64,000 bases of DNA. It comes from Giesbergeria anulus (GTDB taxonomy: Bacteria; Pseudomonadota; Gammaproteobacteria; Burkholderiales; Burkholderiaceae_C). Below are positions 1-64,000 of the stretch, piece by piece. Every line of letters begins with the position of its first letter. Position 1 is the stretch's first letter. The stretch lies in assembly GCF_900111115.1 (NCBI RefSeq), contig NZ_FOGD01000003.1, positions 186,001-250,000 on the forward strand, written 5' to 3'. A program made the translations under genes and the position numbers. Under the pieces are notes generated by a model. It was given only the letters and a program-made list of their open reading frames with translations. It was not told the DNA's origin and searched no databases.

Positions 1-32
1 CCGTGCAGGGCTACGTACCCCCCAGCGCCTGA
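1..32 (+). CDS. C-terminal tail of an upstream gene (partial)
   Basis: An open frame enters the window at its left edge and stops with TGA at 30-32, reading ...VQGYVPPSA. The stop is immediately followed by the mnmC start codon, which is the usual spacing of co-transcribed genes. Only about ten codons are visible, so the protein cannot be identified and the frame could be fortuitous. Confidence 0.25.
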   Translation, partial: VQGYVPPSA

Positions 33-1952
33 ATGGCCGAACCGATCCACTGGCTAGACGACGGCACCCCCTATAGCCCGCGCTTTAACGACCGCTACCA
101 CAGCGAGCAGGGGGCCGTATTAGCGCAGGCGCGCGAGGTGTTTTTGCAGGGCTGCGGCTTGCCCGAAGATTGGGCCGGTCAGCCGCAATGGCGGATTTTA
201 GAAACCGGCTTTGGCTTTGGTCTTAACTTTCTCGTCACTTGGGCTGCATGGCGTGCTGACCCACAGCGCCCCAAGCTGCTGCATTTTGTCTCCCTAGAGG
301 CATGGCCGGTAGCGGCAGACGATCTGCTGCGGGTGGCCTGCGCGCACCCAGAACTGGCCGAACTGGCGCAAGCCTTGGCCGCCCAATACTGGGGTTTACT
401 ACCGGGGGTGCATCGCTTGGCCTTTGACGGTGGGCAGGTGCTGCTCACGTTGTGCATTGGCGATGCGCAAGCGCTGCTGCGCGCACAAGAGTGGACGGTG
501 GATACGGTGTATCTGGATGGCTTTAGCCCCGCCAACAACCCAGACCTGTGGAGCTTGCAAACCCTCAAAGGCGTCGCCCGTTGTTGCCGCCGTGGCACCC
601 GTCTGGCTACTTGGACGGTAGCTCGCCCGGTGCGCGATGCCCTGACGCAATGCGGCTTTACCGTGGCTAAGGTGCCCGGTGTGCCGCCCAAACGCCATAA
701 CGTGCAAGCCACGTTTGACCCGCGCTGGGAGCCGCGCAAAGCCCGCCCAGCACAGCCGCCGGTAGAAGCGGCCTCGCAGTGTTTGGTGATTGGCGGTGGT
801 TTGGCCGGGGCCGCAGTGGCCTCTAGCCTAGCCCGGCGCGGTTGGCAGGTGCAAGTGCTAGACCGCGCCAAAGCGCCTGCCGCCGGGGCCTCCGGTTTAC
901 CAGCAGGCTTGTTTTGCCCGCATATTTCTCCTGATGATGGCGTCATTTCGCGGCTGTCACGCAGCGGCATCCGGGTGTTGCTGGCCCAAGCACAAAATTT
1001 ATTGCAGCTGGGGGTAGATTGGCAACCCAGCGGGGTGCTAGAGCACAGGGTGGAGGGGCGGCTGGGGTTGCATCCCCAGTGGCACGATGGCCTCGGTGTC
1101 GATTGGAGCCACGAGGCGCTGGCTCACCAGCTTGCTGCTGCCAGCTTGCCGCCAGACGCCACAGCCTGTTGGCATGTTCGGGCAGGGTGGATTCGTCCGG
1201 CACGGCTAGTGGCTGCCTTGCTGGCGCAGCCGGGCATTGTCTGGCGCGGTGGGGCCGAAGTGGCCCGGCTGCATTGCACCGAGGTGGAAGGCTGCATCCA
1301 GTGGCATGCCCTCGATGCCCAAGCCCAAGTCTTGGCCCAAGCCCCGATGGTCGTGTTGGCGGCGGGTTTTGCCAGCCGTGCCTTATCGGGGGAACATTTA
1401 TCCTTACAGGCTTTGCGCGGCCAAATCTCTTGGGGGGTGCAAGATGCAGCCCTAGACGCCGCACTGCCGCCGTTTCCGGTCAATGGCGAGGGCAATTTGG
1501 TGACCCATATTCCGCTGGGCGATGGCCGTCGGGCTTGGTATTTAGGCTCTACCTTTGAGCGCGATATCCACACCCTGCCGCCCACCCCGGCTGAACGTGT
1601 GCAAGCCCACGCTGCTAACCGCCAGCGCTTATCTGACCTACTGCCCGGTGTGCTGCCTGCACTGGAGCCTGCATTCACGTCAGCCCTGGAGGAGGTGAGC
1701 GCCGATCAACCCTTGCCTGCCCATGCTGTCCAAGGCTGGGCTGCCGTGCGCTGTGCCGCACCCGACCGCCTGCCTATGGTTGGGCCCTTGGATAGCGCTG
1801 CCTTGCCCGGCCTGTGGGCTTGCTCGGCGATGGGGGCGCGTGGCCTCACGCTGTCCCTGCTGTGCGCTGAACTGCTGGCGGCTCGCCTGCATGGTGAACC
1901 CTTGCCATTGGAAGCCAAACTGGCACAGGCATTGGCAGCGGAGCGTCTGTAA
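33..1952 (+). CDS. mnmC: Bifunctional tRNA U34 methyltransferase / FAD oxidoreductase MnmC
   Basis: MnmC completes the mnm5s2U modification at the wobble position of tRNAs for Lys, Glu, Gln and others. Its C-terminal FAD oxidoreductase removes the carboxymethyl group from cmnm5U34, and its N-terminal SAM-dependent domain methylates the resulting nm5U. The 639-residue protein shows both halves. The SAM-binding segment ETGFGFGLNF lies near residue 57 and YLDGFSPANNP near 160 (MnmD domain). A Rossmann FAD motif VIGGGLAGAAVA lies near residue 252, and the late C-terminal segment MGARGLTLS is typical of DAO-family oxidoreductases. Length is normal for the fused form. The ATG directly abuts an upstream stop codon, so the gene is probably the last of an operon that starts outside the window. 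Confidence 0.95.
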   Translation: MAEPIHWLDDGTPYSPRFNDRYHSEQGAVLAQAREVFLQGCGLPEDWAGQPQWRILETGFGFGLNFLVTWAAWRADPQRPKLLHFVSLEAWPVAADDLLRVACAHPELAELAQALAAQYWGLLPGVHRLAFDGGQVLLTLCIGDAQALLRAQEWTVDTVYLDGFSPANNPDLWSLQTLKGVARCCRRGTRLATWTVARPVRDALTQCGFTVAKVPGVPPKRHNVQATFDPRWEPRKARPAQPPVEAASQCLVIGGGLAGAAVASSLARRGWQVQVLDRAKAPAAGASGLPAGLFCPHISPDDGVISRLSRSGIRVLLAQAQNLLQLGVDWQPSGVLEHRVEGRLGLHPQWHDGLGVDWSHEALAHQLAAASLPPDATACWHVRAGWIRPARLVAALLAQPGIVWRGGAEVARLHCTEVEGCIQWHALDAQAQVLAQAPMVVLAAGFASRALSGEHLSLQALRGQISWGVQDAALDAALPPFPVNGEGNLVTHIPLGDGRRAWYLGSTFERDIHTLPPTPAERVQAHAANRQRLSDLLPGVLPALEPAFTSALEEVSADQPLPAHAVQGWAAVRCAAPDRLPMVGPLDSAALPGLWACSAMGARGLTLSLLCAELLAARLHGEPLPLEAKLAQALAAERL

Positions 1953-2243
1953 CGATAGTTGTTGCGCCATCGACCAGTGCGGCCACGCCACTGGCGATGG
2001 ATTTTTGGTGCTTTTGCCTTATGCAAAAGCCCTGTGAAACGGTAGATGTCTTATTGCACCAAGGAGATCAAGCACTGCACGCTGCCAAGGCCAGAGGGCA
2101 GAACAATGATTCTCCTTCTGTGCTCTTTTGAAAATATTGTGAGTAAAAGTATATTACGTAATTCTTTGTATTTATTGCAGGCTATTTGAATTGAATGCTT
2201 TATCATTAAATCTAAAGATTAGCTTTTAATGGGATGTAAAGTT

Positions 2244-2756
2244 ATGGTTATCCGCTCCATCATTGCCGCAGTAGCCTCTCTGCTATTGGTTGGGCAAGTT
2301 CATGCAGGCCGTACAGGCTATAATATGCAGAAAAATATACTCACTATTCCCAGTATGGTGGTGGAGGGTGTGCGTTACAACTTTCCAAGATTTCGAATCG
2401 TTTCCGTGGAGTTGGTTGATCCTGGAGTCTCTAGTCAGGCTCCATCTGGTTTGCCTGTATGCGCCTTGACAACGAGTGCCGATCCTTCTGTCATCACGCA
2501 AGAGAAGTTAGATAGAATTCAACTAGGCATGACCCTAGATGAAGTCAATCAGATCATTGGGTGCCAATATGAAACGCCCGTCAGTAGCATCTACGATAAT
2601 ATGTCTTGTGATGGCCCCGGTTGTCCGGATGAGTCCTATGAGAATTTTATATGGTATGGGTTTCGTTGTGGCGATTATTGTGTTAACTCAATATCAGTAA
2701 GTGTGGATATGATTAGCCGTCGGGTGGTTGAGAAATCTGGTATTTTTCGTCAATAG
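2244..2756 (+). CDS. Secreted protein with BamE/SmpA-like domain
   Basis: This is a small exported protein of about 170 residues, preceded by an AT-rich 276-bp spacer. I chose the ATG at 2244 because it begins a clean signal peptide, MVIRSIIAAVASLLLVG, with cleavage after VHA; an in-frame ATG at 2229 would add five residues. The middle of the mature protein, around residues 90-115, reads KLDRIQLGMTLDEVNQIIG. That matches the 'GMT.dEV..ilG' signature of the BamE/SmpA/OmlA fold. Four or more cysteines in the second half (for example MSCDGPGCPDE) suggest disulfides in the periplasm. There is no lipobox, so it is not BamE itself. The specific role is unknown. Confidence 0.65.
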   Translation: MVIRSIIAAVASLLLVGQVHAGRTGYNMQKNILTIPSMVVEGVRYNFPRFRIVSVELVDPGVSSQAPSGLPVCALTTSADPSVITQEKLDRIQLGMTLDEVNQIIGCQYETPVSSIYDNMSCDGPGCPDESYENFIWYGFRCGDYCVNSISVSVDMISRRVVEKSGIFRQ

Positions 2757-2887
2757 TTTTAATGGTTTAGCAGATAATTAAAATAGTCAAAGCAAATTTT
2801 GACCCCTTGATTTTTGCTCAATAGCCCATAGCGCTGGTGTCGGCATATCTATTTCCTCTGAAAGACGTTACATTGCAGCTAGGGTGT

Positions 2888-2916
2888 CTTGAAAACAAGA
2901 TGCCCCTGCCCCAATT
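2888..2916 (+). promoter_or_regulatory. Probable sigma-32 (heat-shock) promoter of clpB
   Basis: CTTGAA at 2888-2893 and CCCCAATT at 2909-2916 are separated by 15 bases. They closely resemble the RpoH consensus CTTGAA-N13-15-CCCCAT. Transcription would start about 2922, giving a leader of about 20 bases that contains the AGAGGAA ribosome-binding site at 2928-2934. ClpB is a classical RpoH target, which fits. This was found by eye; no transcript data are available. Confidence 0.6.
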
Positions 2917-2940
2917 GCCAGTCATTCAGAGGAACAACCC

Positions 2941-5547
2941 ATGCGCATCGACAAACTCACCACCAAGTTTCAGGAAGCCTTGGCCGACGCCCAATCGCTG
3001 GCTTTGGGCAGTGACAACGCTTACATCGAACCCGTCCACCTATTGGTGGCCCTGCTGCGCCAAGAAGATGGCCCCCGTGCCCTGCTAGAGCGTGCTGGGG
3101 CCAATGTGCCCGGCTTGCTGAAAGATGCCGAGGCGGCCGTCAAGCGCCTGCCGCAGGTGCAAGGCCAAGAACAGGTGCAGGCCAGCCCCGAACTGGGCCG
3201 CGTCTTACAGGCCACCGAGAAAGAGGCCATCAAGCGCGATGACAACTTTATTGCCAGCGAGTTATTCTTGCTGGCCCTGACCGACAGCAAAGGCGATGGC
3301 GCACGCATTGCCAAAGACAACGGCCTGACGCGCAAAAGCCTAGAAGCTGCGATCAGTGCGGTGCGCGGCGGCCAAAAAATGGACAGCGCCGAAGGCGAAG
3401 GCCAGCGCGAAGCCCTGAAAAAATACTGCATCGATCTGACCGAGCGTGCCCGCGCAGGCAAACTCGACCCCGTGATTGGCCGCGACGACGAAATCCGCCG
3501 CGCTATCCAAGTGCTGCAACGGCGCACCAAAAACAACCCGGTGCTGATTGGCGAGCCGGGTGTGGGCAAAACGGCCATCGTCGAAGGGCTGGCGCAACGC
3601 ATTGTGGCCGGTGAAGTGCCCGAATCGCTCAAAGGCAAGCGGGTGCTCAGTTTGGACATGGCAGCACTGTTGGCCGGGGCCAAATTCCGGGGCGAGTTTG
3701 AAGAGCGCCTGAAAACTGTGCTCAAAGAATTGGCCCAAGACGAAGGCCAAACCATCGTTTTTATTGACGAGTTGCACACGATGGTGGGCGCAGGCAAAGC
3801 CGAAGGGGCAATGGATGCGGGCAATATGCTCAAGCCTGCGCTGGCCCGTGGCGAACTGCACTGCGTAGGTGCCACCACGCTGGACGAGTACCGCAAATAT
3901 ATCGAAAAAGATGCAGCGCTAGAGCGGCGCTTCCAGAAAATATTGGTGGGTGAGCCTACCGTCGAGGCCACCATTGCCATTTTGCGCGGCCTTAAAGAGC
4001 GCTACGAAAAGCACCACAACGTCGATATTACCGACCCAGCCATTGTGGCCGCCGCTGAGTTAAGCCACCGCTATATCACTGACCGCTTTTTGCCAGACAA
4101 AGCCATTGACTTGATCGATGAGGCCGCCTCCAAAATCAAGATTGAGATGGATTCCAAGCCGGAGGTGATGGACAAAAAAGACCGCCGCCTGATCCAGTTG
4201 CAGATTGAGCGCGAAGCCGTGCGCAAAGAAAAAGACGAAGCCTCGCAAAAGCGCTTTGAACTCATCAACGAAGAAATTGCTACCCTGCAAAAAGAAATAG
4301 CCGATCTGGATGAAATCTGGAAGATGGAAAAAGCCTTGGCTTTGGGTTCAGGCCAGTTGCGCGAAGAAATCGAAGACCTCAAGCTGCAAATTGAAGATTT
4401 GACGCGCAAAGGTGATTTTGCCAAGGTGTCCGAGCTGCAATATGGCAAGCTGCCTGAGCTAGAGAAAAAACTCAACGAGGCCCAAGCCAAAGAATCTAAT
4501 AAAGACGGCAGCAACGCGGCCCCGCGCTTGTTGCGCACTCAAGTGGGCGCAGAAGAAATTGCCGAAGTGGTTAGCCGCGCTACCGGTATTCCGGTCGCCA
4601 AAATGATGCAGGGTGAAAAAGACAAACTCTTGCAAATGGAAACCAAGCTGCACGAGCGCGTCATCGGCCAAAACGAAGCCATTGCTGCCGTGGCTAATGC
4701 CATCCGTCGCTCACGTTCGGGCTTGTCCGACCCTAATCGCCCCACGGGTTCTTTTTTGTTTCTTGGCCCCACTGGCGTCGGCAAAACCGAACTGTGCAAG
4801 GCGCTGGCGGGCTTCTTGTTTGACAGCGAAGACCATCTGGTGCGTATCGACATGAGCGAGTTCATGGAGAAACACTCGGTGGCCCGCCTGATTGGTGCGC
4901 CCCCCGGTTATGTGGGTTACGAAGAAGGCGGCTACCTGACCGAAGCCGTGCGCCGCAAGCCCTACAGCGTGCTGCTGCTCGATGAGGTAGAAAAAGCGCA
5001 CCCCGATGTGTTCAATGTGTTGTTGCAGGTGCTTGATGATGGCCGCTTGACCGACGGCCAAGGCCGCACCGTAGACTTCAAGAACACGGTCATCGTCATG
5101 ACCAGCAATATCGGCTCACAGTTGATTCAGGCGATGGTGGGCCAAGACTCCGACGATATTAAAGATGCGGTGTGGGGCGAGCTGAAAAACTACTTCCGCC
5201 CAGAGTTCCTCAACCGCATTGATGAGACGGTGGTATTCCATGCCTTGGATGCGCAGCACATTGCCGCCATTGCCCGCATCCAGTTGCAACTGTTGCAGCA
5301 GCGGCTAGAGCACATGGATTTATATTTGCATGTCTCAGAGGCTGCGTTGGCCGAACTGGCTAAGGTGGGCTTTGACCCGGTGTTTGGTGCGCGTCCCCTC
5401 AAGCGTGCCATCCAGCAGCGTATTGAGAACCCGCTGTCTAAACTGCTGCTTGAAGGGCGTTTCCCACCCAAGAGCACGATTGCTGTGGATGTTGATCCGG
5501 TGCTAGAGCCAGGGGTGTTCCACTTTAGCGTTCAGGCGGCTGCATAA
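2941..5547 (+). CDS. clpB: ATP-dependent disaggregase ClpB
   Basis: ClpB is a hexameric AAA+ chaperone that works with DnaK/DnaJ/GrpE to pull polypeptides out of aggregates after heat stress. The 868-residue protein has the full architecture. The double Clp-N repeat spans residues 1-145. NBD1 has Walker A GEPGVGKT (204-211) and Walker B FIDE (274-277). A long coiled-coil M domain covers about residues 400-520, and NBD2 has Walker A GPTGVGKT (609-616) and Walker B LLDE (679-682). The M domain separates it from ClpA and ClpC. The gene is monocistronic, with a probable sigma-32 promoter upstream and an intrinsic terminator after the stop. The start is fixed by AGAGGAA six bases upstream. Confidence 0.98.
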
Positions 5548-5587
5548 GCGGGCCTGCTGCCCCAGCTTCGGTATCGGATGGGGGTAT

Positions 5588-5632
5588 TCCCACAGAATGG
5601 CGTAAAAAAACCATTTTGTGGGAGATTTTTTT
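5588..5632 (+). terminator. Intrinsic terminator after clpB
   Basis: A 13-bp stem is formed by 5588-5600 and 5611-5623, with one G-T pair and a ten-base A-rich loop. A run of seven T ends at 5632. It lies 40 bases past the clpB stop and ahead of the next gene. Confidence 0.85.
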
Positions 5633-5706
5633 GCGCAATGTGCGTACTATGGCTTCTCTGAGGGATTTCTTTATTGAAGAGAACCGGACAGGTTCGGGAG
5701 AACGCC

Positions 5707-6993
5707 ATGACGACACATCTGCGCAGGATCACCAAAAACACTGCCGCTCTATCGGCTGCTGTTTTGTCATTCACACTGGTTCCGGCATGGGGGCAGCCTG
5801 TAGGGGCTGCGGCACCCTTGTCCCGTCTGGAAGAGATCGGGCGTCAGATTTTTCATGACCAAAATCTGTCCGAACCACGCGGCACTGCCTGCATCAGTTG
5901 CCATATCCCCAACCGAGGCTTTGCAGGCAACCACGGTTCAACCATTGGTGTTCCGTTGGGCAGCCGTGCCAACGTTCTAGGTGGGCGCAATGCCATGTCC
6001 AATGCCTACACGGCTTTCGTGCCCAAATTCACATTCCGGGTGCAGGGTGGCGATGTAGACCCGGTGGGGGGCCTGTTCTGGGATGGGCGGGCAGACACAC
6101 TGGCACAGCAGGCGCTGGGGCCGTTGCTTAATCCGCTAGAAATGAACAACCCGGATGCGGCGTCTGTGCTGACCAAAATTGCCAGTGGCATTTATGGCAA
6201 AAAGTTTCGTGATGAGTTTGGGGCCAACATCTTCAGCAATCCAACGCTGGCCTTTCAAAAGGTGGGTGAGGCGGTTGCCGCCTACGAGAGAACCGCAGAG
6301 CTACAGCCGTTTACCAGCAAATACGACCAGTTTATCCAAGGCAAGGCATCACTAACACCGCAAGAAGCCAATGGCATGAAGGTGTTTATGGACCCGAACA
6401 AAGGCAATTGCGCCTCGTGCCACACAATGAACCCCCAGTCGGCCAATCCGCGTGATTCGCTGTTTACCGACTTTTCCCACTACGCGCTGGGGGTGCCCCG
6501 CAATGCGCGCATTCCGCGCAATGCCAACCCGTCTTTTTATGATCTGGGGCTGTGTGGCCCAGATCGGAACAAACCTGCGCTCACGGCGGATGTTCCTGCC
6601 AACGTCACCATTGAGCAGTTTTGTGGGCGCTTCCGTATGGTCTCTTTGCGTAATACGGCAGAGCGGCCCGCTTGGATGCACAACGGCTATTTCACCCGGC
6701 TGCGCGATGTGGTCAGCTTTTATGCCACGCGCAACACCGACCCCAAACGTTGGTATGGCCCGCAGGGTGTACCTGATGACCTGCCCCAAGCCTACCTTGG
6801 CAACATCATCCGTGACCGTGTGCCCTTCAATCGGCTGCCTTCGGCTGGCCCGGCCCTGACCGCGCGCGAAATTGACGATGTGGTGGCCTTCCTCAGAACG
6901 CTGAGTGATACCGTGCCTGCGGCTCCTACCGCTCCAGTGCCTGCTGCCCCGCCGCCCAACCCGCGCACAGCCACCATCAATCCCTTCCAGTAG
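5707..6993 (+). CDS. Periplasmic dihaem cytochrome c peroxidase-family protein
   Basis: This belongs to the bacterial dihaem cytochrome c peroxidase / MauG superfamily, exported enzymes that reduce peroxide or oxidise protein substrates with two c-type haems. The 428-residue product begins with a signal peptide ending near AWG (residue 29). It carries two CXXCH haem-attachment sites, CISCH at residues 62-66 and CASCH at 235-239. The first haem site is followed by the NRGFAGNHGSTIG segment typical of this family. The start at 5707 follows GGGAG at 5696-5700; an upstream in-frame ATG (5674) would spoil the signal peptide. The C-terminal 25 residues are Pro/Ala-rich, perhaps a linker or exposed tail. 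No dedicated partner gene is adjacent, so the physiological substrate is open. Confidence 0.85.
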   Translation: MTTHLRRITKNTAALSAAVLSFTLVPAWGQPVGAAAPLSRLEEIGRQIFHDQNLSEPRGTACISCHIPNRGFAGNHGSTIGVPLGSRANVLGGRNAMSNAYTAFVPKFTFRVQGGDVDPVGGLFWDGRADTLAQQALGPLLNPLEMNNPDAASVLTKIASGIYGKKFRDEFGANIFSNPTLAFQKVGEAVAAYERTAELQPFTSKYDQFIQGKASLTPQEANGMKVFMDPNKGNCASCHTMNPQSANPRDSLFTDFSHYALGVPRNARIPRNANPSFYDLGLCGPDRNKPALTADVPANVTIEQFCGRFRMVSLRNTAERPAWMHNGYFTRLRDVVSFYATRNTDPKRWYGPQGVPDDLPQAYLGNIIRDRVPFNRLPSAGPALTAREIDDVVAFLRTLSDTVPAAPTAPVPAAPPPNPRTATINPFQ

Positions 6994-7183
6994 GCAGCGC
7001 ACAGCAACGCGATGCCAGCGCAGCGAGGCCCGCTGCCCTCTTTGCGGGGCAGTGTGGCCTGTGCTTGCATTTTCTTTTGGCGCAGTTTAGAGTGTCAGAA
7101 AAATATTACAAGCGCTGTTTCATTAGGGTCTCTTTTTCCTAGTTTTCCTAGTGTGGCGCTGCCAAGCTTTCAGAGAGTTCTCC

Positions 7184-8743
7184 ATGTCGCATAAGCCATT
7201 CACTCTTTCGCTCGTTTCTATGGCTTTGCTCGGTGGCTGCGTCACCCCTAAAGAGCATCAAAATTGGAAAGAGCCAGAAGCCAATGTCACTGTGGCTGCT
7301 GCTCCCAAGGCCTCAGCGGTCAAAACCATTACCAGCTTTTCACCCGCTCTGCGTTGTATGGATGAGTTGTTTTTAGCCTATGGCAAAAACGGCATCGTCA
7401 TTACCTCCACCGGCATCCCCGATGAAACCGGCAAGGTACGCACTGGCACTAAAGAAATGCTGATTACCGCCATAGCCAAAATGACGGTCAAGAGCAATGC
7501 TTTTGAGTTTATTGACTTTCATGGTGGTGGCGATGATTTGGCCCGTCTGTTTGATGCCAAGGGGGCGGAGCGGATGCGCATCCCCGACTATTACATCCGT
7601 GGTTCTGTCACGCAGATGGATGACAACACCATCCGTAAAAACAAAGGTATAGGGCTTTTTACCCAGTTTTTTGATGTCAGTACCGCCACCGATGTAGCCT
7701 ATGATTTGATGAGCATGGACATGAGCATTGGCGATGCCAGTTCGCGCAAAATTTTGCCGCAAACCAGCACCTCTAACACCATGCTGATCAGCAAAATGGG
7801 CAAGTCTGCCGAGTTGGGAGCTGGTAAAGTAGGCAAAATCGGCCTTACCTTCAACCTCGACTTCAGTCGCTCCGAAGGCTTGGGGGCCACTACGCGCACC
7901 TTGCTGGAGTTGGGCCTGATTGAAACCTTGGGCAAATTTACCCAAGTGCCCTACTGGCGCTGCCTGGATGCCGACATTACCAATCCCGTAATCCGCGAGC
8001 AGGCGCTAGAAACCTACAGCACCCTGACCGAGGTTGAGCGCGTCACCTTTGTCCAGCGCAAGCTCGGTGGCAGCATGAAGCGCTACACCGGCCCGATAGA
8101 TGGCCAAATGAACCCCGCCCTCAAAGAGGCGCTCCTAGAATACCAAGCGCAAAATGGTTTGGTGGCAGATGGCAAGATCAACTTTGATGTCTATGCCAAC
8201 CTGATGGACGATGTGCAAAACGTCTTGGCCTATGTTCCGGTAACGCCTCCCGCCAAAAACGTTGCCCCTGCACGTGCTCCCATGCCCCAAAGCCCCAGCC
8301 CTGCACCGGCGGCTCCTGTGGCATCGAGCTTTCGCATCAACCTTGACAGTGACCGTGGTGCGCGCCCCAATTACAAAGTGGGTGATTTCCTGAATATGTC
8401 TTTGTCACTGAGCGGCGACGGTACGGTGTATTGCTACTACGAAGACAGCAATCGGCAGGTAGCACGCATCTTTCCTAATCAGTTTGCGGGCAACCCCACT
8501 TTGCGGGCGGGCAGCTCTTTGCGCTTGCCAGCCGGTGGCTTCAAAATCCGTTTCGATCAACCGGGCAAAGAGCGTGTCGCTTGTATCGGTTCTGACCGTG
8601 AACAGGTACTTCCTAGCCACCTGAAAGGTGCCAAAGACCTCACGCCGCTGCCTGTGCGCTCGCTCGATGAGGTGGTGCAGCAGTTCCGCCAAGCCAACCC
8701 AGCCGCTGTAGTCAGTTTCGTTGATATTACGGTGGCCCGTTAG
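7184..8743 (+). CDS. CsgG/HfaB-like outer-membrane lipoprotein with PG-binding and DUF4384 domains
   Basis: This is probably the secretion channel of a curli-like export system. The start at 7184 gives a lipoprotein signal with lipobox LGGC (Cys19). Residue +2 is Val, so it should sort to the outer membrane. Residues about 40-260 resemble CsgG/HfaB: an early Cys-Met-Asp segment, then PDETGKVRTGTKEMLITA (compare the 'DETG' core of CsgG), a 'YYIRGSVTQ' strand, and a terminal LLELGLIETLG...PYWRCL. Residues about 280-342 look like a peptidoglycan-binding (PG_binding_1) fold. After an Ala/Pro-rich linker, residues about 383-480 match DUF4384. CsgG itself forms a nonameric export pore for curlin; the fusion to cell-wall modules is not in CsgG. 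It is the first gene of the eight-gene operon ending at 12308. The family call rests on motif similarity only. Confidence 0.72.
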   Translation: MSHKPFTLSLVSMALLGGCVTPKEHQNWKEPEANVTVAAAPKASAVKTITSFSPALRCMDELFLAYGKNGIVITSTGIPDETGKVRTGTKEMLITAIAKMTVKSNAFEFIDFHGGGDDLARLFDAKGAERMRIPDYYIRGSVTQMDDNTIRKNKGIGLFTQFFDVSTATDVAYDLMSMDMSIGDASSRKILPQTSTSNTMLISKMGKSAELGAGKVGKIGLTFNLDFSRSEGLGATTRTLLELGLIETLGKFTQVPYWRCLDADITNPVIREQALETYSTLTEVERVTFVQRKLGGSMKRYTGPIDGQMNPALKEALLEYQAQNGLVADGKINFDVYANLMDDVQNVLAYVPVTPPAKNVAPARAPMPQSPSPAPAAPVASSFRINLDSDRGARPNYKVGDFLNMSLSLSGDGTVYCYYEDSNRQVARIFPNQFAGNPTLRAGSSLRLPAGGFKIRFDQPGKERVACIGSDREQVLPSHLKGAKDLTPLPVRSLDEVVQQFRQANPAAVVSFVDITVAR

Positions 8744-8753
8744 GATGGTAATC

Positions 8754-9347
8754 ATGCCAACGCTCCTTCCCTTTGCCCGCAGTTGTCTTCTAGCCAGCTG
8801 TCTGGCAGTGGCAGGAGCGCAGGCAGAACCCGCGCTGCAAGTAGCCGAGTTGATTTTGGATTCGGGGCCAGCCACACCAGCGGCGGCCGCCAAAGCCACG
8901 GCCCAGACCCAGCGTGAAAAGGCAGAGGCGTTGTACAAAGGGCACCCATCCACCATCGTTGTGGAGCCCGACGATGAAGATGGCGTACTTAGCCCGCGTG
9001 GTGGTGCGCCAGCCCAAGAGCGTGCATTTGAACAACGTTGGCGCGGACGTGTTCTGCGCGACAGTAGTACCAAACCCATCACCCCTGAGTTGCCATTGGG
9101 GCCTGTCCCAACCCAGTTACAAAATGCGCGTGACACCAATGCTCGCTTGCGTAGCCGGGGTGCAGCCTACACTGGCTCTGGCAATTGGCACGACCTTGAT
9201 TTAAGCCACCGCGATAAAGAAGGATTGCCCCTAGTCAACTGTCACAGCATTGACAATGTTTCTGGCCGTATTGGTGACGACACGGCCTCTGGCAGCACGG
9301 TGTTTCTGATTCGCAACGGTCAACAAATTAAAGTTCGGTGTCGCTAA
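8754..9347 (+). CDS. Secreted protein of unknown function in the CsgG-like operon
   Basis: A 197-residue exported protein. The start at 8754 places AGGA (8742-8745), which overlaps the stop of the preceding gene, at proper spacing. An in-frame ATG at 8745 is the alternative. The signal peptide MPTLLPFARSCLLASCLAVA is followed by GAQA and a likely cleavage before EPAL. The mature part is charged and Ala-rich (residues 30-110). It then has a compact C-terminal region, residues about 130-197, with two Cys (VNCHSI and the penultimate KVRCR) that could form one disulfide. I do not recognise a family. By position it could be a periplasmic accessory factor of the CsgG-like channel, in the place that CsgE or CsgF would hold, but no sequence similarity to either is apparent. 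Confidence 0.7.
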   Translation: MPTLLPFARSCLLASCLAVAGAQAEPALQVAELILDSGPATPAAAAKATAQTQREKAEALYKGHPSTIVVEPDDEDGVLSPRGGAPAQERAFEQRWRGRVLRDSSTKPITPELPLGPVPTQLQNARDTNARLRSRGAAYTGSGNWHDLDLSHRDKEGLPLVNCHSIDNVSGRIGDDTASGSTVFLIRNGQQIKVRCR

Positions 9348-9418
9348 GAAATGCGTCAACCAAGCTACAGCGACAATCGTTGCTGCTATGAAGACGTTGT
9401 AAGAGAGGGGCTGCCATT

Positions 9419-9736
9419 ATGAAAAACATTCTCATTTACAGCGTGGGGTTGCTGTTTTCCACAGCGCAGGTCTATGCTCAAGTGGCCGTTGATATATCTG
9501 GCACGGGCATCAAGGTGCAGACGAGCGGTGCGTATGGTGCTTCGGTAGCCACCAATAGCACAGGCTCTTTGGGGCCTGAGGTCGAAATGGAGGGCGTTGC
9601 CGTCATCAACGGTGAAGTCTTTGTTGATGGTGTCAAAGTGCCACGCGGAAAAACTAGCTATTTCTCCAAAAAATCGGGTAAAACTTATATTATCCAATGG
9701 GGAAAAGATGGCAATGTGGCAGTTCACGAAAAATAA
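9419..9736 (+). CDS. Small secreted protein of unknown function
   Basis: A 105-residue protein with a clear signal peptide, MKNILIYSVGLLFSTAQVYA, cleaved before QVAVD. The mature 85 residues are rich in Gly, Val, Ser and Thr and predicted to be mostly beta. They begin VAVDISGTGIKVQTSGAYG and contain a 'VAVINGEVFVDGVKVPRG' segment. That composition suits a fibre subunit or a beta-sandwich adaptor. It has no cysteine. It sits 71 bases after the preceding gene with AGAGG upstream of the ATG. No family is recognised; being part of the surface-fibre operon is the main clue. Confidence 0.68.
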   Translation: MKNILIYSVGLLFSTAQVYAQVAVDISGTGIKVQTSGAYGASVATNSTGSLGPEVEMEGVAVINGEVFVDGVKVPRGKTSYFSKKSGKTYIIQWGKDGNVAVHEK

Positions 9737-9782
9737 CGGTTGCGCTATGATGCACTCATAAAAAACGAGACGGGAGGGTAAG

Positions 9783-10688
9783 ATGGCTTATCAGTTAGAG
9801 CAGCTCAAGAAAAAAGTGCGCCTTGTTTGTGCTACGGGTGCGTTGCTGGCTTGTCTGCAAGGGGCTTGGGCCATACAGCCTGTCAGTGCCAATTTTACGC
9901 AAGTGTTTGATGCCCAGTCTCAGGCCCTAACCATCTGGAAGATGGCTGACAATCCCGATGTTTTCATCTTTGATTTTCCGGGTTTGGTGTATCAGGGGCG
10001 CAGCTTTAACCGTATTACCCAATTTACGGAGCAACAGTTCACTGAACCTTATCCTAAGGTATTAAATAACCAAGAGTTAGCCAGTTATATCCAAGCATCG
10101 CGCCGTACCCAGTCAGATTTTGCTTTTGGGCACGACGTCTTGGTCTCTGAATTGGTGCAATTCTTCAATTATGCCCTGCGTGATAAGATTGAGTTATATC
10201 CAGAAGAACTGGTGATTCGTGATTTTTTGCTAGAGCAGGAGTTGGTTCGTTTTTGGCGTGGGTTTTACCAAGCAATGCGGCCAGATGCCGTGGTGTTGGC
10301 GGTGCCTCAAACCCAGCACCGCAAAACAGACGAGCCTATGATTACGGCAGGGGCACGCTATACGATCCTGTTGCATGAGTTGGCCCATGCCGAATATTAC
10401 ACCAATAGCCATTACCGAAAGTTCTGTCAGCGTTTTTGGTATCAAACACTGAAGCAAGAGCAGCGCAATGCTTTCAAAAATTTCCTTGCAAGTTCTAATT
10501 ATTCGGTAGAAAATGAAGAACTCCTGATTAATGAAATGCAGGCTTACCTGATTTTCACACCAGACCGCCGGTCATTCAGCGCCCACAGGTTAGGAATTTC
10601 TGATCTGGAGTTGCAGTCTATGCGTGATGCCTTTCGTCATGGTGCCCCACCAATCGCACTGCCCATGTCTGTCCCGGGAGGTTTGTAA
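9783..10688 (+). CDS. Secreted putative zinc metallopeptidase (HExxH)
   Basis: A 301-residue exported protein. A charged 13-residue N-terminus precedes a hydrophobic signal ending near WA (residue 31). The sequence contains HELAH at residues 198-202, a canonical HExxH zinc site. A glutamate sits 49 residues after the motif in INEMQAYL (E251), in the arrangement used for the third ligand by gluzincin-type peptidases. Flanking segments such as ARYTILLHELAHAEYY are strongly hydrophobic/helical, as expected for the active-site helix. I do not recognise a named peptidase family. It may process or trim the exported fibre proteins encoded on both sides, or act on peptidoglycan; both are inferences. 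Its stop overlaps the next start (TAATG). Confidence 0.7.
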   Translation: MAYQLEQLKKKVRLVCATGALLACLQGAWAIQPVSANFTQVFDAQSQALTIWKMADNPDVFIFDFPGLVYQGRSFNRITQFTEQQFTEPYPKVLNNQELASYIQASRRTQSDFAFGHDVLVSELVQFFNYALRDKIELYPEELVIRDFLLEQELVRFWRGFYQAMRPDAVVLAVPQTQHRKTDEPMITAGARYTILLHELAHAEYYTNSHYRKFCQRFWYQTLKQEQRNAFKNFLASSNYSVENEELLINEMQAYLIFTPDRRSFSAHRLGISDLELQSMRDAFRHGAPPIALPMSVPGGL

Positions 10689-11008
10689 TGCGATGCACCC
10701 ACGCCAAGCCTTTTTTATTGCTGGTAAGCCTATCGGTCGGTTTTGTTGCTAGCGCTACGTGGGCGCAGACCAGCCAGCGCACCCGTATTCAAGGTAATAC
10801 TGAAATCAATGCCACCACTGAAAACATGACGGCGATTGCCACCGGTGAAAATAATGTAGCCAAAAACCGGGTAGGTGTAGTACAAGGTGAAAAACGCGGC
10901 AATACACGTATCAATGTGGTCACTAAGAATATCACTACTATCACCAGTGGCCGCAACAAAAAAGCATGTACCAATATTGGAGGAATTGTCAGCGATGAAT
11001 GCAAATAA
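10688..11008 (+). CDS. Small secreted curlin-like repeat protein
   Basis: A 106-residue protein with a signal peptide cleaved after TWA (residue 26). The mature part holds two imperfect repeats of about 35 residues. The first, RIQGNTEINATTENMTAIA then TGENNVAKN, contains the spacing G-x-x-N-x-A seen in curlin repeats. The second begins TRINVVTKNITTITSG. The C-terminus adds two cysteines (ACTNIG and DEC). It is a paralogue of the protein at 11994-12308. Its composition (Asn, Thr, Ile, Gly; few aromatics) suits an amyloid beta-solenoid. The start overlaps the preceding stop (TAATG) behind a strong GGAGG, so translation is probably coupled. Role as a fibre subunit or nucleator is inferred. Confidence 0.68.
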   Translation: MRCTHAKPFLLLVSLSVGFVASATWAQTSQRTRIQGNTEINATTENMTAIATGENNVAKNRVGVVQGEKRGNTRINVVTKNITTITSGRNKKACTNIGGIVSDECK

Positions 11009-11309
11009 ATATGCGATGGGAATGCTGTGGATAACTCTGGCGCTGGCCCTGCCGTTTAGCGCCCAAGCCGTGCAAGGACTCGATTCTTCTGGGCAAACCA
11101 AGGTAAATAAGGCGATGGCTCAACGCTGGATGCAAAAAGGCGGCACAGAAAACACCCCAACACAAGATAAGCGGGTGGTCAATGTGGGCAATAAGCGTTC
11201 GGGTACCTGCAATGTCAATGTAGGTACCGCGCCAGCAGATAGCCGCACGGGCCGTGCGCCCAAGGATATCGTCGTAACGACGAAGGAAGTTATCAATGTT
11301 TGCAAATAA
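10995..11309 (+). CDS. Small secreted protein in fibre operon
   Basis: A 104-residue exported protein overlapping the preceding gene by 14 bases; GGAGGA at 10979-10984 serves as ribosome-binding site. The signal peptide MNANKYAMGMLWITLALALP ends with cleavage after FSAQA. The mature region is basic. It ends with VVNVGNKRSGTCNVNVG and EVINVCK, so it has two Cys that may pair. The N-rich beta-type C-terminus resembles the tail of the repeat protein just upstream (NTRINVVTKN...), suggesting a distant paralogue. A longer in-frame extension upstream exists but lies inside the neighbour and is not expected to be translated. Function unknown. Confidence 0.62.
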   Translation: MNANKYAMGMLWITLALALPFSAQAVQGLDSSGQTKVNKAMAQRWMQKGGTENTPTQDKRVVNVGNKRSGTCNVNVGTAPADSRTGRAPKDIVVTTKEVINVCK

Positions 11310-11961
11310 GCCAACCACCCAAAAGACAGTGAGCGGCATGGCCTTGTCTCGTCTGGCTGTCATCGCTTTGGGTATGTGTGCTATGGGGATGGTGAACGCG
11401 CAAACTAATATGGACGATGAAGAAAAATTGCGCGAGTTGGAGCGTGCTATTCACGCACCTTCTGAAAATACCGGAGCAGCAAAGCCAAAGCCAGCTCGGC
11501 GTACCCGTGCCATTGTTTTTGATGGTGAACCAGAGCCACAAGCTGCTGAGCCGGGCAATGCTGCGCCTACCACGAGTGCCTCTGCGGCGATGGATTGCGC
11601 TGCTTTGCCACCTGGGACTAAAACCATTGGTGTCGATTTTGCTATCCAGTTTAATGTTGGTAGTGCTACGGTATCGCCAGCTTCAGAGCGTACCCTCAAT
11701 CAAATTGCACGCATTTTGGCTTTGTCGCCAGACCGTTGTGTCATTGTAGAAGGGCATACAGACGCCACGGGCAACTATGATAGAAACATCATGCTTTCCC
11801 GCGACCGTGCTGGTTCTGTTGTCAACTTTATTTCCAACCGCAACGGAATTGATCGTAAGCGCCTCGTACCCGTAGGTAAAGGCTCTAGCGATTCAATACA
11901 GAACCTCGACCCGCGCGACCCCAGAAACCGTCGCGTAGTATTCAAGGTAGTCACTGGCTAA
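11296..11961 (+). CDS. OmpA-family peptidoglycan-anchoring protein
   Basis: A 221-residue exported protein. After a signal segment (cleavage near VNA, residue 35) and a Pro/Ala/Glu-rich linker (about 45-95), residues about 108-220 form an OmpA C-terminal domain. It has IQFNVGSATVSPAS, VIVEGHTDATGNYDRN and LSRDRAGSVVNF, with the Asp and Arg that bind meso-diaminopimelate of peptidoglycan. The gene overlaps the preceding one by 14 bases and starts behind GAAGGAAG. In this operon it probably fixes the secretion apparatus or fibre base to the cell wall, matching the peptidoglycan-binding module fused to the CsgG-like protein. Confidence 0.8.
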   Translation: MFANKPTTQKTVSGMALSRLAVIALGMCAMGMVNAQTNMDDEEKLRELERAIHAPSENTGAAKPKPARRTRAIVFDGEPEPQAAEPGNAAPTTSASAAMDCAALPPGTKTIGVDFAIQFNVGSATVSPASERTLNQIARILALSPDRCVIVEGHTDATGNYDRNIMLSRDRAGSVVNFISNRNGIDRKRLVPVGKGSSDSIQNLDPRDPRNRRVVFKVVTG

Positions 11962-11993
11962 GCCAGAAAATTTTTGTTAATCAGGAGAATCTC

Positions 11994-12308
11994 ATGCGTC
12001 TTATTTCTATCATGATCGCTGCCGCTGTTGTTGCTGTCCCCGCTTTTGCCCAGCAAGCCCAACGCTCTAGCAGCCCCCAAGGTGTGCAGATTCAGGGCAA
12101 CACCAATATTGATGCCCAAAACAAGAACGTGACCGCGATTGCAGTGGGTGAAGGCAACGAAGCCAAAAATACCACAGGTGCTATCAAGGGTGGTACCCAG
12201 ATTCAAGGCAACACCAACATCAAGGCTAAGCAAACCAATGCTACCGCTATTGCTGTAGGTAAGGATAACAAGGCCGCCAACGAAGCTGGCGTGATTGGCG
12301 GTAAATAA
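11994..12308 (+). CDS. Small secreted curlin-like two-repeat protein
   Basis: A 104-residue protein with a short signal peptide (MRLISIMIAAAVVAVPAFA) and a mature part that is almost entirely two repeats of about 37 residues. Unit 1 begins QIQGNTNIDAQNKNVTAIAV and continues GEGNEAKN. Unit 2 begins QIQGNTNIKAKQTNATAIAV and continues GKDNKAAN. The G-x-x-N-x-A pattern and regular Asn/Gln ladder recall curlin repeats. It is the last gene of the operon, separated from the OmpA gene by 32 bases with AGGAG before the ATG, and followed by a strong terminator. It is the best candidate for a major fibre subunit. Amyloid formation is an inference from the repeat pattern and the CsgG-like partner. Confidence 0.7.
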   Translation: MRLISIMIAAAVVAVPAFAQQAQRSSSPQGVQIQGNTNIDAQNKNVTAIAVGEGNEAKNTTGAIKGGTQIQGNTNIKAKQTNATAIAVGKDNKAANEAGVIGGK

Positions 12309-12351
12309 ACCGACTATGCCCAAGCCTGAAAAGGCTCAAGCTAAAAATGAC

Positions 12352-12384
12352 AGCTGCCCGGAGTTTTTCGGGCAGCTTTTTTTT
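12352..12384 (+). terminator. Intrinsic terminator of the CsgG-like operon
   Basis: A perfect 9-bp stem, AGCTGCCCG (12352-12360) with CGGGCAGCT (12369-12377), has an eight-base loop and is followed by T through 12384. It closes the operon that begins at 7184 and also separates it from the convergent gene ending at 12405. Confidence 0.9.
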
Positions 12385-12404
12385 ATTAGAGAAAGATAAA
12401 AATA

Positions 12405-13445
12405 TTACTTTTTGCGTGCAGCAATGTCTTTTTCGGCTTGGGATACCAGATCAGCACCAATCTGGCTTTTCCACTTTTCTACCACTGAACGGGTGGCTTT
12501 GACAAAAGCATCGCGCTCAGTGGCTGTAAGCTCAGTGACGGTGGTGCCATTGGCCATGAGTTGTTTGACCAAGGGCTTATCGGCTTCGACCAGTCCTTTG
12601 CGAGCAATCACGATTTGCTCTTTAGCAGCATCGATGGCGGCTTGTTTCACAATATCACGGTCTGCGGGTGTCCAAGAGTTCCAGATGTCTTTATTCACCA
12701 CAAAAACCAGTGGATCATTCATATAACCCCACAGGGTGACATATTTTTGTGCCACGGTGTGCAGTTTGGCAGTTTGATAGATGGACAGGGGATTTTCCTG
12801 ACCATCCACAGCACCACTGGCCATGGCGGGCTGGGCATCGGCCCAGCTCATTTGTGTCGGATTAGCACCCAATGCGGTAAAGGTGTCCAAAAACAGGGGC
12901 GAGCCTACCACGCGGATTTTCATGCCCTTGAGGTCGTCTGGGGACTTGATCGGCTTTTTGGAGTTGCTGATTTCGCGGTAACCATTTTCACCCCAAGCCA
13001 GCGGCACGACACCGGCTTTGTCTAAGGTTTGGAACAAGCTCTTGCCCACAGCGCCTTGGGTCAGGGCGTCGGTGGCGGCGTAGTCGGGCATCAGGAAGGG
13101 CAGCGAGAACAGATTGAGCTGTTTGACTTGGGGCGACCAGTTGATGGTTGAGCCAATCGCCATGTCGATCACGCCTTGGCGCAGGGCAGAAAACTCACGG
13201 GTTTGGTCACCTTGGATGAGAGAGACGCCAGGGTAGAGCTTGATATTGATGCGGCCTTGGGTGCGCTCACGTACCTTGTTGGCCCACAACTCGCCACCCT
13301 TGCCCCAAGGAAAGGCCGTGCCCAATACCAGTGAGAGGCGGTATTCGCTCTTGTAGGCCGCTTGCTGTGCCAATGCTGCTGGGGCGGTAAAAGCCAACGT
13401 AGCTGCCGCAGCCACGGTGCTCATCAAAAAGGTACGCAGTTTCAT
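12405..13445 (-). CDS. TRAP transporter solute-binding protein (DctP family)
   Basis: This is a periplasmic receptor of a tripartite ATP-independent periplasmic transporter, which normally binds C4-dicarboxylates or other organic acids. The start at 13445 follows AAGGAAA and gives a typical signal peptide ending TAPAALA; a longer frame to 13469 is less likely. The roughly 346-residue protein has the DctP hallmarks. These are a TQGAVGKSLF-type region, GMKIRVVGSPLFLDTFTALG with the conserved carboxylate-binding Arg, and ANPTQMSWADAQPAMASGAVDGQENP. No DctQ or DctM membrane gene is adjacent, so it either pairs with a distant permease or has been recruited for another role. It converges on the fibre operon. 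Confidence 0.9.
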   Translation of the reverse strand: MKLRTFLMSTVAAAATLAFTAPAALAQQAAYKSEYRLSLVLGTAFPWGKGGELWANKVRERTQGRINIKLYPGVSLIQGDQTREFSALRQGVIDMAIGSTINWSPQVKQLNLFSLPFLMPDYAATDALTQGAVGKSLFQTLDKAGVVPLAWGENGYREISNSKKPIKSPDDLKGMKIRVVGSPLFLDTFTALGANPTQMSWADAQPAMASGAVDGQENPLSIYQTAKLHTVAQKYVTLWGYMNDPLVFVVNKDIWNSWTPADRDIVKQAAIDAAKEQIVIARKGLVEADKPLVKQLMANGTTVTELTATERDAFVKATRSVVEKWKSQIGADLVSQAEKDIAARKK

Positions 13446-13586
13446 GGATTTTTCCTTGGAGTGGTGCAATTGCCCAGATAGGCAGGGAGCCTACCGTGCC
13501 AGTGCAGGGTTCGATACGGTGATTTTGGGAGTTTGCTTGCGCGTAAATCTTCGTTGGCGCTTGCGCCCCCTGTAGCCATTATGACG

Positions 13587-13606
13587 AGGCCGGATGCCTC
13601 CGGCCT
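13587..13606. repeat. GC-rich inverted repeat between TRAP receptor and dodecin genes
   Basis: AGGCCGGA (13587-13594) pairs with TCCGGCCT (13599-13606) around a four-base loop. No T run follows. It lies in the 209-bp divergent intergenic region that should hold both promoters. It may be an attenuator-like hairpin or a protein site; the function is not determinable. Confidence 0.4.
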
Positions 13607-13654
13607 AGGCCAGCATCCCGCAGCCTAGCGTTTCTTTCTTGTTAGGACTGCACG

Positions 13655-13861
13655 ATGAGTAACCATGTCTATCAGATTCTCGAATTTACTGGCTCTTCCA
13701 GCATTGGCTCGGACGAAGCGGTAAAAAATGCTATTGCCAAAGCCACCGATGCGACACGCCAGATCAAATGGTTTGAAGTGGTAGAGACGCGCGGCCAAGT
13801 GCAGGAGGGCCAAGTGGCACATTGGCAGGTGACGCTCAAGGTGGGCCACACCCTGCCTTGA
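13655..13861 (+). CDS. Dodecin flavin-binding protein
   Basis: Dodecins are 65-75-residue proteins that assemble into hollow dodecamers and store or buffer free flavins. The 68-residue product matches throughout: the N-terminal [19 protein letters not shown], the central [15 protein letters not shown], which carries the flavin-stacking Trp, and the C-terminal [14 protein letters not shown]. It has no signal peptide, so it is cytoplasmic. It is expressed divergently from the TRAP receptor gene. A link with the LLM flavin monooxygenase 10 kb away is possible but not indicated. Confidence 0.92.
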
Positions 13862-14041
13862 GGATTGGTTTGGTGCGTGCGCCGGTGCCGTGCCACGGCG
13901 TTCGGTGCAGCAGAGCAGATTGGCTGCGCCTCAAAAGATGTTTAAGTTATTTAAACTCTGTTTTTTATTCTTTTGTGAAATGAATGTTTTCTTCTAAATT
14001 GGCGGCCATAGCCATCTGAGAACCCCAAGGAAACATTCGCC

Positions 14042-14521
14042 ATGACTGCCGACGCTGTAGAAATTGCCCTGCCTGTAGCACTAGAACAAGCCCATGCTGA
14101 TGCTGTGGCACAAGGACTGTCGTATGCCGGGGGCGTGTCGCCCACCACCGCTTGGGCACTGGTGCAAAACGGCCAAGCCCTGCTGGTGGATGTGCGCACC
14201 ACCGAGGAGCGCAAGTTTGTCGGTCATGTGCCCGGCAGCTTGCATGTGGCCTGGGCCACCGGCACGGCCCTGACGCGCAATCCGCGCTTTGTGCGCGAAC
14301 TGGAAGCCAAACTGGCACCGCACGGTGGCAAAGAAGCCGTGGTGCTGTTGCTGTGCCGCAGCGGCAAGCGCTCGGTGCTGGCGGCTGAAGCAGCAGCGGC
14401 GGTGGGCTTTAGCCATGTCTTCAATATCTTAGAAGGCTTTGAGGGCGAGATTGATGCTACGCAGCAGCGCGGCAAAGATGACGGTTGGCGCTACCAAGGC
14501 TTGCCTTGGGTGCAAGATTAA
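14042..14521 (+). CDS. Rhodanese-like sulfurtransferase
   Basis: A single-domain rhodanese of 159 residues that would transfer sulfane sulfur through a persulfide on Cys105. The active-site loop CRSGKRS (105-111) is present, preceded by VVLLL. The upstream 'LLVDVRTTEERKFVGHVPGSLHVAW' region is the standard rhodanese DVR/GHIPGA signature. It is the first gene of the encapsulin cluster (rhodanese, serine acetyltransferase, XRE regulator, shell, cysteine desulfurase). Rhodanese and serine acetyltransferase genes are recurrent neighbours of family 2A encapsulins, where sulfur from cysteine desulfuration is thought to be handled. A 180-bp AT-richer spacer upstream should carry the operon promoter. 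Confidence 0.9.
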   Translation: MTADAVEIALPVALEQAHADAVAQGLSYAGGVSPTTAWALVQNGQALLVDVRTTEERKFVGHVPGSLHVAWATGTALTRNPRFVRELEAKLAPHGGKEAVVLLLCRSGKRSVLAAEAAAAVGFSHVFNILEGFEGEIDATQQRGKDDGWRYQGLPWVQD

Positions 14522-14535
14522 AAAGGCCCGCCACC

Positions 14536-15438
14536 ATGTCTACCTTTGATATTGCGGGCATTGCCCAAGCCTTGCATACCGTGCGCAGTGAATGGCGCGA
14601 AGCACAAAACCGCTCGCAAGAGCCGGGCGGGCGCGAATTGCCCTCACGCGATGCCTTGGCCAAAATTGTCGATCAGCTCAAGGAGGCGCTGTTTCCGATG
14701 CGTCTGGGGCCGCTGGACTTGCGCCAAGAGAGCGAAGACTTCTTTGTGGCCCACCGGCTAGATGCCGCTCTGCACGCCTTGCTGGGGCAGGTCACGCTGG
14801 AGTTGCGCTATAGCCAGCGCCACAGTCCGCGCACGGGCAGCGATCTGCAAGCTCAAGCGCTGACTGCCACGCGCAGTTTGGCCCAATCGTTGCCGGAGAT
14901 TCGCCGCCTGCTCGATAGCGATGTGCTGGCTGCCTACCACGGCGATCCGGCGGCACGTGGCGTGGACGAAGTGCTGCTGTGCTACCCCGGCATTTTGGCG
15001 ATGATCCACCACCGGCTGGCGCATCGGCTGTACCAATTGGGGCTGCCGCTGCTGGCGCGCATTGTCTCGGAGTTAGCGCATGGGCAAACTGGCATCGACA
15101 TCCACCCCGGTGCGCAGATTGGCGCTGGTTTTTTTATCGACCACGGTACCGGCGTAGTGATTGGCGAAACCGCTGTGATTGGCCAAAACGTGCGTATCTA
15201 CCAAGCGGTAACGCTGGGTGCCAAGGGTTTTCCGAAAGACAGCCAAGGCAACCCGCAAAAGGGCCTGCCGCGCCATCCCATCGTAGAAAACGATGTGGTG
15301 ATTTATGCCGGGGCCACCATTTTGGGGCGCGTCACGCTGGGGCAAGGGGCGGTGATAGGCGGCAATGTCTGGGTGACGCACGATGTGCCCGCTGGCGGCC
15401 ATGTCACCCAAGCTATCTCCCGCGAGGGCCAAGCATGA
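14536..15438 (+). CDS. cysE: Serine O-acetyltransferase (CysE/EpsC type)
   Basis: This enzyme converts L-serine and acetyl-CoA to O-acetylserine, the carbon skeleton for cysteine. The 300-residue protein has an N-terminal helical region (about 1-170). Residues about 185-285 form a left-handed hexapeptide-repeat helix, with GIDIHPGAQIGAGFFIDHGT (catalytic His-Asp pair in IDHG), VVIGETAVIG and the acetyl-CoA loop near QAVTLGAKGF. The length and N-terminus resemble the EpsC-type enzymes encoded beside family 2A encapsulins more than the 270-residue housekeeping CysE. The start at 14536 lies 14 bases after the rhodanese stop. The stop overlaps the next start (ATGA). It supplies O-acetylserine for making the cysteine that the encapsulated desulfurase consumes; that link is inferred. 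Confidence 0.92.
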   Translation: MSTFDIAGIAQALHTVRSEWREAQNRSQEPGGRELPSRDALAKIVDQLKEALFPMRLGPLDLRQESEDFFVAHRLDAALHALLGQVTLELRYSQRHSPRTGSDLQAQALTATRSLAQSLPEIRRLLDSDVLAAYHGDPAARGVDEVLLCYPGILAMIHHRLAHRLYQLGLPLLARIVSELAHGQTGIDIHPGAQIGAGFFIDHGTGVVIGETAVIGQNVRIYQAVTLGAKGFPKDSQGNPQKGLPRHPIVENDVVIYAGATILGRVTLGQGAVIGGNVWVTHDVPAGGHVTQAISREGQA

Positions 15439-15704
15439 GCAACCTGATTCAGAGCTTTGGCGTGGCTGTGCGCCAGTCGCGCGAGGCGCAGGGCTGGTCA
15501 CAAGAGCGGCTGGCCGAACACGCCGACCTCAATCGCTCCTATGTCGGTGAGATTGAGCGGGGCCGCGCCATTGCCTCTTTGCAGACCGTCGAAAAGCTGG
15601 CGTTGTCACTGGGCATGGCCCCCTCGACCTTGGTGCTGCGCGGTGAAACCCTGCGCCAAGCCAATTTGGTGCGTGGCCTGCAATTGGCGGCTATAGCCTG
15701 TTGA
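15435..15704 (+). CDS. XRE-family HTH regulator
   Basis: An 89-residue DNA-binding protein consisting almost only of a Cro/C1-type helix-turn-helix: FGVAVRQSREAQGWSQERLA, then LNRSYVGEIERGRAIASLQT and a final VEKLALSLGMAPSTL. It overlaps the acetyltransferase stop by four bases (ATGA), so it is translationally coupled and belongs to the encapsulin operon. It has no separate ligand domain, so any sulfur or cysteine signal would have to come through a partner or oligomerisation. A local autoregulator of the operon is the simplest reading. Confidence 0.88.
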   Translation: MSNLIQSFGVAVRQSREAQGWSQERLAEHADLNRSYVGEIERGRAIASLQTVEKLALSLGMAPSTLVLRGETLRQANLVRGLQLAAIAC

Positions 15705-15782
15705 AGCAGGCCCACAGAACTTTGACACTGCACTTCGAATTTTTTGAATTTTTCCATTGTTGTTTTTTGAGGGAGTTTTTCT

Positions 15783-16718
15783 ATGTCGGCAACTGTAGGC
15801 GGCACCACCGCACTGGGCGATAACGCAGCGCGGCAACTAGCCAATGCCACCAAGACAGCACCACAGCTGTCTACCATCACGCCCCGCTGGCTCACGCACC
15901 TGCTGCAATGGGTGCCGGTAGAAGCAGGTATCTTTCGCCTCAATCGCGTCAAGAACCCCGAAGACATCAAGGTGGTTTGCACTGCCAAAGAAAAAGACAA
16001 CAAGCAACTGCCACGCACTTTTGTGGAATATGAAGAGCATCCACGCGAGTTCTTCCTCAATGGCGTGAGCACGGTGCTGGATGTGCACACCCGCATCTCT
16101 GATCTGTACAGCAGCCCGTACGATCAGGTCAAAGAACAGTTGCGCCTGACCATCGAGACCATCAAAGAAAACCAAGAAAGCGAACTCATCAATAACCCTG
16201 AATACGGCCTGTTGGCCCAGGTCACAGATGAGCAACGCATTTTCCCGCTGACTGGCGCGCCTACCCCAGACGATCTGGATGAGCTGCTGACCAAGGTTTG
16301 GAAAGAACCGGCCTTTTTCTTGGCCCACCCGCTCACTATTGCTGCTTTTGGCCGCGAAGCCACCCGCCGGGGCACACCACCGCCCACTGTGAGCCTGTTT
16401 GGTTCGCAATTCATTACTTGGCGCGGCGTGCCGCTGATTCCGTCGGACAAAATTCCGGTAGCCGATGGCAAGAGCAAAATTTTGCTGCTGCGCGTAGGTG
16501 ACAAGCGCCAAGGTGTGGTTGGCCTGTACCAGCCCGGCTTGCCCGGCGAGCAAAGCCCCGGCCTGTCGGTGCGCTTTATGGGCATCAACAACCATGCGAT
16601 TGCCTCGTACTTGATCTCGTTGTACTGCTCGCTGGCTGTGCTGACCCCCGATGCACTGGCGGTGCTTGATGATGTCGAGGTGAATAAGTACCACGACTAC
16701 CCCGACACCTACAAATAA
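15783..16718 (+). CDS. Family 2A encapsulin shell protein (SrpI-like)
   Basis: Encapsulins are HK97-fold proteins that self-assemble into icosahedral shells around enzymes. This 311-residue protein has the family 2A layout. An extended N-terminal arm (residues about 1-75) carries ITPRWLTHLLQWVPVEAGIF. It is followed by PRTFVEYEEHPREFFLNGVSTVLDVHTRISDLYSSPYDQ and a C-terminal A-domain-like part, with VSLFGSQFITWRGVPLIPSDKIPV and GLSVRFMGINNHAIASYLISLYCS. Similar proteins (SrpI) surround cysteine desulfurase in cyanobacteria and Acinetobacter. The desulfurase gene follows nine bases downstream here, as in those systems. The 78-bp gap upstream is T-rich and has a GAGGGAG ribosome-binding site. 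The shell may confine sulfur released from cysteine. Confidence 0.93.
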   Translation: MSATVGGTTALGDNAARQLANATKTAPQLSTITPRWLTHLLQWVPVEAGIFRLNRVKNPEDIKVVCTAKEKDNKQLPRTFVEYEEHPREFFLNGVSTVLDVHTRISDLYSSPYDQVKEQLRLTIETIKENQESELINNPEYGLLAQVTDEQRIFPLTGAPTPDDLDELLTKVWKEPAFFLAHPLTIAAFGREATRRGTPPPTVSLFGSQFITWRGVPLIPSDKIPVADGKSKILLLRVGDKRQGVVGLYQPGLPGEQSPGLSVRFMGINNHAIASYLISLYCSLAVLTPDALAVLDDVEVNKYHDYPDTYK

Positions 16719-16727
16719 AGTGGCCGC

Positions 16728-18758
16728 GTGGTGACTACCCTTTCATCCACCTCTACCGGCGGCGTGCCCACAGCCCCTGAAGCGCCCATCGATCCAGCCC
16801 TGCTGGCGCGCATGGCTACGGCGTTTTTCACGGCGCTACCGGGGCAGCAGCCCCATTTTGCGGGTGATGTTGCCGCCACGCCCCCGGCCTCGGTGCCGGG
16901 CGTGGGGCAGGCATCGCCCCTGCCGCCCGGCGTGCAAGCGCCGGTGAACATTGCGCCTGCTGGGTCGCCCTTGGCCAGCCCAGCGGGTTTTGGCCCCAGC
17001 GTGCCCGGCACGCCGTTTCCGCAAGGCATCGTTCCCGGTGCCAATCTGATTCCGGCATCGCCGACACCGCTGGCCTCGCTGGCACACCGGGCACCAGCGT
17101 TGCTACCCCATGCCCCAGCAGGCAATGGCGTGCCCGACACGGTGTCTAGTGCTCTGCCCGCTTACGAACCGCGCTTTGGCAGTGGTGTTTTGGGCGTGCC
17201 CGAAGCCGCTACCGCTGCACGGCCCGCAGCCGCTACGGCGTCGCCGTTCTACTTTCTGGCAGATCAACAAGGGCAACCCACGCCGCAAGTTGCCAGCACG
17301 GCCAGTCGTGGCCCAGACGCGCTCGATACCTTGGCCCATGCACCGTTTGCTGCACCGGAGGTGCCTCGTGTTAGCACGCCTACGGCAGGTAGCGGCGTGC
17401 CCAGCACCGTGCCCTCGGCGGAGCCAAAGTTTTACTTTGTGGATGCCGTGGTGTTGCCCGGCGGCTACACCACACCGGCGCACCCTACGCAGGCAGGGGC
17501 CGCCGTTCCCCAAACTGGTCACAGTGCCCACCCGGCGTTTGATGTCCATGCGGTGCGGCGCGATTTTCCGGTGTTGCAAGAGCGCGTGAATGGTCGGCCT
17601 CTGGCTTGGCTAGACAACGCTGCCACCACACACAAGCCCAAATCGGTCATTGATCGCATCGCCTACTTCTACGAGCATGAGAACTCGAACATCCACCGCG
17701 CTGCCCATGAACTGGCCGCTCGTGCTACCGACGCCTACGAAGGCGCACGGGAACGGGTGCGCCGTTTTATCAACGCGCCAGATGTGAACGAAGTGATCTT
17801 TGTGCGCGGCACCACCGAAGCCATCAATTTGGTGGCTAAAAGCTGGGGCTGGCAGCACATTGGTGAGGGCGATGAGATCATCGTTTCTAACTTGGAGCAC
17901 CACGCCAACATCGTGCCTTGGCAGCAACTGGCTGCGGCTAAAGGGGCCAAGCTGCGCGTGATTCCGGTCGATGATTCGGGCCAAGTGTTGCTCGATGAGT
18001 ACCAAAAGCTGCTCAACAGCCGCACTAAGCTGGTCTCAGTCACTCAGGTGTCCAATGCCTTGGGCACGGTGGTGCCAGTCAAGCAGATCGTGGAGTTGGC
18101 GCACCGTGCCGGTGCCAAAGCGTTGGTAGATGGCGCGCAATCCATTTCGCATATGCGGGTGGACGTGCAAGACATCGGTGCCGACTTCTTTGTCTTTTCC
18201 GGCCACAAGGTATTTGGCCCGACCGGCATTGGCGTAGTTTGGGGCAAACGCGAAGTGCTTGAAGATATGCCCCCGTGGCAAGGCGGCGGCAACATGATTG
18301 CCGACGTTACCTTCGAGAAAACCGTGTTCCAGCCGATTCCGAACAAGTTTGAGGCCGGTACAGGCAACATTGCTGATGCCGTAGGCTTGGGCGCTGCCAT
18401 TGACTATGTGAACCGCATTGGTATTGAAAATATCGCCCGTTACGAGCACGATTTGTTGGTTTACGGCATGCAGGCTTTGGGTGATATCCGGGGCGTGCGC
18501 CTGATTGGCACCGCCGCCGATAAGGCCAGTGTGATGTCATTTACCTTGGCGGGTTACACCACCGCTGAGGTGGGCGAAGCGCTGAATGCCGAAGGTATTG
18601 CCGTGCGTACCGGCCACCACTGCGCGCAGCCCATTTTGCGGCGCATGGGGGTAGAAACTACGGTGCGTCCCTCATTGGCGTTTTACAACACCTTTGACGA
18701 AATAGACCGTCTGGTGAGTGTGGTGCAGCGCTTGTCTAGCCAGCGGCGCAGCGGGTAA
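16728..18758 (+). CDS. SufS-type cysteine desulfurase with disordered cargo-loading N-terminus
   Basis: A PLP enzyme that releases sulfur from cysteine as a protein persulfide plus alanine; here it is the predicted cargo of the encapsulin. The 676-residue product starts with GTG (a second GTG follows at once). Residues 1 to about 265 are low-complexity Ala/Pro/Gly/Val with recurring short motifs: GNGVPDTVSSALP near 132 and GSGVPSTVPSAEP near 221. The catalytic part, from HAVRRDFPVLQERV (about 275), has LDNAATTHKP, the PLP lysine K494 in SGHKVFGPTG, and the active-site Cys632 in RTGHHCAQP. Ordinary SufS is about 410 residues, so the extra 265 residues are the cargo-loading domain, as known for family 2A partners. 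Confidence 0.93.
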   Translation: MVTTLSSTSTGGVPTAPEAPIDPALLARMATAFFTALPGQQPHFAGDVAATPPASVPGVGQASPLPPGVQAPVNIAPAGSPLASPAGFGPSVPGTPFPQGIVPGANLIPASPTPLASLAHRAPALLPHAPAGNGVPDTVSSALPAYEPRFGSGVLGVPEAATAARPAAATASPFYFLADQQGQPTPQVASTASRGPDALDTLAHAPFAAPEVPRVSTPTAGSGVPSTVPSAEPKFYFVDAVVLPGGYTTPAHPTQAGAAVPQTGHSAHPAFDVHAVRRDFPVLQERVNGRPLAWLDNAATTHKPKSVIDRIAYFYEHENSNIHRAAHELAARATDAYEGARERVRRFINAPDVNEVIFVRGTTEAINLVAKSWGWQHIGEGDEIIVSNLEHHANIVPWQQLAAAKGAKLRVIPVDDSGQVLLDEYQKLLNSRTKLVSVTQVSNALGTVVPVKQIVELAHRAGAKALVDGAQSISHMRVDVQDIGADFFVFSGHKVFGPTGIGVVWGKREVLEDMPPWQGGGNMIADVTFEKTVFQPIPNKFEAGTGNIADAVGLGAAIDYVNRIGIENIARYEHDLLVYGMQALGDIRGVRLIGTAADKASVMSFTLAGYTTAEVGEALNAEGIAVRTGHHCAQPILRRMGVETTVRPSLAFYNTFDEIDRLVSVVQRLSSQRRSG

Positions 18759-18786
18759 ATTCCTGCCGCCTACCACCTGCCAACCC

Positions 18787-18820
18787 AGCGCCAGAGGCTC
18801 GTGCCTGCTGGCGCTTTTTT
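18787..18820 (+). terminator. Intrinsic terminator of the encapsulin operon
   Basis: AGCGCCAG (18787-18794) pairs with CTGGCGCT (18808-18815); an inner AGG/CCT extends the stem. T residues run through 18820. It lies 29 bases after the desulfurase stop. Confidence 0.85.
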
Positions 18821-18909
18821 GTCCCCCTCTAGAATGCCCGAAGTCACCTGAACCACATCCAAAACACCCTGGCCCGCTGTGCAAGCCCTGAATTATGGAG
18901 AACGACGGT

Positions 18910-19379
18910 ATGAAGCGCTTTGCCTGCCGCTATGCCATTGGGTGGCCCTGACGCACCCGCGCGAGGCCATCGTGCGCTTTGGAGTAGTGCGCCCGATACT
19001 GACCCCAGACCCAGCGACGCAATTGGATCAGTTGTTCAGCCACTATGTAGATCGCGTCTTTGCTACACACGAGGTACAGCGTTTACATGGGCAAGTTGCC
19101 AAGGTCATCAAACCTTTTAATCTTGCGCAAAACGAAGCCAACGCTATCTATGTGCATGGCGATGCTTGGTTGCAAAAAGTTCGCCGACTTCGCCAGCGCC
19201 AACTGCTGCCACATGATGTGTTGTTTGCGGTGGAAGCACCACCGCCAGCGGATGCCCAACGGTTTGCCGCCTACCAAGAGATTTCTGGCGAGTTGCAAGA
19301 ACAGGGCGTACAACTGGTACAGAAAGACCAAGAATCAACCATCTTGGCGTTTGCTGCTGCGACGGTTGACCTGCACTGA
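18910..19379 (+). pseudogene. Decayed DUF3037-family gene
   Basis: A ribosome-binding site (GGAG at 18897-18900) and ATG at 18910 start a frame reading MKRFACRYAIGWP that stops at 18951. 'CRYAI' is the usual opening of DUF3037 proteins. The rest of the family resemblance continues in a different frame from about 18950: REAIVRFGVVRP, then a long alpha-helical stretch, VAKVIKPFNLAQNEANAIYV, and a final STILAFAAATVDLH at 19379. After that stop a third frame reads TRFHTNSRYGFEQHFLYIDA up to about 19494. This suggests at least one frameshift and a short deletion. An uninterrupted reading from GTG 18879 to 19379 (166 residues) is possible if the N-terminus has been replaced. DUF3037 function is unknown. 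Confidence 0.5.
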
Positions 19380-19548
19380 CCCGGTTTCACACCAACTCCC
19401 GCTATGGCTTTGAACAGCATTTTTTGTATATCGATGCGCGCATTGGTCGTTTGTTAGCGGGTGAGCAGCGCGGTACATTGACTGCACTGCGGTAGGTTGC
19501 GCAGCACATCCAGTGATGGATGGATCGAAGCTGGTAAGGGGAACTTTG

Positions 19549-19576
19549 ATAGCCCGCCTTGTGCGGGCTATTTTTT
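19549..19576 (+). terminator. Intrinsic terminator upstream of the amino-acid ABC operon
   Basis: ATAGCCCGC (19549-19557) pairs with GCGGGCTAT (19563-19571) around a five-base loop and runs into six T. The 315-bp stretch 19380-19694 otherwise holds only the decayed DUF3037 tail and, presumably, the promoter for the transporter operon. Confidence 0.88.
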
Positions 19577-19694
19577 GTTAGAAGATGCGTAATCGTTTAA
19601 CCTTCAACCTGTGCCGCCCCACCTATCCCAGTAACGCCTTGGCTGGCTGGTCAGGCGGGCTTCCTTTCGCTATCCCGACACGATTGATTCCAAC

Positions 19695-20720
19695 ATGCCC
19701 TCTCTTCGTACTTCCCTGACCGCTCTGGCCTTGGGTCTGGCCGCCCTCGTGCCCGCCCATGCGGGCAAAACCCTCGACACCATCCAGCAGCGCGGCCAGA
19801 TCGCTGTGGGCGTGAGTACCGGCGTGCCCGGTTTCTCTGCGGCCAACAGCCAAGGCCAATGGGTCGGCTTGGATGTGGACATTGCTAAAGCCGTAGCCGC
19901 TGCTGTGCTCAGTGATGCCAACAAGGTGAAATGGGTGCCGCTGGCCTCGCAGCAGCGCTTTACGGCCCTGCAATCGGGCGAGGTGGATGTGCTCTCGCGC
20001 AACACCACCGTGACGCTGACGCGTGATGCCTCGATGGGGTTGGCCTCCACCGCTGTGGTGTTTTATGACGGCCAAGGCTTTATGGTGCCCGCCAAGCTCA
20101 AGGTGAAAAGCGCCAAACAGCTCAAGGGAGCGACGGTGTGCGTGCAATCAGGCACCACGTCGGAGAAAAACCTGACCGACTTCTCGCGCTTGCATAGCCT
20201 GAACCTCAAGCCAGTGGTGTTTGACAAGTTTGATGCTGCCAACGCCGCCTATTTTGCTGGGCGCTGCCAAGCCTACACCACCGATACCTCGGGGCTGGCC
20301 TCGGTGCGGGCCAAAGAAGCCAAGAACCCGCAAGAGCACGTCATCTTGCCCGAATTGATCTCCAAAGAGCCACTGGGGCCGCTGGTGCGCCGGGGCGATG
20401 ACGAATGGCAAGCCATCGTGCGCTGGGTGGTGTATGGCCTGATCGAGGCCGAAGAAAACGGCATCACCCAAGCCAATGTGAACCAACTCAAGGCTGACAG
20501 CACCGACCCTGTGGTTGGCCGCCTGCTGGGCAAGACCGAAGACACTGGCAAGCTGCTGGGCTTAGACCGTGACTGGCTGGCGCGTGCCGTTCAAGCTGTG
20601 GGCAACTATGGCGAAATCTACGAGCGCAACGTGGGTGAGAAAACCCCAGTCGGCCTGTCGCGTGGCCTCAACCGCCTGTGGAACCAAGGTGGCCTGCTCT
20701 ACGCCTTGCCGGTACGTTGA
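19695..20720 (+). CDS. aapJ: General amino-acid ABC transporter, periplasmic receptor (AapJ/BztA type)
   Basis: The solute-binding component of a polar amino-acid uptake transporter. The 341-residue protein has a signal peptide ending VPAHA. It then shows the AapJ hallmarks: LDTIQQRGQIAVGVSTGVPGFS, GLDVDIAKAVAAAVL, LSRNTTVTLTRDASMGL and VCVQSGTTSEKNLTDF. The C-terminal region EIYERNVGEKTPVGLSRGLN is characteristic of the AapJ/BztA subgroup rather than of single-substrate receptors such as HisJ. It is the first of four genes (receptor, two permeases, ATPase). The ATG at 19695 is preceded by only weak Shine-Dalgarno character. Confidence 0.92.
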   Translation: MPSLRTSLTALALGLAALVPAHAGKTLDTIQQRGQIAVGVSTGVPGFSAANSQGQWVGLDVDIAKAVAAAVLSDANKVKWVPLASQQRFTALQSGEVDVLSRNTTVTLTRDASMGLASTAVVFYDGQGFMVPAKLKVKSAKQLKGATVCVQSGTTSEKNLTDFSRLHSLNLKPVVFDKFDAANAAYFAGRCQAYTTDTSGLASVRAKEAKNPQEHVILPELISKEPLGPLVRRGDDEWQAIVRWVVYGLIEAEENGITQANVNQLKADSTDPVVGRLLGKTEDTGKLLGLDRDWLARAVQAVGNYGEIYERNVGEKTPVGLSRGLNRLWNQGGLLYALPVR

Positions 20721-21754
20721 GCCCATCTCCTTCGCTGATCGCTGCCCGCCCCGCGCCACCCCGCGCGCGGCGGCGCTGGTCTTGGCACCACCCCGGCACG
20801 CGGGCGTTGGTCTGGCAACTGTTGGCCTTGCTGGCCGTAGTGCTCGGCTTGGGCTGGCTGCTGCACAACACCCAAGCCAATATGGCGGCACGGGGCATCC
20901 AGAGCGGCTGGGATTTCCTCAGCCAAACGGCAGGCTTCGATATTGGTGAGCAAGCCATCGCCTTTGTTTCCACCGACAGCTATACCCGCGCCTTTGCCGT
21001 GGGTGTTCTTAACACCTTGCGTGTGTCGATCATCGCCATCGTCCTGTGTACGCTGCTGGGGATGCTGGTGGGCATTGGGCGCTTGTCGCGTAATCTGCCG
21101 GTGCGGGCGCTGTGCCGGGCTTATGTCGAGGTGTTTCGCAATGTGCCGCTGTTGGTGCAGTTGCTGCTGTGGTACCTGCTGCTGGTGGAATACCTGCCTG
21201 ACCCGACCGAGGCTTGGCACTGGGGCGAATCCGTGTTTTGGAGCAAGGCCGGTCTGAGCCTGCCCTTTCCGGTGCAAGACGCACAAGGCTGGCACTGGAG
21301 CTTGCCGACGCTGCAAGGCTTTGCCATTGAAGGCGGCGCGGCCCTCTCGCCCGAATTTTTAGCGCTGCTGCTGGGCTTGACGCTCTACACCGCTGCTTTT
21401 GTGGCCGAAGTGGTGCGCGCGGGCATCACCGCCGTACCACGCGGCCAGATAGAGGCAGCTTTGAGCATTGGGCTGGGCCGATTCCAAACGCTGCGCCATG
21501 TCACTGGCCCGCAGGCGCTGCGCATCATCGTGCCACCGTTGACCAACCAATTTTTGAACCTAACCAAAAACTCCTCGCTGGCGGTGGCGGTGGGCTACCC
21601 GGATGTGGTGTCCATTGCCAATACCAGCATGAACCAAACAGGCCGGGCGCTGGAGTGCATTGCCGTCATCATGGCGGTGTATCTGGGCTTGTCGCTGTGT
21701 ACCGCGTTGGTGATGGGCTATGTCAATCGCAGGGCCGCCTTGCGGGAGCGTTAA
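20717..21754 (+). CDS. aapQ: Amino-acid ABC transporter permease (AapQ/BztB type)
   Basis: The first inner-membrane subunit of the transporter. It has a hydrophobic helix near residue 40 (ALVWQLLALLAVVLGLGWLL). It also has a permease core with the EAA loop RAGITAVPRGQIEAALSIGLG, which contacts the ATPase, and a terminal MNQTGRALECIAVIM. The long N-terminal extension with a large periplasmic loop is typical of AapQ. I placed the start at TTG 20717, which overlaps the receptor stop (TTGA). The frame is also open to a GTG at 20678, and the exact start is uncertain. The basic N-terminus ARPAPPRARRR is consistent with a cytoplasmic anchor. Confidence 0.87.
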   Translation: MSPSPSLIAARPAPPRARRRWSWHHPGTRALVWQLLALLAVVLGLGWLLHNTQANMAARGIQSGWDFLSQTAGFDIGEQAIAFVSTDSYTRAFAVGVLNTLRVSIIAIVLCTLLGMLVGIGRLSRNLPVRALCRAYVEVFRNVPLLVQLLLWYLLLVEYLPDPTEAWHWGESVFWSKAGLSLPFPVQDAQGWHWSLPTLQGFAIEGGAALSPEFLALLLGLTLYTAAFVAEVVRAGITAVPRGQIEAALSIGLGRFQTLRHVTGPQALRIIVPPLTNQFLNLTKNSSLAVAVGYPDVVSIANTSMNQTGRALECIAVIMAVYLGLSLCTALVMGYVNRRAALRER

Positions 21755-21757
21755 GCC

Positions 21758-22867
21758 ATGCCTGAAGAAACCCCTGCGCGTTGGATTGCCGCCCGCCCTG
21801 CCCCTGCCCGTAGCGGTGGCCTGCTGGGCTGGCTGCGCCGTGAACTGTGGGGCGGCTGGGTCAGTAGCCTGACCACGCTGGCCCTGTTGGGTTGCGCCCT
21901 GTGGTTGCTGCCACCGCTGGCCGATTGGGCTGTGTGGCAAGCCATTTGGCAGCCCGATGTTGCCGCCTGCCAAGCGGCCCGCGGTAGCGGTGCCTGCTGG
22001 GGTATGTTGGCCGAGAAATACCGCTTCATCATTCTGGGCCGCTATCCGCAGGAAGAGGGCTGGCGTCCCTGGTTGGCTACGGGGTTGCTGCTGGCGCTAG
22101 TTGTAGCCAGCGGGGTGCGCCGCTGCTGGAACCGTTGGCTGCTGTTGGCTTGGGTGCTGGTGTGGGTGGTGTTTGTGGCCCTGATGGGCGGTGGCGTGTT
22201 CGGCTGGGCTGCCGTACCCACGGATCGCTGGGGCGGCCTGCCCCTCACGTTGATGCTCAGTACCCTGTCTATCGTGCTGGCTTGCCCTTTGGCTGTGGCC
22301 TTGGCATTGGGGCGGCGGTCGCAAATGCCTGCTATTCGCGCTTTGTGTAGCTTGTATATCGAACTGGTACGCGGTGTGCCGCTGATCTCGGTGCTGTTCA
22401 TGGCCAGCTTTTTGTTTCCGCTATTTTTGCCGGTGGGGGCTACGCCCGATGTGTTGCTGCGCGTGTTGCTGGGCATTGCCTTGTTTGCTGCCGCCTATTT
22501 AGCCGAAACCGTGCGCGCTGGGCTGCAATCGGTGCCACGCGGCCAAATCGAAGCTGCGGCCAGCGTCGGTTTAGGTTGGTGGCAAACCCAGCGTTTGGTG
22601 GTGTTGCCCCAAGCCTTGGGGGCGGTGGTGCCGGGGCTGATGAACAGCTTTATCTCCATCTTTAAGGATAGCTCACTCATCACCATTGTCAGCCTGTATG
22701 AATTGACGGGTTCGCTGGGGTTGGCGCTCAGTGGTGATCCAGTCTGGCGTCCGTTCATGCTGGAGGGCTACCTGTTTATCACGCTGATCTATTTTGTTGT
22801 CTGTGCGGCCATGTCGCGCTATAGCCTGTGGGTGGAACAACAACAGGCCCGCAGCCGCGCCCGCTGA
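21758..22867 (+). CDS. aapM: Amino-acid ABC transporter permease (AapM/BztC type)
   Basis: The second membrane subunit, 369 residues, which pairs with the preceding permease. It has at least six hydrophobic helices, including a tandem near residues 115-150. The C-terminal BPD_transp_1 core has LYIELVRGVPLISVLFMASF and the EAA motif VRAGLQSVPRGQIEAAASVGLG. The core is followed by FKDSSLITIVSLYELTGSLGLAL, seen in AapM/BztC. The ATG lies three bases after the AapQ stop. Confidence 0.92.
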   Translation: MPEETPARWIAARPAPARSGGLLGWLRRELWGGWVSSLTTLALLGCALWLLPPLADWAVWQAIWQPDVAACQAARGSGACWGMLAEKYRFIILGRYPQEEGWRPWLATGLLLALVVASGVRRCWNRWLLLAWVLVWVVFVALMGGGVFGWAAVPTDRWGGLPLTLMLSTLSIVLACPLAVALALGRRSQMPAIRALCSLYIELVRGVPLISVLFMASFLFPLFLPVGATPDVLLRVLLGIALFAAAYLAETVRAGLQSVPRGQIEAAASVGLGWWQTQRLVVLPQALGAVVPGLMNSFISIFKDSSLITIVSLYELTGSLGLALSGDPVWRPFMLEGYLFITLIYFVVCAAMSRYSLWVEQQQARSRAR

Positions 22868-22888
22868 TCTTTTTTTGAATGGGATGCT

Positions 22889-23680
22889 ATGACTGCTCCT
22901 GCCAATACGGCCCCACTGATCCACTTTCAGCAACTGAACAAATGGTTCGGCAGCGATTTTCATGTGCTGCGCGATATTGACTTGGACATTGCCCGTGGTG
23001 AGCGGGTGGTGGTGTGCGGGCCGTCGGGTTCGGGCAAATCGACGCTCATCCGCTGCATCAATGCGCTCGAATCGTTCCAGCAGGGCGGCCTGTTGGTGGC
23101 GGGGGTGCGGTTGTACCCCGAAGGCCAAGAAGACGAGCGCGCCATTGCCCAAGTGCGCCGCCATGTGGGCATGGTGTTTCAGCAATTCAACCTGTTTCCG
23201 CACTTGAGTGTGCTCGACAACCTGACGCTGGGGCCGATCCATGCTGCCAAGGTGCCGCATGCGCAGGCCCAAGCCCATGCCTTAGCGCAACTGGAGCGCG
23301 TACACATTGCCGATCAGGCGTATAAGTTTCCGCTCCAGTTATCGGGCGGGCAGCAGCAACGGGTGGCGATTGCGCGGGCGTTGTGCTTGTCACCAGAGAT
23401 TTTGTTGTTTGATGAACCCACCTCGGCCCTCGACCCCGAAATGGTGCACGAGGTGCTGGACGTGATGACCGCGCTGGCACGCCAAGGCATCACGATGGTG
23501 TGCGTGACGCACGAGATGGACTTTGCCCGTTCTGTGGCCGACCGTGTGGTGTTTATGGACCAAGGCCAAATCATTGAGCAGGCCGCCCCAGAGGCATTTT
23601 TTGCCCGGCCCGCCACCGAGCGGGCGCAGCAGTTTTTAGACAAACTCATCGGACGCAGCGGCGGCGTTCAAGCTGCCTGA
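22889..23680 (+). CDS. aapP: Amino-acid ABC transporter ATP-binding protein (AapP type)
   Basis: The 263-residue cytoplasmic ATPase of the transporter. Walker A is GPSGSGKST near residue 49, the ABC signature LSGGQQQRVAIARAL is near residue 150, Walker B LLFDEPTSALDPE near 173, and the switch His sits in CVTHEMDFA. The segment FNLFPHLSVLDNLTLGPI is typical of polar amino-acid importers (PAAT family). It is the last gene of the four-gene operon. A GC-rich hairpin without a T run follows 15 bases after the stop. Confidence 0.95.
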   Translation: MTAPANTAPLIHFQQLNKWFGSDFHVLRDIDLDIARGERVVVCGPSGSGKSTLIRCINALESFQQGGLLVAGVRLYPEGQEDERAIAQVRRHVGMVFQQFNLFPHLSVLDNLTLGPIHAAKVPHAQAQAHALAQLERVHIADQAYKFPLQLSGGQQQRVAIARALCLSPEILLFDEPTSALDPEMVHEVLDVMTALARQGITMVCVTHEMDFARSVADRVVFMDQGQIIEQAAPEAFFARPATERAQQFLDKLIGRSGGVQAA

Positions 23681-23694
23681 AGCGCGCCGTAGGC

Positions 23695-23714
23695 GCTGCC
23701 GTTATAGCGGCAGC
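23695..23714 (+). terminator. Hairpin after the amino-acid ABC operon (weak terminator candidate)
   Basis: GCTGCCG (23695-23701) pairs with CGGCAGC (23708-23714) around a six-base loop. There is no U tract, so it may stabilise the 3' end rather than terminate. Confidence 0.4.
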
Positions 23715-23814
23715 ATCGCAACTTATGACGACAACATCTTTGTCTTTGTACATCGCTTTTTATTATTTATAAGTTTTAAGAAAATGTTTTACATTCGTTT
23801 TGGTTATTAAAAAA

Positions 23815-23837
23815 CGGATGGGGACTGCTCCCGTCCG
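23815..23837 (+). repeat. Stem-loop in the leader of the mop gene
   Basis: CGGATGGGG (23815-23823) pairs with CTCCCGTCCG-type sequence (23829-23837) to give about nine pairs, two of them G-T, with a five-base loop. It lies 33 bases before the mop start, downstream of an AT-rich block (23740-23814) that looks like a promoter region. It could be a post-transcriptional control element. It is far too small for the known molybdenum-cofactor riboswitch. Confidence 0.35.
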
Positions 23838-23870
23838 GTGCCAACTTCACCACCGTTTAGGAGTTATCCC

Positions 23871-24086
23871 ATGTCGATTCAAGCTATCAACGTACGCAAC
23901 CAATTCAAGGGCAAAGTCAAAGAAATCATCCGTGGCGATGTGGTCTCGGAAATTGATGTCGAGACCCCTTGGGGCATCGTCACCTCCGTCATCACCACGC
24001 GCTCGGTGGATGACTTGGGCCTGACCATTGGCTCCGAAGTGGTCGCACTGGTCAAATCGACCGAAGTGTCTATCGCCAAGCTCTAA
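23871..24086 (+). CDS. Molybdopterin/molybdate-binding protein Mop (TOBE domain)
   Basis: A 71-residue single-domain molbindin, which oligomerises and stores molybdate or tungstate. The whole sequence is one Mop/TOBE domain: INVRNQFKGKVKEIIRGDVV, then EIDVETPWGIVTSVITTRSV and LGLTIGSEVVALVKSTEVSI. The start at 23871 follows AGGAG; an in-frame ATG at 23838 would add 11 atypical residues. It is followed after 25 bases by the LLM monooxygenase, so the two are probably co-transcribed. Confidence 0.92.
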   Translation: MSIQAINVRNQFKGKVKEIIRGDVVSEIDVETPWGIVTSVITTRSVDDLGLTIGSEVVALVKSTEVSIAKL

Positions 24087-24111
24087 ACCCATAGGAAGAG
24101 GGAGACGCGCC

Positions 24112-25452
24112 ATGACCACCGCTGCTGCACCGCGCCAACTGCATTTGGGCGCTTTTTTGTTTGGTGTCGGCCACCACATTGCTGCTTGGCGTCATCCCAA
24201 CGTAGACCCGGCTGCCGCTTTGCGCCCAGCCCACTATAAGCAACTGGCCCGCATTGCCGAATCGGGCCTGTTTGATGCCATCTTCAGTGCCGACACGATG
24301 GGCCTGCCCGGCACGCCCGCCGAGGCGCTGTCGCGCAACGTGCCGCCGCACCAGTTTGAACCGCTAGAGTTGCTCACCGCCTTGGCTGGTGTCACCGAGC
24401 GCATCGGGCTGGTGGGCACGGTTTCTACCACCTACCTGCCGCCCTACCATCTGGCGCGCAAGGTAGCCACGCTAGACCACCTGAGCGCAGGTCGCGCGGG
24501 CTGGAACCTCGTCACCTCTGGCTCTGACCCCGAAGCCCAACTGTTTGGCTTAGACCAACAAATTTCGCACGCCGACCGCTATGAACGCGCCCGCGAATAT
24601 GTCGATGTTGTTAAGGGGCTGTGGGATACCTTTGAAGACCAGCCCAACTTGTTTGATAAGGCCGCTGGCCGTTATTTTGATCCGGCCAAACTGCACCGCT
24701 TGGCGCACGATGGCAAATACTTTAAGGTACATGGTGCCCTGCAAAGCCAGCGCCCAGTGCAAGGCTACCCGGTGCTGGTGCAGGCAGGCTCCTCTGAAGA
24801 TGGGCAAGAACTGGCTGCCGCCACCGCAGAGTTGGTGTTTACCGCACACCAATCAGTCGAGAGTGCGCGCACGTTCTACGCTAGCCTCAAGGGCCGTTTG
24901 GCTGCGCATGGCCGCAGCCCCGATGCCCTGAAAATTTTGCCCGGCGTCTCGCCCGTAGTGGGCCGCACCGAGGCCGAAGCCCAAGAAAAATACGAGCAAC
25001 TGCAAGCGCTGATCGAACCTTCGGTGGGGTTGGGGTTGCTGTCGCATTTTGTTGGGGGCTTTGATTTCTCGCCGTATCCGCTCGATGGCCCAGTGCCCGA
25101 CTTGCCTCCCACTGAGGGCTGGCAAAGCCGCCAAGATTTGTTCTTGAAGTTGGCCCGCGAAGAAAACCTCACCCTACGCCAGCTCTACCAGCGCGTCGCC
25201 ACAGCACGCGGCCATTGGACAGTGGTGGGCACGCCCGAATCGGTGGCGGATCAACTGGAGCACTGGTTTACCACGGGCGCTGCCGATGGCTTCAACATCA
25301 TGGCCCCCACACTGCCTTTTGACTTGCAAGATTTTGTCGATCTGGTGATTCCAGAACTGCAACGGCGCGGATTATTCCGCACTGCCTATACCGGCCATAC
25401 CCTGCGCGAGCATTTGGGTTTGCCACGGCCTGCACACCCTGCCCAGCGCTAA
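24112..25452 (+). CDS. LLM-class FMN-dependent monooxygenase (NtaA/SnaA/DszA/DmoA family)
   Basis: A reduced-flavin-dependent monooxygenase of the bacterial luciferase superfamily. Members attack nitrilotriacetate, dibenzothiophene sulfone, dimethyl sulfide and related compounds. The 446-residue protein shows the family N-terminus LGAFLFGVGHHIAAWRHP, the ARIAESGLFDAIFSADTMG segment, the FMN-phosphate region around GRAGWNLVTSGS, and YPVLVQAGSSEDG. The C-terminal 'VVGTPESVADQLEHWFTTGAADGFNIM' is also typical. Start chosen at 24112 behind AGAGGGAG. A separate NADH:FMN reductase must supply FMNH2; none is adjacent. Being close to cysteine and sulfur genes hints at an organosulfur substrate, but the substrate cannot be read from sequence. 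Confidence 0.9.
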   Translation: MTTAAAPRQLHLGAFLFGVGHHIAAWRHPNVDPAAALRPAHYKQLARIAESGLFDAIFSADTMGLPGTPAEALSRNVPPHQFEPLELLTALAGVTERIGLVGTVSTTYLPPYHLARKVATLDHLSAGRAGWNLVTSGSDPEAQLFGLDQQISHADRYERAREYVDVVKGLWDTFEDQPNLFDKAAGRYFDPAKLHRLAHDGKYFKVHGALQSQRPVQGYPVLVQAGSSEDGQELAAATAELVFTAHQSVESARTFYASLKGRLAAHGRSPDALKILPGVSPVVGRTEAEAQEKYEQLQALIEPSVGLGLLSHFVGGFDFSPYPLDGPVPDLPPTEGWQSRQDLFLKLAREENLTLRQLYQRVATARGHWTVVGTPESVADQLEHWFTTGAADGFNIMAPTLPFDLQDFVDLVIPELQRRGLFRTAYTGHTLREHLGLPRPAHPAQR

Positions 25453-25461
25453 AAGGGCAAC

Positions 25462-25495
25462 GCTCAAGGTTCAGCCTACCCCCTGCACCTTGAGC
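25462..25495. terminator. Inverted repeat between convergent LLM and dciA genes
   Basis: GCTCAAGGT (25462-25470) pairs with ACCTTGAGC (25487-25495) around a 16-base loop. It straddles the end of dciA, whose stop codon is at 25471-25473. It is symmetrical and could serve both convergent transcripts, although the flanking T/A runs are short. Confidence 0.4.
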
Positions 25496-25782
25496 CGAAT
25501 GCTGCTGACCTCCCTGCCTTGGGCCTGCAAGCGGGCCTGAAAGGTGGGTAGCAACTGGCGTAGCTTGGCCGCCACGGCATTGTTTTTGACCACCAAACAC
25601 CAGTGGCCGCCCTCAATCGGCCCGGCCTGCACGCTGGGGCGCAGCAGCACCGGAATCAAGGGTTGAATGGCTTGTAGGCGCTCGCTAGACTCGCGCATCA
25701 ACGCCAGCAACGGGGCCAGTGTGGGCGCTTCTTCTGAGGCTTGCAGCAGCGTAACGGCATGGTGGCGGCGAACAGCGGTCAT
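25471..25782 (-). CDS. dciA: DciA-family (DUF721) replicative helicase loader/operator
   Basis: DciA interacts with DnaB helicase in bacteria that lack DnaC, and is normally encoded beside secA. This 103-residue protein shows the DUF721 core, with a basic N-terminus (VRRHHAVTLLQAS), LLRPSVQAGPIEGGHWCLVVKNNAVAAKLRQLLP and a short terminal strand. The length is typical of Comamonadaceae. Its ATG overlaps the stop of the HD-GYP regulator (ATGA), so it now depends on the kinase operon for translation. A broken copy of its first 30 codons remains next to secA at 29920-30009. This indicates that an insertion or duplication separated dciA from its usual place. Confidence 0.85.
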   Translation of the reverse strand: MTAVRRHHAVTLLQASEEAPTLAPLLALMRESSERLQAIQPLIPVLLRPSVQAGPIEGGHWCLVVKNNAVAAKLRQLLPTFQARLQAQGREVSSIRLKVQGVG

Positions 25783-26833
25783 TCTGGATGCTGATGGTTA
25801 ATAGCGAGGATCTCCGGCAGGTGTGCCAAAAAGCACGCTACTACCGCCGGATCAAAGTGACTGCCAGCGTTGTCGCGCACAAAGGCTATGGCATTGTCTA
25901 TCGTCCAAGGATTTTTGTAGGGCCGCGAAGAGGTCAGTGCATCGAACACATCAGCGACCGCCACAATGCGTCCGGATTGTGGAATCGCTTCGCCTGCCAG
26001 TCCGTTTGGATAGCCACTACCATCCCATTTTTCGTGGTGGCTTAGGGCGATTTCTCGCGATAGACGCAACAGTGCAGAATCATCATCGTCTAGCAATGCA
26101 GCACCGATAGTGGTGTGGGTATTGATGATTTGTCGCTCTTCTGGTTCAAACTTACCTGGTTTGAGTAGCACATGATCTGGGATGCCAATTTTGCCCAAGT
26201 CGTGCATGGGGCTGGCGTGCAACATCAGTTCGCTGTAAGCATCGCTCCAGCCCAACTTCTTTGCCAGCAGGGCTGAAACTTGGCTGACCCGAATGATGTG
26301 ATTACCGGTCTCGTTATCGCGATATTCTGCGGCACGGCCAAGGCATTGCACGATTTTCAAGCGCGTGCGCTCGAGTTCTTGGGTGCGCAGGCGCACCATC
26401 TCATCTAGCACCTCTTTCTGCTGGTACAGCATGCGGTGGCCCAGTTGTGCATCCAGCAAGTTGCGCACACGCATCAGCAGTTCAACGCGGTCAAAGGGTT
26501 TGCCGATAAAGTCGCGCGCGCCAGCAGATAGCGCCTTGAGCAGATAGTCGCGCCCATGCTGGGCTGTGAGGACAACAATCGGCGGTGCCAGCGGATCGTC
26601 TAAGTCCCTGAGTTGCTCCATCACTTGGTAGCCGTCAAGGTGCGGCATATTGATGTCGAGCAGGATCAGATCGGGACGTGCCTCGAGATAGCGGGCCAGC
26701 ACATCGCGCGCATCTTGAATCAGAATGCGCTGTTGGTAACCTTGGCTGGCCAGCATCTTGTCGAGCAGCTTGAGGTTGGCCGGTTCATCATCAATGATGA
26801 GAATACGGGCCTGATCGAGTAATAGTGCGGTGC

Positions 26834-26837
<4 letters not shown>
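25779..26837 (-). CDS. Response regulator with HD-GYP output (probable c-di-GMP phosphodiesterase)
   Basis: A 352-residue two-domain regulator. The receiver domain (residues about 10-130) has the acidic pair IIDDEP, the phospho-acceptor D61 in LDINMPHLDGY and a conserved Lys in GKPFDRVELL. The output domain (about 165-350) is a full HD-GYP phosphodiesterase, with HIIRVSQVSALLAKKLG, the HD pair in ASPMHDLGKIGIPDHVL and the signature HHEKWDGSGYPNGL. All metal ligands and the GYP triad seem intact, so it should hydrolyse c-di-GMP. The start at 26837 overlaps the stop of the hybrid kinase (ATGA), and its own stop overlaps dciA. It is the likely downstream partner of that kinase. Confidence 0.93.
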
Positions 26838-29512
<2,675 letters not shown>

Positions 29513-29526
29513 GTGCTAGTAGGCGG

Positions 29527-29691
29527 TTATTTGGTTTTGACATCCTCGTCGCCGTAAAGGACGGAGATTCCGGCTGCCAGACGGCGATGTCCCGCCGCGA
29601 AAATGTTGCCTGCTGCATTCACGTCGCGCTCGTGTATCGCCGCGCAATCGTTGCGCGTCCATTCTCTTATGCCAAATCCTGCTTGATCCTT
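29527..29691 (-). pseudogene. 3' remnant of an IS200/IS605-family TnpB (OrfB) gene
   Basis: Reading the minus strand from 29691 gives KDQAGFGIREWTRNDCAAIH, then ERDVNAAGNIFAAGHRRLAAG and a stop at 29527-29529. 'REW.C..C...HdRDvNAA.NI...G' is the standard C-terminus of TnpB proteins, covering the second half of the zinc ribbon and the final catalytic Asp region (here RDVNAA). Only about 54 codons survive of some 370-400. One of the expected ribbon cysteines is replaced (NDC). The fragment directly abuts a truncated receiver gene, so it marks an insertion followed by deletion. It cannot be active. Confidence 0.75.
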
Positions 29692-29692
29692 G

Positions 29693-29821
29693 GGCAAAGG
29701 CGTTGACTGTCGCTAAACCGGTTTCGACGTGGGTGACGGTATGCCCCTCGTGCTCAAGAAAGGCAATAACGAGGCTGGCAAGGGATTTGGAGTCGGAGTC
29801 TTTTGCGAAAAGGATACGCAT
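29693..29821 (-). pseudogene. Truncated CheY-like receiver gene
   Basis: The frame beginning at ATG 29821 reads MRILFAKDSDSKSLASLVIA followed by FLEHEGHTVTHVETGLATVNAF. This is the first beta strand, first helix and second strand of a response-regulator receiver domain. After about 43 codons the resemblance ends, at the junction with the TnpB remnant. The phospho-acceptor Asp and the rest of the domain are missing. The acidic pocket is also altered (FAKDSD instead of VDD). A fused 101-residue frame stays open to 29516 but its second half is out-of-frame TnpB sequence. Confidence 0.65.
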
Positions 29822-29919
29822 CGTTATCGATCTGTTACATCTTGAAATATTTTCGGTGACAAACCGCTAGTCGCCATGTGTGATACAGAAAAAATAAACA
29901 ACGGTAAGCCGCTGTTGCA

Positions 29920-30009
29920 CCATTGCAACGCCAGCAGCCGAGCCTGTGCTGGGGCTTGTTTCCAAGCTTGCACCAGCGTAACCGCATGGTGGCTGCGCAC
30001 ATGGGTCAT
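29920..30009 (-). pseudogene. Broken second copy of the dciA 5' end
   Basis: From ATG 30009 the minus strand reads MTHVRSHHAVTLVQAWKQAP then AQARLLALQW. This closely parallels the start of the intact dciA at 25782 (MTAVRRHHAVTLLQASEEAP...LLAL). The similarity is also plain at DNA level around the shared GCGTAAC.GCATGGTGGC stretch. Beyond about codon 30 the frame runs into unrelated sequence and stops at 29824. It sits divergently next to secA, the usual dciA position, so this is probably what is left of the original locus. The 380-bp region 29822-30202 otherwise shows no gene and should contain the secA promoter. Confidence 0.7.
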
Positions 30010-30202
30010 GGCAGTGCAAGGGTGTAAGGGGCGGGCAGAAGAAGGGCCGATTGTCGGCAGCTAAAATCAAACTTCTGGTGCCGTTAGACTCTCTCGTGCT
30101 GTCCACAGCTACAGTGCTGACTGGCACCACCCGACATCTTTATATCTTCACAGGGATTCGGACACCTTGCGGGCTTGGGCCTGCTCTGGTGTTCCCGCGC
30201 GC

Positions 30203-32977
30203 ATGGCCATCAACTTCCTCACCAAACTTTTCGGCAGCCGCAACGACCGGTTGCTCAAGCAGTACCGCAAGACCGTGGCACGCATCAATGCCCTAGAGCC
30301 AGAGTTAGAGAAGCTCGACGATGAGGCATTACGGGCCAAAACCGAAGCCTTCAAGCAGCGCGTGGCCCAAGGCGAATCGCTCGACGACCTGTTGCCCGAA
30401 GCCTTTGCTGTGGTGCGCGAAGGCTCCAAGCGCGTCATGAAGATGCGCCACTTTGATGTGCAATTGCTCGGCGGTATGGCTCTGCACTACGGCAAAATTG
30501 CCGAAATGCGCACTGGTGAGGGCAAAACCCTCACTGCGACGCTGCCGGTGTACCTCAACGCCCTGTCGGGGCAGGGCGTGCATGTTGTGACCGTCAACGA
30601 CTATTTGGCTAACCGCGATGCGCAGTGGATGGCCCGCCTGTACAACTTTTTGGGCCTCACGGTGGGTATCAACCTGCCCAATATGCAGCGCGAAGAAAAG
30701 CAAGATGCCTACGCCGCTGATATTACCTACGGTACCAACAACGAATACGGCTTTGACTACCTGCGCGACAACATGGTCTACGAATCGGTAGACCGGGTGC
30801 AACGCCAGCTCAATTACGCCATCGTCGATGAGGTCGATTCGATTCTGATTGACGAGGCGCGTACACCGCTGATCATCAGCGGCCAAGCCGAAGACCATAC
30901 CGCACTGTATCTGGCGATGAACCACGTCGTGCCGTTGCTCACGCGCCAAGAGGGCGAGGCCGACCCGCGCACTGGCGAGGGTGTGACCAAGCCCGGCGAC
31001 TTTACGCTGGACGAAAAATCGCACCAAGTCTTCTTGACCGAACAAGGCCACGAAACTGCCGAGCGCGTGCTGGCCGCCCAAGGCTTGCTGCCCGAAGGCA
31101 CCTCGCTGTACGACCCGGCCAATATCTCGCTGATGCACCACCTGTATGCAGCGCTGCGCGCCCACAACCTGTACAACCGCGATCAGCACTATGTGGTGCA
31201 AAACGGCGAGATCGTGATCGTGGATGAGTTTACCGGCCGCCTGATGGCGGGCCGCCGCTGGAGTGAGGGCCTGCACCAAGCCGTAGAAGCCAAGGAAGGC
31301 GTGGACATCCAAGCCGAAAACCAAACGCTGGCCTCTATCACCTTCCAAAATTATTTCCGTCTCTACAACAAGCTGTCGGGCATGACCGGCACCGCCGACA
31401 CCGAAGCCTACGAATTCCAAGAAATTTACGGCCTTGAAACGGTAGTGATTCCGCCCAATCAGCCCAGCAAGCGCGAAGACCAGCTCGACCGCGTTTACAA
31501 AACGACCAAAGAAAAGTACGACGCCGCCATCCAAGATATCCGTGAGTGCCATGAACGCGGCCAGCCGGTGCTGGTGGGCACCACGTCGATTGAAAACTCC
31601 GAAATCATCGACCAACTGCTGACGCAAGCTGGGCTGCCGCACCAAGTGCTCAATGCCAAGCAGCACGCCCGCGAGGCCGACATCATTGCTCAAGCAGGCC
31701 GCTCCGGCATGATTACCATTGCCACCAACATGGCTGGTCGTGGTACCGACATCGTGCTCGGTGGCAACATCGAAAAAGACATCGCCGCCATTGAACACGA
31801 CGAAGCACTAGACGCTGCTGCCAAAGCCACCCAAATTGAAGCCCTGCGTGCTGCTTGGAAGCAAGAAAACGACAAGGTCAAGGCCTTGGGTGGCCTGCGC
31901 ATCATTGCCACTGAGCGCCACGAATCGCGCCGCATTGACAACCAGTTGCGGGGCCGTTCGGGCCGCCAAGGCGACCCCGGTTCTTCGCGCTTCTATCTGA
32001 GCTTAGATGATGCGCTCATGCGTATCTTTGCCGGTGATCGGGTGCGCTCCATCATGGACCGCCTGAAGATGCCCGAAGGCGAAGCTATCGAGGCGGGTAT
32101 CGTCACGCGCAGCATTGAATCGGCCCAACGCAAGGTTGAGGCACGCAACTTTGACGTGCGCAAGCAACTGCTCGAATACGATGATGTGGCCAATGATCAG
32201 CGCCGCGTGATTTACCAGCAGCGCAACGAGATTTTGGATGCCCCGGCCCTGCACGATGTCATCCACGCCATGCGCGAAGATTGCTTTACCGACTTGGTAC
32301 GCCAGCATGTGCCCGCCGAATCGGTAGAAGAACAATGGAATCTGCCTGCCCTAGAGGCCACCCTGACCCAAGAATGGCAACTGCCACTGGAGCTGCGCAG
32401 CTTGGTCGAGGGTGCAGAATCGATCACCGATGAAGAGATTTTGGAAAGGGTGCTGGCTGCTGCCCATGCCGCATTCCAAGCCAAGGTCGATTTAGTGGGC
32501 GAAGACAACTTCACCCATTTTGAGCGCATGGTGCTCTTGCAAAACTTTGATTCCAACTGGCGCGACCACCTCAGCGCCTTGGACTATTTGCGCCAAGGTA
32601 TTCACCTGCGCGGTTATGCACAAAAGCAGCCAAAACAAGAATACAAGCGCGAAGCCTTCGAGCTGTTCCGCCAATTGATCGATACCGTCAAAACCGACGT
32701 CACCCGTACCTTGATGACGGTGCAGGTGCAGTCGCCCGCCCAAATCGAACAAGCTGCCGAAGACATGGAGCAGCGCGCCGAGCACATTGCCAACGTGACC
32801 TACACCGCGCCCACCGAAACCGGCGAGGCCCAGACCACGCTGGACGAAAGCACCGTGCCACACCTATCCAAGGCCGCCATGGTGGCAGCGGTAGCCGGTG
32901 CCCACATAGGTCGCAATGATCCCTGCCCTTGCGGTAGCGGTAAAAAATACAAGCAGTGCCACGGCAAACTGGCTTGA
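30203..32977 (+). CDS. secA: Preprotein translocase ATPase SecA
   Basis: The motor that pushes unfolded preproteins through SecYEG. The 924-residue protein has all domains: N-terminal [14 protein letters not shown], Walker A in MRTGEGKT (102-109), the DEAD-like motif [20 protein letters not shown], the preprotein cross-linking domain (about 225-380), and [12 protein letters not shown]. Then come [34 protein letters not shown] and the helical scaffold. The C-terminus ends in a SecB-binding zinc motif, [17 protein letters not shown] start it at ATG 30203 ([11 protein letters not shown]); an in-frame extension to 30167 is not conserved. Confidence 0.98.
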
Positions 32978-33006
32978 GCCACGGCGTCATAAAACCACTG
33001 CACAAT

Positions 33007-33028
33007 GGCACGGGCTTTGGCCCGTGTC
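33007..33028 (+). terminator. Hairpin between secA and argJ
   Basis: A nine-pair GC-rich stem (33007-33015 with 33020-33028, one G-T pair) with loop TTTG is followed by a pyrimidine-rich but not pure T tract. It may act as a weak terminator or as a processing point that separates secA from argJ. Confidence 0.45.
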
Positions 33029-33080
33029 GGCTTTGCCTCCCTTCTTTTCGCTTGGTTCGATTTCATTCAGGAAGCTCCCT

Positions 33081-34310
33081 ATGCCCGTGAATTTGTCTGC
33101 CCCTGTGGCCTCTGATCTGCTGTCGGTGGCCGGTGTGCGCATTGGCGTCACCGAAGCCGGTGTGCGCAAGGTCGATCGCAAAGACCTGACCGTGTTTTTG
33201 CTCGATGAAGGTGCCAGTGTGGCCGGTGTGTTCACCCAAAACCGCTTTTGTGCGGCCCCAGTGCAGGTCAGCCGCGAGCATTTGGCCGCAGGCCAAGGCA
33301 TCCGCGCGATGGTGATTAACACTGGCAATGCCAATGCTGGCACGGGCGCACAAGGGTTAGAGAACGCCCGTGCCACCTGCGCCGCACTGGCAGCACAACT
33401 GGATGTGGCACCAGCGCAAATCCTGCCGTTTTCTACTGGCGTCATCATGGAGCAGCTGCCGGTGGAGCGCATCACCGCCGCCTTGCCTGCCGCTTTGGCC
33501 GATGCCCAAGCCGCCCACTGGGGCCGTGCTGCCGAAGGCATCATGACCACCGACACCCTGCCCAAAGCCTACAGCCGTCAGGTAGAAATTGGTGGCAAAA
33601 CCATCACCATCACCGGCATCAGCAAGGGTGCGGGCATGATTCGCCCGAACATGGCTACCATGCTCGGCTTTTTGGCCACCGATGCGGCCATTGACCCAGC
33701 GCTGGTGCAGCCCTTGGTGAAAGCCTTGGCCGATGGCTCGTTCAACCGTGTCACCATTGATGGCGATACCAGCACCAATGACTCGTTTGTGCTGGTGGCT
33801 ACGCACCAAGCGGGTAATACAGCCATCACCAGCTTGGAGAGTGCTGAAGGCCAAGCCCTGCAAGCGGCCCTGCTGGATGTGGCGCAAAAGCTGGCCCAAG
33901 CCATTGTGCGCGATGGTGAAGGTGCCACCAAATTTATCACCGTGCGTGTGGAGGGTGGCAAAACTGGCGCAGAGTGCCGTCAAGTGGCCTACGCCATTGC
34001 CCACTCGCCGCTGGTCAAAACCGCCTTCTATGCCAGCGACCCGAACTTGGGCCGCATTTTGGCGGCAGTGGGTTACGCGGGCATTGACGACCTCGATCAA
34101 ACTGGCATCGACTTGTATTTGGACGATGTGCATGTCGCTATCAAGGGTGGCCGCAACCCTGCCTACCAAGAAGAAGACGGCCAGCGCGTGATGAAGCAAC
34201 AAGAAATCACTGTGCGCGTGCTGCTGGGCCGGGGCGAGGCGCAAGACACCGTTTGGACTTGCGACTTCAGCCACGAATACGTCACCATCAACGCCGATTA
34301 CCGCTCCTGA
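33081..34310 (+). CDS. argJ: Bifunctional glutamate N-acetyltransferase / amino-acid acetyltransferase ArgJ
   Basis: ArgJ recycles the acetyl group in arginine synthesis. It transfers it from N-acetylornithine to glutamate, and in bifunctional forms also uses acetyl-CoA. The 409-residue precursor cleaves itself into two chains at the conserved ATML motif, here between A192 and T193 in [11 protein letters not shown], making T193 the nucleophile. Other hallmarks are [48 protein letters not shown] and the C-terminal [14 protein letters not shown]. The start at 33081 follows AGGAAG. It supplies arginine, half of the cyanophycin made by the synthetases 20 kb downstream. Confidence 0.97.
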
Positions 34311-34340
34311 TCGCTTCGGCTTTGCCGGGTGCCTGCTGCT

Positions 34341-35276
34341 ATGACTTCTCCTTTGGATACCTTGATGGCCCGTGCCGAGCAACTGCTGGCACGCATTGAA
34401 ACCGTGCTGCCGCAGCCGCTATCGGCCCCGCCGGACTGGTCGGTAGCTGTGGCATGGCGCTACCGCAAGCGCAGCAGTGGTCACGCCACGCTGGAGCCGG
34501 TGCGCCATGTCAGTGGCATGGCGCTGCACGAGTTAAAAGAAATTGAGGTGCAAAAGGAAAAGATCGAGCGCAACACCCGGCAGTTTGTGACGGGCCGCAC
34601 CGCCAACAATGTGCTGCTGACGGGCGCGCGCGGCACGGGCAAATCCTCGCTGATTAAAGCCTGCCTGAATGCCTTTGCAGCGCAGGGTCTGCGCCTGATT
34701 GAGGTGGATAAGGCTGATCTGGTGGATTTGCCCGATATTGTCGATGTGGTTTGCAACCGCCCCGAAAAATTCATCATCTTCTGTGATGATCTGAGCTTTG
34801 AAGATGGCGAGCCGGGCTACAAGGCGCTGAAATCTATTTTGGATGGCTCGGTGGCGGCGGCTACGCCCAACGTGCTAATTTATGCCACCAGCAACCGGCG
34901 GCACCTGTTGCCCGAATACATGTCCGAGAACCTGAGTTACCAGCACACCGCCGATGGCGAAGTGCATCCGGGCGAAGGCGTCGAAGAAAAAATCTCCCTG
35001 TCTGAACGCTTTGGCCTGTGGGTCAGTTTTTACCCGTTCAGCCAAGAGGAATATTTGGCCATTGTGGCGCAGTGGCTCTCGGCCTTGGGTTTGGATGCCG
35101 CTGCCATTGCTGCTGCACGCCCCGAAGCACTGATTTGGGCGTTGGAGCGTGGCTCGCGCAGTGGCCGCGTGGCCTACCAGTTTGCCCGCGACTATGCCGG
35201 GCGCACAGACGCGCAAACCACCAGCCCGGCAGGTATTGCTGATGTGGCAGGGCTGGCAGAATCCAGCACCATTTAA
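34341..35276 (+). CDS. DUF815-family AAA ATPase
   Basis: A 311-residue P-loop ATPase of the widespread DUF815 family; its biological role is not established. Walker A is TGARGTGKSS (residues 94-103) and Walker B IIFCDDLSFED is near 145. Other features are the conserved LKSILDGSVAAATPNVLIYATSNRRHLLPEYM and a C-terminal 'GLWVSFYPFSQEEYLAIV' segment. The start is ATG 34341; GTG at 34329 is possible. It lies 30 bases after argJ and is commonly found between argJ and mutT in Burkholderiales. Confidence 0.92.
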   Translation: MTSPLDTLMARAEQLLARIETVLPQPLSAPPDWSVAVAWRYRKRSSGHATLEPVRHVSGMALHELKEIEVQKEKIERNTRQFVTGRTANNVLLTGARGTGKSSLIKACLNAFAAQGLRLIEVDKADLVDLPDIVDVVCNRPEKFIIFCDDLSFEDGEPGYKALKSILDGSVAAATPNVLIYATSNRRHLLPEYMSENLSYQHTADGEVHPGEGVEEKISLSERFGLWVSFYPFSQEEYLAIVAQWLSALGLDAAAIAAARPEALIWALERGSRSGRVAYQFARDYAGRTDAQTTSPAGIADVAGLAESSTI

Positions 35277-35299
35277 TTTGACCGTCTGAAAGCCTTGCC

Positions 35300-35758
35300 G
35301 TGAGCGATGCCAACCCCCTAGCCATCCCTGCGCGCCAACACACCGAGGTGGCCGTGGGCGTACTCCTGCGCCCCGATGGGGCGCTGCTGCTCTCCACCCG
35401 GCCTCCGGGCAAAGCCTATGCGGGCTACTGGGAGTTTCCGGGCGGCAAAATCGAAGCCGGTGAAACCGTAGAGCAAGCCCTGCGCCGCGAATTGATCGAA
35501 GAACTGGGCATCACCATAGGCCCGGCTGAAGTTTGGAAAGTGACGGAGCACGACTATCCCCATGCCTTGGTGCGCTTGCACTGGTGCAAGGTCTGGGATT
35601 GGACGGGCGAGTTCGAAATGCGCGAAGGCCAGGAAATGGCGTGGCAACAGTTGCCGCTGCAAGTGCGACCGGTGTTGCCCGGTGCCTACCCGGTGCTAGA
35701 GTGGCTGGCGCAAGAACGCGGCCAGCTGTTTGACTTGGCCGCCCTTCAGGCCGGGTAA
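35300..35758 (+). CDS. mutT: NUDIX hydrolase MutT (8-oxo-dGTP diphosphatase)
   Basis: MutT hydrolyses 8-oxo-dGTP to the monophosphate and so prevents A:T to C:G transversions. The 152-residue protein carries the complete Nudix box GGKIEAGETVEQALRRELIE followed by ELGI. Before it is PPGKAYAGYWEFPGG, as in authentic MutT. It has a GTG start at 35300, 23 bases after the DUF815 gene. The last 13 bases overlap the end of the convergent anmK gene. Confidence 0.93.
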   Translation: MSDANPLAIPARQHTEVAVGVLLRPDGALLLSTRPPGKAYAGYWEFPGGKIEAGETVEQALRRELIEELGITIGPAEVWKVTEHDYPHALVRLHWCKVWDWTGEFEMREGQEMAWQQLPLQVRPVLPGAYPVLEWLAQERGQLFDLAALQAG

Positions 35759-36852
35759 ATGGCCCCCAGCACCCGCGCGCCACGCGCGCCGGTCACGCTG
35801 GGCAGATTGCCGGGTGCCCCCAGTAGGGCTTGGCGGGCCAGCCAAGCAAAGGCGGCAGCCTCTACCTGTTGGGCGGGTAGCCCGTAGCTGCCGCTGGCTT
35901 GCACTTTCAGGGTGGGCAAGAGCGCTTGCAGGCGCGCCATCAGGTGTTGGTTAAATGCTCCACCACCGCACACCAGCAGCAAGTCACTGTGCGGGCCGTG
36001 ACTTTGCGCGCTGGCAGCACAGACCAAGGCGGTGAACTCGGTCAAAGTGGCCTGTACGTCCTGCGGGGCTAAATCGGCATAGCCTTCGAGTTTTGCCGCC
36101 AGCCAATCCAGATTGAACAGGTCACGGCCTGTGCTCTTGGGGGGCGGCTGGTGCAAAAAAGGCTCGGCTTGCAAGCGCTGCAACAAGGCTGGGATCACCT
36201 GCCCGCTGGCGGCCCAAGCGCCCGCATGGTCAAAAGGCTGGCCCATGTGGCGCTGGCACCAGCCATCCATCAGGGCATTACCGGGGCCACAGTCAAAACC
36301 GAGCACGCTGCCATCGGCAGCCAATACGCTGAGGTTGGATATGCCGCCGATATTGAGCACCAGTGTCTCTTGTCCCGGTCGGCCAAACACCTGCTGGTGA
36401 AAAGCAGGTACCAACGGCGCGCCTTGGCCGCCTGCGGCCACATCGCGGCTGCGCAAATCGGCCACCACGGTAATGCCGGTCAGTTCTGCCAGCAAGGCTG
36501 GACTATTGAGTTGCAGGGTATAGCCAGTGCCATCGTATTGTCCGGGGCGGTGGCGCACGGTCTGGCCGTGGGCACCGACGGCCCGAATGGTTTGGGCGGG
36601 TAAATCGCTAGCGGCCAGCAAGGCCCGCACCACCTGCGCATAAATGCGTGCCAAGGCATTGGCGGCCAGTGCGGCGCGGTGCAGTTCATCTGGGCCGCTG
36701 CGGTTGAGGGACAGCAGTTCGGCGCGCAGGTCTGGCGGCAGCTCTGCTGACTGGTAGTGCGTGACGGTGCAGCGCGAGCCAGAAAACTCGGCCAGCACCC
36801 CATCTACCCCATCGAGGGAGGTGCCTGACATCAGGCCGATATAGCGCTCCAT
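35746..36852 (-). CDS. anmK: Anhydro-N-acetylmuramic acid kinase AnmK
   Basis: AnmK opens and phosphorylates 1,6-anhydro-MurNAc recovered from peptidoglycan turnover to give MurNAc-6-phosphate. The 368-residue protein shows the family start YIGLMSGTSLDGVDGVLAEF, the catalytic segment AVGAHGQTVRHRPG, LNIGGISNLS, DCGPGNALMDGWC and the C-terminal LLVCGGGAFNQHLMARLQ. It lies next to a cell-wall M23 peptidase on the same strand (22 bases apart), so the two may be co-transcribed for wall remodelling and recycling. Confidence 0.95.
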   Translation of the reverse strand: MERYIGLMSGTSLDGVDGVLAEFSGSRCTVTHYQSAELPPDLRAELLSLNRSGPDELHRAALAANALARIYAQVVRALLAASDLPAQTIRAVGAHGQTVRHRPGQYDGTGYTLQLNSPALLAELTGITVVADLRSRDVAAGGQGAPLVPAFHQQVFGRPGQETLVLNIGGISNLSVLAADGSVLGFDCGPGNALMDGWCQRHMGQPFDHAGAWAASGQVIPALLQRLQAEPFLHQPPPKSTGRDLFNLDWLAAKLEGYADLAPQDVQATLTEFTALVCAASAQSHGPHSDLLLVCGGGAFNQHLMARLQALLPTLKVQASGSYGLPAQQVEAAAFAWLARQALLGAPGNLPSVTGARGARVLGAIYPA

Positions 36853-36874
36853 CGCTCGGGCCTAGCTTGCTTGT

Positions 36875-38239
36875 TTATTGTGCGCTGGCTTGGAACACCA
36901 AGTCGGCGGAGTTGAATTGCATGCGCATATTGGCTGCAAGGCGGTTAAATTCGGTGCGGTGGGCTGCCGCTACGGGTGCTGCTGCCTCGCTTTGCTTGGC
37001 GATCACCATGGGGTCTTGGTGGACGCCATTGACGCGGAACTCAAAGTGCAGGTGCGGGCCAGTAGCCCAGCCAGTAGCGCCCACCGCGCCAATGTTCTGG
37101 CCTTGGGATACGCTTTCGCCCTTGCGCACATCAATGCGGCTCAAGTGGGCATAGGCCGTCACGTGCTGGTTGCGGTGCTTGATAACTACGATGTTGCCAT
37201 AGCCGTTTTGCGTGCCAGCAAACTCCACCACGCCATCACCAATGGTGCGTACGGGGGTGCCAGCAGGGGCACCAAAGTCGGTACCCAAGTGGGCGCGCCA
37301 AGTTTGGTGGATGGGGTGGAACCGCATGGCAAAGCCACTGGTCACGCGTGAGAACTCCAGCGGCGAGCTGAGATAGGCGCGGCGCAGGCTTTGGCCTTCG
37401 AGGTTGAAGTAAGCACCCTTGTCAGCCCCTGGCGCTTGGAACCACACCGCTTGGTGGGTTTTGCCGTGGTTACGAAACTCGGCACTGAGCACGCGGCCAC
37501 TGCGCAGTGGCTCGCCGTCGGCTTCTAGCGTTTCGTAAACGACAGAAAAACGATCTCCCTTGCGCAGGGAGCGACGGAAGTCAATTTCTGTAGAGAAAAT
37601 CTCGGCCACTTGGGTGGCTACATTGTCTGGAATGTTGGCATCGTCGGTGGCAGCAAACAGCGAGCTATGAATGATGCCCCCAGCCAGCCGAGAGGAGACG
37701 GTCAGTGGGGCGGTTTCTAGGCGCGAGACGAGTTTGCCTTCGCTATTTTTTTCTACCACCAAGCGTGAGAACATGCCATTGTCTTCATGGGCCCAACGTG
37801 CCACCAAGCGCAGTAGGCGGTGGTCATCGGTGGTTTCGGCGCGTACGAGGCGACCATGGCGGCCTAGTAGATTTTGCTGGGTTAGGCTATCGCGGCGCAA
37901 AAAGGCTGCTGCTGCTGGATCGGCAATACCCAGACGGCGCAACAGGGATTCTGCGGTGTCAGTGTTGCGCACATTGTCGGCGCGGTACAAAGAGAAAGTG
38001 GCACCATCGCTCAAATCGGCCAAGGTGGAGCCGCTGGCCAGCGACTGCACGGGTTCCTCTACCAAGCGCACTGGCAAGTCGGCGGCGTCTGGCCCCAACG
38101 AGGCCACAGCAAAAGCACCACCGCCACCGGTCAACAGCACGGTGGCCAAGGCGGCGGTAATGCGTTTAGGGTGTTGTTGCAGGCTGTAAGAAATTCGCGA
38201 AAGCAGGGCCGCACTGGCGGTGGTAAAGCCGTTTTTCAA
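36875..38239 (-). CDS. M23-family peptidoglycan endopeptidase
   Basis: A periplasmic lysostaphin-type metallopeptidase or LytM-type protein of about 454 residues. A basic cytoplasmic N-terminus precedes one transmembrane/signal anchor (ITAALATVLLTGGGGAFAVA). The centre (about 90-270) resembles OapA/Csd3-type regulatory domains, with a RKGDRFSVVYETLEADGE segment. The C-terminal M23 domain has its zinc ligands in HLGTDFGAPAGTPV and GPHLHFEFRVNG, plus the intermediate His in YAHL. I propose TTG 38239, behind AGGGGA, as the start. The frame is open to 38311, but the added residues do not look like protein. It is divergent from tyrS. Confidence 0.9.
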   Translation of the reverse strand: MKNGFTTASAALLSRISYSLQQHPKRITAALATVLLTGGGGAFAVASLGPDAADLPVRLVEEPVQSLASGSTLADLSDGATFSLYRADNVRNTDTAESLLRRLGIADPAAAAFLRRDSLTQQNLLGRHGRLVRAETTDDHRLLRLVARWAHEDNGMFSRLVVEKNSEGKLVSRLETAPLTVSSRLAGGIIHSSLFAATDDANIPDNVATQVAEIFSTEIDFRRSLRKGDRFSVVYETLEADGEPLRSGRVLSAEFRNHGKTHQAVWFQAPGADKGAYFNLEGQSLRRAYLSSPLEFSRVTSGFAMRFHPIHQTWRAHLGTDFGAPAGTPVRTIGDGVVEFAGTQNGYGNIVVIKHRNQHVTAYAHLSRIDVRKGESVSQGQNIGAVGATGWATGPHLHFEFRVNGVHQDPMVIAKQSEAAAPVAAAHRTEFNRLAANMRMQFNSADLVFQASAQ

Positions 38240-38428
38240 AATGATTTCCCCTAGGTGAGCGTGTGTCCGGGGCAAAATTCCAGCACAAGCACTGGATGCG
38301 GCGGAGCGCACAAACTGACAGACTGCAGCGTCTCAGGTGTGCCTGAAAAGGTGGGCCACTAGAATCGGCCACTGCAAAGTGGGCGAAGTATAGCCAAGCC
38401 CATCGTCCAAGGTTGTAAAAAATAACAT

Positions 38429-39661
38429 ATGAATGACTCTTTTGTGACGTCGACCCCGTTGTCGGACGGGGTACGCCAAGCCCTAGAAACCTCGCTGCGC
38501 GGTGCGCAGGAACTGTTGCCCCAAGATGAATGGGTCAAAAAACTGGTGCGTGCTGAAACCACCGGCCAGCCCCTGCGCATCAAATTGGGCCTAGACCCCA
38601 CCGCCCCCGATATCCATATCGGCCACACGGTGGTGCTGAACAAAATGCGCCAATTGCAGGACTTGGGCCACCAAGTCATCTTTTTGATTGGTGATTTCAC
38701 CAGCTTGATTGGCGACCCTTCTGGGCGCAACAGCACACGGCCACCGCTCACGCCGGAGCAAATCAAGCTCAATGCCGAAACTTACTACCAGCAGGCCAGC
38801 TTGGTGCTAGACCCCGCGCGCACTGAAATCCGCTACAACAGCGAATGGTGCGAGCCGCTGGGGGCCAGTGGCATGATCCAACTGGCGGCCAAGTACACCG
38901 TGGCCCGCATGATGGAGCGCGATGATTTTCACAAGCGCTTCCACAGCGGCCAGTCCATTAGCGTGCATGAGTTTTTGTACCCGTTGATGCAAGGCTACGA
39001 TTCGGTGGCGCTTAAGTCCGATTTGGAGCTGGGCGGCACCGATCAAAAGTTCAACCTGCTGATGGGCCGCCATTTGCAAGAAGAATACGGCCAAGAGCCG
39101 CAGTGCGTGCTGACCATGCCGCTGTTGGTAGGGTTGGATGGCGTGGACAAAATGTCCAAGTCCAAGAACAACTATATTGGTATCACCGAAGAGGCCAACA
39201 GCATGTTTGCCAAGGTGCTGTCGATCTCTGACACGCTGATGTGGGACTGGTACACGCTGCTGTCGTTCAAGAGCTTGGCCGACATTGCCGCGCTCAAAGC
39301 CGAAGTAGCCGCAGGCCGCAACCCCAAAGAGGCCAAAGTGATGTTGGCTAAAGAGATTACGGCGCGCTTTCACAGTGTGGCGGCAGCGGATGCAGCCGAG
39401 CAAGACTTTATCAACCGCAGCAAGGGCGGTGTCCCCGATGAGATTCCAGAGGTGAGCCTGTCTGGCGCGCCCTTGGGCATTGGTGCTCTGCTCAAGCAGG
39501 CCAATCTGGCCCCGTCCACCAGCGAGGCCAATCGCCTCATTGACGGTGGCGGTGTGCGCGTCGATGGCAGCGTGGTCAGTGACCGGGGCCTGAAGGTGGC
39601 CGCTGGCACCTATGTGGTGCAGGTGGGCAAGCGCAAGTTTGCCCGCGTTGCACTGAGCTAA
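38429..39661 (+). CDS. tyrS: Tyrosyl-tRNA synthetase
   Basis: This enzyme charges tRNA-Tyr. The 410-residue protein has the class I signature in [33 protein letters not shown]-like [15 protein letters not shown] and the KMSKS loop [14 protein letters not shown]-terminal S4 RNA-binding domain runs from about residue 345 ([20 protein letters not shown]). The KFGKS-versus-KMSKS form and the [10 protein letters not shown] variant place it in the TyrRZ/TyrZ-like subgroup. The 190-bp region upstream is shared with the divergent M23 gene. Confidence 0.96.
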
Positions 39662-39677
39662 CCACGACAAGCCCATC

Positions 39678-41120
39678 ATGACATCACCTATCGATATCCT
39701 CATCATGGCTGCCGGTAAGGGCACCCGCATGAAAAGCCGCCGCCCAAAGGTGCTGCACCGGCTGGCTGGCCGTGCCCTGTTGCAGCATGTGTTGGATACG
39801 GCAGCGCAGTTGCAGCCGCGCAGTGCCATCGTCATTACGGGCCACGAAGCCGCTACCGTAGAAGCAGCGATGGCCGCATCCCACGGCCCCAGCGCCGACT
39901 TTGCTTTGAAATTTGCCCGCCAAGAGCCGCAATTGGGCACGGGCCATGCGGTGCAGCAGGCGGTGCCTTTGCTGGCCGGTGATGGCACCGTGCTGGTGTT
40001 GTCGGGCGATGTGCCGCTCACCCAAGGTGATACCCTGCGTGACCTGATTGCGGCTTCACAAACGGCGGTTGGTGGGGCGTTGGCCCTGCTCACTGTGACT
40101 TTGCCCGACCCTACCGGCTATGGCCGCATCGTGCGTGCTGCCACTGGTGCCGTGCAGGGCATTGTGGAGCACAAGGATGCCAGCGCGGCACAGCGCGCCA
40201 TCACCGAGGTGTACAGCGGCATCATGGCGGTGCCTGCACAGCGGTTGGCGGGCTGGTTGGCCCGGCTCACCAATACCAATGCCCAAGGCGAGTATTACCT
40301 GACCGATATCGTGGCGATGGCAGTGCAAGACGGTGTGCCCGTGGTGGGCCACTGCATTGCAGACGCCTTGCAAGTTGCGGGTGTGAACAGCCCCTTGCAA
40401 CTGGCCGAGTTGGAGCGTGCCCACCAGGGGCGTCAAGCCCGTGCGCTGATGGAGCAAGGGGTGCGGCTGGCCGACCCGGCCCGCTTTGATCTGCGTGACG
40501 ATGTGCGCTCAGGTGCCAAGGCCGCGCTGGTGTGCGGCCAAGATGTAGAGATTGATGTCGGCTGCATCTTTACCGGGCGCGTAGAGTTGGGCGAAGGCGT
40601 ACAAATTGGCGCGCACTGCTGCATTGCCAATGCGCGTATTGCTGCCGGAGCCATCATTCACCCCTATACCCACATAGATGGCGAAAAACTGGGGGTCAGT
40701 GTGGGTGAAGGCGCTTTGATTGGCCCCTTTGCCCGCTTGCGCCCCGGTGCCCAATTGGGCCCAGAGGTGCATATCGGCAACTTTGTCGAAGTCAAGAACA
40801 GCACGCTGGCCGCTGGTGCCAAGGCCAACCATCTGGCCTATTTAGGCGATGCCACGGTGGGTGAGCGGGTCAACTATGGCGCAGGCAGCATCACCGCCAA
40901 CTACGACGGTGCCAACAAGCACCGCACGGTGATTGAGGCCGATGTACATATCGGCAGCAACTGCGTACTGGTGGCACCACTGACCATCGGAGCCGGTGGC
41001 ACCGTGGGTGCTGGCACCACCCTGACCAAAGATGCGCCCCCTGGCAGCTTGAGCGTGGCCCGTGGCAAGCCGATCAACATTGCCCAATGGCAGCGCCCAG
41101 CCAAACAACCCAAAGGCTGA
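39678..41120 (+). CDS. glmU: Bifunctional UDP-GlcNAc pyrophosphorylase / GlcN-1-P acetyltransferase GlmU
   Basis: GlmU makes UDP-N-acetylglucosamine for peptidoglycan and LPS. The 480-residue protein has an N-terminal uridyltransferase domain, with IMAAGKGTRMKSRRPKVL, GTGHAVQQA and SGDVPLTQ. A long left-handed beta-helix acetyltransferase domain starts near residue 265, with the active-site His and the Lys region in GNFVEVKNSTLAAGAKANHL then YLGDATVGERVNYGAGSI. It lies 16 bases after tyrS and six bases before the histidine kinase, so the three form one unit. Confidence 0.97.
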   Translation: MTSPIDILIMAAGKGTRMKSRRPKVLHRLAGRALLQHVLDTAAQLQPRSAIVITGHEAATVEAAMAASHGPSADFALKFARQEPQLGTGHAVQQAVPLLAGDGTVLVLSGDVPLTQGDTLRDLIAASQTAVGGALALLTVTLPDPTGYGRIVRAATGAVQGIVEHKDASAAQRAITEVYSGIMAVPAQRLAGWLARLTNTNAQGEYYLTDIVAMAVQDGVPVVGHCIADALQVAGVNSPLQLAELERAHQGRQARALMEQGVRLADPARFDLRDDVRSGAKAALVCGQDVEIDVGCIFTGRVELGEGVQIGAHCCIANARIAAGAIIHPYTHIDGEKLGVSVGEGALIGPFARLRPGAQLGPEVHIGNFVEVKNSTLAAGAKANHLAYLGDATVGERVNYGAGSITANYDGANKHRTVIEADVHIGSNCVLVAPLTIGAGGTVGAGTTLTKDAPPGSLSVARGKPINIAQWQRPAKQPKG

Positions 41121-41126
41121 GGCCAC

Positions 41127-41903
41127 ATGACGCCGCCCACGCCCAGCACCGAGCAAGAAGTGGCGCAGTTGCGCATGCTGCTGGCGCAGCGCGAGCGTCA
41201 ATTGGCCGAGATAAGCCAAGCCTACGAGGATTTTCTGCGTGCCGTATCGCACGATTTGCGTGCGCCGCTGCGCCATGTTACCTCCTATGGCACCCTGCTG
41301 GCCGAGGTGTTGCCAGAGGCCGGGTTGCAAGGCCCCGCTTGGGAAGAAGCCGAGGAGTTTCTGGGCACCATGAACCAATCGGCACGGCGCATGGGCCAGA
41401 TGCTCGATGGCCTGCTGGCCTTGTCGCGCATCGTGCGTGCGCCGCTACAACGCCAGCCGGTGGCCTTGGCGGCTTTGTTGGCCGAGGTGCAAACCGAGCT
41501 GGCTGCGCGCACGGCGCAGCGCAGCATTGAGTGGCAAGCACAATTACAAACCGCCCACGTCGAGGCTGATGCCGCCCTGCTGCGTCAATTGCTGCGGCAA
41601 CTGCTGGACAATGCGCTCAAGTTCACACAATCGCGGTCACCGGCGCGCATTGCCATTGCCTGTTGGCGCAACACCGAGGGCCAAGTGGGCTTGCGCATCC
41701 AAGACAATGGCGTCGGTTTCAATCCAGCGCAAGCGGCAGGGCTGTTTGGCTTGTTTCAGCGCCTGCACCGTGAAAACGAGTTTGAGGGCGTGGGGGCCGG
41801 TTTAGCAGCGGTGCGTGCCATTGCCAAGCGCCACGGTGGTGATGCACAGGCCAGCGCCATCCTTGGCGAGGGCTGTACTGTCACGGTGACTTGGCCGGGT
41901 TAG
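41127..41903 (+). CDS. Small soluble histidine kinase (phytochrome-like transmitter)
   Basis: A 258-residue transmitter without any sensor domain. A short coiled coil (QLRMLLAQRERQLAEISQ) leads into a HisKA domain with H42 in AVSHDLRAPLRHVTSYG. An HATPase domain follows, with DNALKFTQSR, IQDNGVGFNPAQAAGLFGLF and a slightly degenerate G2 box GVGAGLAAV (usually GTGIGLA). The 'LF.pFQRLH...FEG.GiGLA.V..I..RHGG' pattern resembles bacteriophytochrome-type transmitters, which normally follow a PAS/GAF/PHY module. No response regulator is adjacent. Its last four bases overlap the convergent deacetylase gene. Confidence 0.87.
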   Translation: MTPPTPSTEQEVAQLRMLLAQRERQLAEISQAYEDFLRAVSHDLRAPLRHVTSYGTLLAEVLPEAGLQGPAWEEAEEFLGTMNQSARRMGQMLDGLLALSRIVRAPLQRQPVALAALLAEVQTELAARTAQRSIEWQAQLQTAHVEADAALLRQLLRQLLDNALKFTQSRSPARIAIACWRNTEGQVGLRIQDNGVGFNPAQAAGLFGLFQRLHRENEFEGVGAGLAAVRAIAKRHGGDAQASAILGEGCTVTVTWPG

Positions 41904-42709
41904 CTCTTAGGTGTTTGGGGTAGGGATTCGCCCTGCACCAGCACCACCCCAAGGCGCTGCAATAAAGCAGCAAATTCGGGCGAGGCCAAATAGGCGTATT
42001 CCACCGCCCGCTGGCTGCCAATGGCATCGCCCGGCACTGGGGTGCTGGCTGGGTGGCACATCAGCAAGGTGCCCTCCGTGGCTTGTGCCAGCCATTGCAC
42101 CATGTGTGCGCCATAGGCTGCTGGCGTGGTGGCATCAAAGCCATACACCCCGGCAAAAGCCGGGTGGTGGCGTACCCCCGCCCGCACCAGATGGCGGCGC
42201 AGGCTCCAGCCCCCCAACACGGCCAGTACCGTGGCCTTGTCTGGCCCTAGCCGCACAGGCAGGGTAGAGCGCACCCAAGGCTGATGGCTGCCATAGCGGG
42301 CGTGCAGCACTTGCAACAAGGCGGTGCGTACCCCCGGCAGTTGGTGGACATGCTGGTGGCCGTCAATAAAATCGGGGGCGGTGCCCAAGTGCTGCTCAAA
42401 GGCATCCAACTGGCTGTGCAAGATGGGGGCGATCAGCGCCGGGCGCAACTGCCCACCGTAGGCCCGCGCCAGCACCTGTACCAGACTGGGGGCCGCAGTG
42501 CAGCCATGCCCCTCGGTCAAATTAAAGTGCAGGCCCACTTGCAACGCTGGGCGCAGGGGTGGCAGCAGCTGGGCTGCTTCCGGCCAGCGCGGAGAGGTGG
42601 TCATGCAACTGGTGGCGCTTAGTCGGCCTCTTTGGGCCAGCGCCACCACGGCGGTATCGACTGCCGGGTGCAAGGCAAAATCATCGGCACACAGGGTGAT
42701 GTGTTTCAT
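41900..42709 (-). CDS. ChbG/HpnK (YdjC)-family carbohydrate deacetylase
   Basis: A 269-residue metal-dependent deacetylase of the YdjC fold, which removes acetyl groups from N-acetyl sugars in chitooligosaccharides, hopanoid glycolipids or lipid-linked sugars. Metal ligands are seen in LCADDFALHPAVD (the DD pair), GLHFNLTEGH and FIDGHQHVHQLP. The start at 42709 overlaps the gtrA stop by four bases (ATGA). It is the last gene of a four-gene minus-strand operon with GT39, GT2 and GtrA genes, so its substrate is probably the sugar moved by that system. The pairing of GT2, GtrA and a deacetylase suggests removal of an acetyl group from a lipid-carried amino sugar, as in aminosugar decoration of lipid A. 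Confidence 0.88.
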   Translation of the reverse strand: MKHITLCADDFALHPAVDTAVVALAQRGRLSATSCMTTSPRWPEAAQLLPPLRPALQVGLHFNLTEGHGCTAAPSLVQVLARAYGGQLRPALIAPILHSQLDAFEQHLGTAPDFIDGHQHVHQLPGVRTALLQVLHARYGSHQPWVRSTLPVRLGPDKATVLAVLGGWSLRRHLVRAGVRHHPAFAGVYGFDATTPAAYGAHMVQWLAQATEGTLLMCHPASTPVPGDAIGSQRAVEYAYLASPEFAALLQRLGVVLVQGESLPQTPKS

Positions 42710-43116
42710 GGGGCTGGCTGGGCAAAGGCCCACAATTTGCTGCTGATAAAGGTGCCCACCGCCACTGCCAGCAGCACCAAAAACAAGCTGATGAGGTAGT
42801 GCCACGGCAGCCAGCGCAAGGCAGCAAAGTAGAGCACTTCATTAACCACAAAGGCTGCACAGGCTACGACAAAAAAGCGCGGCAGCGCCTGCCGGTGTGC
42901 CACGCCTGTATGCGCAAACGTGAGCAGTGTATGGCCGCCGTAACTGACCCAGAACGCCAGCAAAAAGGCCAGCACATTGGCTGCCAACGGCGGCCAATGC
43001 AAGCCCTGCACCAGCAGCGCCACTACCAGCAAATGCGTACTGGCGGCGGCACCGCCCACGGCCATAAAACGCAAGGGCTGCGGCCAGCCGCGCAGCCACA
43101 TTAGCAAGGCTTTCAT
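42706..43116 (-). CDS. GtrA-family membrane protein
   Basis: A 136-residue protein with four transmembrane helices. It opens PLRFMAVGGAAASTHLLVVA and continues with AANVLAFLLAFWVSYGGHTLL, which is the GtrA signature, and a final helix near LISLFLVLLAVAVGTFISSK. GtrA proteins are thought to flip undecaprenyl-phosphate-linked sugars. It overlaps both neighbours by four bases, matching the common gtrA-gtrB arrangement with the GT2 gene upstream. Confidence 0.9.
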   Translation of the reverse strand: MKALLMWLRGWPQPLRFMAVGGAAASTHLLVVALLVQGLHWPPLAANVLAFLLAFWVSYGGHTLLTFAHTGVAHRQALPRFFVVACAAFVVNEVLYFAALRWLPWHYLISLFLVLLAVAVGTFISSKLWAFAQPAP

Positions 43117-44105
43117 GGGTGGGGCGGGGCCAGTGGGCTGTGGTCTTCGTCTTGCGCGAGCAAATACACCGGGCGTTGTTTCACCTCTTCGTAGATGCGG
43201 CCAATGTATTCGCCCAAAATACCAATCGACAGCAACTGCACCCCCGAAAACAACATCACGCTGGCCGCCAACGTGGGCCAGCCGCCCACTGCGTTGCCAA
43301 ACAACAGTGTGCTAATGGTGATCCACAGGCCATAGGCGATGGCCAACAGTGAAATGCAGCCTCCGGCCACGCTCCAAAAACGCAGCGGCAGCGTCGTAAA
43401 AGAGGTCAGGCCCAACAGCGCCAGCGCTCCTAAGCGCCGCAGGCTAAAGCTAGACTGGCCGCTAAAACGCTCAGCGGGCACAAAGGGCAGCGCCACCGTC
43501 GTAAATCCAACCCAAGCGTATAGCCCTTTCATAAAGCGGTTGCGCTCCGGCAGGGCCTTGAGGGCATCGACCACCTTGCGGTCCATCAGCCGAAAATCTC
43601 CGGCATTGCGCGGCATCTGTACGCTAGAGCCCCAGTTCATGAGCCGGTAAAAGACATTGGTGCCCAAGCGCTTGAGGCTGCTCTCGGCTGCCCGGTCGGC
43701 AATCACACCATAGACCATGTCGTAACCATTGCGCCAGAGATCAACCATACGTGGCACCAGCTCCAGCGGGTGCTGAAAATCGGCATCAATCAGCAGTACG
43801 GCATTGCCCCGCGCGTGATCTACTCCCGCCGATAGTGCTGCCTCTTTGCCAAAATTGCGCGAAAACTCCAAGTAGCGCACCCCCAGCGCCTGTGCTTGCG
43901 CCAGCGCCACCTCGCGCGTGGCATCGCGGCTGCCATCGTTAATCACCAGAATTTCAAAATCGCTGGTCAGGGCTGCCGCACAGGCGTGCAAGGCTTGTAA
44001 AAATTCAGCCAGATGACCAGCCTCGTTGTAGGCAGGCACCACGCAGCTCAGGCGCAGTGGCGGACGCGGATGCAGGGGTGTCATGGGAGGGGCAGAAGAA
44101 CTCAT
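43113..44105 (-). CDS. Glycosyltransferase family 2 (GtrB/ArnC/DPM1-like)
   Basis: A polyprenyl-phosphate glycosyltransferase of 330 residues. The GT-A domain has CVVPAYNEAGHLAEFLQAL, ILVINDGSRDATREVAL, SRNFGKEAALSAGVDHARG and the nucleotide-sugar/metal motif LLIDADFQHPLEL. Two C-terminal transmembrane helices (near residues 232-260 and 270-295) are typical of GtrB and ArnC. It would attach a sugar from a nucleotide donor to undecaprenyl phosphate on the cytoplasmic face, for flipping by the adjacent GtrA protein and use by the GT39 enzyme. It overlaps both neighbouring genes by four bases. Confidence 0.93.
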   Translation of the reverse strand: MSSSAPPMTPLHPRPPLRLSCVVPAYNEAGHLAEFLQALHACAAALTSDFEILVINDGSRDATREVALAQAQALGVRYLEFSRNFGKEAALSAGVDHARGNAVLLIDADFQHPLELVPRMVDLWRNGYDMVYGVIADRAAESSLKRLGTNVFYRLMNWGSSVQMPRNAGDFRLMDRKVVDALKALPERNRFMKGLYAWVGFTTVALPFVPAERFSGQSSFSLRRLGALALLGLTSFTTLPLRFWSVAGGCISLLAIAYGLWITISTLLFGNAVGGWPTLAASVMLFSGVQLLSIGILGEYIGRIYEEVKQRPVYLLAQDEDHSPLAPPHP

Positions 44106-45727
44106 GGCAGACGGTGCGCCGATGCAGGCTGCGGCAACACATCAAACACGGCGTAAACAAAGGTTTGGGGGTGCGGAAAGCGCCAACCTTGGCGCTGCGC
44201 CGTGAGCAATCGGGGGGTGGCATTTTGCCCGCGCTGCAACAGCCACTGCTGGGCTTGCTGGTCGCACACCGTAGGCAAAGGCTGGCTGCCATCAGGCCGT
44301 AGAGTGCCGCGTGGACACAGCAGCATACCAGCCTGTTGCTGCCATGCCGGATGTGGGTTGAACAAGGCAGGATAGCTATCGGGCAGGCCCGGCAGGGTAC
44401 GGGCCTTTGGCAGGGCATAGAACGAGAGCAGGGCGTTTTCGGCCCAAGCGCCACCCACCCAGCCCAGCGTCAGCGCCGGATGGCGCTGCGCCCAGTCTTG
44501 GGCAATGACTTGGGCGGCCTCGGCACTGGGGCGGTAGTAGCCACCTTGGCCGGTGCGGGCGCTGCCTATCCCCAGCGCCAGTGCCACCAAGGCAACGGCG
44601 GCCAAAACTGGCCCCACAGCCCGGTACAAGGCGTGTAATGCGGCTGGTGTGGCCTCAGGGGTTGCTATCTGCATATTGCGCAACCACAACAAAGAAAAAG
44701 CAAAGCCAATCGGAATGGCCCACGGGGAGGACAACTCGGCCACACCTGCGATGCCAAACCCCAGCGTCAAGGCCCACGGTGCCCAAGCCAGCCAAAACAG
44801 GGTGTCTGACGACCCAGTGGGCAGCCAACTGCGCCAAGCCAGCCGCCCCAGCAGCGGCCAAAAACGTTGACCTTGCCGCTGCGCCTGCTGGTAGCTAAAC
44901 ACCGCCACACAGGCCAGCCAGCCCGGCAGCCAATACAGCCACGGTGCCAATGCAAAGCGCAGCACATAGCCCCATTGGGTAGCGCCGCTGCCTTGCTCCA
45001 TGGCATAACCCAAAGTGATCCAGCCATGCCCAGCTACCCAAGCCAGATGCGGTGCCAATACCAAGGAGAACACAGCCAGCGCTAGATACGGACGCGGCGT
45101 GCGCAGCCACTGGCGGCCTTCAGTGCTCAAGAAAATGGGCAGTAAAAACCCCGCCAGAAACACGCCGCTGTAATACTTGCTCAACATGCTGGCCCCAGCC
45201 AGCAGCCCCAGCGCAACGCTGTAGGCCAGTCCGCGCCCACCGCGTTCTTGCCAGCTTGCCAACAGCAAAGCTGCCGTCCAAGGCCACAGCGAGAGCAATT
45301 GGCTGTTGGCATTGAACTTGGCAGCCAGCGTGGTGTAAGGCAGGCACCACAGCAACAGCAGCACGGCTGTAGGTGCCAGCGTGCGCAAGCCCAAACGTGC
45401 TGCCAGATGCCACACCCCCCACAAACCTACCGCTACATTGACATAAGACAGCAGGTGATAAAAAAAGTCGTTTTGCGGAAAAACAGCAAACCATACCCCA
45501 ACCACCCAAGCAAAGAAGGGCGGATGCTTGTGTGTGCCCCAATCCCACGCTTGCGCCCAAGCGTAGTTTTCGAGCATATCGTGGTAGCCGTCCAGATTGC
45601 CTCTGGCTAGCCACTGCACCAACGCCCACAGCAGGCAAGAAACACCCACAGCCACAGCGCCCGAAGCGGCAGACCAAAAAGAAGGGGCTGCCACAGCAGC
45701 AGACGCAAAAGGTGGGGAGGTTTTCAA
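44102..45727 (-). CDS. GT39-family integral membrane glycosyltransferase (ArnT-like)
   Basis: A multi-spanning enzyme of about 541 residues that uses polyprenyl-phosphate sugars on the periplasmic side, like ArnT, which adds aminoarabinose to lipid A. The first lumenal loop DGYHDMLENYAWAQAWDWGTHKHPPFFAW contains the acidic and His residues expected for GT39/PMT_2 enzymes. At least ten hydrophobic helices follow. A periplasmic C-terminal part starts near residue 430. I suggest TTG 45727 as start; the frame is open to 45799 but that would overlap the divergent thioesterase gene. It is the first gene of the operon with GT2, GtrA and the deacetylase. The acceptor could be lipid A or another envelope glycan. 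Confidence 0.87.
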   Translation of the reverse strand: MKTSPPFASAAVAAPSFWSAASGAVAVGVSCLLWALVQWLARGNLDGYHDMLENYAWAQAWDWGTHKHPPFFAWVVGVWFAVFPQNDFFYHLLSYVNVAVGLWGVWHLAARLGLRTLAPTAVLLLLWCLPYTTLAAKFNANSQLLSLWPWTAALLLASWQERGGRGLAYSVALGLLAGASMLSKYYSGVFLAGFLLPIFLSTEGRQWLRTPRPYLALAVFSLVLAPHLAWVAGHGWITLGYAMEQGSGATQWGYVLRFALAPWLYWLPGWLACVAVFSYQQAQRQGQRFWPLLGRLAWRSWLPTGSSDTLFWLAWAPWALTLGFGIAGVAELSSPWAIPIGFAFSLLWLRNMQIATPEATPAALHALYRAVGPVLAAVALVALALGIGSARTGQGGYYRPSAEAAQVIAQDWAQRHPALTLGWVGGAWAENALLSFYALPKARTLPGLPDSYPALFNPHPAWQQQAGMLLCPRGTLRPDGSQPLPTVCDQQAQQWLLQRGQNATPRLLTAQRQGWRFPHPQTFVYAVFDVLPQPASAHRLP

Positions 45728-45787
45728 GGACAGACAGACCCAAAAAGACGGCTCGGAATTGTAGGTGCCTGCCGCACAATGGTGGGC

Positions 45788-46270
45788 ATGAGCAAACATA
45801 CCCCGTTAGCCGCAGTATTTGAACCCGAATTTATTGCAGGCATGAAAGACATTTTTGAGCAGCGCATCGTCTTTAACCAGATGTTGGGCTTGAAGATCGT
45901 CACCCTGCAGCCCGACCGCGTGGTGGCCCGCATCGACATGAAGCCCGAACTGGTCGGCCACTTTGCCTACAACCGGGTGCATGGTGGTGTAATCAGTGCC
46001 GGGCTAGACGCCACCGGCGCACTGGCGGTGATGGCGGCCATAGGTGCCAAGCACATGGACGAGCCACCAGCGCAGCGCCTAGCGCGCTTTCACAAACTGG
46101 GCACCATTGACCTGCGCGTAGATTACCTGCGCCCTGGCATCGGCACGCATTTTGAGTTGCACGCCCAAGTGTTGCGCCTAGGCTCGCGGGTAGCCAGCAC
46201 CCGGATGGAGTTTGTGGGGCCAGAGGGGCAGTTGATGTCGGCAGGCTCGGCGGCCTACATCGTCTCCTGA
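45788..46270 (+). CDS. YigI/PaaI-like hot-dog acyl-CoA thioesterase
   Basis: A 160-residue single hot-dog domain. The family core reads FNQMLGLKIVTLQPDRVVAR, then HFAYNRVHGGVISAGLDATGALAV. The HGGV active-site loop is present, and LGTIDLRVDYLRPGIGTHFEL is highly typical of YigI-type thioesterases acting on medium- or long-chain acyl-CoA. Start taken at 45788 (MSKHTPL); an ATG nine bases upstream is possible. It converges with the yciA-type thioesterase gene, so two unrelated hot-dog thioesterases lie tail to tail with a two-base gap. Confidence 0.85.
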   Translation: MSKHTPLAAVFEPEFIAGMKDIFEQRIVFNQMLGLKIVTLQPDRVVARIDMKPELVGHFAYNRVHGGVISAGLDATGALAVMAAIGAKHMDEPPAQRLARFHKLGTIDLRVDYLRPGIGTHFELHAQVLRLGSRVASTRMEFVGPEGQLMSAGSAAYIVS

Positions 46271-46272
46271 AG

Positions 46273-46710
46273 TTAAGCCGCTGGCGTTTGGCAGGGCAGC
46301 GGGCGCGGGCGGCCTTCGTGGTCGATAGCCACATAGGTCAGGCGGGCCTCGGTCACCTTCACATAGCGCCCCTGCTCGGTAAAGCTCTCGGCAAACACAT
46401 CCACCAGCACGGTGACAGAGGTGGTGCCAATACGGATCACTTTGGCATAGAACGACAGCAAATCGCCCACGCGCACCGGCTGCTTAAAGATGAACTCATT
46501 AACGGCCACCGTGGCCATACGGCCCCGTGCGTAGCGGTTGGGCAGGATGGAACCGGCCACATCCACTTGGGCCATCACCCAGCCGCCAAAGATATCGCCA
46601 TTGACGTTGCAGTCAGCGGGCATGGGCACCACTTTGAGTACCAACTCCATATCTGTAGGGAGCTGGACACTGGGCAAACGGGCGGGTGCAATAGTACAGG
46701 TGGAAGACAT
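46273..46710 (-). CDS. yciA: YciA-type acyl-CoA thioesterase
   Basis: A 145-residue hot-dog thioesterase of the YciA/BACH group, acting on a broad range of acyl-CoA esters. Recognised by MELVLKVVPMPADCNVNGDI then FGGWVMAQVDVAGS, with the catalytic Asn/Asp region. Also seen are MATVAVNEFIFKQPVRVGDL and SVTVLVDVFAES. The start at 46710 removes an atypical 11-residue extension. It is divergent from the Atm1-type exporter, with 41 bases between the start codons. Confidence 0.92.
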   Translation of the reverse strand: MSSTCTIAPARLPSVQLPTDMELVLKVVPMPADCNVNGDIFGGWVMAQVDVAGSILPNRYARGRMATVAVNEFIFKQPVRVGDLLSFYAKVIRIGTTSVTVLVDVFAESFTEQGRYVKVTEARLTYVAIDHEGRPRPLPCQTPAA

Positions 46711-46751
46711 AGGCACAATCTCGCTAAGAATAACTTGAAGCATTGTCCCCT

Positions 46752-48572
46752 ATGCGCCACCACGGCCACAGTACCCCCCCGGCTCCTGCGGATACCGCCG
46801 CCTTGCCCCGCTCCGACTGGGCCACGCTTTCGCGCCTGCTGCCCTATCTGTGGCAATACAAGTGGCGTGTGTTGGCTGCCATCGCTTTTATGCTGGCGGC
46901 CAAGGTGGCCAACGTCGGGGTGCCGGTACTGCTGAAAAATTTGGTCGATGCCATGTCCATCCAGCCCGGCCAGCCTGCCGCGCTCTTGGTGGTGCCGGTG
47001 GGGCTGCTACTGGCCTATGGTGGCTTGCGGCTATCGACCTCGTTTTTTACCGAATTGCGCGAACTGGTGTTTTCTAAGGCCACGCAGGGGGCGGCCCGTG
47101 CCATTGCGCTGCAAACCTTTGAGCACCTGCACGCCCTGAGTTTGCGCTTTCATTTGGAGCGCCAAACCGGCGGCATGACACGCGACATCGAGCGCGGCGT
47201 GCGCGGCATTGAATCGCTCATTTCCTTCTCGTTGTTCAACATTGGGGCCACGCTGATCGAGGTGCTGCTGGTGCTGTCAGTGCTGGGGGTCAAGTTTGAC
47301 GTCTGGTTTGCAGGCATCACTTTGGCGGCGTTGGTGTGCTACATCGCCTTTACGGTATGGGTGACGGAGTGGCGCACACAGTTTCGGCGCGAGGCCAATG
47401 AGTTTGATTCGGCTGCGCACAGCAAAGCCATTGATTCGCTGCTCAACTACGAAACCGTTAAATACTTCAACAACGAGGCTTTTGAAGCCCAGCGCTACGA
47501 CCAAAGCCTGCAACGCCTGCGCACAGCGCGGCTCAAGGCACAAACCACGCTGTCGATGCTCAATGCCGGTCAGCAGGTGATTATTGCTGTGGGCTTGGTG
47601 GCTATGCTCTGGCGCGCCACTGAGGGCGTGGCCGCAGGCCGCATGACACTGGGCGATTTGGTCATGGTCAATGCCTTCATGATCCAGCTTTACATTCCGC
47701 TCAACTTTTTGGGCGTGATGTACCGCGAGATCAAGCAAAGTCTGACCGACTTGGACAAAATGTTCACGTTGATGGATCGCGAACGCGAAGTGGCCGATGC
47801 CCCCAGTGCCCAAGCCTTGGTGGTGCCGCCCGAAGGGGCCGCCCTGTGCTTTGAGAACGTCCACTTTGCCTACGACCCGGCCCGCCCTATTTTGAAGGGC
47901 ATTAGCTTTGACGTGCCAGCGGGCAAAACGGTGGCGGTGGTGGGGCCATCTGGCTCTGGCAAATCGACGCTGGCCCGCCTGTTGTTTCGCTTTTACGATA
48001 TCCAACAAGGCCGCATCACCTTGGCCGGGCAAGAACTGCGCCAGCTCACGCAAGGCAGCGTGCGCCAAGCCATCGGCATCGTGCCGCAAGACACGGTGCT
48101 GTTTAACGACACGGTGGAATACAACATTGCCTATGGCCGGCCCGGTGCCAGCCGGGCTGAGGTAGAAGAAGCCGCCAGCGCAGCCCGCATTCACGACTTT
48201 ATTGCCGCCACCCCCAAGGGCTACGCCACGATGGTGGGTGAGCGCGGCCTTAAGCTCTCTGGTGGTGAAAAGCAGCGCGTGGCTATCGCCCGCACCTTGC
48301 TCAAAAACCCGCCTATTTTGATCTTTGACGAGGCCACCTCGGCGCTCGATTCGGCTAATGAGCGTGCCATTCAGGCCGAACTAAGCAGCGTAGCGCAAAA
48401 TAAGACTGCGCTGGTAATTGCGCACCGCTTGTCCACTGTAGTCGATGCCCACGAAATTTTGGTGATGGAAGCGGGCCAGATCATTGAGCGTGGCACCCAT
48501 GCACAATTGCTGGCTGCCAATGGCCGTTACGCCACGATGTGGGCCTTGCAGCAAAGTGGCGAGGCGGCCTAA
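46752..48572 (+). CDS. Atm1/HMT1-type ABC exporter
   Basis: A half-size exporter (606 residues) with an N-terminal six-helix membrane domain (about 25-330) and a C-terminal ATPase. Walker A is GPSGSGKSTLARLLFRF and the signature is LSGGEKQRVAIARTLLKNPP; Walker B is ILIFDEATSALDS. The membrane region has LRLSTSFFTELRELVFSKAT and ALSLRFHLERQTGGMTRDIE, with NYETVKYFNNEAFEA. That combination defines the Atm1/HMT1/ABCB7 group, which exports glutathione-linked compounds or metals. Its length fits. No metal or glutathione genes are adjacent. Confidence 0.92.
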   Translation: MRHHGHSTPPAPADTAALPRSDWATLSRLLPYLWQYKWRVLAAIAFMLAAKVANVGVPVLLKNLVDAMSIQPGQPAALLVVPVGLLLAYGGLRLSTSFFTELRELVFSKATQGAARAIALQTFEHLHALSLRFHLERQTGGMTRDIERGVRGIESLISFSLFNIGATLIEVLLVLSVLGVKFDVWFAGITLAALVCYIAFTVWVTEWRTQFRREANEFDSAAHSKAIDSLLNYETVKYFNNEAFEAQRYDQSLQRLRTARLKAQTTLSMLNAGQQVIIAVGLVAMLWRATEGVAAGRMTLGDLVMVNAFMIQLYIPLNFLGVMYREIKQSLTDLDKMFTLMDREREVADAPSAQALVVPPEGAALCFENVHFAYDPARPILKGISFDVPAGKTVAVVGPSGSGKSTLARLLFRFYDIQQGRITLAGQELRQLTQGSVRQAIGIVPQDTVLFNDTVEYNIAYGRPGASRAEVEEAASAARIHDFIAATPKGYATMVGERGLKLSGGEKQRVAIARTLLKNPPILIFDEATSALDSANERAIQAELSSVAQNKTALVIAHRLSTVVDAHEILVMEAGQIIERGTHAQLLAANGRYATMWALQQSGEAA

Positions 48573-48644
48573 GAACACCCTCGTCGCTTGTGCTATACAC
48601 CGCCTTTCACTTATACCCATAGCTTTATTTTTCGAGACAACTCC

Positions 48645-49340
48645 ATGAGCGCACTCAAAGAAACCGTGATTTATGGCACCGAAGATGTGCTGGTCAGTCT
48701 GTGCAATTCTGTGACGCGGGTGCTCAATGTAGCCACCCAAACCCAGATCAATTATTCGGGCATGGTGCAGCGCATCAGCAAAACCTGCCTCAAGCCTGAC
48801 ATTGGCTGCTTTGTGTTGTTTGATGGCGGCTTTTCGGGTCTGGTCATCATCAATTTTTCTGGCGCTGCGGCGATGGAAATTTACGAGAGCTACATGCTCA
48901 GTATGGGCATGTCGAAAAAAGAACTGGCCAGCTCCTTTACCTCGGATGAAGTCAGCAACGTCATGGGCGAGCTGATGAACCAAGTGGTGGGCGACTTTAC
49001 TGGCAAGGTGCGCCGTGAGCTGCAAACGCACATCACACAAAACCAGCCAAAAATGTTGGTACTTAACAAAGAGGTGGTGCTCAATGTGGATGCCAACCTT
49101 GACCAGCCTGAGGCCCGCCGCGTTACTTTTTACACCGCCTCCAATAACATCTTTTACCTAGAGATGGCTATTGACCGCACTGAGTTCATCAAGCTCTATG
49201 ATTTTGAGGCCCAAGCCGCGCCTGATCCAGACGCTCTGATGGCCCAGACCCGTGAGACCAGCCAAGCGGCTGCCAGCGCGCCTGTGCCCCCAGTAGTTTT
49301 GAGTGAAACTGACGAGCTGCTCAAGTCCTTGGGGATGTGA
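48645..49340 (+). CDS. DUF3334-family, CheX-like protein
   Basis: A 231-residue cytoplasmic protein of the DUF3334 family, distantly related to the CheC/CheX chemotaxis phosphatases. It has the two-lobed beta pattern and a helix with the conserved E...N pair, DEVSNVMGELMNQVVGDFTG, that forms the phosphatase centre in CheX. The N-terminal half reads TEDVLVSLCNSVTRVLNVAT. The C-terminus is Ala/Pro-rich and ends ETDELLKSLGM, a short acidic/hydrophobic peptide seen in related proteins as a docking tail. The start is ATG 48645. No chemotaxis genes are nearby, so its partner regulator is unknown. Confidence 0.85.
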   Translation: MSALKETVIYGTEDVLVSLCNSVTRVLNVATQTQINYSGMVQRISKTCLKPDIGCFVLFDGGFSGLVIINFSGAAAMEIYESYMLSMGMSKKELASSFTSDEVSNVMGELMNQVVGDFTGKVRRELQTHITQNQPKMLVLNKEVVLNVDANLDQPEARRVTFYTASNNIFYLEMAIDRTEFIKLYDFEAQAAPDPDALMAQTRETSQAAASAPVPPVVLSETDELLKSLGM

Positions 49341-49450
49341 GCACCTTTGGTTTTTAGGTGCCAACATGGGTTGGATTCTTGGGCCGTCTTTGACTGTGGT
49401 GGCGGTGGTTTGCACCACCCAGAGACGGGCCGATTGCGTAGGGCATAGTT

Positions 49451-49843
49451 GTGGCTGATTTCATTGCGTTGCTGATCCGCTGGACTTTCCGGGCCGTCTT
49501 GTTGTTGTTGGGCACGGTAGTGTTTTTGGTGGTACTGGCACTGGGGCTGGTGCTGGCCGTGGTTTGGGCGCTGCGCGCCCTGTGGGCACGTTTAACGGGG
49601 CGTCCTGTCACCCCTTGGGTGATGCCGCTAGATCCGCGTGCCAGTTGGCGCATGGTGTACCAGCGGGGCCAAACACGCCGCGCATCGGCCTCAGCGGCCA
49701 CGGGGGCTGATGTCACCGATGTGACGGAGATGCGTGAGACCCCCGGCGAGTGGCCGGAAAGCCAATTTGGGCGTATCTTGCCTGGTGAAGCTGATATGGA
49801 TATCACTGACGTGCAGCCGCGTGAGCCTCAGCGGCCACTTTGA
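49451..49843 (+). CDS. Small membrane protein of unknown function
   Basis: A 130-residue protein with a GTG start. The first 45 residues form one long or two closely spaced transmembrane helices (WTFRAVLLLLGTVVFLVVLA and GLVLAVVWALRALW). A hydrophilic, probably cytoplasmic tail follows, containing PWVMPLDPRASWRMVYQRG and an acidic end rich in Asp, Glu and Pro. No family is recognised. It stands alone between the DUF3334 gene and the CNNM transporter; codon use is like the neighbours, so it is probably a real gene. Confidence 0.65.
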   Translation: MADFIALLIRWTFRAVLLLLGTVVFLVVLALGLVLAVVWALRALWARLTGRPVTPWVMPLDPRASWRMVYQRGQTRRASASAATGADVTDVTEMRETPGEWPESQFGRILPGEADMDITDVQPREPQRPL

Positions 49844-49947
49844 CTGGCCGTACCCTATAGCTCGCACGGGGCTGTCACATACAGTCTTGGCTCCAGCCAT
49901 ACAATGCAACGCTTTAGCACTTTCAGGGAGCGCTAGGCTCCCTTTGT

Positions 49948-51285
49948 ATGGAAATAGCAATACTTTTCGCTCTCATCTTGCTCAATGGCCTGTTTGCCAT
50001 GTCGGAGATCGCGCTGGTCACGGCACGCAAAACGCGCTTGCAAAAGCTGATAGATGAGGGCGACCAAGGCGCTTTGGCTGCTGCCAAACTGGGCGAAGAC
50101 CCCACCCGCTTTTTATCCACCATCCAAATCGGCATCACCTCCATTGGGGTGCTCAATGGTATTGTGGGCGAGGCCGCATTGGCCGCTCCCTTGGCCGTTT
50201 GGCTCGAGCGCATGGGTGCCCCCCAGCCCTATGGTGGCTATGCTGCCACGGGCTTGGTAGTGGTATTGATTACCTATTTTTCCATCGTCATCGGTGAGCT
50301 AGTGCCCAAGCGCATTGGTCAATCGCACCCCGAAACTTTTGCCCGGTTGGTGGCACGGCCCATCCATTTGTTGGCAGTGGCCACTAAACCCTTTGTGCTG
50401 CTGCTGTCGGGTTCTACCCGCACCTTGCTGCGGATGCTAGGCGTGAAAGAAACCAGTGGCAGCCCCGTCACAGAAGAAGAAATCCATGCCATGCTGGTCG
50501 AAGGCACTACCGCTGGCGTGATTGAATCGCACGAGCACACCATGGTGCGCAATGTGTTTCGTTTGGATGACCGCCAGATTGGCTCACTGATGGTGCCGCG
50601 TGGCGATGTGGTGTGCCTCGACCTTGACTTGCCGTTTGAAGAAAATCTGCGCCGTATTGAAGATTCTGACCACGCCCGTTTTCCGGTGGTGCAGGGCGGC
50701 ATGGACAACATCCGGGGCGTGATTAATGCCCGCCAGTGGCTGGCGCGCACGCTGCGCGATGGCGACCATGCTTTGTCTAGCCAGCATTTGCAGGCGGCGC
50801 TCTATGTGCCTGAGACCATCACAGGCATGGAGCTGTTAGACAACTTCCGCCTGTCGGATGTACACATGGCGTTTGTGATTGACGAGTACGGCGAAGTGCA
50901 AGGCATCGTGACCTTGCAAGACTTGATTGAAGCCATTACTGGCGAGTTCCAGCCGCGTGACCCCGAAACCTCTTGGGCTTTGCAGCGCGAAGATGGCAGT
51001 TGGCTGCTCGATGGCCATATTCCGGTGCCCGAACTCAAAGACCGTTTGGGCTTGTCCACCGTGCCCGAAGAGGAGCGGGGCCGCTACCACACCCTGAGCG
51101 GCATGATTATGCTGCTCACAGGCCGCTTGCCCAAAGAGACAGACACCGTGCAGTGGGAAGGCTGGAAACTCGAAGTCGTGGATATGGACGGCAAAACTAT
51201 CGACAAAATTCTGGCCTGCCGCCTGCCCGACAATTTGCCAGAAAACGCTCAAGCCCTGCCTGATGCTGAAGTTCAGCGGCCATAA
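49948..51285 (+). CDS. CNNM/CBS-domain transporter (hemolysin/TlyC, YtfL-like)
   Basis: A membrane protein of 445 residues with the DUF21/CNNM transmembrane domain (about 1-190). It starts IAILFALILLNGLFAMSEIA then LVTARKTRLQKLIDEGDQGA, and carries GVLNGIVGEAALAAPL and ELVPKRIGQSHPE. A tandem CBS pair (about 205-330) has IGSLMVPRGDVVCLDLD and VIDEYGEVQGIVTLQDLIEA. A C-terminal CorC/HlyC domain ends the protein. Members are implicated in magnesium or cobalt efflux and polyamine tolerance. The last 13 bases overlap the convergent SPOR gene. Confidence 0.92.
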   Translation: MEIAILFALILLNGLFAMSEIALVTARKTRLQKLIDEGDQGALAAAKLGEDPTRFLSTIQIGITSIGVLNGIVGEAALAAPLAVWLERMGAPQPYGGYAATGLVVVLITYFSIVIGELVPKRIGQSHPETFARLVARPIHLLAVATKPFVLLLSGSTRTLLRMLGVKETSGSPVTEEEIHAMLVEGTTAGVIESHEHTMVRNVFRLDDRQIGSLMVPRGDVVCLDLDLPFEENLRRIEDSDHARFPVVQGGMDNIRGVINARQWLARTLRDGDHALSSQHLQAALYVPETITGMELLDNFRLSDVHMAFVIDEYGEVQGIVTLQDLIEAITGEFQPRDPETSWALQREDGSWLLDGHIPVPELKDRLGLSTVPEEERGRYHTLSGMIMLLTGRLPKETDTVQWEGWKLEVVDMDGKTIDKILACRLPDNLPENAQALPDAEVQRP

Positions 51286-52670
51286 ATCATTGCATCTAGG
51301 TGCATAGAGCGCAGTTTGGCAGCGGCCCGGTCAGCCTCAGCACGACTGCCAAACGGGCCTACGCGCACCCGAATCAAGTTTTTGTCGGCATTGGTAAAGT
51401 TTTGCAGGGTGGCTGGTAGGCCTGCCATTTCAATGCGGGCGTGTACCTTTTCGGCATTGCTGGCTACAGAAAAGGTGCCAGCATGGATAAAAAAGCGGCC
51501 TGTGGCTTTGTCTGGCGGCGGTGGTGTTTCTTTGGCAGGGGGGGCGGCCACTGCCAGCTTGGCTGGGATTTTGCCCGGCGTCTTGCCCGGTGTTTTGCTT
51601 GGTGCGGGGGCGCGGATGGGTTCTGCTGTTGGGGCAGGGCGTGGTGCCGTTGGTTGGCTGGCATCTTGGCTGCTGTAAACCTTGGCGCGTGGCTTGGGGA
51701 GTGCTACAGGTTCTGGTGCTGGCGCTGGTTTGTTGACCGCCACCTTGCCGGGGCGGCGTGGCACAGGCTCGGCTGCCACCGTGCTGTTGACGGGGTTGGC
51801 CGCTGGCGTTGCTGTGGTGTGCTCTGGGCGAGGGGCTGCCGGGGGGCTGGTCACGCTTTTATCCACTGGGGGTGGTAGTTCCGGAGCTACGGGCGCCGGT
51901 TGGGCGGCTTGCGCTGGCCCAGAGATGATGGGGGGCTGCTGCCCGCCAATAGCCGTGGTTGGTGGTGGCACTGAGGGCGCTGGCGGTGCTGCTGGTGCTG
52001 GCGTGATCGCCCCAGTAGCGGGGGCGTTGAGCGGCAAAATTGGCGCTGGCCGGGGCAAAATCGGCGTTGCCATGGTGGGTTCTGGTTGCCGGCTGGTCAG
52101 CTGCGGTTGCTTGTCTGGGGCCATACTGACCAGTGTGACCATGCCGCCCAAGGCCAGCAGAAGCAAGTGGGCCAATGCCTGCCAGCCCATGCGCTTACCA
52201 GTGCCTGCTCGGCGTGCCAGCAGAGCGCGGGCTTGTGTCAGGTTTTGCGATGCAGCAATGGCGTTGTGTACGCGCAACTCGGTTTGTGCATAGAGCAAGA
52301 TATCGCCGTACAGGCCCGGCAGCAGGGTGCCGACCACGACAAAGGCCAGCAGCAGCCACCAGCGCACTGAGGCCAAGGTAGGCATGGTGGCCGCATCAAC
52401 TGCCAAAAAAAGACCCCACAAGATGGCAGCCAGCACAGCGTACAGCGCTGCCGGACGCCAAAGCCGGTAAAACACCATCCAGTGCAAGGTGAGAAAGGCT
52501 GCTGCCGAGTTCCAGCCGGGCCGCGTGCGGCCGGTGGCCTCAAACACCGAGAACACCCGGATATTGCGCTCAATACCCAGCGGCCCCAGCGCCTGCCGGT
52601 ACAGCGACATGAGGGGGGTTTCGGTGGGGGCGCGAGTGAGAGGGGAAACCGGGGGAGAAGCGTCAGGCAT
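51273..52670 (-). CDS. DUF2628 and SPOR domain membrane protein
   Basis: A 465-residue protein with three parts. Residues about 20-130 form a DUF2628-like membrane module (GWNSAAAFLTLHWMVFYRLWRPAAL) with three or four helices. Residues about 185-375 are a very Pro/Ala-rich linker, probably spanning the periplasm. Residues about 385-465 form a SPOR domain (RFFIHAGTFSVASNAEKVHARIE then LIRVRVGPFGSRAEADRAAAKL), which binds denuded glycan strands at the division septum. It is likely to be a septal or cell-wall-sensing protein. The start is at ATG 52670; a TTG two codons upstream is possible. Confidence 0.85.
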   Translation of the reverse strand: MPDASPPVSPLTRAPTETPLMSLYRQALGPLGIERNIRVFSVFEATGRTRPGWNSAAAFLTLHWMVFYRLWRPAALYAVLAAILWGLFLAVDAATMPTLASVRWWLLLAFVVVGTLLPGLYGDILLYAQTELRVHNAIAASQNLTQARALLARRAGTGKRMGWQALAHLLLLALGGMVTLVSMAPDKQPQLTSRQPEPTMATPILPRPAPILPLNAPATGAITPAPAAPPAPSVPPPTTAIGGQQPPIISGPAQAAQPAPVAPELPPPVDKSVTSPPAAPRPEHTTATPAANPVNSTVAAEPVPRRPGKVAVNKPAPAPEPVALPKPRAKVYSSQDASQPTAPRPAPTAEPIRAPAPSKTPGKTPGKIPAKLAVAAPPAKETPPPPDKATGRFFIHAGTFSVASNAEKVHARIEMAGLPATLQNFTNADKNLIRVRVGPFGSRAEADRAAAKLRSMHLDAMIYGR

Positions 52671-52707
52671 CGTCAAATTTTGCTACGTTGAGATCGTCCA
52701 CACGTTC

Positions 52708-53220
52708 TTAGCGCACCGGGATCGGAATGCTCCTGTCCACTGCCACCGCCGTGACGCTATTTTGCGGCGAGCCGTCGATCAGCTTTTCTGAATAGGTCAG
52801 ATAGACCAATGTGTTGCGCGTGCGATCAATCATGCGCACGATGCGCAGATGTTTGAACAGCAGGGACATGCGCTCGCTAAACACTTCTTCTTGCTGGCGC
52901 AGCGGTTTGGGAAAGCTGATCGGCCCCGTCTGGCGGCAGGCAATGGAGGCTTCGGCGCGGTCTTCGGCCAAGCCCAATGTGCCCTTGATGCCCCCCGTAC
53001 GTGCTCGCGACACATAACAGGTGATGCCGGCTGCGCCGGGGTCATCATAGGCTTCGACCAGAATGTCGTGGTCGCGGCCTATGAGTTTGAAGGCGGTATC
53101 GACGGTGCCGATTTTTTCGCCACCGGCATGGGCCAGCCCGATGCTGGCCCATGCCAGCAAGAGCATGGCAGCGCTGCGGTGCCAGAAAGAAGTGCAAGAG
53201 CGGTGGGGCAATGTGTGCAT
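52708..53220 (-). CDS. creA: CreA-family secreted protein
   Basis: An exported protein of about 170 residues with a signal segment (MLLLAWASIGLAHA). The mature part matches CreA: GEKIGTVDTAFKLIGRDHDI, VEAYDDPGAAGITCYVSRAR, TGGIKGTLGLAEDRAEASIACRQTG and LVYLTYSEKLIDGSPQNSVT. The two cysteines are conserved, which suggests a disulfide. The biochemical role of CreA is not known. I favour the ATG at 53220; the frame extends to 53241. It follows cphA by 40 bases on the same strand. Confidence 0.9.
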   Translation of the reverse strand: MHTLPHRSCTSFWHRSAAMLLLAWASIGLAHAGGEKIGTVDTAFKLIGRDHDILVEAYDDPGAAGITCYVSRARTGGIKGTLGLAEDRAEASIACRQTGPISFPKPLRQQEEVFSERMSLLFKHLRIVRMIDRTRNTLVYLTYSEKLIDGSPQNSVTAVAVDRSIPIPVR

Positions 53221-53260
53221 GGTGCCCGAATTGTGCCGCACACCCTGCCCCAGCGGTAGC

Positions 53261-55780
53261 TCAAGCCTCGCGACAGCGCTGTGCGAGATGGGCCAGTGCC
53301 TCTTCTACCTGATCGACCAACACCAAACACAGGTCGCCGGGGGTCAGACGCTCTAGCGCCGCATCAATGGCCTTGAACTCGCCGTAAATCTCTTCGACAT
53401 GGCGGGTGCGGCTGGCGCCTTGCAAACCTTCGCGCAACAGGGCGATGACTTCGCCAAAGGCGGCACCCAAAATCACGGTTTGGGCGCGGATATCTTCATC
53501 GCGCCGGTCTCCAGCACCACTGATGACCACGCTGCGGCGTTTGCCGGGCAGGGCATCCACCGCCGCTACCAAGGCGCGCATGGCGTCGGGGTTGTGGCCG
53601 TAGTCGGCAATGATGGTGGCCCCTTTGTAATCCATCAGGTTAAAGCGGCCAGGGGCGTTGTCGCTGTCATTGACAAAACCGGAGAGGCCCCGGCGGATGG
53701 TTTGCCAAGACAAGCCTACCCCCCAAGCACCGGCCACGGCAGCCATGACGTTTTCGACCTGAAAGCCAATTTTTCCATTGCGGGTGATGGGCACATCGCG
53801 CAGGTGGATGGTTTCGCGCCACGAGCCTTCTGCCGCGACGATGGAGTCACCATCGACATACACCGAGCGGTGCCCTTGGGCGCGGTGCGTTGCCATGACG
53901 GGGTGGTGGCGGTCGGCGGCAAAGAAAATGATCTTGCCAGTGCAGGCTGGGGCCATCGCTGCCACGATGGGGTCGGCGGCATTGAGCACGGCGTAACCGT
54001 CGGGGGCTACGTTTTGCACAATCACGCGCTTCAAGACGGCCAAATCTTCTACGGTGCTGATGTAGTTCAGGCCCAGATGGTCGCCCTCACCAATGTTGGT
54101 AACGACGGCCACTTGGCAGCGGTCAAAGCCCAAGCCCTCGCGCAAAATGCCGCCACGGGCGGTTTCAAACACCGCTGCATCCACTTCAGGATGCAGCAGC
54201 ACATTGCGGGCGCTGCGCGGGCCGGAGCAATCGCCGCTGTCAATCTGGCGGCCATTGACATAAACGCCGTCGGTATTGGTCATACCCACACGCAGGCCCT
54301 GTGCGGAGAACAAATGCGCCAGTAGCCGCGCTGTGGTCGTTTTGCCATTGGTGCCAGTCACGGCCACCACCGGGATGCGGCCATCTTGGCCGGGGGCAAA
54401 TACCTCATTAATCATGGCTTGGCCGACATTGCGCGGCTTGCCATAGCTGGGGGCCAAGTGCATACGCAAGCCGGGCGCGGCGTTAACCTCGACAATGCCG
54501 CCGCCTTGCTCTTCAATCGGGTGCAGCACGCTTTCGCAGACCAGATCAACACCGCAGATATGCAGGCCAATCATCTGTGCTGCTGCTACAGCACGGGCCG
54601 CCAAATCGGGGTGGACGTCATCCGTGACATCGGTGGCGGTGCCACCGGTCGACAGGTTGGCGTTATTGCGCAGCACCACGCGTTGGCCCTTGGCGGGGAT
54701 GGAGTCGGGCGTGAGGCCTTGGGTGGCCAAACGGGCCACGGCAATATCGTCCAAGCGGATTTTGGTCAGGGAGGTAGCATGGCCTTCGCCCCGGCGCGGA
54801 TCGAGGTTGACCAAATCGACCAGCTCCCGCACGGTATGGATGGCATCGCCCAGCACTTGGGGCGGCTCGCGCCGCGCTGCGGCTACCAAATGATCGCCCA
54901 CCACCAGCAGGCGGAAGTCGTGGCCGGGCAAGAAGCGCTCGACCATCACCGTGCCATACTCTTCGGCCACGCGGTAGGCATCGTCCAGTTGGGCGCGCTC
55001 AGTGATGTTGACCGTCACGCCTTTGCCTTGGTTGCCGTCTTGCGGCTTGACCACCACCGGCAGGCCCACTTCTAGGGCCACGGCCCAAGCCTCGTCCATG
55101 CTTTCGACGGGGCGGCCCAGTGGCACCGGCACACCGGCGGCATGCAGCAGGCGCTTGGTCAGGTCTTTGTCTTGGGCGATGGATTCGGCTACGGCGCTGG
55201 TGGAATCGAGTTCCGCCGCTTGGATGCGCCGCTGCTTGCTGCCCCAGCCAAACTGCACCAAACTGCCTTGGGTCAGGCGGCGGTACGGAATGCCACGCGC
55301 CACAGCAGCATCGACAATCGCACCAGTGCTGGGGCCTAGGCGCTCGTCTTCGTCTAGCTCGCGCAGTTGTGCCACTGCGGCGGCACCATCAAAACTGCCG
55401 CCGTGGAGTGCGGCCTCGATCAGCGCTTGGGCATGGTCAAAAGCTTGGCGGCCTACCGCTTCTTCGGTGTATTCGACAATCACTTGATAGACACCGGGGT
55501 CTACCGTAGCGGCGGTGCGGCTAAAGGTGACTTGGCAGCCCGCTTGGGCTTGCAGCGCCAGCGCTGCCGATTGCAGCACATGGGCCAAAGAGATGTCGCT
55601 GTCACTGCCTTCGGGGTGCAAGGTGCCAATGGCAGGGAACAAGGCGCGCAGGCGCGCTTCAAAGCCATCGAGCTGGGCCATGGCGCGCTCTTGTGGCAAA
55701 CAGGACACAACAGCCTCAATGGCGGTATTGCGGCTCCAGAGATTGGGGCCACGCAGGGCACGGATGCGGGAGACGTCCAT
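53261..55780 (-). CDS. cphA: Cyanophycin synthetase CphA
   Basis: CphA polymerises aspartate and arginine into cyanophycin granules, a nitrogen store. The 839-residue protein has three parts: an N-terminal domain starting VSRIRALRGPNLWSRNTAIE, an ATP-grasp domain with VVVKPQDGNQGKGVTVNITE and VERFLPGHDFRLLVVGDHLV (adding aspartate), and a C-terminal Mur-ligase-like domain. The last has an intact P-loop GTNGKTT (476-482), GMTNTDGVYVNGR and ETARGGILREGLGFD (adding arginine). All catalytic elements look functional. It follows its paralogue after 39 bases, so the two are co-transcribed. Confidence 0.97.
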   Translation of the reverse strand: MDVSRIRALRGPNLWSRNTAIEAVVSCLPQERAMAQLDGFEARLRALFPAIGTLHPEGSDSDISLAHVLQSAALALQAQAGCQVTFSRTAATVDPGVYQVIVEYTEEAVGRQAFDHAQALIEAALHGGSFDGAAAVAQLRELDEDERLGPSTGAIVDAAVARGIPYRRLTQGSLVQFGWGSKQRRIQAAELDSTSAVAESIAQDKDLTKRLLHAAGVPVPLGRPVESMDEAWAVALEVGLPVVVKPQDGNQGKGVTVNITERAQLDDAYRVAEEYGTVMVERFLPGHDFRLLVVGDHLVAAARREPPQVLGDAIHTVRELVDLVNLDPRRGEGHATSLTKIRLDDIAVARLATQGLTPDSIPAKGQRVVLRNNANLSTGGTATDVTDDVHPDLAARAVAAAQMIGLHICGVDLVCESVLHPIEEQGGGIVEVNAAPGLRMHLAPSYGKPRNVGQAMINEVFAPGQDGRIPVVAVTGTNGKTTTARLLAHLFSAQGLRVGMTNTDGVYVNGRQIDSGDCSGPRSARNVLLHPEVDAAVFETARGGILREGLGFDRCQVAVVTNIGEGDHLGLNYISTVEDLAVLKRVIVQNVAPDGYAVLNAADPIVAAMAPACTGKIIFFAADRHHPVMATHRAQGHRSVYVDGDSIVAAEGSWRETIHLRDVPITRNGKIGFQVENVMAAVAGAWGVGLSWQTIRRGLSGFVNDSDNAPGRFNLMDYKGATIIADYGHNPDAMRALVAAVDALPGKRRSVVISGAGDRRDEDIRAQTVILGAAFGEVIALLREGLQGASRTRHVEEIYGEFKAIDAALERLTPGDLCLVLVDQVEEALAHLAQRCREA

Positions 55781-55819
55781 GATGGGTTCTTCTTTCCGAA
55801 ACTAAAGAGAGCGATGCGC

Positions 55820-58045
55820 TTACAGGGGCAATACCGGCGCACGCGTGGCGTTGGCCGTGGGCGTGGCAGGCTCAAAGGTCTTGATGCCAGCGGCAATCAG
55901 GTCGGGGGCAATGTCCAGCGCCCAAGCGGCAGCCACAGCGGCCAGCAAGGTGGGTACATCAGCGGCCAGCGATTCGCGGCCCGCCGTCAGGCGCTCTAAG
56001 GTGCCGATAGACTTTTCGCTGCTGCCGGTAGCCAGCACGACCTTGCCGTCCAGCAACAATACAGCACGGCCTTGGTTCTCAGTCCGATGGGCGATGATGG
56101 CGGGCAGGTTGGCGTCAGCGGCATACAAAATGACATCACCATCGCACAGCGGGGCCAGCTCGGCCACCTGAGGCTCTGCCGCATTGAGCACCGCTGCACC
56201 TTGCTCTAGCACCACATCCACTTGGGTGCGCAGCACCTTGGTCATTTGGGCTTGCTCTTGGATATCGAACTCGGCCAGCGTTTCAAAGCCATCCATATCG
56301 GTCACTACGCCCACCGTGCAGCGGTCGTAGGCCAAGCCGTCTTGCAAGATGATGCGGGCATCGTTCTCGATCACCGCTGCTTGCACCATTTGGCTCACCA
56401 GCAGGCGGTGCGCGCCAGCCCAGTGGGCGCTGTCGCGGGTATCGACGCAGCGCTCGTTCATGAACATGCCTTCGCGGCAGGCTAAACCCGTAAAGTGGCC
56501 GCCTAAATGCAGCAGCCATGCCACCAAACGGGCAATGGTGGCCGTGCCACGGCGACCGGCCACCCCGACGACTGGAATGCGGCCCGGTGCGGGTGTATCT
56601 TCGCCTTCTTCTGCCGGGAACAGGTGTTCGGCAATGGCCTGCCCCACCGGGCGCGGCGCGCCCACAGCGGGCTTGAGGTGCATGAGCAGGCCGGGGCCAG
56701 CGTTGACTTCGACAATCGCACCGCCTTGGCTGTGCAGCGGTTTGGAGATGTCTTGCGCCACCATGTCGATGCCCGCAATGTCCAAGCCCACCACCTTGGC
56801 TGCCAACTGAGCGATATAGGCCACTTCGGGGTGTACCTCGTCGGTGCAATCGACGGCCACATTGCCATTGCGCTGCACCACCACCTGCTGCCCGGCGGCA
56901 GGTATGGCGTTGGCGTCTAGGTCTTGGCGTTTGAGTTCTAGCTGCACCTTGGCGTCGGTGGCTATGTCGATGATTTCTAGCGGGTACTCTTCTTCGTGAC
57001 CGCGCCGGGGGTCAGAATTGAGTTGGCTGTCGATGAGTTCGCGCACCGTGTTGCGGCCATTGCCAGTAATGCCCACTACCTCGCCACGGGCCGCCGCTAC
57101 CAGCTTGCCACCCACCACCAGCAGGCGGTGCTCGTCACCAGGGATGTAGCGCTCGACCATCACATCGCTGCCCTCAGGGTAAGCGACATGGTAGGCTGCC
57201 TCAATGTCTTGCTGCTTGCGCAAATCGAGCGTTACGCCCCGGCCATGGTTGCCGTCTGACGGCTTAACTACCACCGGCAGGCCGATGTCTTGGGCTGCCT
57301 CCCAGGCTTCTGCCGGGCTATTGACGATTTGCCCTTCTGGGATGGGCACGCCGCAGGCTTTGAGCAGGCTCTTGGTCAGGTCTTTGTCGCTGGCAATACC
57401 TTCGGCAATGGCGCTGGTGTATTCGGATTCTGCTGTCCAGATGCGCCGTTGGCTGGCACCGTAGCCCAGTTGCACCAAATTGCCATCGTTGAGGCGAATG
57501 TGCGGAATGCCGCGATCCCCCGCTGCGGTGACGATACAGCCGGTGCTGGGGCCAAGGTAGCGGTCATCCACCTCGGTACGTACCAGCGCCACAGCGGCTT
57601 GTACGTCAAAAGGCTGGTCGTTGATGGCCGCCATAATGAGGCGATGGCCTTGCTCTAGCGCCACGCGGGCCACCTGCTCTTCACGGGCGCGAAACACCAT
57701 GCGATAAACGCCGTGCTGCGAGGTGCTGCGTGTTTGGCCAAAGCCAGTGGGCATACCGGCCAAATTGAGCAACTCAATGACGATGTGCTCAAGCACATGG
57801 CCGCACCAAGTGCCTTCTTGCAGGCGTTGCAAAAAGCCGCCGCGCTCGCCCACGCCACAGTGGTGCTCAATCAGTGCGGGCAACCACGCAGTGAGACGCT
57901 CATTGAAGCCGGGCAGCAGGTTGGAGGGGTAGTCCTCTAGGGCACCAAGGTCTAACCAGACCTCTAGCACCGGGCGATAAGTCCAGATATTGGGGCCACG
58001 CAAATAGTTGATGCGCAGCAATTGGATGTCGTTAAATGTCGGCAT
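55820..58045 (-). CDS. Cyanophycin synthetase paralogue CphA' with degenerate Mur-ligase P-loop
   Basis: A 741-residue relative of CphA. The N-terminal domain (LLRINYLRGPNIWTYRPVLE) and ATP-grasp (VVVKPSDGNHGRGVTLDL, MVERYIPGDEHRLLVVGGKL) are well kept. In the C-terminal Mur-like part the expected G-T-N-G-K-T-T is replaced by GRRGTAT (497-503), with Thr at the catalytic lysine. This part is also about 100 residues shorter than in CphA. Two-synthetase loci of this kind are known in betaproteobacteria. The arginine-adding half is probably inactive, so it may polymerise pre-formed beta-Asp-Arg, as cyanobacterial CphA2 does, or support CphA. The start at 58045 is fixed by conservation; the frame runs open to 58222. 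Confidence 0.92.
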   Translation of the reverse strand: MPTFNDIQLLRINYLRGPNIWTYRPVLEVWLDLGALEDYPSNLLPGFNERLTAWLPALIEHHCGVGERGGFLQRLQEGTWCGHVLEHIVIELLNLAGMPTGFGQTRSTSQHGVYRMVFRAREEQVARVALEQGHRLIMAAINDQPFDVQAAVALVRTEVDDRYLGPSTGCIVTAAGDRGIPHIRLNDGNLVQLGYGASQRRIWTAESEYTSAIAEGIASDKDLTKSLLKACGVPIPEGQIVNSPAEAWEAAQDIGLPVVVKPSDGNHGRGVTLDLRKQQDIEAAYHVAYPEGSDVMVERYIPGDEHRLLVVGGKLVAAARGEVVGITGNGRNTVRELIDSQLNSDPRRGHEEEYPLEIIDIATDAKVQLELKRQDLDANAIPAAGQQVVVQRNGNVAVDCTDEVHPEVAYIAQLAAKVVGLDIAGIDMVAQDISKPLHSQGGAIVEVNAGPGLLMHLKPAVGAPRPVGQAIAEHLFPAEEGEDTPAPGRIPVVGVAGRRGTATIARLVAWLLHLGGHFTGLACREGMFMNERCVDTRDSAHWAGAHRLLVSQMVQAAVIENDARIILQDGLAYDRCTVGVVTDMDGFETLAEFDIQEQAQMTKVLRTQVDVVLEQGAAVLNAAEPQVAELAPLCDGDVILYAADANLPAIIAHRTENQGRAVLLLDGKVVLATGSSEKSIGTLERLTAGRESLAADVPTLLAAVAAAWALDIAPDLIAAGIKTFEPATPTANATRAPVLPL

Positions 58046-58256
58046 GGGGTGCAGCGTGAAGCAAGTGGAATAAAGGAGTATTGCAGGCCCGGCGGGCTGA
58101 AAAGTGATTGTGCGCGCACGGCGGGTGTCAGCGCGCAACGCCTTGGCAGCGTTATTGCAAGGTGCGCAAGCACCCCGACGCCCCGCAGGGGCGATAACCC
58201 AAGCCGCCATGCAGGCAAGCACTACGGGCTGTCGGGACTAAAAAGACCAAGCAAAA

Positions 58257-60584
58257 ATGCCACATCATCCTGTGAATACCTCGGAGGTTCCGGGCGGCCC
58301 CTTTGGGGCCGAACTGCGGGCCAAGCTCGCTTCCCATGAAAACGTTTTGGCAACGCTGTCGGTTGACTTGAGTGTCGATCTGCGCTTTGCCACCGGCCAG
58401 CTCCTGCTCACTCCGCAGCGCCTGCTGGCCCAGACCCCCGGTGCCACCGGAGTGCAAGAGTGGACTTTGGCCCCCAGCCACAGCTTGCGTTTGGTAGATC
58501 ATGGCGGCGTGGCTACCCTAGAGTTGCACGACGCACAGCAGCGCTTGGCCCTGTGGCGCTTGACGATGGGGCTGCACGCCTCGGCCTTGCAACTGGTGCA
58601 ACGCTTTGAGCAGCAAATCGCACACCTGCAATCGGGCAACGCGGTGCAGCAGCAAGCGGAGGCGGTGCCTGCCTGCCCAGTCTGCCATACCGCGCTGCCC
58701 CCCGATAGCGATGAGTGCCCCGCCTGCGCCCGCGCCCAGCCCGCCAAAACCTCCACTTGGGTGCTGCTGCGCCTGTGGCGTTTTGCCCATCCCTACCGCT
58801 GGCAACTGGCCGCCGGTTTTGGCCTGACGCTGGCTTCTACTGCCGCCACCTTGGTGCCCCCTTACCTGACCATCCCGCTGATAGATGACATCCTGATCCC
58901 GTTCCAAAACGGTAAGCAGATCGACCCGATGTTGGTGCTGATGTACCTCAGTGGCTTATTTTTGTCGGCGCTGGCCGCTTGGGGCTTGGGTTGGGCGCGT
59001 ACTTATATTTTGGCGTTGGTGTCTGAGCGCATTGGGGCTGATCTGCGCACCACTACTTACGAGCATTTGCTCAAGCTGTCGTTGGATTATTTTGGCGGCA
59101 AGCGCACCGGCGACCTGATGGCGCGCATTGGCTCCGAGACCGACCGCATCAACGTCTTTTTATCTTTGCATGCGCTGGATTTTTTAACCGACGTGCTCAT
59201 GATCTTCATGACCGCAGCCATTTTGTTCAGCATCAACCCGTGGCTGGCGCTGGTCACACTGGTGCCGCTGCCCTTTATTGGCTGGATGATCCACACCGTG
59301 CGCGACCGCTTGCGCACCGGCTTTGAAAAAATTGACCGTGTTTGGTCTGAAGTGACCAACGTGCTGGCCGACACCATCCCCGGTATCCGCGTGGTCAAAG
59401 CCTTTGCCCAAGAGCAACGCGAGGCCAAGCGTTTCCACGATGCCAACCAGCACAATTTAGAAGTCAATGACAAGCTGAATAAAACGTGGTCTTTGTTTAG
59501 CCCCACCGTATCGTTGTTGACGGAAATCGGCTTATTGGTAGTCTGGGGTTTTGGTATCTGGCTGGTGGCGCACAGCCAGATCACGGTCGGGATATTGACC
59601 GCCTTTATCGCCTACATTGGCCGCTTTTATGGCCGCCTCGATTCGATGAGCCGTATTGTCTCGGTCACGCAAAAGGCTGCTGCCGGGGCCAAGCGCATTT
59701 TTGACATCCTTGACCATGTGAGCAATGTGCCTGACCCTGCCCAGCCGGTGAAAGTCGGCAAGGTACAAGGGGCCATCACTATGCAAAATGTCGGTTTTCG
59801 CTATGGCAGCCGCTCGGTGATTAGGGGGCTGGATTTGAATATCCGCCCCGGTGAGATGATTGGCTTGGTGGGCCACAGCGGTTCCGGTAAGAGCACGCTG
59901 GTCAACCTGATTTGCCGTTTTTACGATGTCAGCGATGGCTCGATTCAGTTGGATGGTGTGGATGTGCGCCGCATGGCGGTGGCCGATTACCGCCGCCATA
60001 TTGGTCTGGTGTTGCAAGAGCCGTTCTTGTTCTTTGGCACCATTGCCGAAAACATCGCCTATGGCAAACCCGAAGCCACCCGTGAGGAGATTGTGGCCGC
60101 TGCCCGCGCTGCCCATGCCCATGAGTTCATTTTGCGCCTGCCACACGGCTACGACTCGTTGGTGGGTGAGCGCGGTCAGGGCCTGTCGGGCGGGGAGCGC
60201 CAGCGCATCAGTATTGCCCGTGCTTTGCTGATTGACCCACGCATCCTGATTTTGGATGAGGCCACCTCTGCTGTGGACACCGAGACCGAGAAGGAAATCC
60301 AAAAGGCGCTAGACAACTTGGTGCAAGGCCGCACCACCATCGCCATTGCCCACCGCCTGTCCACGCTGCGCAAGGCCGATCGGCTGGTGGTGATGGATCG
60401 GGGCGAGATTGTGGAAGTGGGGCCGCACGACGAGCTGATGGCAAAGCAAGGTGCCTACTGGCGTTTGTACGAAGCCCAAGCCCGTCGCGCCGAAGAAGAT
60501 GCCCAAGCCGCTGGGCTGGTGATTGATGTGGTGGCCAGTGCTAGCCCTGTTGTTCACGCTAGGGACTTGATCGCTGCACGGTGA
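58257..60584 (+). CDS. Cyanophycin-associated ABC transporter (fused, with N-terminal zinc ribbon)
   Basis: A 775-residue ABC exporter-type protein divergent from the cyanophycin genes; proteins of this layout recur beside cphA in betaproteobacteria. Residues 1-130 form a soluble region without known function. A zinc-ribbon-like CPVCHTALPPDSDECPAC lies at about 140-157. A six-helix ABC_membrane domain follows (about 185-480), and then an ATPase with Walker A GHSGSGKSTLVNLICRF, signature LSGGERQRISIARALL and Walker B ILILDEATSAVDTE. A transported substrate related to cyanophycin (a dipeptide or amino acid) is inferred from context only. The 211-bp spacer with cphA' holds the two divergent promoters. 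Confidence 0.88.
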   Translation: MPHHPVNTSEVPGGPFGAELRAKLASHENVLATLSVDLSVDLRFATGQLLLTPQRLLAQTPGATGVQEWTLAPSHSLRLVDHGGVATLELHDAQQRLALWRLTMGLHASALQLVQRFEQQIAHLQSGNAVQQQAEAVPACPVCHTALPPDSDECPACARAQPAKTSTWVLLRLWRFAHPYRWQLAAGFGLTLASTAATLVPPYLTIPLIDDILIPFQNGKQIDPMLVLMYLSGLFLSALAAWGLGWARTYILALVSERIGADLRTTTYEHLLKLSLDYFGGKRTGDLMARIGSETDRINVFLSLHALDFLTDVLMIFMTAAILFSINPWLALVTLVPLPFIGWMIHTVRDRLRTGFEKIDRVWSEVTNVLADTIPGIRVVKAFAQEQREAKRFHDANQHNLEVNDKLNKTWSLFSPTVSLLTEIGLLVVWGFGIWLVAHSQITVGILTAFIAYIGRFYGRLDSMSRIVSVTQKAAAGAKRIFDILDHVSNVPDPAQPVKVGKVQGAITMQNVGFRYGSRSVIRGLDLNIRPGEMIGLVGHSGSGKSTLVNLICRFYDVSDGSIQLDGVDVRRMAVADYRRHIGLVLQEPFLFFGTIAENIAYGKPEATREEIVAAARAAHAHEFILRLPHGYDSLVGERGQGLSGGERQRISIARALLIDPRILILDEATSAVDTETEKEIQKALDNLVQGRTTIAIAHRLSTLRKADRLVVMDRGEIVEVGPHDELMAKQGAYWRLYEAQARRAEEDAQAAGLVIDVVASASPVVHARDLIAAR

Positions 60585-60659
60585 TGATGCTGATGGCCAA
60601 AATGGGGTTGTTCTGATTTGGCACCAATTTGGCCGCTGGATGCTACAGGGCGGTTCAAA

Positions 60660-60940
60660 TCCCATTTTGGGCAGCCGCCACAAACACCAGAAAGTGCAGT
60701 CGACCCAGCACCTGTGGCAACTGTTCGTAGCTCCTCGCTAATCAGTCAAAGCTGCGCTCCACTACCTAGTGCCTAGGCAGCAGTACAAAGCCCTTCTTGG
60801 CCTCTGGCAACTTGACCACTTTCAACGGCACACCATGTGCTTGGGCATCACTGCGGGCCTTCTCGCCTGTATAGGCCTGATCGGCCCACGCTAACTTCAC
60901 GGTCTCCCCTGTGACCGAGTGGATACCATGCTCTAGCGAT
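60660..60940 (-). pseudogene. Fragment of an IS5-like transposase
   Basis: The minus strand from about 60933 reads EHGIHSVTGETVKLAWADQA then YTGEKARSDAQAHGVPLKVV and KLPEAKKGFVLLPRH. After an in-frame TAG it continues VVERSFD, another stop, and LARSYEQLPQVLGRLHFLVF to about 60660. This is the C-terminal half of an IS5-group DDE transposase: 'WADQAYTGE' carries the second Asp and 'VVERSF' the final Glu. Two nonsense codons and the missing N-terminal half show it is dead. It fills the 373-bp gap 60585-60957; I see no terminal inverted repeats. Confidence 0.75.
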
Positions 60941-60957
60941 ACTAAAAAACCAGCTTA

Positions 60958-62052
60958 CTATGGCTTGATAGCCACCTTGAGCACACCATCGCGCTGGTGG
61001 GCAAACAGGTCATAGGCGGCCTCGATGTCATCGAGCTTGTACTGGTGCGTGACCAGCAAGCCTAAATCAACGCGGCTAGATGCCACCACATTCATCAGGC
61101 GGCGCATCCGCTCTTTACCACCGGGGCACAGCGCCGTGTTGATTTTGTGATCGCCCAAGCCTGCCGCAAAAGCTGACAGCGGAATTTTTAAATCTTCAGA
61201 ATAAACGCCTAGGCTGGACAAGGTACCGCCCGGCTTGAGCACCCGCAGTGCCGATTCAAACGTAGCCTGTGTGCCCAAGGCTTCAATAGAAGAATCGACG
61301 CCCCGACCCCCGGTGAGCTTCATGATTTCATCGACCACATCGCAGTTGCGGAAGTTGAGCGTGATATCGGCCCCCATTTTTTGCGCAATGCCCAAGCGGT
61401 GGTCATTACCATCGACCGCAATGATGGTGGTGGCACCCAGCAGACGCGCACCAGCGGTAGCGCACAGGCCAATCGGCCCTTGCGCAAACACCACCACAGT
61501 GTCGCCAATTCTGATGTTGGCATTTTCAGCACCCTTAAAGCCGGTGGACATGATGTCGGGGCACATCAGCACCTGCTCATCGGTCAGGCCATCGGGAATT
61601 GGGGCCAAATTGGCTTGGGCATCGGGCACCAGTACATACTCGGCTTGGGTGCCATCAATCAGATTGCCAAAGCGCCAGCCGGCCGTGGCCTTGTAACCGT
61701 GGCAGCCGCACAAGCCACCGGCAATCAGGTAGCTGCCATCTTGCGATGCCACGCCATCTTGCGCCGCATAGGAGTTAAAGTTGGGGCAGATAGCCCCGGC
61801 AATCACGCGCTGGCCTTCGGTGTAGCCGACCACGGCACTACCGAGTTTTTCGATGATGCCCACAGGCTCGTGACCGATAGTCAGGCCCTTAGCGACCGGG
61901 TACTCCCCCTTGAGAATATGCACATCGGTACCGCAGATCGTAGTGGTAGTGATGCGCATCAAGGCGTCATTGGGGCCTACCTCCGGGATCGGCTTGTCTG
62001 CCAACTCGATACGACCGGGGGCAACAAAAACGGCGGCTTTCATCATGCTCAT
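60958..62052 (-). CDS. Zinc-dependent alcohol dehydrogenase
   Basis: A 364-residue medium-chain dehydrogenase/reductase. Catalytic zinc ligands are seen in ICGTDVHILKGEYP and GHEPVG. The coenzyme fold has VVFAQGPIGLCATAGARLLG and an acidic residue at IAVDGNDHRL, favouring NAD(H). The four-Cys structural zinc lobe of classical ADHs is altered (AICPNFNSY...GLCGCHGYK), as in the secondary-alcohol/isopropanol-dehydrogenase-like subgroup. The start at 62052 follows AGGAG; a frame to 62109 exists. Substrate unknown. It stands alone between the IS5 remnant and glnS. Confidence 0.9.
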   Translation of the reverse strand: MSMMKAAVFVAPGRIELADKPIPEVGPNDALMRITTTTICGTDVHILKGEYPVAKGLTIGHEPVGIIEKLGSAVVGYTEGQRVIAGAICPNFNSYAAQDGVASQDGSYLIAGGLCGCHGYKATAGWRFGNLIDGTQAEYVLVPDAQANLAPIPDGLTDEQVLMCPDIMSTGFKGAENANIRIGDTVVVFAQGPIGLCATAGARLLGATTIIAVDGNDHRLGIAQKMGADITLNFRNCDVVDEIMKLTGGRGVDSSIEALGTQATFESALRVLKPGGTLSSLGVYSEDLKIPLSAFAAGLGDHKINTALCPGGKERMRRLMNVVASSRVDLGLLVTHQYKLDDIEAAYDLFAHQRDGVLKVAIKP

Positions 62053-62186
62053 GGAAAACTCCTGTGCGATGGGGTTGGAGCAAAACACGCAATGCGTCTT
62101 GCTTCCCACGGTTTACCCCAAAACGCCGCCCCTGTCATTGGGGTAAGCGCAAGGCACGGTGGTTTCGTGCCTTGCGCTCTGGCCTA

Positions 62187-63995
62187 TCAGCCCCAGCTGT
62201 CTTTTAGGCCCACGGCCAGATTGAAAACCGGCTTGCCCAGCGCATGATCGACCCGGTCGGCCACAAAATAGCCATGGCGCTCAAACTGGAACTTGGCATC
62301 AGGCTGGGCATGGGCCAAGGAAGGCTCGATGATGGCCGTGACCACCTTCAGGCTATTGGGGTTAAGCGCTTGCAAAAAGTCTTTGCCACCGGCATCGGGC
62401 TGGGCATCCGAGAACAGGCGGTCATACATCCGCACCTCGGCCTGCACGCCATCGCTCACGCCCACCCAAGTGATCGCCGCTTTGACCTTCACGCTATCGG
62501 CTCCGGGGGTGCCGCTCTTGGTATCTGGCACCACAGTAGCCAGCACTTCGGTGATATGGCCGTTAGCATCTTTGGTGCAGCCGGTGCATTCAATCACGTA
62601 GCCACCCTTGAGGCGCACCTTGTTGCCGGGGAACAGGCGCTTGTAGCCTTTGGGCGGTACTTCGGCAAAGTCTTCGCGCTCAATCCATACTTCTTTGCCA
62701 ATCTGAAAGTGGCGCAGCGGCGATGCCACGCCCTCTGGCGGGTGTGGCAATGCGGGCAAGGTGCAAGGCTCTAGGTGGCCTGCGCCCATCACTTCGTCCC
62801 AGTTGGTCAGCACCAGCTTGACTGGGTTGAGCACCACCATGCCCCGGTGGGCAGTGGTTTCTAGGGTTTCGCGTAGGCAGCCCTCTAGGGTGCTGTAGTC
62901 AATCCAACTGTCGCTCTTGGTCACGCCAATGCGCTCGGCAAACAGTTGCAGGCTTTCGGGGGTGTAGCCCCGGCGGCGCAGGCCAACGATGGTGGGCATA
63001 CGGGGGTCGTCCCAACCATTCACTTTGCCTTCGTTGACCAGTTGTGCCAGCTTGCGCTTGCTGGTCACGACATAAGTCAGGTTCAGGCGGGCAAATTCGT
63101 ATTGGTGCGGCGCCGGGGCGGCCAACAGGCCGCCCTCAATCAGGCGCTGCAACAGCCAGTCGTAAAACGGGCGTTGGTCTTCAAACTCCAGCGTGCAAAT
63201 GCTGTGCGTGATTTGTTCTAGCGCATCTTCAATCGGGTGCGCAAAGGTGTACATCGGGTAGATGCACCATTGGTTGCCGGTGTGGTGGTGTTCGGCATGC
63301 TTGATACGGTAGATGGCCGGATCGCGCAGGTTGATGTTGGGGCTGGCCATGTCGATTTTGGCACGCAGCACGGCAGCACCATCGGGCAAGGCACCATCAC
63401 GCATCTGGCGAAAGCGGGCCAAATTTTCTGCGGGGCTGCGGCTGCGGTAGGGGCTGTCCACGCCGGGTTTGCCAAAGTCGCCCCGGTTAGCGCGCATTTC
63501 TTCGGCGGTCTGCTCATCCACATAGGCGTGGCCGGCCTCAATCAGGGCCTCGGCGGCACGGTACATAAAACCAAAATAGTCGCTGGCTTGGTAGGGCTGG
63601 CTGTTGCCCGGTTGGCTCCAGTCAAAGCCTAACCAACGCACGGCATCAATGATGCTGTTGACGTATTCTTGGTCTTCTTTTTCGGGGTTAGTGTCGTCAA
63701 AGCGCAGGTGGCAAACGCCGCCATAGTCACGCGCCAAACCAAAGTTAATGCAGATGGATTTTGCATGACCCACATGCAGGTAGCCATTGGGTTCGGGCGG
63801 AAAGCGGGTGCGGATTTTGGCCGGGTCGGGCTCTCCAGCCGCGTGGTGGGCGGCATCGCCGGGGCTACCGGCCCAGCGGCGACTGGCGTAGGTGCCTTTG
63901 TCCAGATCATGCTCAATGATTTGGCGCAAAAAATTGCTGGTTTTGCTGGCTTCAGGGGCCGCTGTAGCGGCAGGGGCAGATGTGGGGGTACTCAT
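62187..63995 (-). CDS. glnS: Glutaminyl-tRNA synthetase
   Basis: Charges tRNA-Gln directly. The 602-residue protein has an N-terminal linker rich in Ala (MSTPTSAPAATAAPEASKTS), the class I HIGH motif in FPPEPNGYLHVGHAKSICIN, and DDTNPEKEDQEYV. Acceptor-recognition segments include MPTIVGLRRRGYTPES. The KMSKS-equivalent is VTSKRKLAQLV, and a beta-barrel anticodon-binding domain runs from about residue 350. Direct GlnRS is usual in beta- and gammaproteobacteria. The start codon lies five bases from the window edge, so the promoter is outside. Confidence 0.97.
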   Translation of the reverse strand: MSTPTSAPAATAAPEASKTSNFLRQIIEHDLDKGTYASRRWAGSPGDAAHHAAGEPDPAKIRTRFPPEPNGYLHVGHAKSICINFGLARDYGGVCHLRFDDTNPEKEDQEYVNSIIDAVRWLGFDWSQPGNSQPYQASDYFGFMYRAAEALIEAGHAYVDEQTAEEMRANRGDFGKPGVDSPYRSRSPAENLARFRQMRDGALPDGAAVLRAKIDMASPNINLRDPAIYRIKHAEHHHTGNQWCIYPMYTFAHPIEDALEQITHSICTLEFEDQRPFYDWLLQRLIEGGLLAAPAPHQYEFARLNLTYVVTSKRKLAQLVNEGKVNGWDDPRMPTIVGLRRRGYTPESLQLFAERIGVTKSDSWIDYSTLEGCLRETLETTAHRGMVVLNPVKLVLTNWDEVMGAGHLEPCTLPALPHPPEGVASPLRHFQIGKEVWIEREDFAEVPPKGYKRLFPGNKVRLKGGYVIECTGCTKDANGHITEVLATVVPDTKSGTPGADSVKVKAAITWVGVSDGVQAEVRMYDRLFSDAQPDAGGKDFLQALNPNSLKVVTAIIEPSLAHAQPDAKFQFERHGYFVADRVDHALGKPVFNLAVGLKDSWG

Positions 63996-64000
63996 GGCGG

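Follow-up and report, generated by a model that had tools for sequence, protein, structure and literature searches.

The question raised by this locus is what a run of eight genes, lying in a 64,000-nucleotide stretch of DNA (hereafter the window), might build together. The answer that we favor, with a probability of roughly 60%, is that the operon specifies a CsgG-type exporter that would build a surface fiber or coat from small repeat proteins (type R: g5 and g8), tied to the cell wall by g1 and an OmpA protein. Computed support for this reading comes from a g1 model that folds like CsgG, from domains that bind the wall, from the conservation of gene set and order, from the g8 model, a predicted beta-solenoid, and from matches of R profiles to repeat proteins at distant loci. 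Because a curli-type channel is paired here with beta-repeat proteins and wall anchors, the product is probably a surface fiber or coat that is related to curli but has parts of its own. A description of the operon was not found among the open-access papers listed.

Eight plus-strand open reading frames lie within 7184-12308 in the ORF list of the window (Table 1). The first-pass annotation described them as packed with overlaps, which holds for three of the seven junctions (g4/g5, 1 base; g5/g6, 14 bases if g6 starts at the ATG at 10995; g6/g7, 14 bases); the other four are separated by gaps of 1, 71, 46, and 32 bases, taking the ATG at 8745 as the start of g2. The strong terminator said to close the operon was found as a hairpin with a T run. 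A promoter scan gave no excess over shuffled sequence (5 sites versus 5.4), and Rfam returned nothing at gathering score in 6900-12500. A tRNA-linked insertion was considered and rejected, as the window holds no tRNA.

Table 1. Features of the locus (window positions; signal sequences were judged by eye).
Feature	Position	Strand	Description
g1	7184..8743	+	519 aa, probable lipoprotein; lipobox LLGGC read in the sequence
g1 domains			residues: predicted CsgG-fold channel ~49-264; PG_binding_1 286-338; Pro/Ala linker; DUF4384 397-472
g2	8745..9347	+	~200 aa, apparently secreted, without known family
g2 start (uncertain)	TTG 8721, ATG 8745 or ATG 8754		
g3	9419..9736	+	105 aa, apparently secreted
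g4	9783..10688	+	301 aa, gluzincin-like metalloprotein, HExxH
g5 (R type)	10688..11008	+	106 aa, two ~37-residue beta-repeat units, C-terminal Cys pair
g6	10995..11309	+	~104 aa, apparently secreted; start ATG 10995 or TTG 10986
g7	11296..11961	+	221 aa, apparent signal sequence, OmpA peptidoglycan-binding domain 119-210
g8 (R type)	11994..12308	+	104 aa, two 37-residue units, modeled four-rung beta-solenoid
Intrinsic terminator	12352..12387	+	11-pair stem, 4-base loop, T run

In the predicted structure, the first ~265 residues of g1 are a CsgG fold. A Foldseek search of the model against the PDB returned CsgG in all of the first 25 rows (best E 1.3e-9), and VIA gave Z 13.2-14.9 for eight CsgG entries, compared with 10.3 for the best non-CsgG structure and 9.5 for PelC. 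CsgG 4uv3_A aligned with the model at Z 14.7 (rmsd 3.6, 185 aligned residues). The likeness to CsgG, first proposed from motifs, thus stood up to structural comparison: predicted residues 49-264 match CsgG clearly above every other listed fold. The model has a pTM of 0.49, and residues 154-166 and 211-230, near the membrane hairpins, lie mostly below a pLDDT of 50. At the sequence level, profile-profile comparisons with CsgG-family loci gave probabilities of 79-90% (E 1.6e-5 to 4.6e-7, each calculated as for one comparison). They used the 20 of 29 loci kept by a length filter, a set in which some rows are doubtful and partly wrong-strand (e.g. L115, L126, L128, and L135), and eight rows chosen by hand from those 20. 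The sequence profile of g1 reached CsgG in the PDB at E 0.13-0.15 only, ranked under an unrelated dehydrogenase, and at E 1.3 with the first 265 residues alone. A further comparison, 740 versus 423 bits, is tilted toward the window because its profile contained the window protein.

Such a fold also permits another reading, that of a periplasmic or outer-membrane maintenance system, in which g1 would be a non-pore lipoprotein of the CsgG/PelC/LptE-like fold group, the R proteins would be periplasmic spacers or scaffold, and g4 would be an envelope protease. The core fold is common to PelC, LptE, and other lipoproteins (Z 7.7-9.5), g1 is unmatched by Pfam CsgG (PF03783) up to E 1, as is the genome at E 0.001, and all parts look exported, two of them with wall-binding domains. 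However, the CsgG scores lie well above that range, and the alignment takes in the long strands 136-184; we regard the maintenance system as quite improbable.

Pfam recognized the peptidoglycan-binding and DUF4384 modules that the first-pass annotation had read in g1 (PG_binding_1, E 1.4e-6; DUF4384, 6e-15) and the OmpA-type wall anchor that it had read in g7 (E 1.7e-18), all above curated cut-offs, and the GHTD and LSxxRA residues of g7 are at least 90% conserved across 70 sequences. The protein described as carrying HExxH is g4, where the motif reads HELAH; across 33 sequences, this motif and the Glu of a downstream NExQAYL are at least 90% conserved. The Pfam scan of g2-g6 and g8 gave nothing above cut-off, nor did NCBIfam for g5 and g8. 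Conserved features were nevertheless seen in the small proteins: a C-terminal Cys pair in most relatives of g2, the pattern INGxVxIDG...YxIxWGK in the second half of g3, some relatives of which match the R profile, and C.VNVG...IVVTTKEVINVCK at the C-terminus of g6.

The two repeat proteins had been credited with curlin-like spacing. This wording is too strong, because QxGxxN is absent from both g5 and g8 (0 in each) and their repeat period is ~37 residues. The g8 model has eight strands in two 37-residue units of strand-turn-strand form; across residues 41-100, its pLDDT, taken by ten-residue block, is 90-96. A Foldseek search of the R model against the PDB, with E up to 10, returned HET-s (E 5.2) and FapC (E 8.6) only, neither significant, and HET-s scored Z 2.5 against the model in VIA, where just two chains were compared. 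A search of the R profile against the sequences of solved structures was set aside, as its matches (E 0.3) were to an unrelated ligase. Beta-solenoids are frequent among non-polymerizing proteins (PMC10192328).

The gene set is conserved well beyond the window. The order 1-(2)-(3)-4-R-6-7 is kept in 26 of 35 relatives with a closed gene 1 (L033-L068), which represent several groups of Betaproteobacteria plus one contig labeled Deltaproteobacteria; in three more loci (L065-L067) the set is split over two strands with the same partners. Named strains with the split type of set include Rhodocyclus purpureus DSM 168 and Propionivibrio dicarboxylicus DSM 5885 (L065, L072). Neighborhood genes were called by profile searches over six-frame ORFs. 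The co-occurrence of repeat protein and lipoprotein expected by the first-pass annotation was found: by the R profile, 29 of these 35 loci have R no more than 7 kb from g1, versus 12 of 44 others, some of the calls being fragments or overlapping frames (e.g. L036 and L039). Within the same distance, g2 was found in 28/35 versus 0/44, and g3 and g4 were present in 29 and 28 of the 35, respectively. Relatives of g1 at L046, L051, and L062 have ~10 kb downstream yet are without most or all partners. Since both set and order are conserved, the association is not due to chance. That the genes form no functional unit at all, being unrelated exported genes that became neighbors by accident, accords with the lack of an assigned family for most of them, but it is scarcely credible in view of the order shared by 26 loci and the partners retained across the two-strand split.

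A quick tree placed the window copy inside Rhodocyclales, a placement that suggests horizontal transfer. Weak HxsA and MauG-like family matches prompted a look at the upstream di-haem MauG-like gene (5674-6993), and a link to the operon was rejected; among 116 g1 loci and 20 control loci, many of them shortened stretches, L034 alone (g1 97% identical) had a MauG relative.

Distant g1 loci provided a further comparison, although two loci, L203 (test) and L223 (control), fell short of the others in length, and several controls share a contig with a test locus. R profiles made without those loci matched repeat proteins at E up to 0.01 in 9/20 distant loci versus 0/20 controls (for example L206, 8e-14; L205, 1e-12; L207, 8e-7; and, with the g5 profile, L194, 6e-6). 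An apparently secreted protein with internal repeats was found in 8/20 versus 0/20 with a first, stricter filter, and in 16/20 versus 0/20 with a relaxed filter whose thresholds were chosen after the stricter result was known. Furthermore, g6 adjoins g1 in 16 of the 20 distant loci, and an OmpA gene lies in the same stretch in 10/20 versus 1/20 controls. Among 15 distant repeat proteins picked by hand (two from L024 and two from the close relatives L021 and L022), QxGxxN is absent from eight, while seven, from six loci, carry 3-12 copies, a number reached by 0/500 shuffles of each; this curlin spacing in 7/15 partners also argues against the maintenance system. Pfam Curlin_rpt matched 0/10 repeat proteins scanned. 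A test for homology between R and classical CsgA says almost nothing, as it covered just two extracted sequences, of which one was a wrong-strand ORF.

Among known systems, curli (CsgA-CsgG, type VIII secretion) is similar in placing a CsgG-fold channel, predicted here, beside small apparently secreted strand-turn-strand repeat proteins. In contrast to curli, g1 is about twice as long and carries PG_binding_1 and DUF4384, the R units of ~37 residues are without QxGxxN, and g2, g3, g4, g6, and g7 are additional. CsgE and CsgF profiles found no match in the draft genome up to E 1, in agreement with the earlier statement that neither gene is recognizable, and PF07012 (Curlin_rpt) found none at E 0.001. 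Together with the negative Pfam CsgG search, these genome searches fit the proposal of a system distinct from classical curli. The best reading is that the operon acts in the manner of curli or the holdfast anchor and yet falls outside curli, with CsgG recognized by fold only. Alphaproteobacterial curli systems are reported to be without csgE, about half of the genera also being without csgF (PMC3521004).

In the Caulobacter HfaABD system, a protein similar to CsgG likewise has partners at the cell surface, and one of these partners is curlin-like (PMC6707917). Wall-binding domains, an OmpA protein, and an HExxH protein distinguish the present operon from HfaABD. This system is also the model for an alternative in which the operon encodes an anchor complex rather than a fiber: g1, g7, and R would make up a small complex in the outer membrane that retains an exopolysaccharide or another polymer of the matrix, in the way that HfaABD secures the holdfast in Caulobacter, and R would form short, capped oligomers. 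The two wall-binding modules are consistent with such a role, as are the short R units (four predicted rungs), the C-terminal Cys pair of the g5 type, which could cap growth, and the dependence of HfaA and HfaD surface display on HfaB (PMC6707917). The NCBIfam HfaB model (NF037935) touches g1 at residues 31-92 only, with E 0.017, but its score of 14.3 bits is far below the cut-off of 300, and family scans of g2-g8 named no HfaA or HfaD model. In addition, L044 holds five R copies, one of g5 type and four after g7, the maximum per operon and more like a bulk subunit. An anchor complex is unlikely, in our estimate.

The third relevant system is Fap. In Pseudomonas, the Fap system has repeat units similar in size to R, and its operon includes a protease gene. 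Of the two matches that Foldseek gave for the R model, neither of them significant, one was FapC; unlike in Fap, the channel here is predicted to have a CsgG fold, and family scans of the eight proteins gave no Fap-named match.

Returning to the favored fiber or coat, the operon would encode a CsgG/HfaB-type outer-membrane secretion machine plus its own substrates. After lipidation, g1 may assemble as a ring of CsgG-fold subunits that inserts as an outer-membrane pore, with PG_binding_1 and DUF4384 in the periplasm fastening it to the wall and the OmpA domain of g7 assisting. The R proteins g5 and g8 would cross the inner membrane via Sec and then traverse the g1 pore unfolded. Outside the cell, R could fold into short beta-solenoids whose end-to-end stacking would yield a polymer, possibly amyloid, in the form of a fiber or coat; g5, with its C-terminal Cys pair, is a possible cap, starter, or base. 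The best candidate for a CsgE/CsgF-like adaptor is g6, being beside g1 in distant systems, while g4 may trim or quality-control subunits, and g2 and g3 may be accessory. In the CsgG domain of g1, the loop that follows the first strand, and that carries the constriction in CsgG, is ~13 residues shorter than in the CsgG relative L113. If the favored reading is right, g1 would offer a CsgG-type channel that has its own wall anchors and an altered loop close to the pore, of use in studies of pore gating.

The window operon might also be one branch of a large, unnamed CsgG-type secretion class in Beta- and Alphaproteobacteria, with a wall-anchored CsgG-DUF4384 channel, a g6-type adaptor replacing CsgE/CsgF, and a new family of functional-amyloid subunits; we put this at slightly less than even odds. 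In that case, the subunits would range from true QxGxxN repeats to the Q-less R repeat, and the class would therefore record the divergence of curlin-type repeats along with that of the channel. If the favored reading is right, curli and the holdfast anchor would belong, as two cases, to a wider set of CsgG-type machines missed by standard profiles, because Pfam CsgG and Curlin_rpt recognize neither the present channel nor its repeat subunits. The extracellular protein of Accumulibacter granules is poorly understood (PMC12019908). Six contigs named Accumulibacter (L035, L036, L049, L054, L056, and L057) carry the operon, which, if the reading is right, would thus provide a direct candidate for granule matrix protein.

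In this study, the eight genes g1-g8 of the window were found to form an operon that is closed by a strong terminator identified in a sequence scan. The first-pass annotation had described an eight-gene export operon packed with overlaps; the overall description held, and overlaps occur at only three of the seven junctions. A Pfam scan placed PG_binding_1 and DUF4384 in g1 (519 aa) and an OmpA domain in g7, all above cut-off, and found no family above cut-off in g2-g6 and g8. The putative wall modules of g1 and g7 are assigned from these family profiles.

Coordinates of features in the window and in other loci (L-numbers) carrying g1 relatives
Feature	Location	Strand	Remark
Operon g1-g8	window 7184-12308	+	eight ORFs
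Strong terminator	window 12352-12387		operon end
MauG-like di-haem cytochrome gene	window 5674-6993	+	directly upstream of operon
Pro-rich protein	L020:6168-6713		after g3
Pro-rich protein	L019:6825-7493		after g3
Second g1-profile protein	L017:10800-11987		listed with the Azospirillum loci
g4 relative	L024:14389-16398	opposite to g1	HExxH
Long repeat protein locus	L030:8310-11892		diverged g1 paralogue
Long repeat protein locus	L031:7783-13490		diverged g1 paralogue
Long repeat protein locus	L032:2980-8457		diverged g1 paralogue

The predicted structure of g1 indicates that it is a CsgG by fold. In an AlphaFold2 model built from 54 related sequences (mean pLDDT 74.8, pTM 0.49), the first 25 rows of the Foldseek PDB list were CsgG (best E 1.3e-9), and a structural aligner gave Z 13.2-14.9 for eight CsgG entries, mostly over residues 49-264; the next folds were DUF330 (Z 10.3) and PelC (Z 9.5). 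The earlier suggestion of a CsgG-like g1 thus agrees with the modeled structure over residues 49-264. The link in sequence is weak: Pfam CsgG did not match g1, the g1 profile reached CsgG at E 0.13-0.15, ranked under an unrelated dehydrogenase, and with the first 265 residues alone CsgG was the sole PDB entry up to E 10, at E 1.3. Profile-profile comparison gave a probability of 79% against 20 CsgG-family rows and 87-90% against eight chosen rows. In the eight-row alignment, g1 has, behind its first strand, a loop some 13 residues shorter than that of the CsgG relative L113. In CsgG this loop forms the constriction, so we suggest that the g1 pore may be gated differently.

Co-inheritance of the operon genes was counted in the best 80 of 269 g1 relatives from a genome scan (L033-L112), using iterated profiles over six-frame ORFs. 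Their host records include Giesbergeria, Accumulibacter, Azonexus, Sulfuritalea, Sterolibacterium, Gallionella, and Rhodoferax, and one contig labelled Deltaproteobacteria. A closed g1 ORF was present in 35 of the 36 loci L033-L068, and the order g1-(g2)-(g3)-g4-R-g6-g7, where R denotes the small repeat proteins of type g5 and g8, was kept in 26 of these 35; 21 of the 26 showed the full 1-2-3-4-R-6-7-R order. Partners are split over two diverging strands in L065-L067, contig ends interrupt L050, L061, and L063, and despite about 10 kb of downstream sequence no partner accompanies g1 in L046 and L051, and g2 is its single partner in L062. By title, the L046 record comes from the MAG that also supplied L040, where the operon is complete. 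The other 44 loci are mostly from Alphaproteobacteria; within 7 kb of g1, they hold an OmpA gene (35/44), R (12/44), g6 (10/44), g4 (4/44), g3 (3/44), or g2 (0/44). The residues of HExxH and a downstream NE..QAYL are conserved at 90% or higher across 33 g4 sequences, as are those of GHTD and LSxxRA across 70 g7 sequences. In 18 of the 19 loci labelled Azospirillum among L073-L105, g1 is followed by a further protein that its profile matches; on the A. ramasamyi plasmid this protein is annotated DUF4384 and lies after the OmpA gene, whereas the A. lipoferum 4B plasmid lacks it although g1 and OmpA are present.

Members of the g1 family (E up to 1e-10, the query differing between scans) occur in 63 of 299 genomes from the family, 13 of 250 from the order, and 21 of 398 from the phylum. 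Twenty distant g1 loci were compared with 20 arbitrary control loci, 17 of them from test-set genomes, using partner profiles built without the distant loci (E up to 0.01). R was matched in 9/20 distant loci (for example L206, 8e-14; L205, 1e-12; L207, 8e-7; L195, 2e-5; and, with the g5 profile, L194, 6e-6) and 0/20 controls, g6 in 16/20 and 0/20, and OmpA in 10/20 and 1/20; the g2, g3, and g4 profiles matched no distant locus. A script for apparently secreted internal-repeat proteins found them in 8/20 distant loci versus 0/20 controls under strict settings, and in 16/20 versus 0/20 under relaxed settings picked after the strict result. The co-occurrence of repeat proteins with the lipoprotein, proposed earlier as a check, is thus seen in both the conserved order and the distant loci.

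QxGxxN has been given as the minimal curlin spacing (PMC3521004). The first-pass annotation had read curlin-like spacing into the window repeat proteins, a reading that goes too far, as each contains no QxGxxN. Among 15 repeat proteins beside distant g1 genes, seven carry 3-12 such motifs each, exceeding all 500 shuffles of each, and eight carry none; Pfam Curlin_rpt matched none of the ten scanned, four of them with QxGxxN. Therefore, R belongs to a repeat group that grades into curlin-type spacing and is invisible to the classical curlin profile. The L024 locus holds QxGxxN repeat proteins together with a g4 relative (E 4e-69) adjoining an OmpA gene. Ten of 36 distant loci (L017, L021, L022, L024, L029, L191-L195) encode ECF-type sigma factors in the stretch that contains g1, as does one locus of L033-L068 (L051), compared with 0/20 controls; this hints at a dedicated regulator. 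Very long repeat proteins (703-1285 aa) adjoin diverged g1 paralogues and may represent a further class of substrate for CsgG-like channels; the two scanned, from L030 and L032, matched no family above cut-off.

Both R proteins consist of an apparent signal sequence and two units of about 37 residues, and extra copies are common, with up to four after g7 (L044). When g8 was modelled with AlphaFold2 on 50 sequences, ten-residue blocks across residues 41-100 reached pLDDT 90-96, and eight strands formed four strand-turn-strand rungs; R subunits are thus predicted to be beta-solenoids, a fold common among non-fibre proteins (PMC10192328). No PDB entry matched the model significantly; just two rows reached E 10 or better, the amyloid HET-s (5.2; Z 2.5) and the functional amyloid FapC (8.6), a likeness that is suggestive at most. 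The R profile also picks up some g3 proteins (E 4e-4 to 9e-9), so g3 may have arisen as a hybrid derived from R.

We infer that a wall-tied CsgG-type pore would export R proteins and that these would fold once outside, stacking into a fibre or coat. This working mode resembles that of curli and HfaABD. Our best candidate for a counterpart of CsgE/CsgF is g6, because it is the small gene found next to g1 in distant systems; g4 may be a protease. The operon itself is not a curli member, because searches of the draft genome (33 contigs, 99.6% complete) gave no match to CsgE, CsgF, Curlin_rpt, or Pfam CsgG; the first reading had recognised no csgE or csgF in the operon. In the holdfast anchor, HfaB is the CsgG-like component (PMC6707917), but its NCBIfam model scores far under cut-off on g1 (residues 31-92, E 0.017). 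Non-specific CsgG matches have been taken to suggest a larger family (PMC3521004), and the curlin motif has also been defined as N-x-psi-x-psi-x-Q (PMC10192328). The part of PMC12019908 consulted describes, in the secretome of an Accumulibacter granule, a curlin from Flavobacterium and mentions no Accumulibacter curli. Among the open-access papers listed, no title or abstract opening describes a g1-g8 type system, and a search there for CsgG combined with DUF4384 returned nothing.

The window g1 is 86% identical to that of Giesbergeria L033, and the two group together in a quick tree, inside a six-row fork (SH-aLRT 99) in which the remaining four are of Rhodocyclales type (Accumulibacter, Azonexus, Rhodocyclaceae). 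Among 299 genomes of its own family, the best other member scored 423 bits versus 740 for the window g1; the profile used includes the window protein itself. Horizontal acquisition is likely. A MauG relative near g1 was found only in L034. The g3-g4 gap is only 46 bases in the window and 221-545 bases in 17 co-linear relatives among L033-L068. In split-type loci, whose partners lie on two strands, an extra Pro-rich, apparently secreted protein with PPPLIWRAP and RPSNRD motifs follows g3 (L019, L020, L065, L066, L067, L072, and L089).
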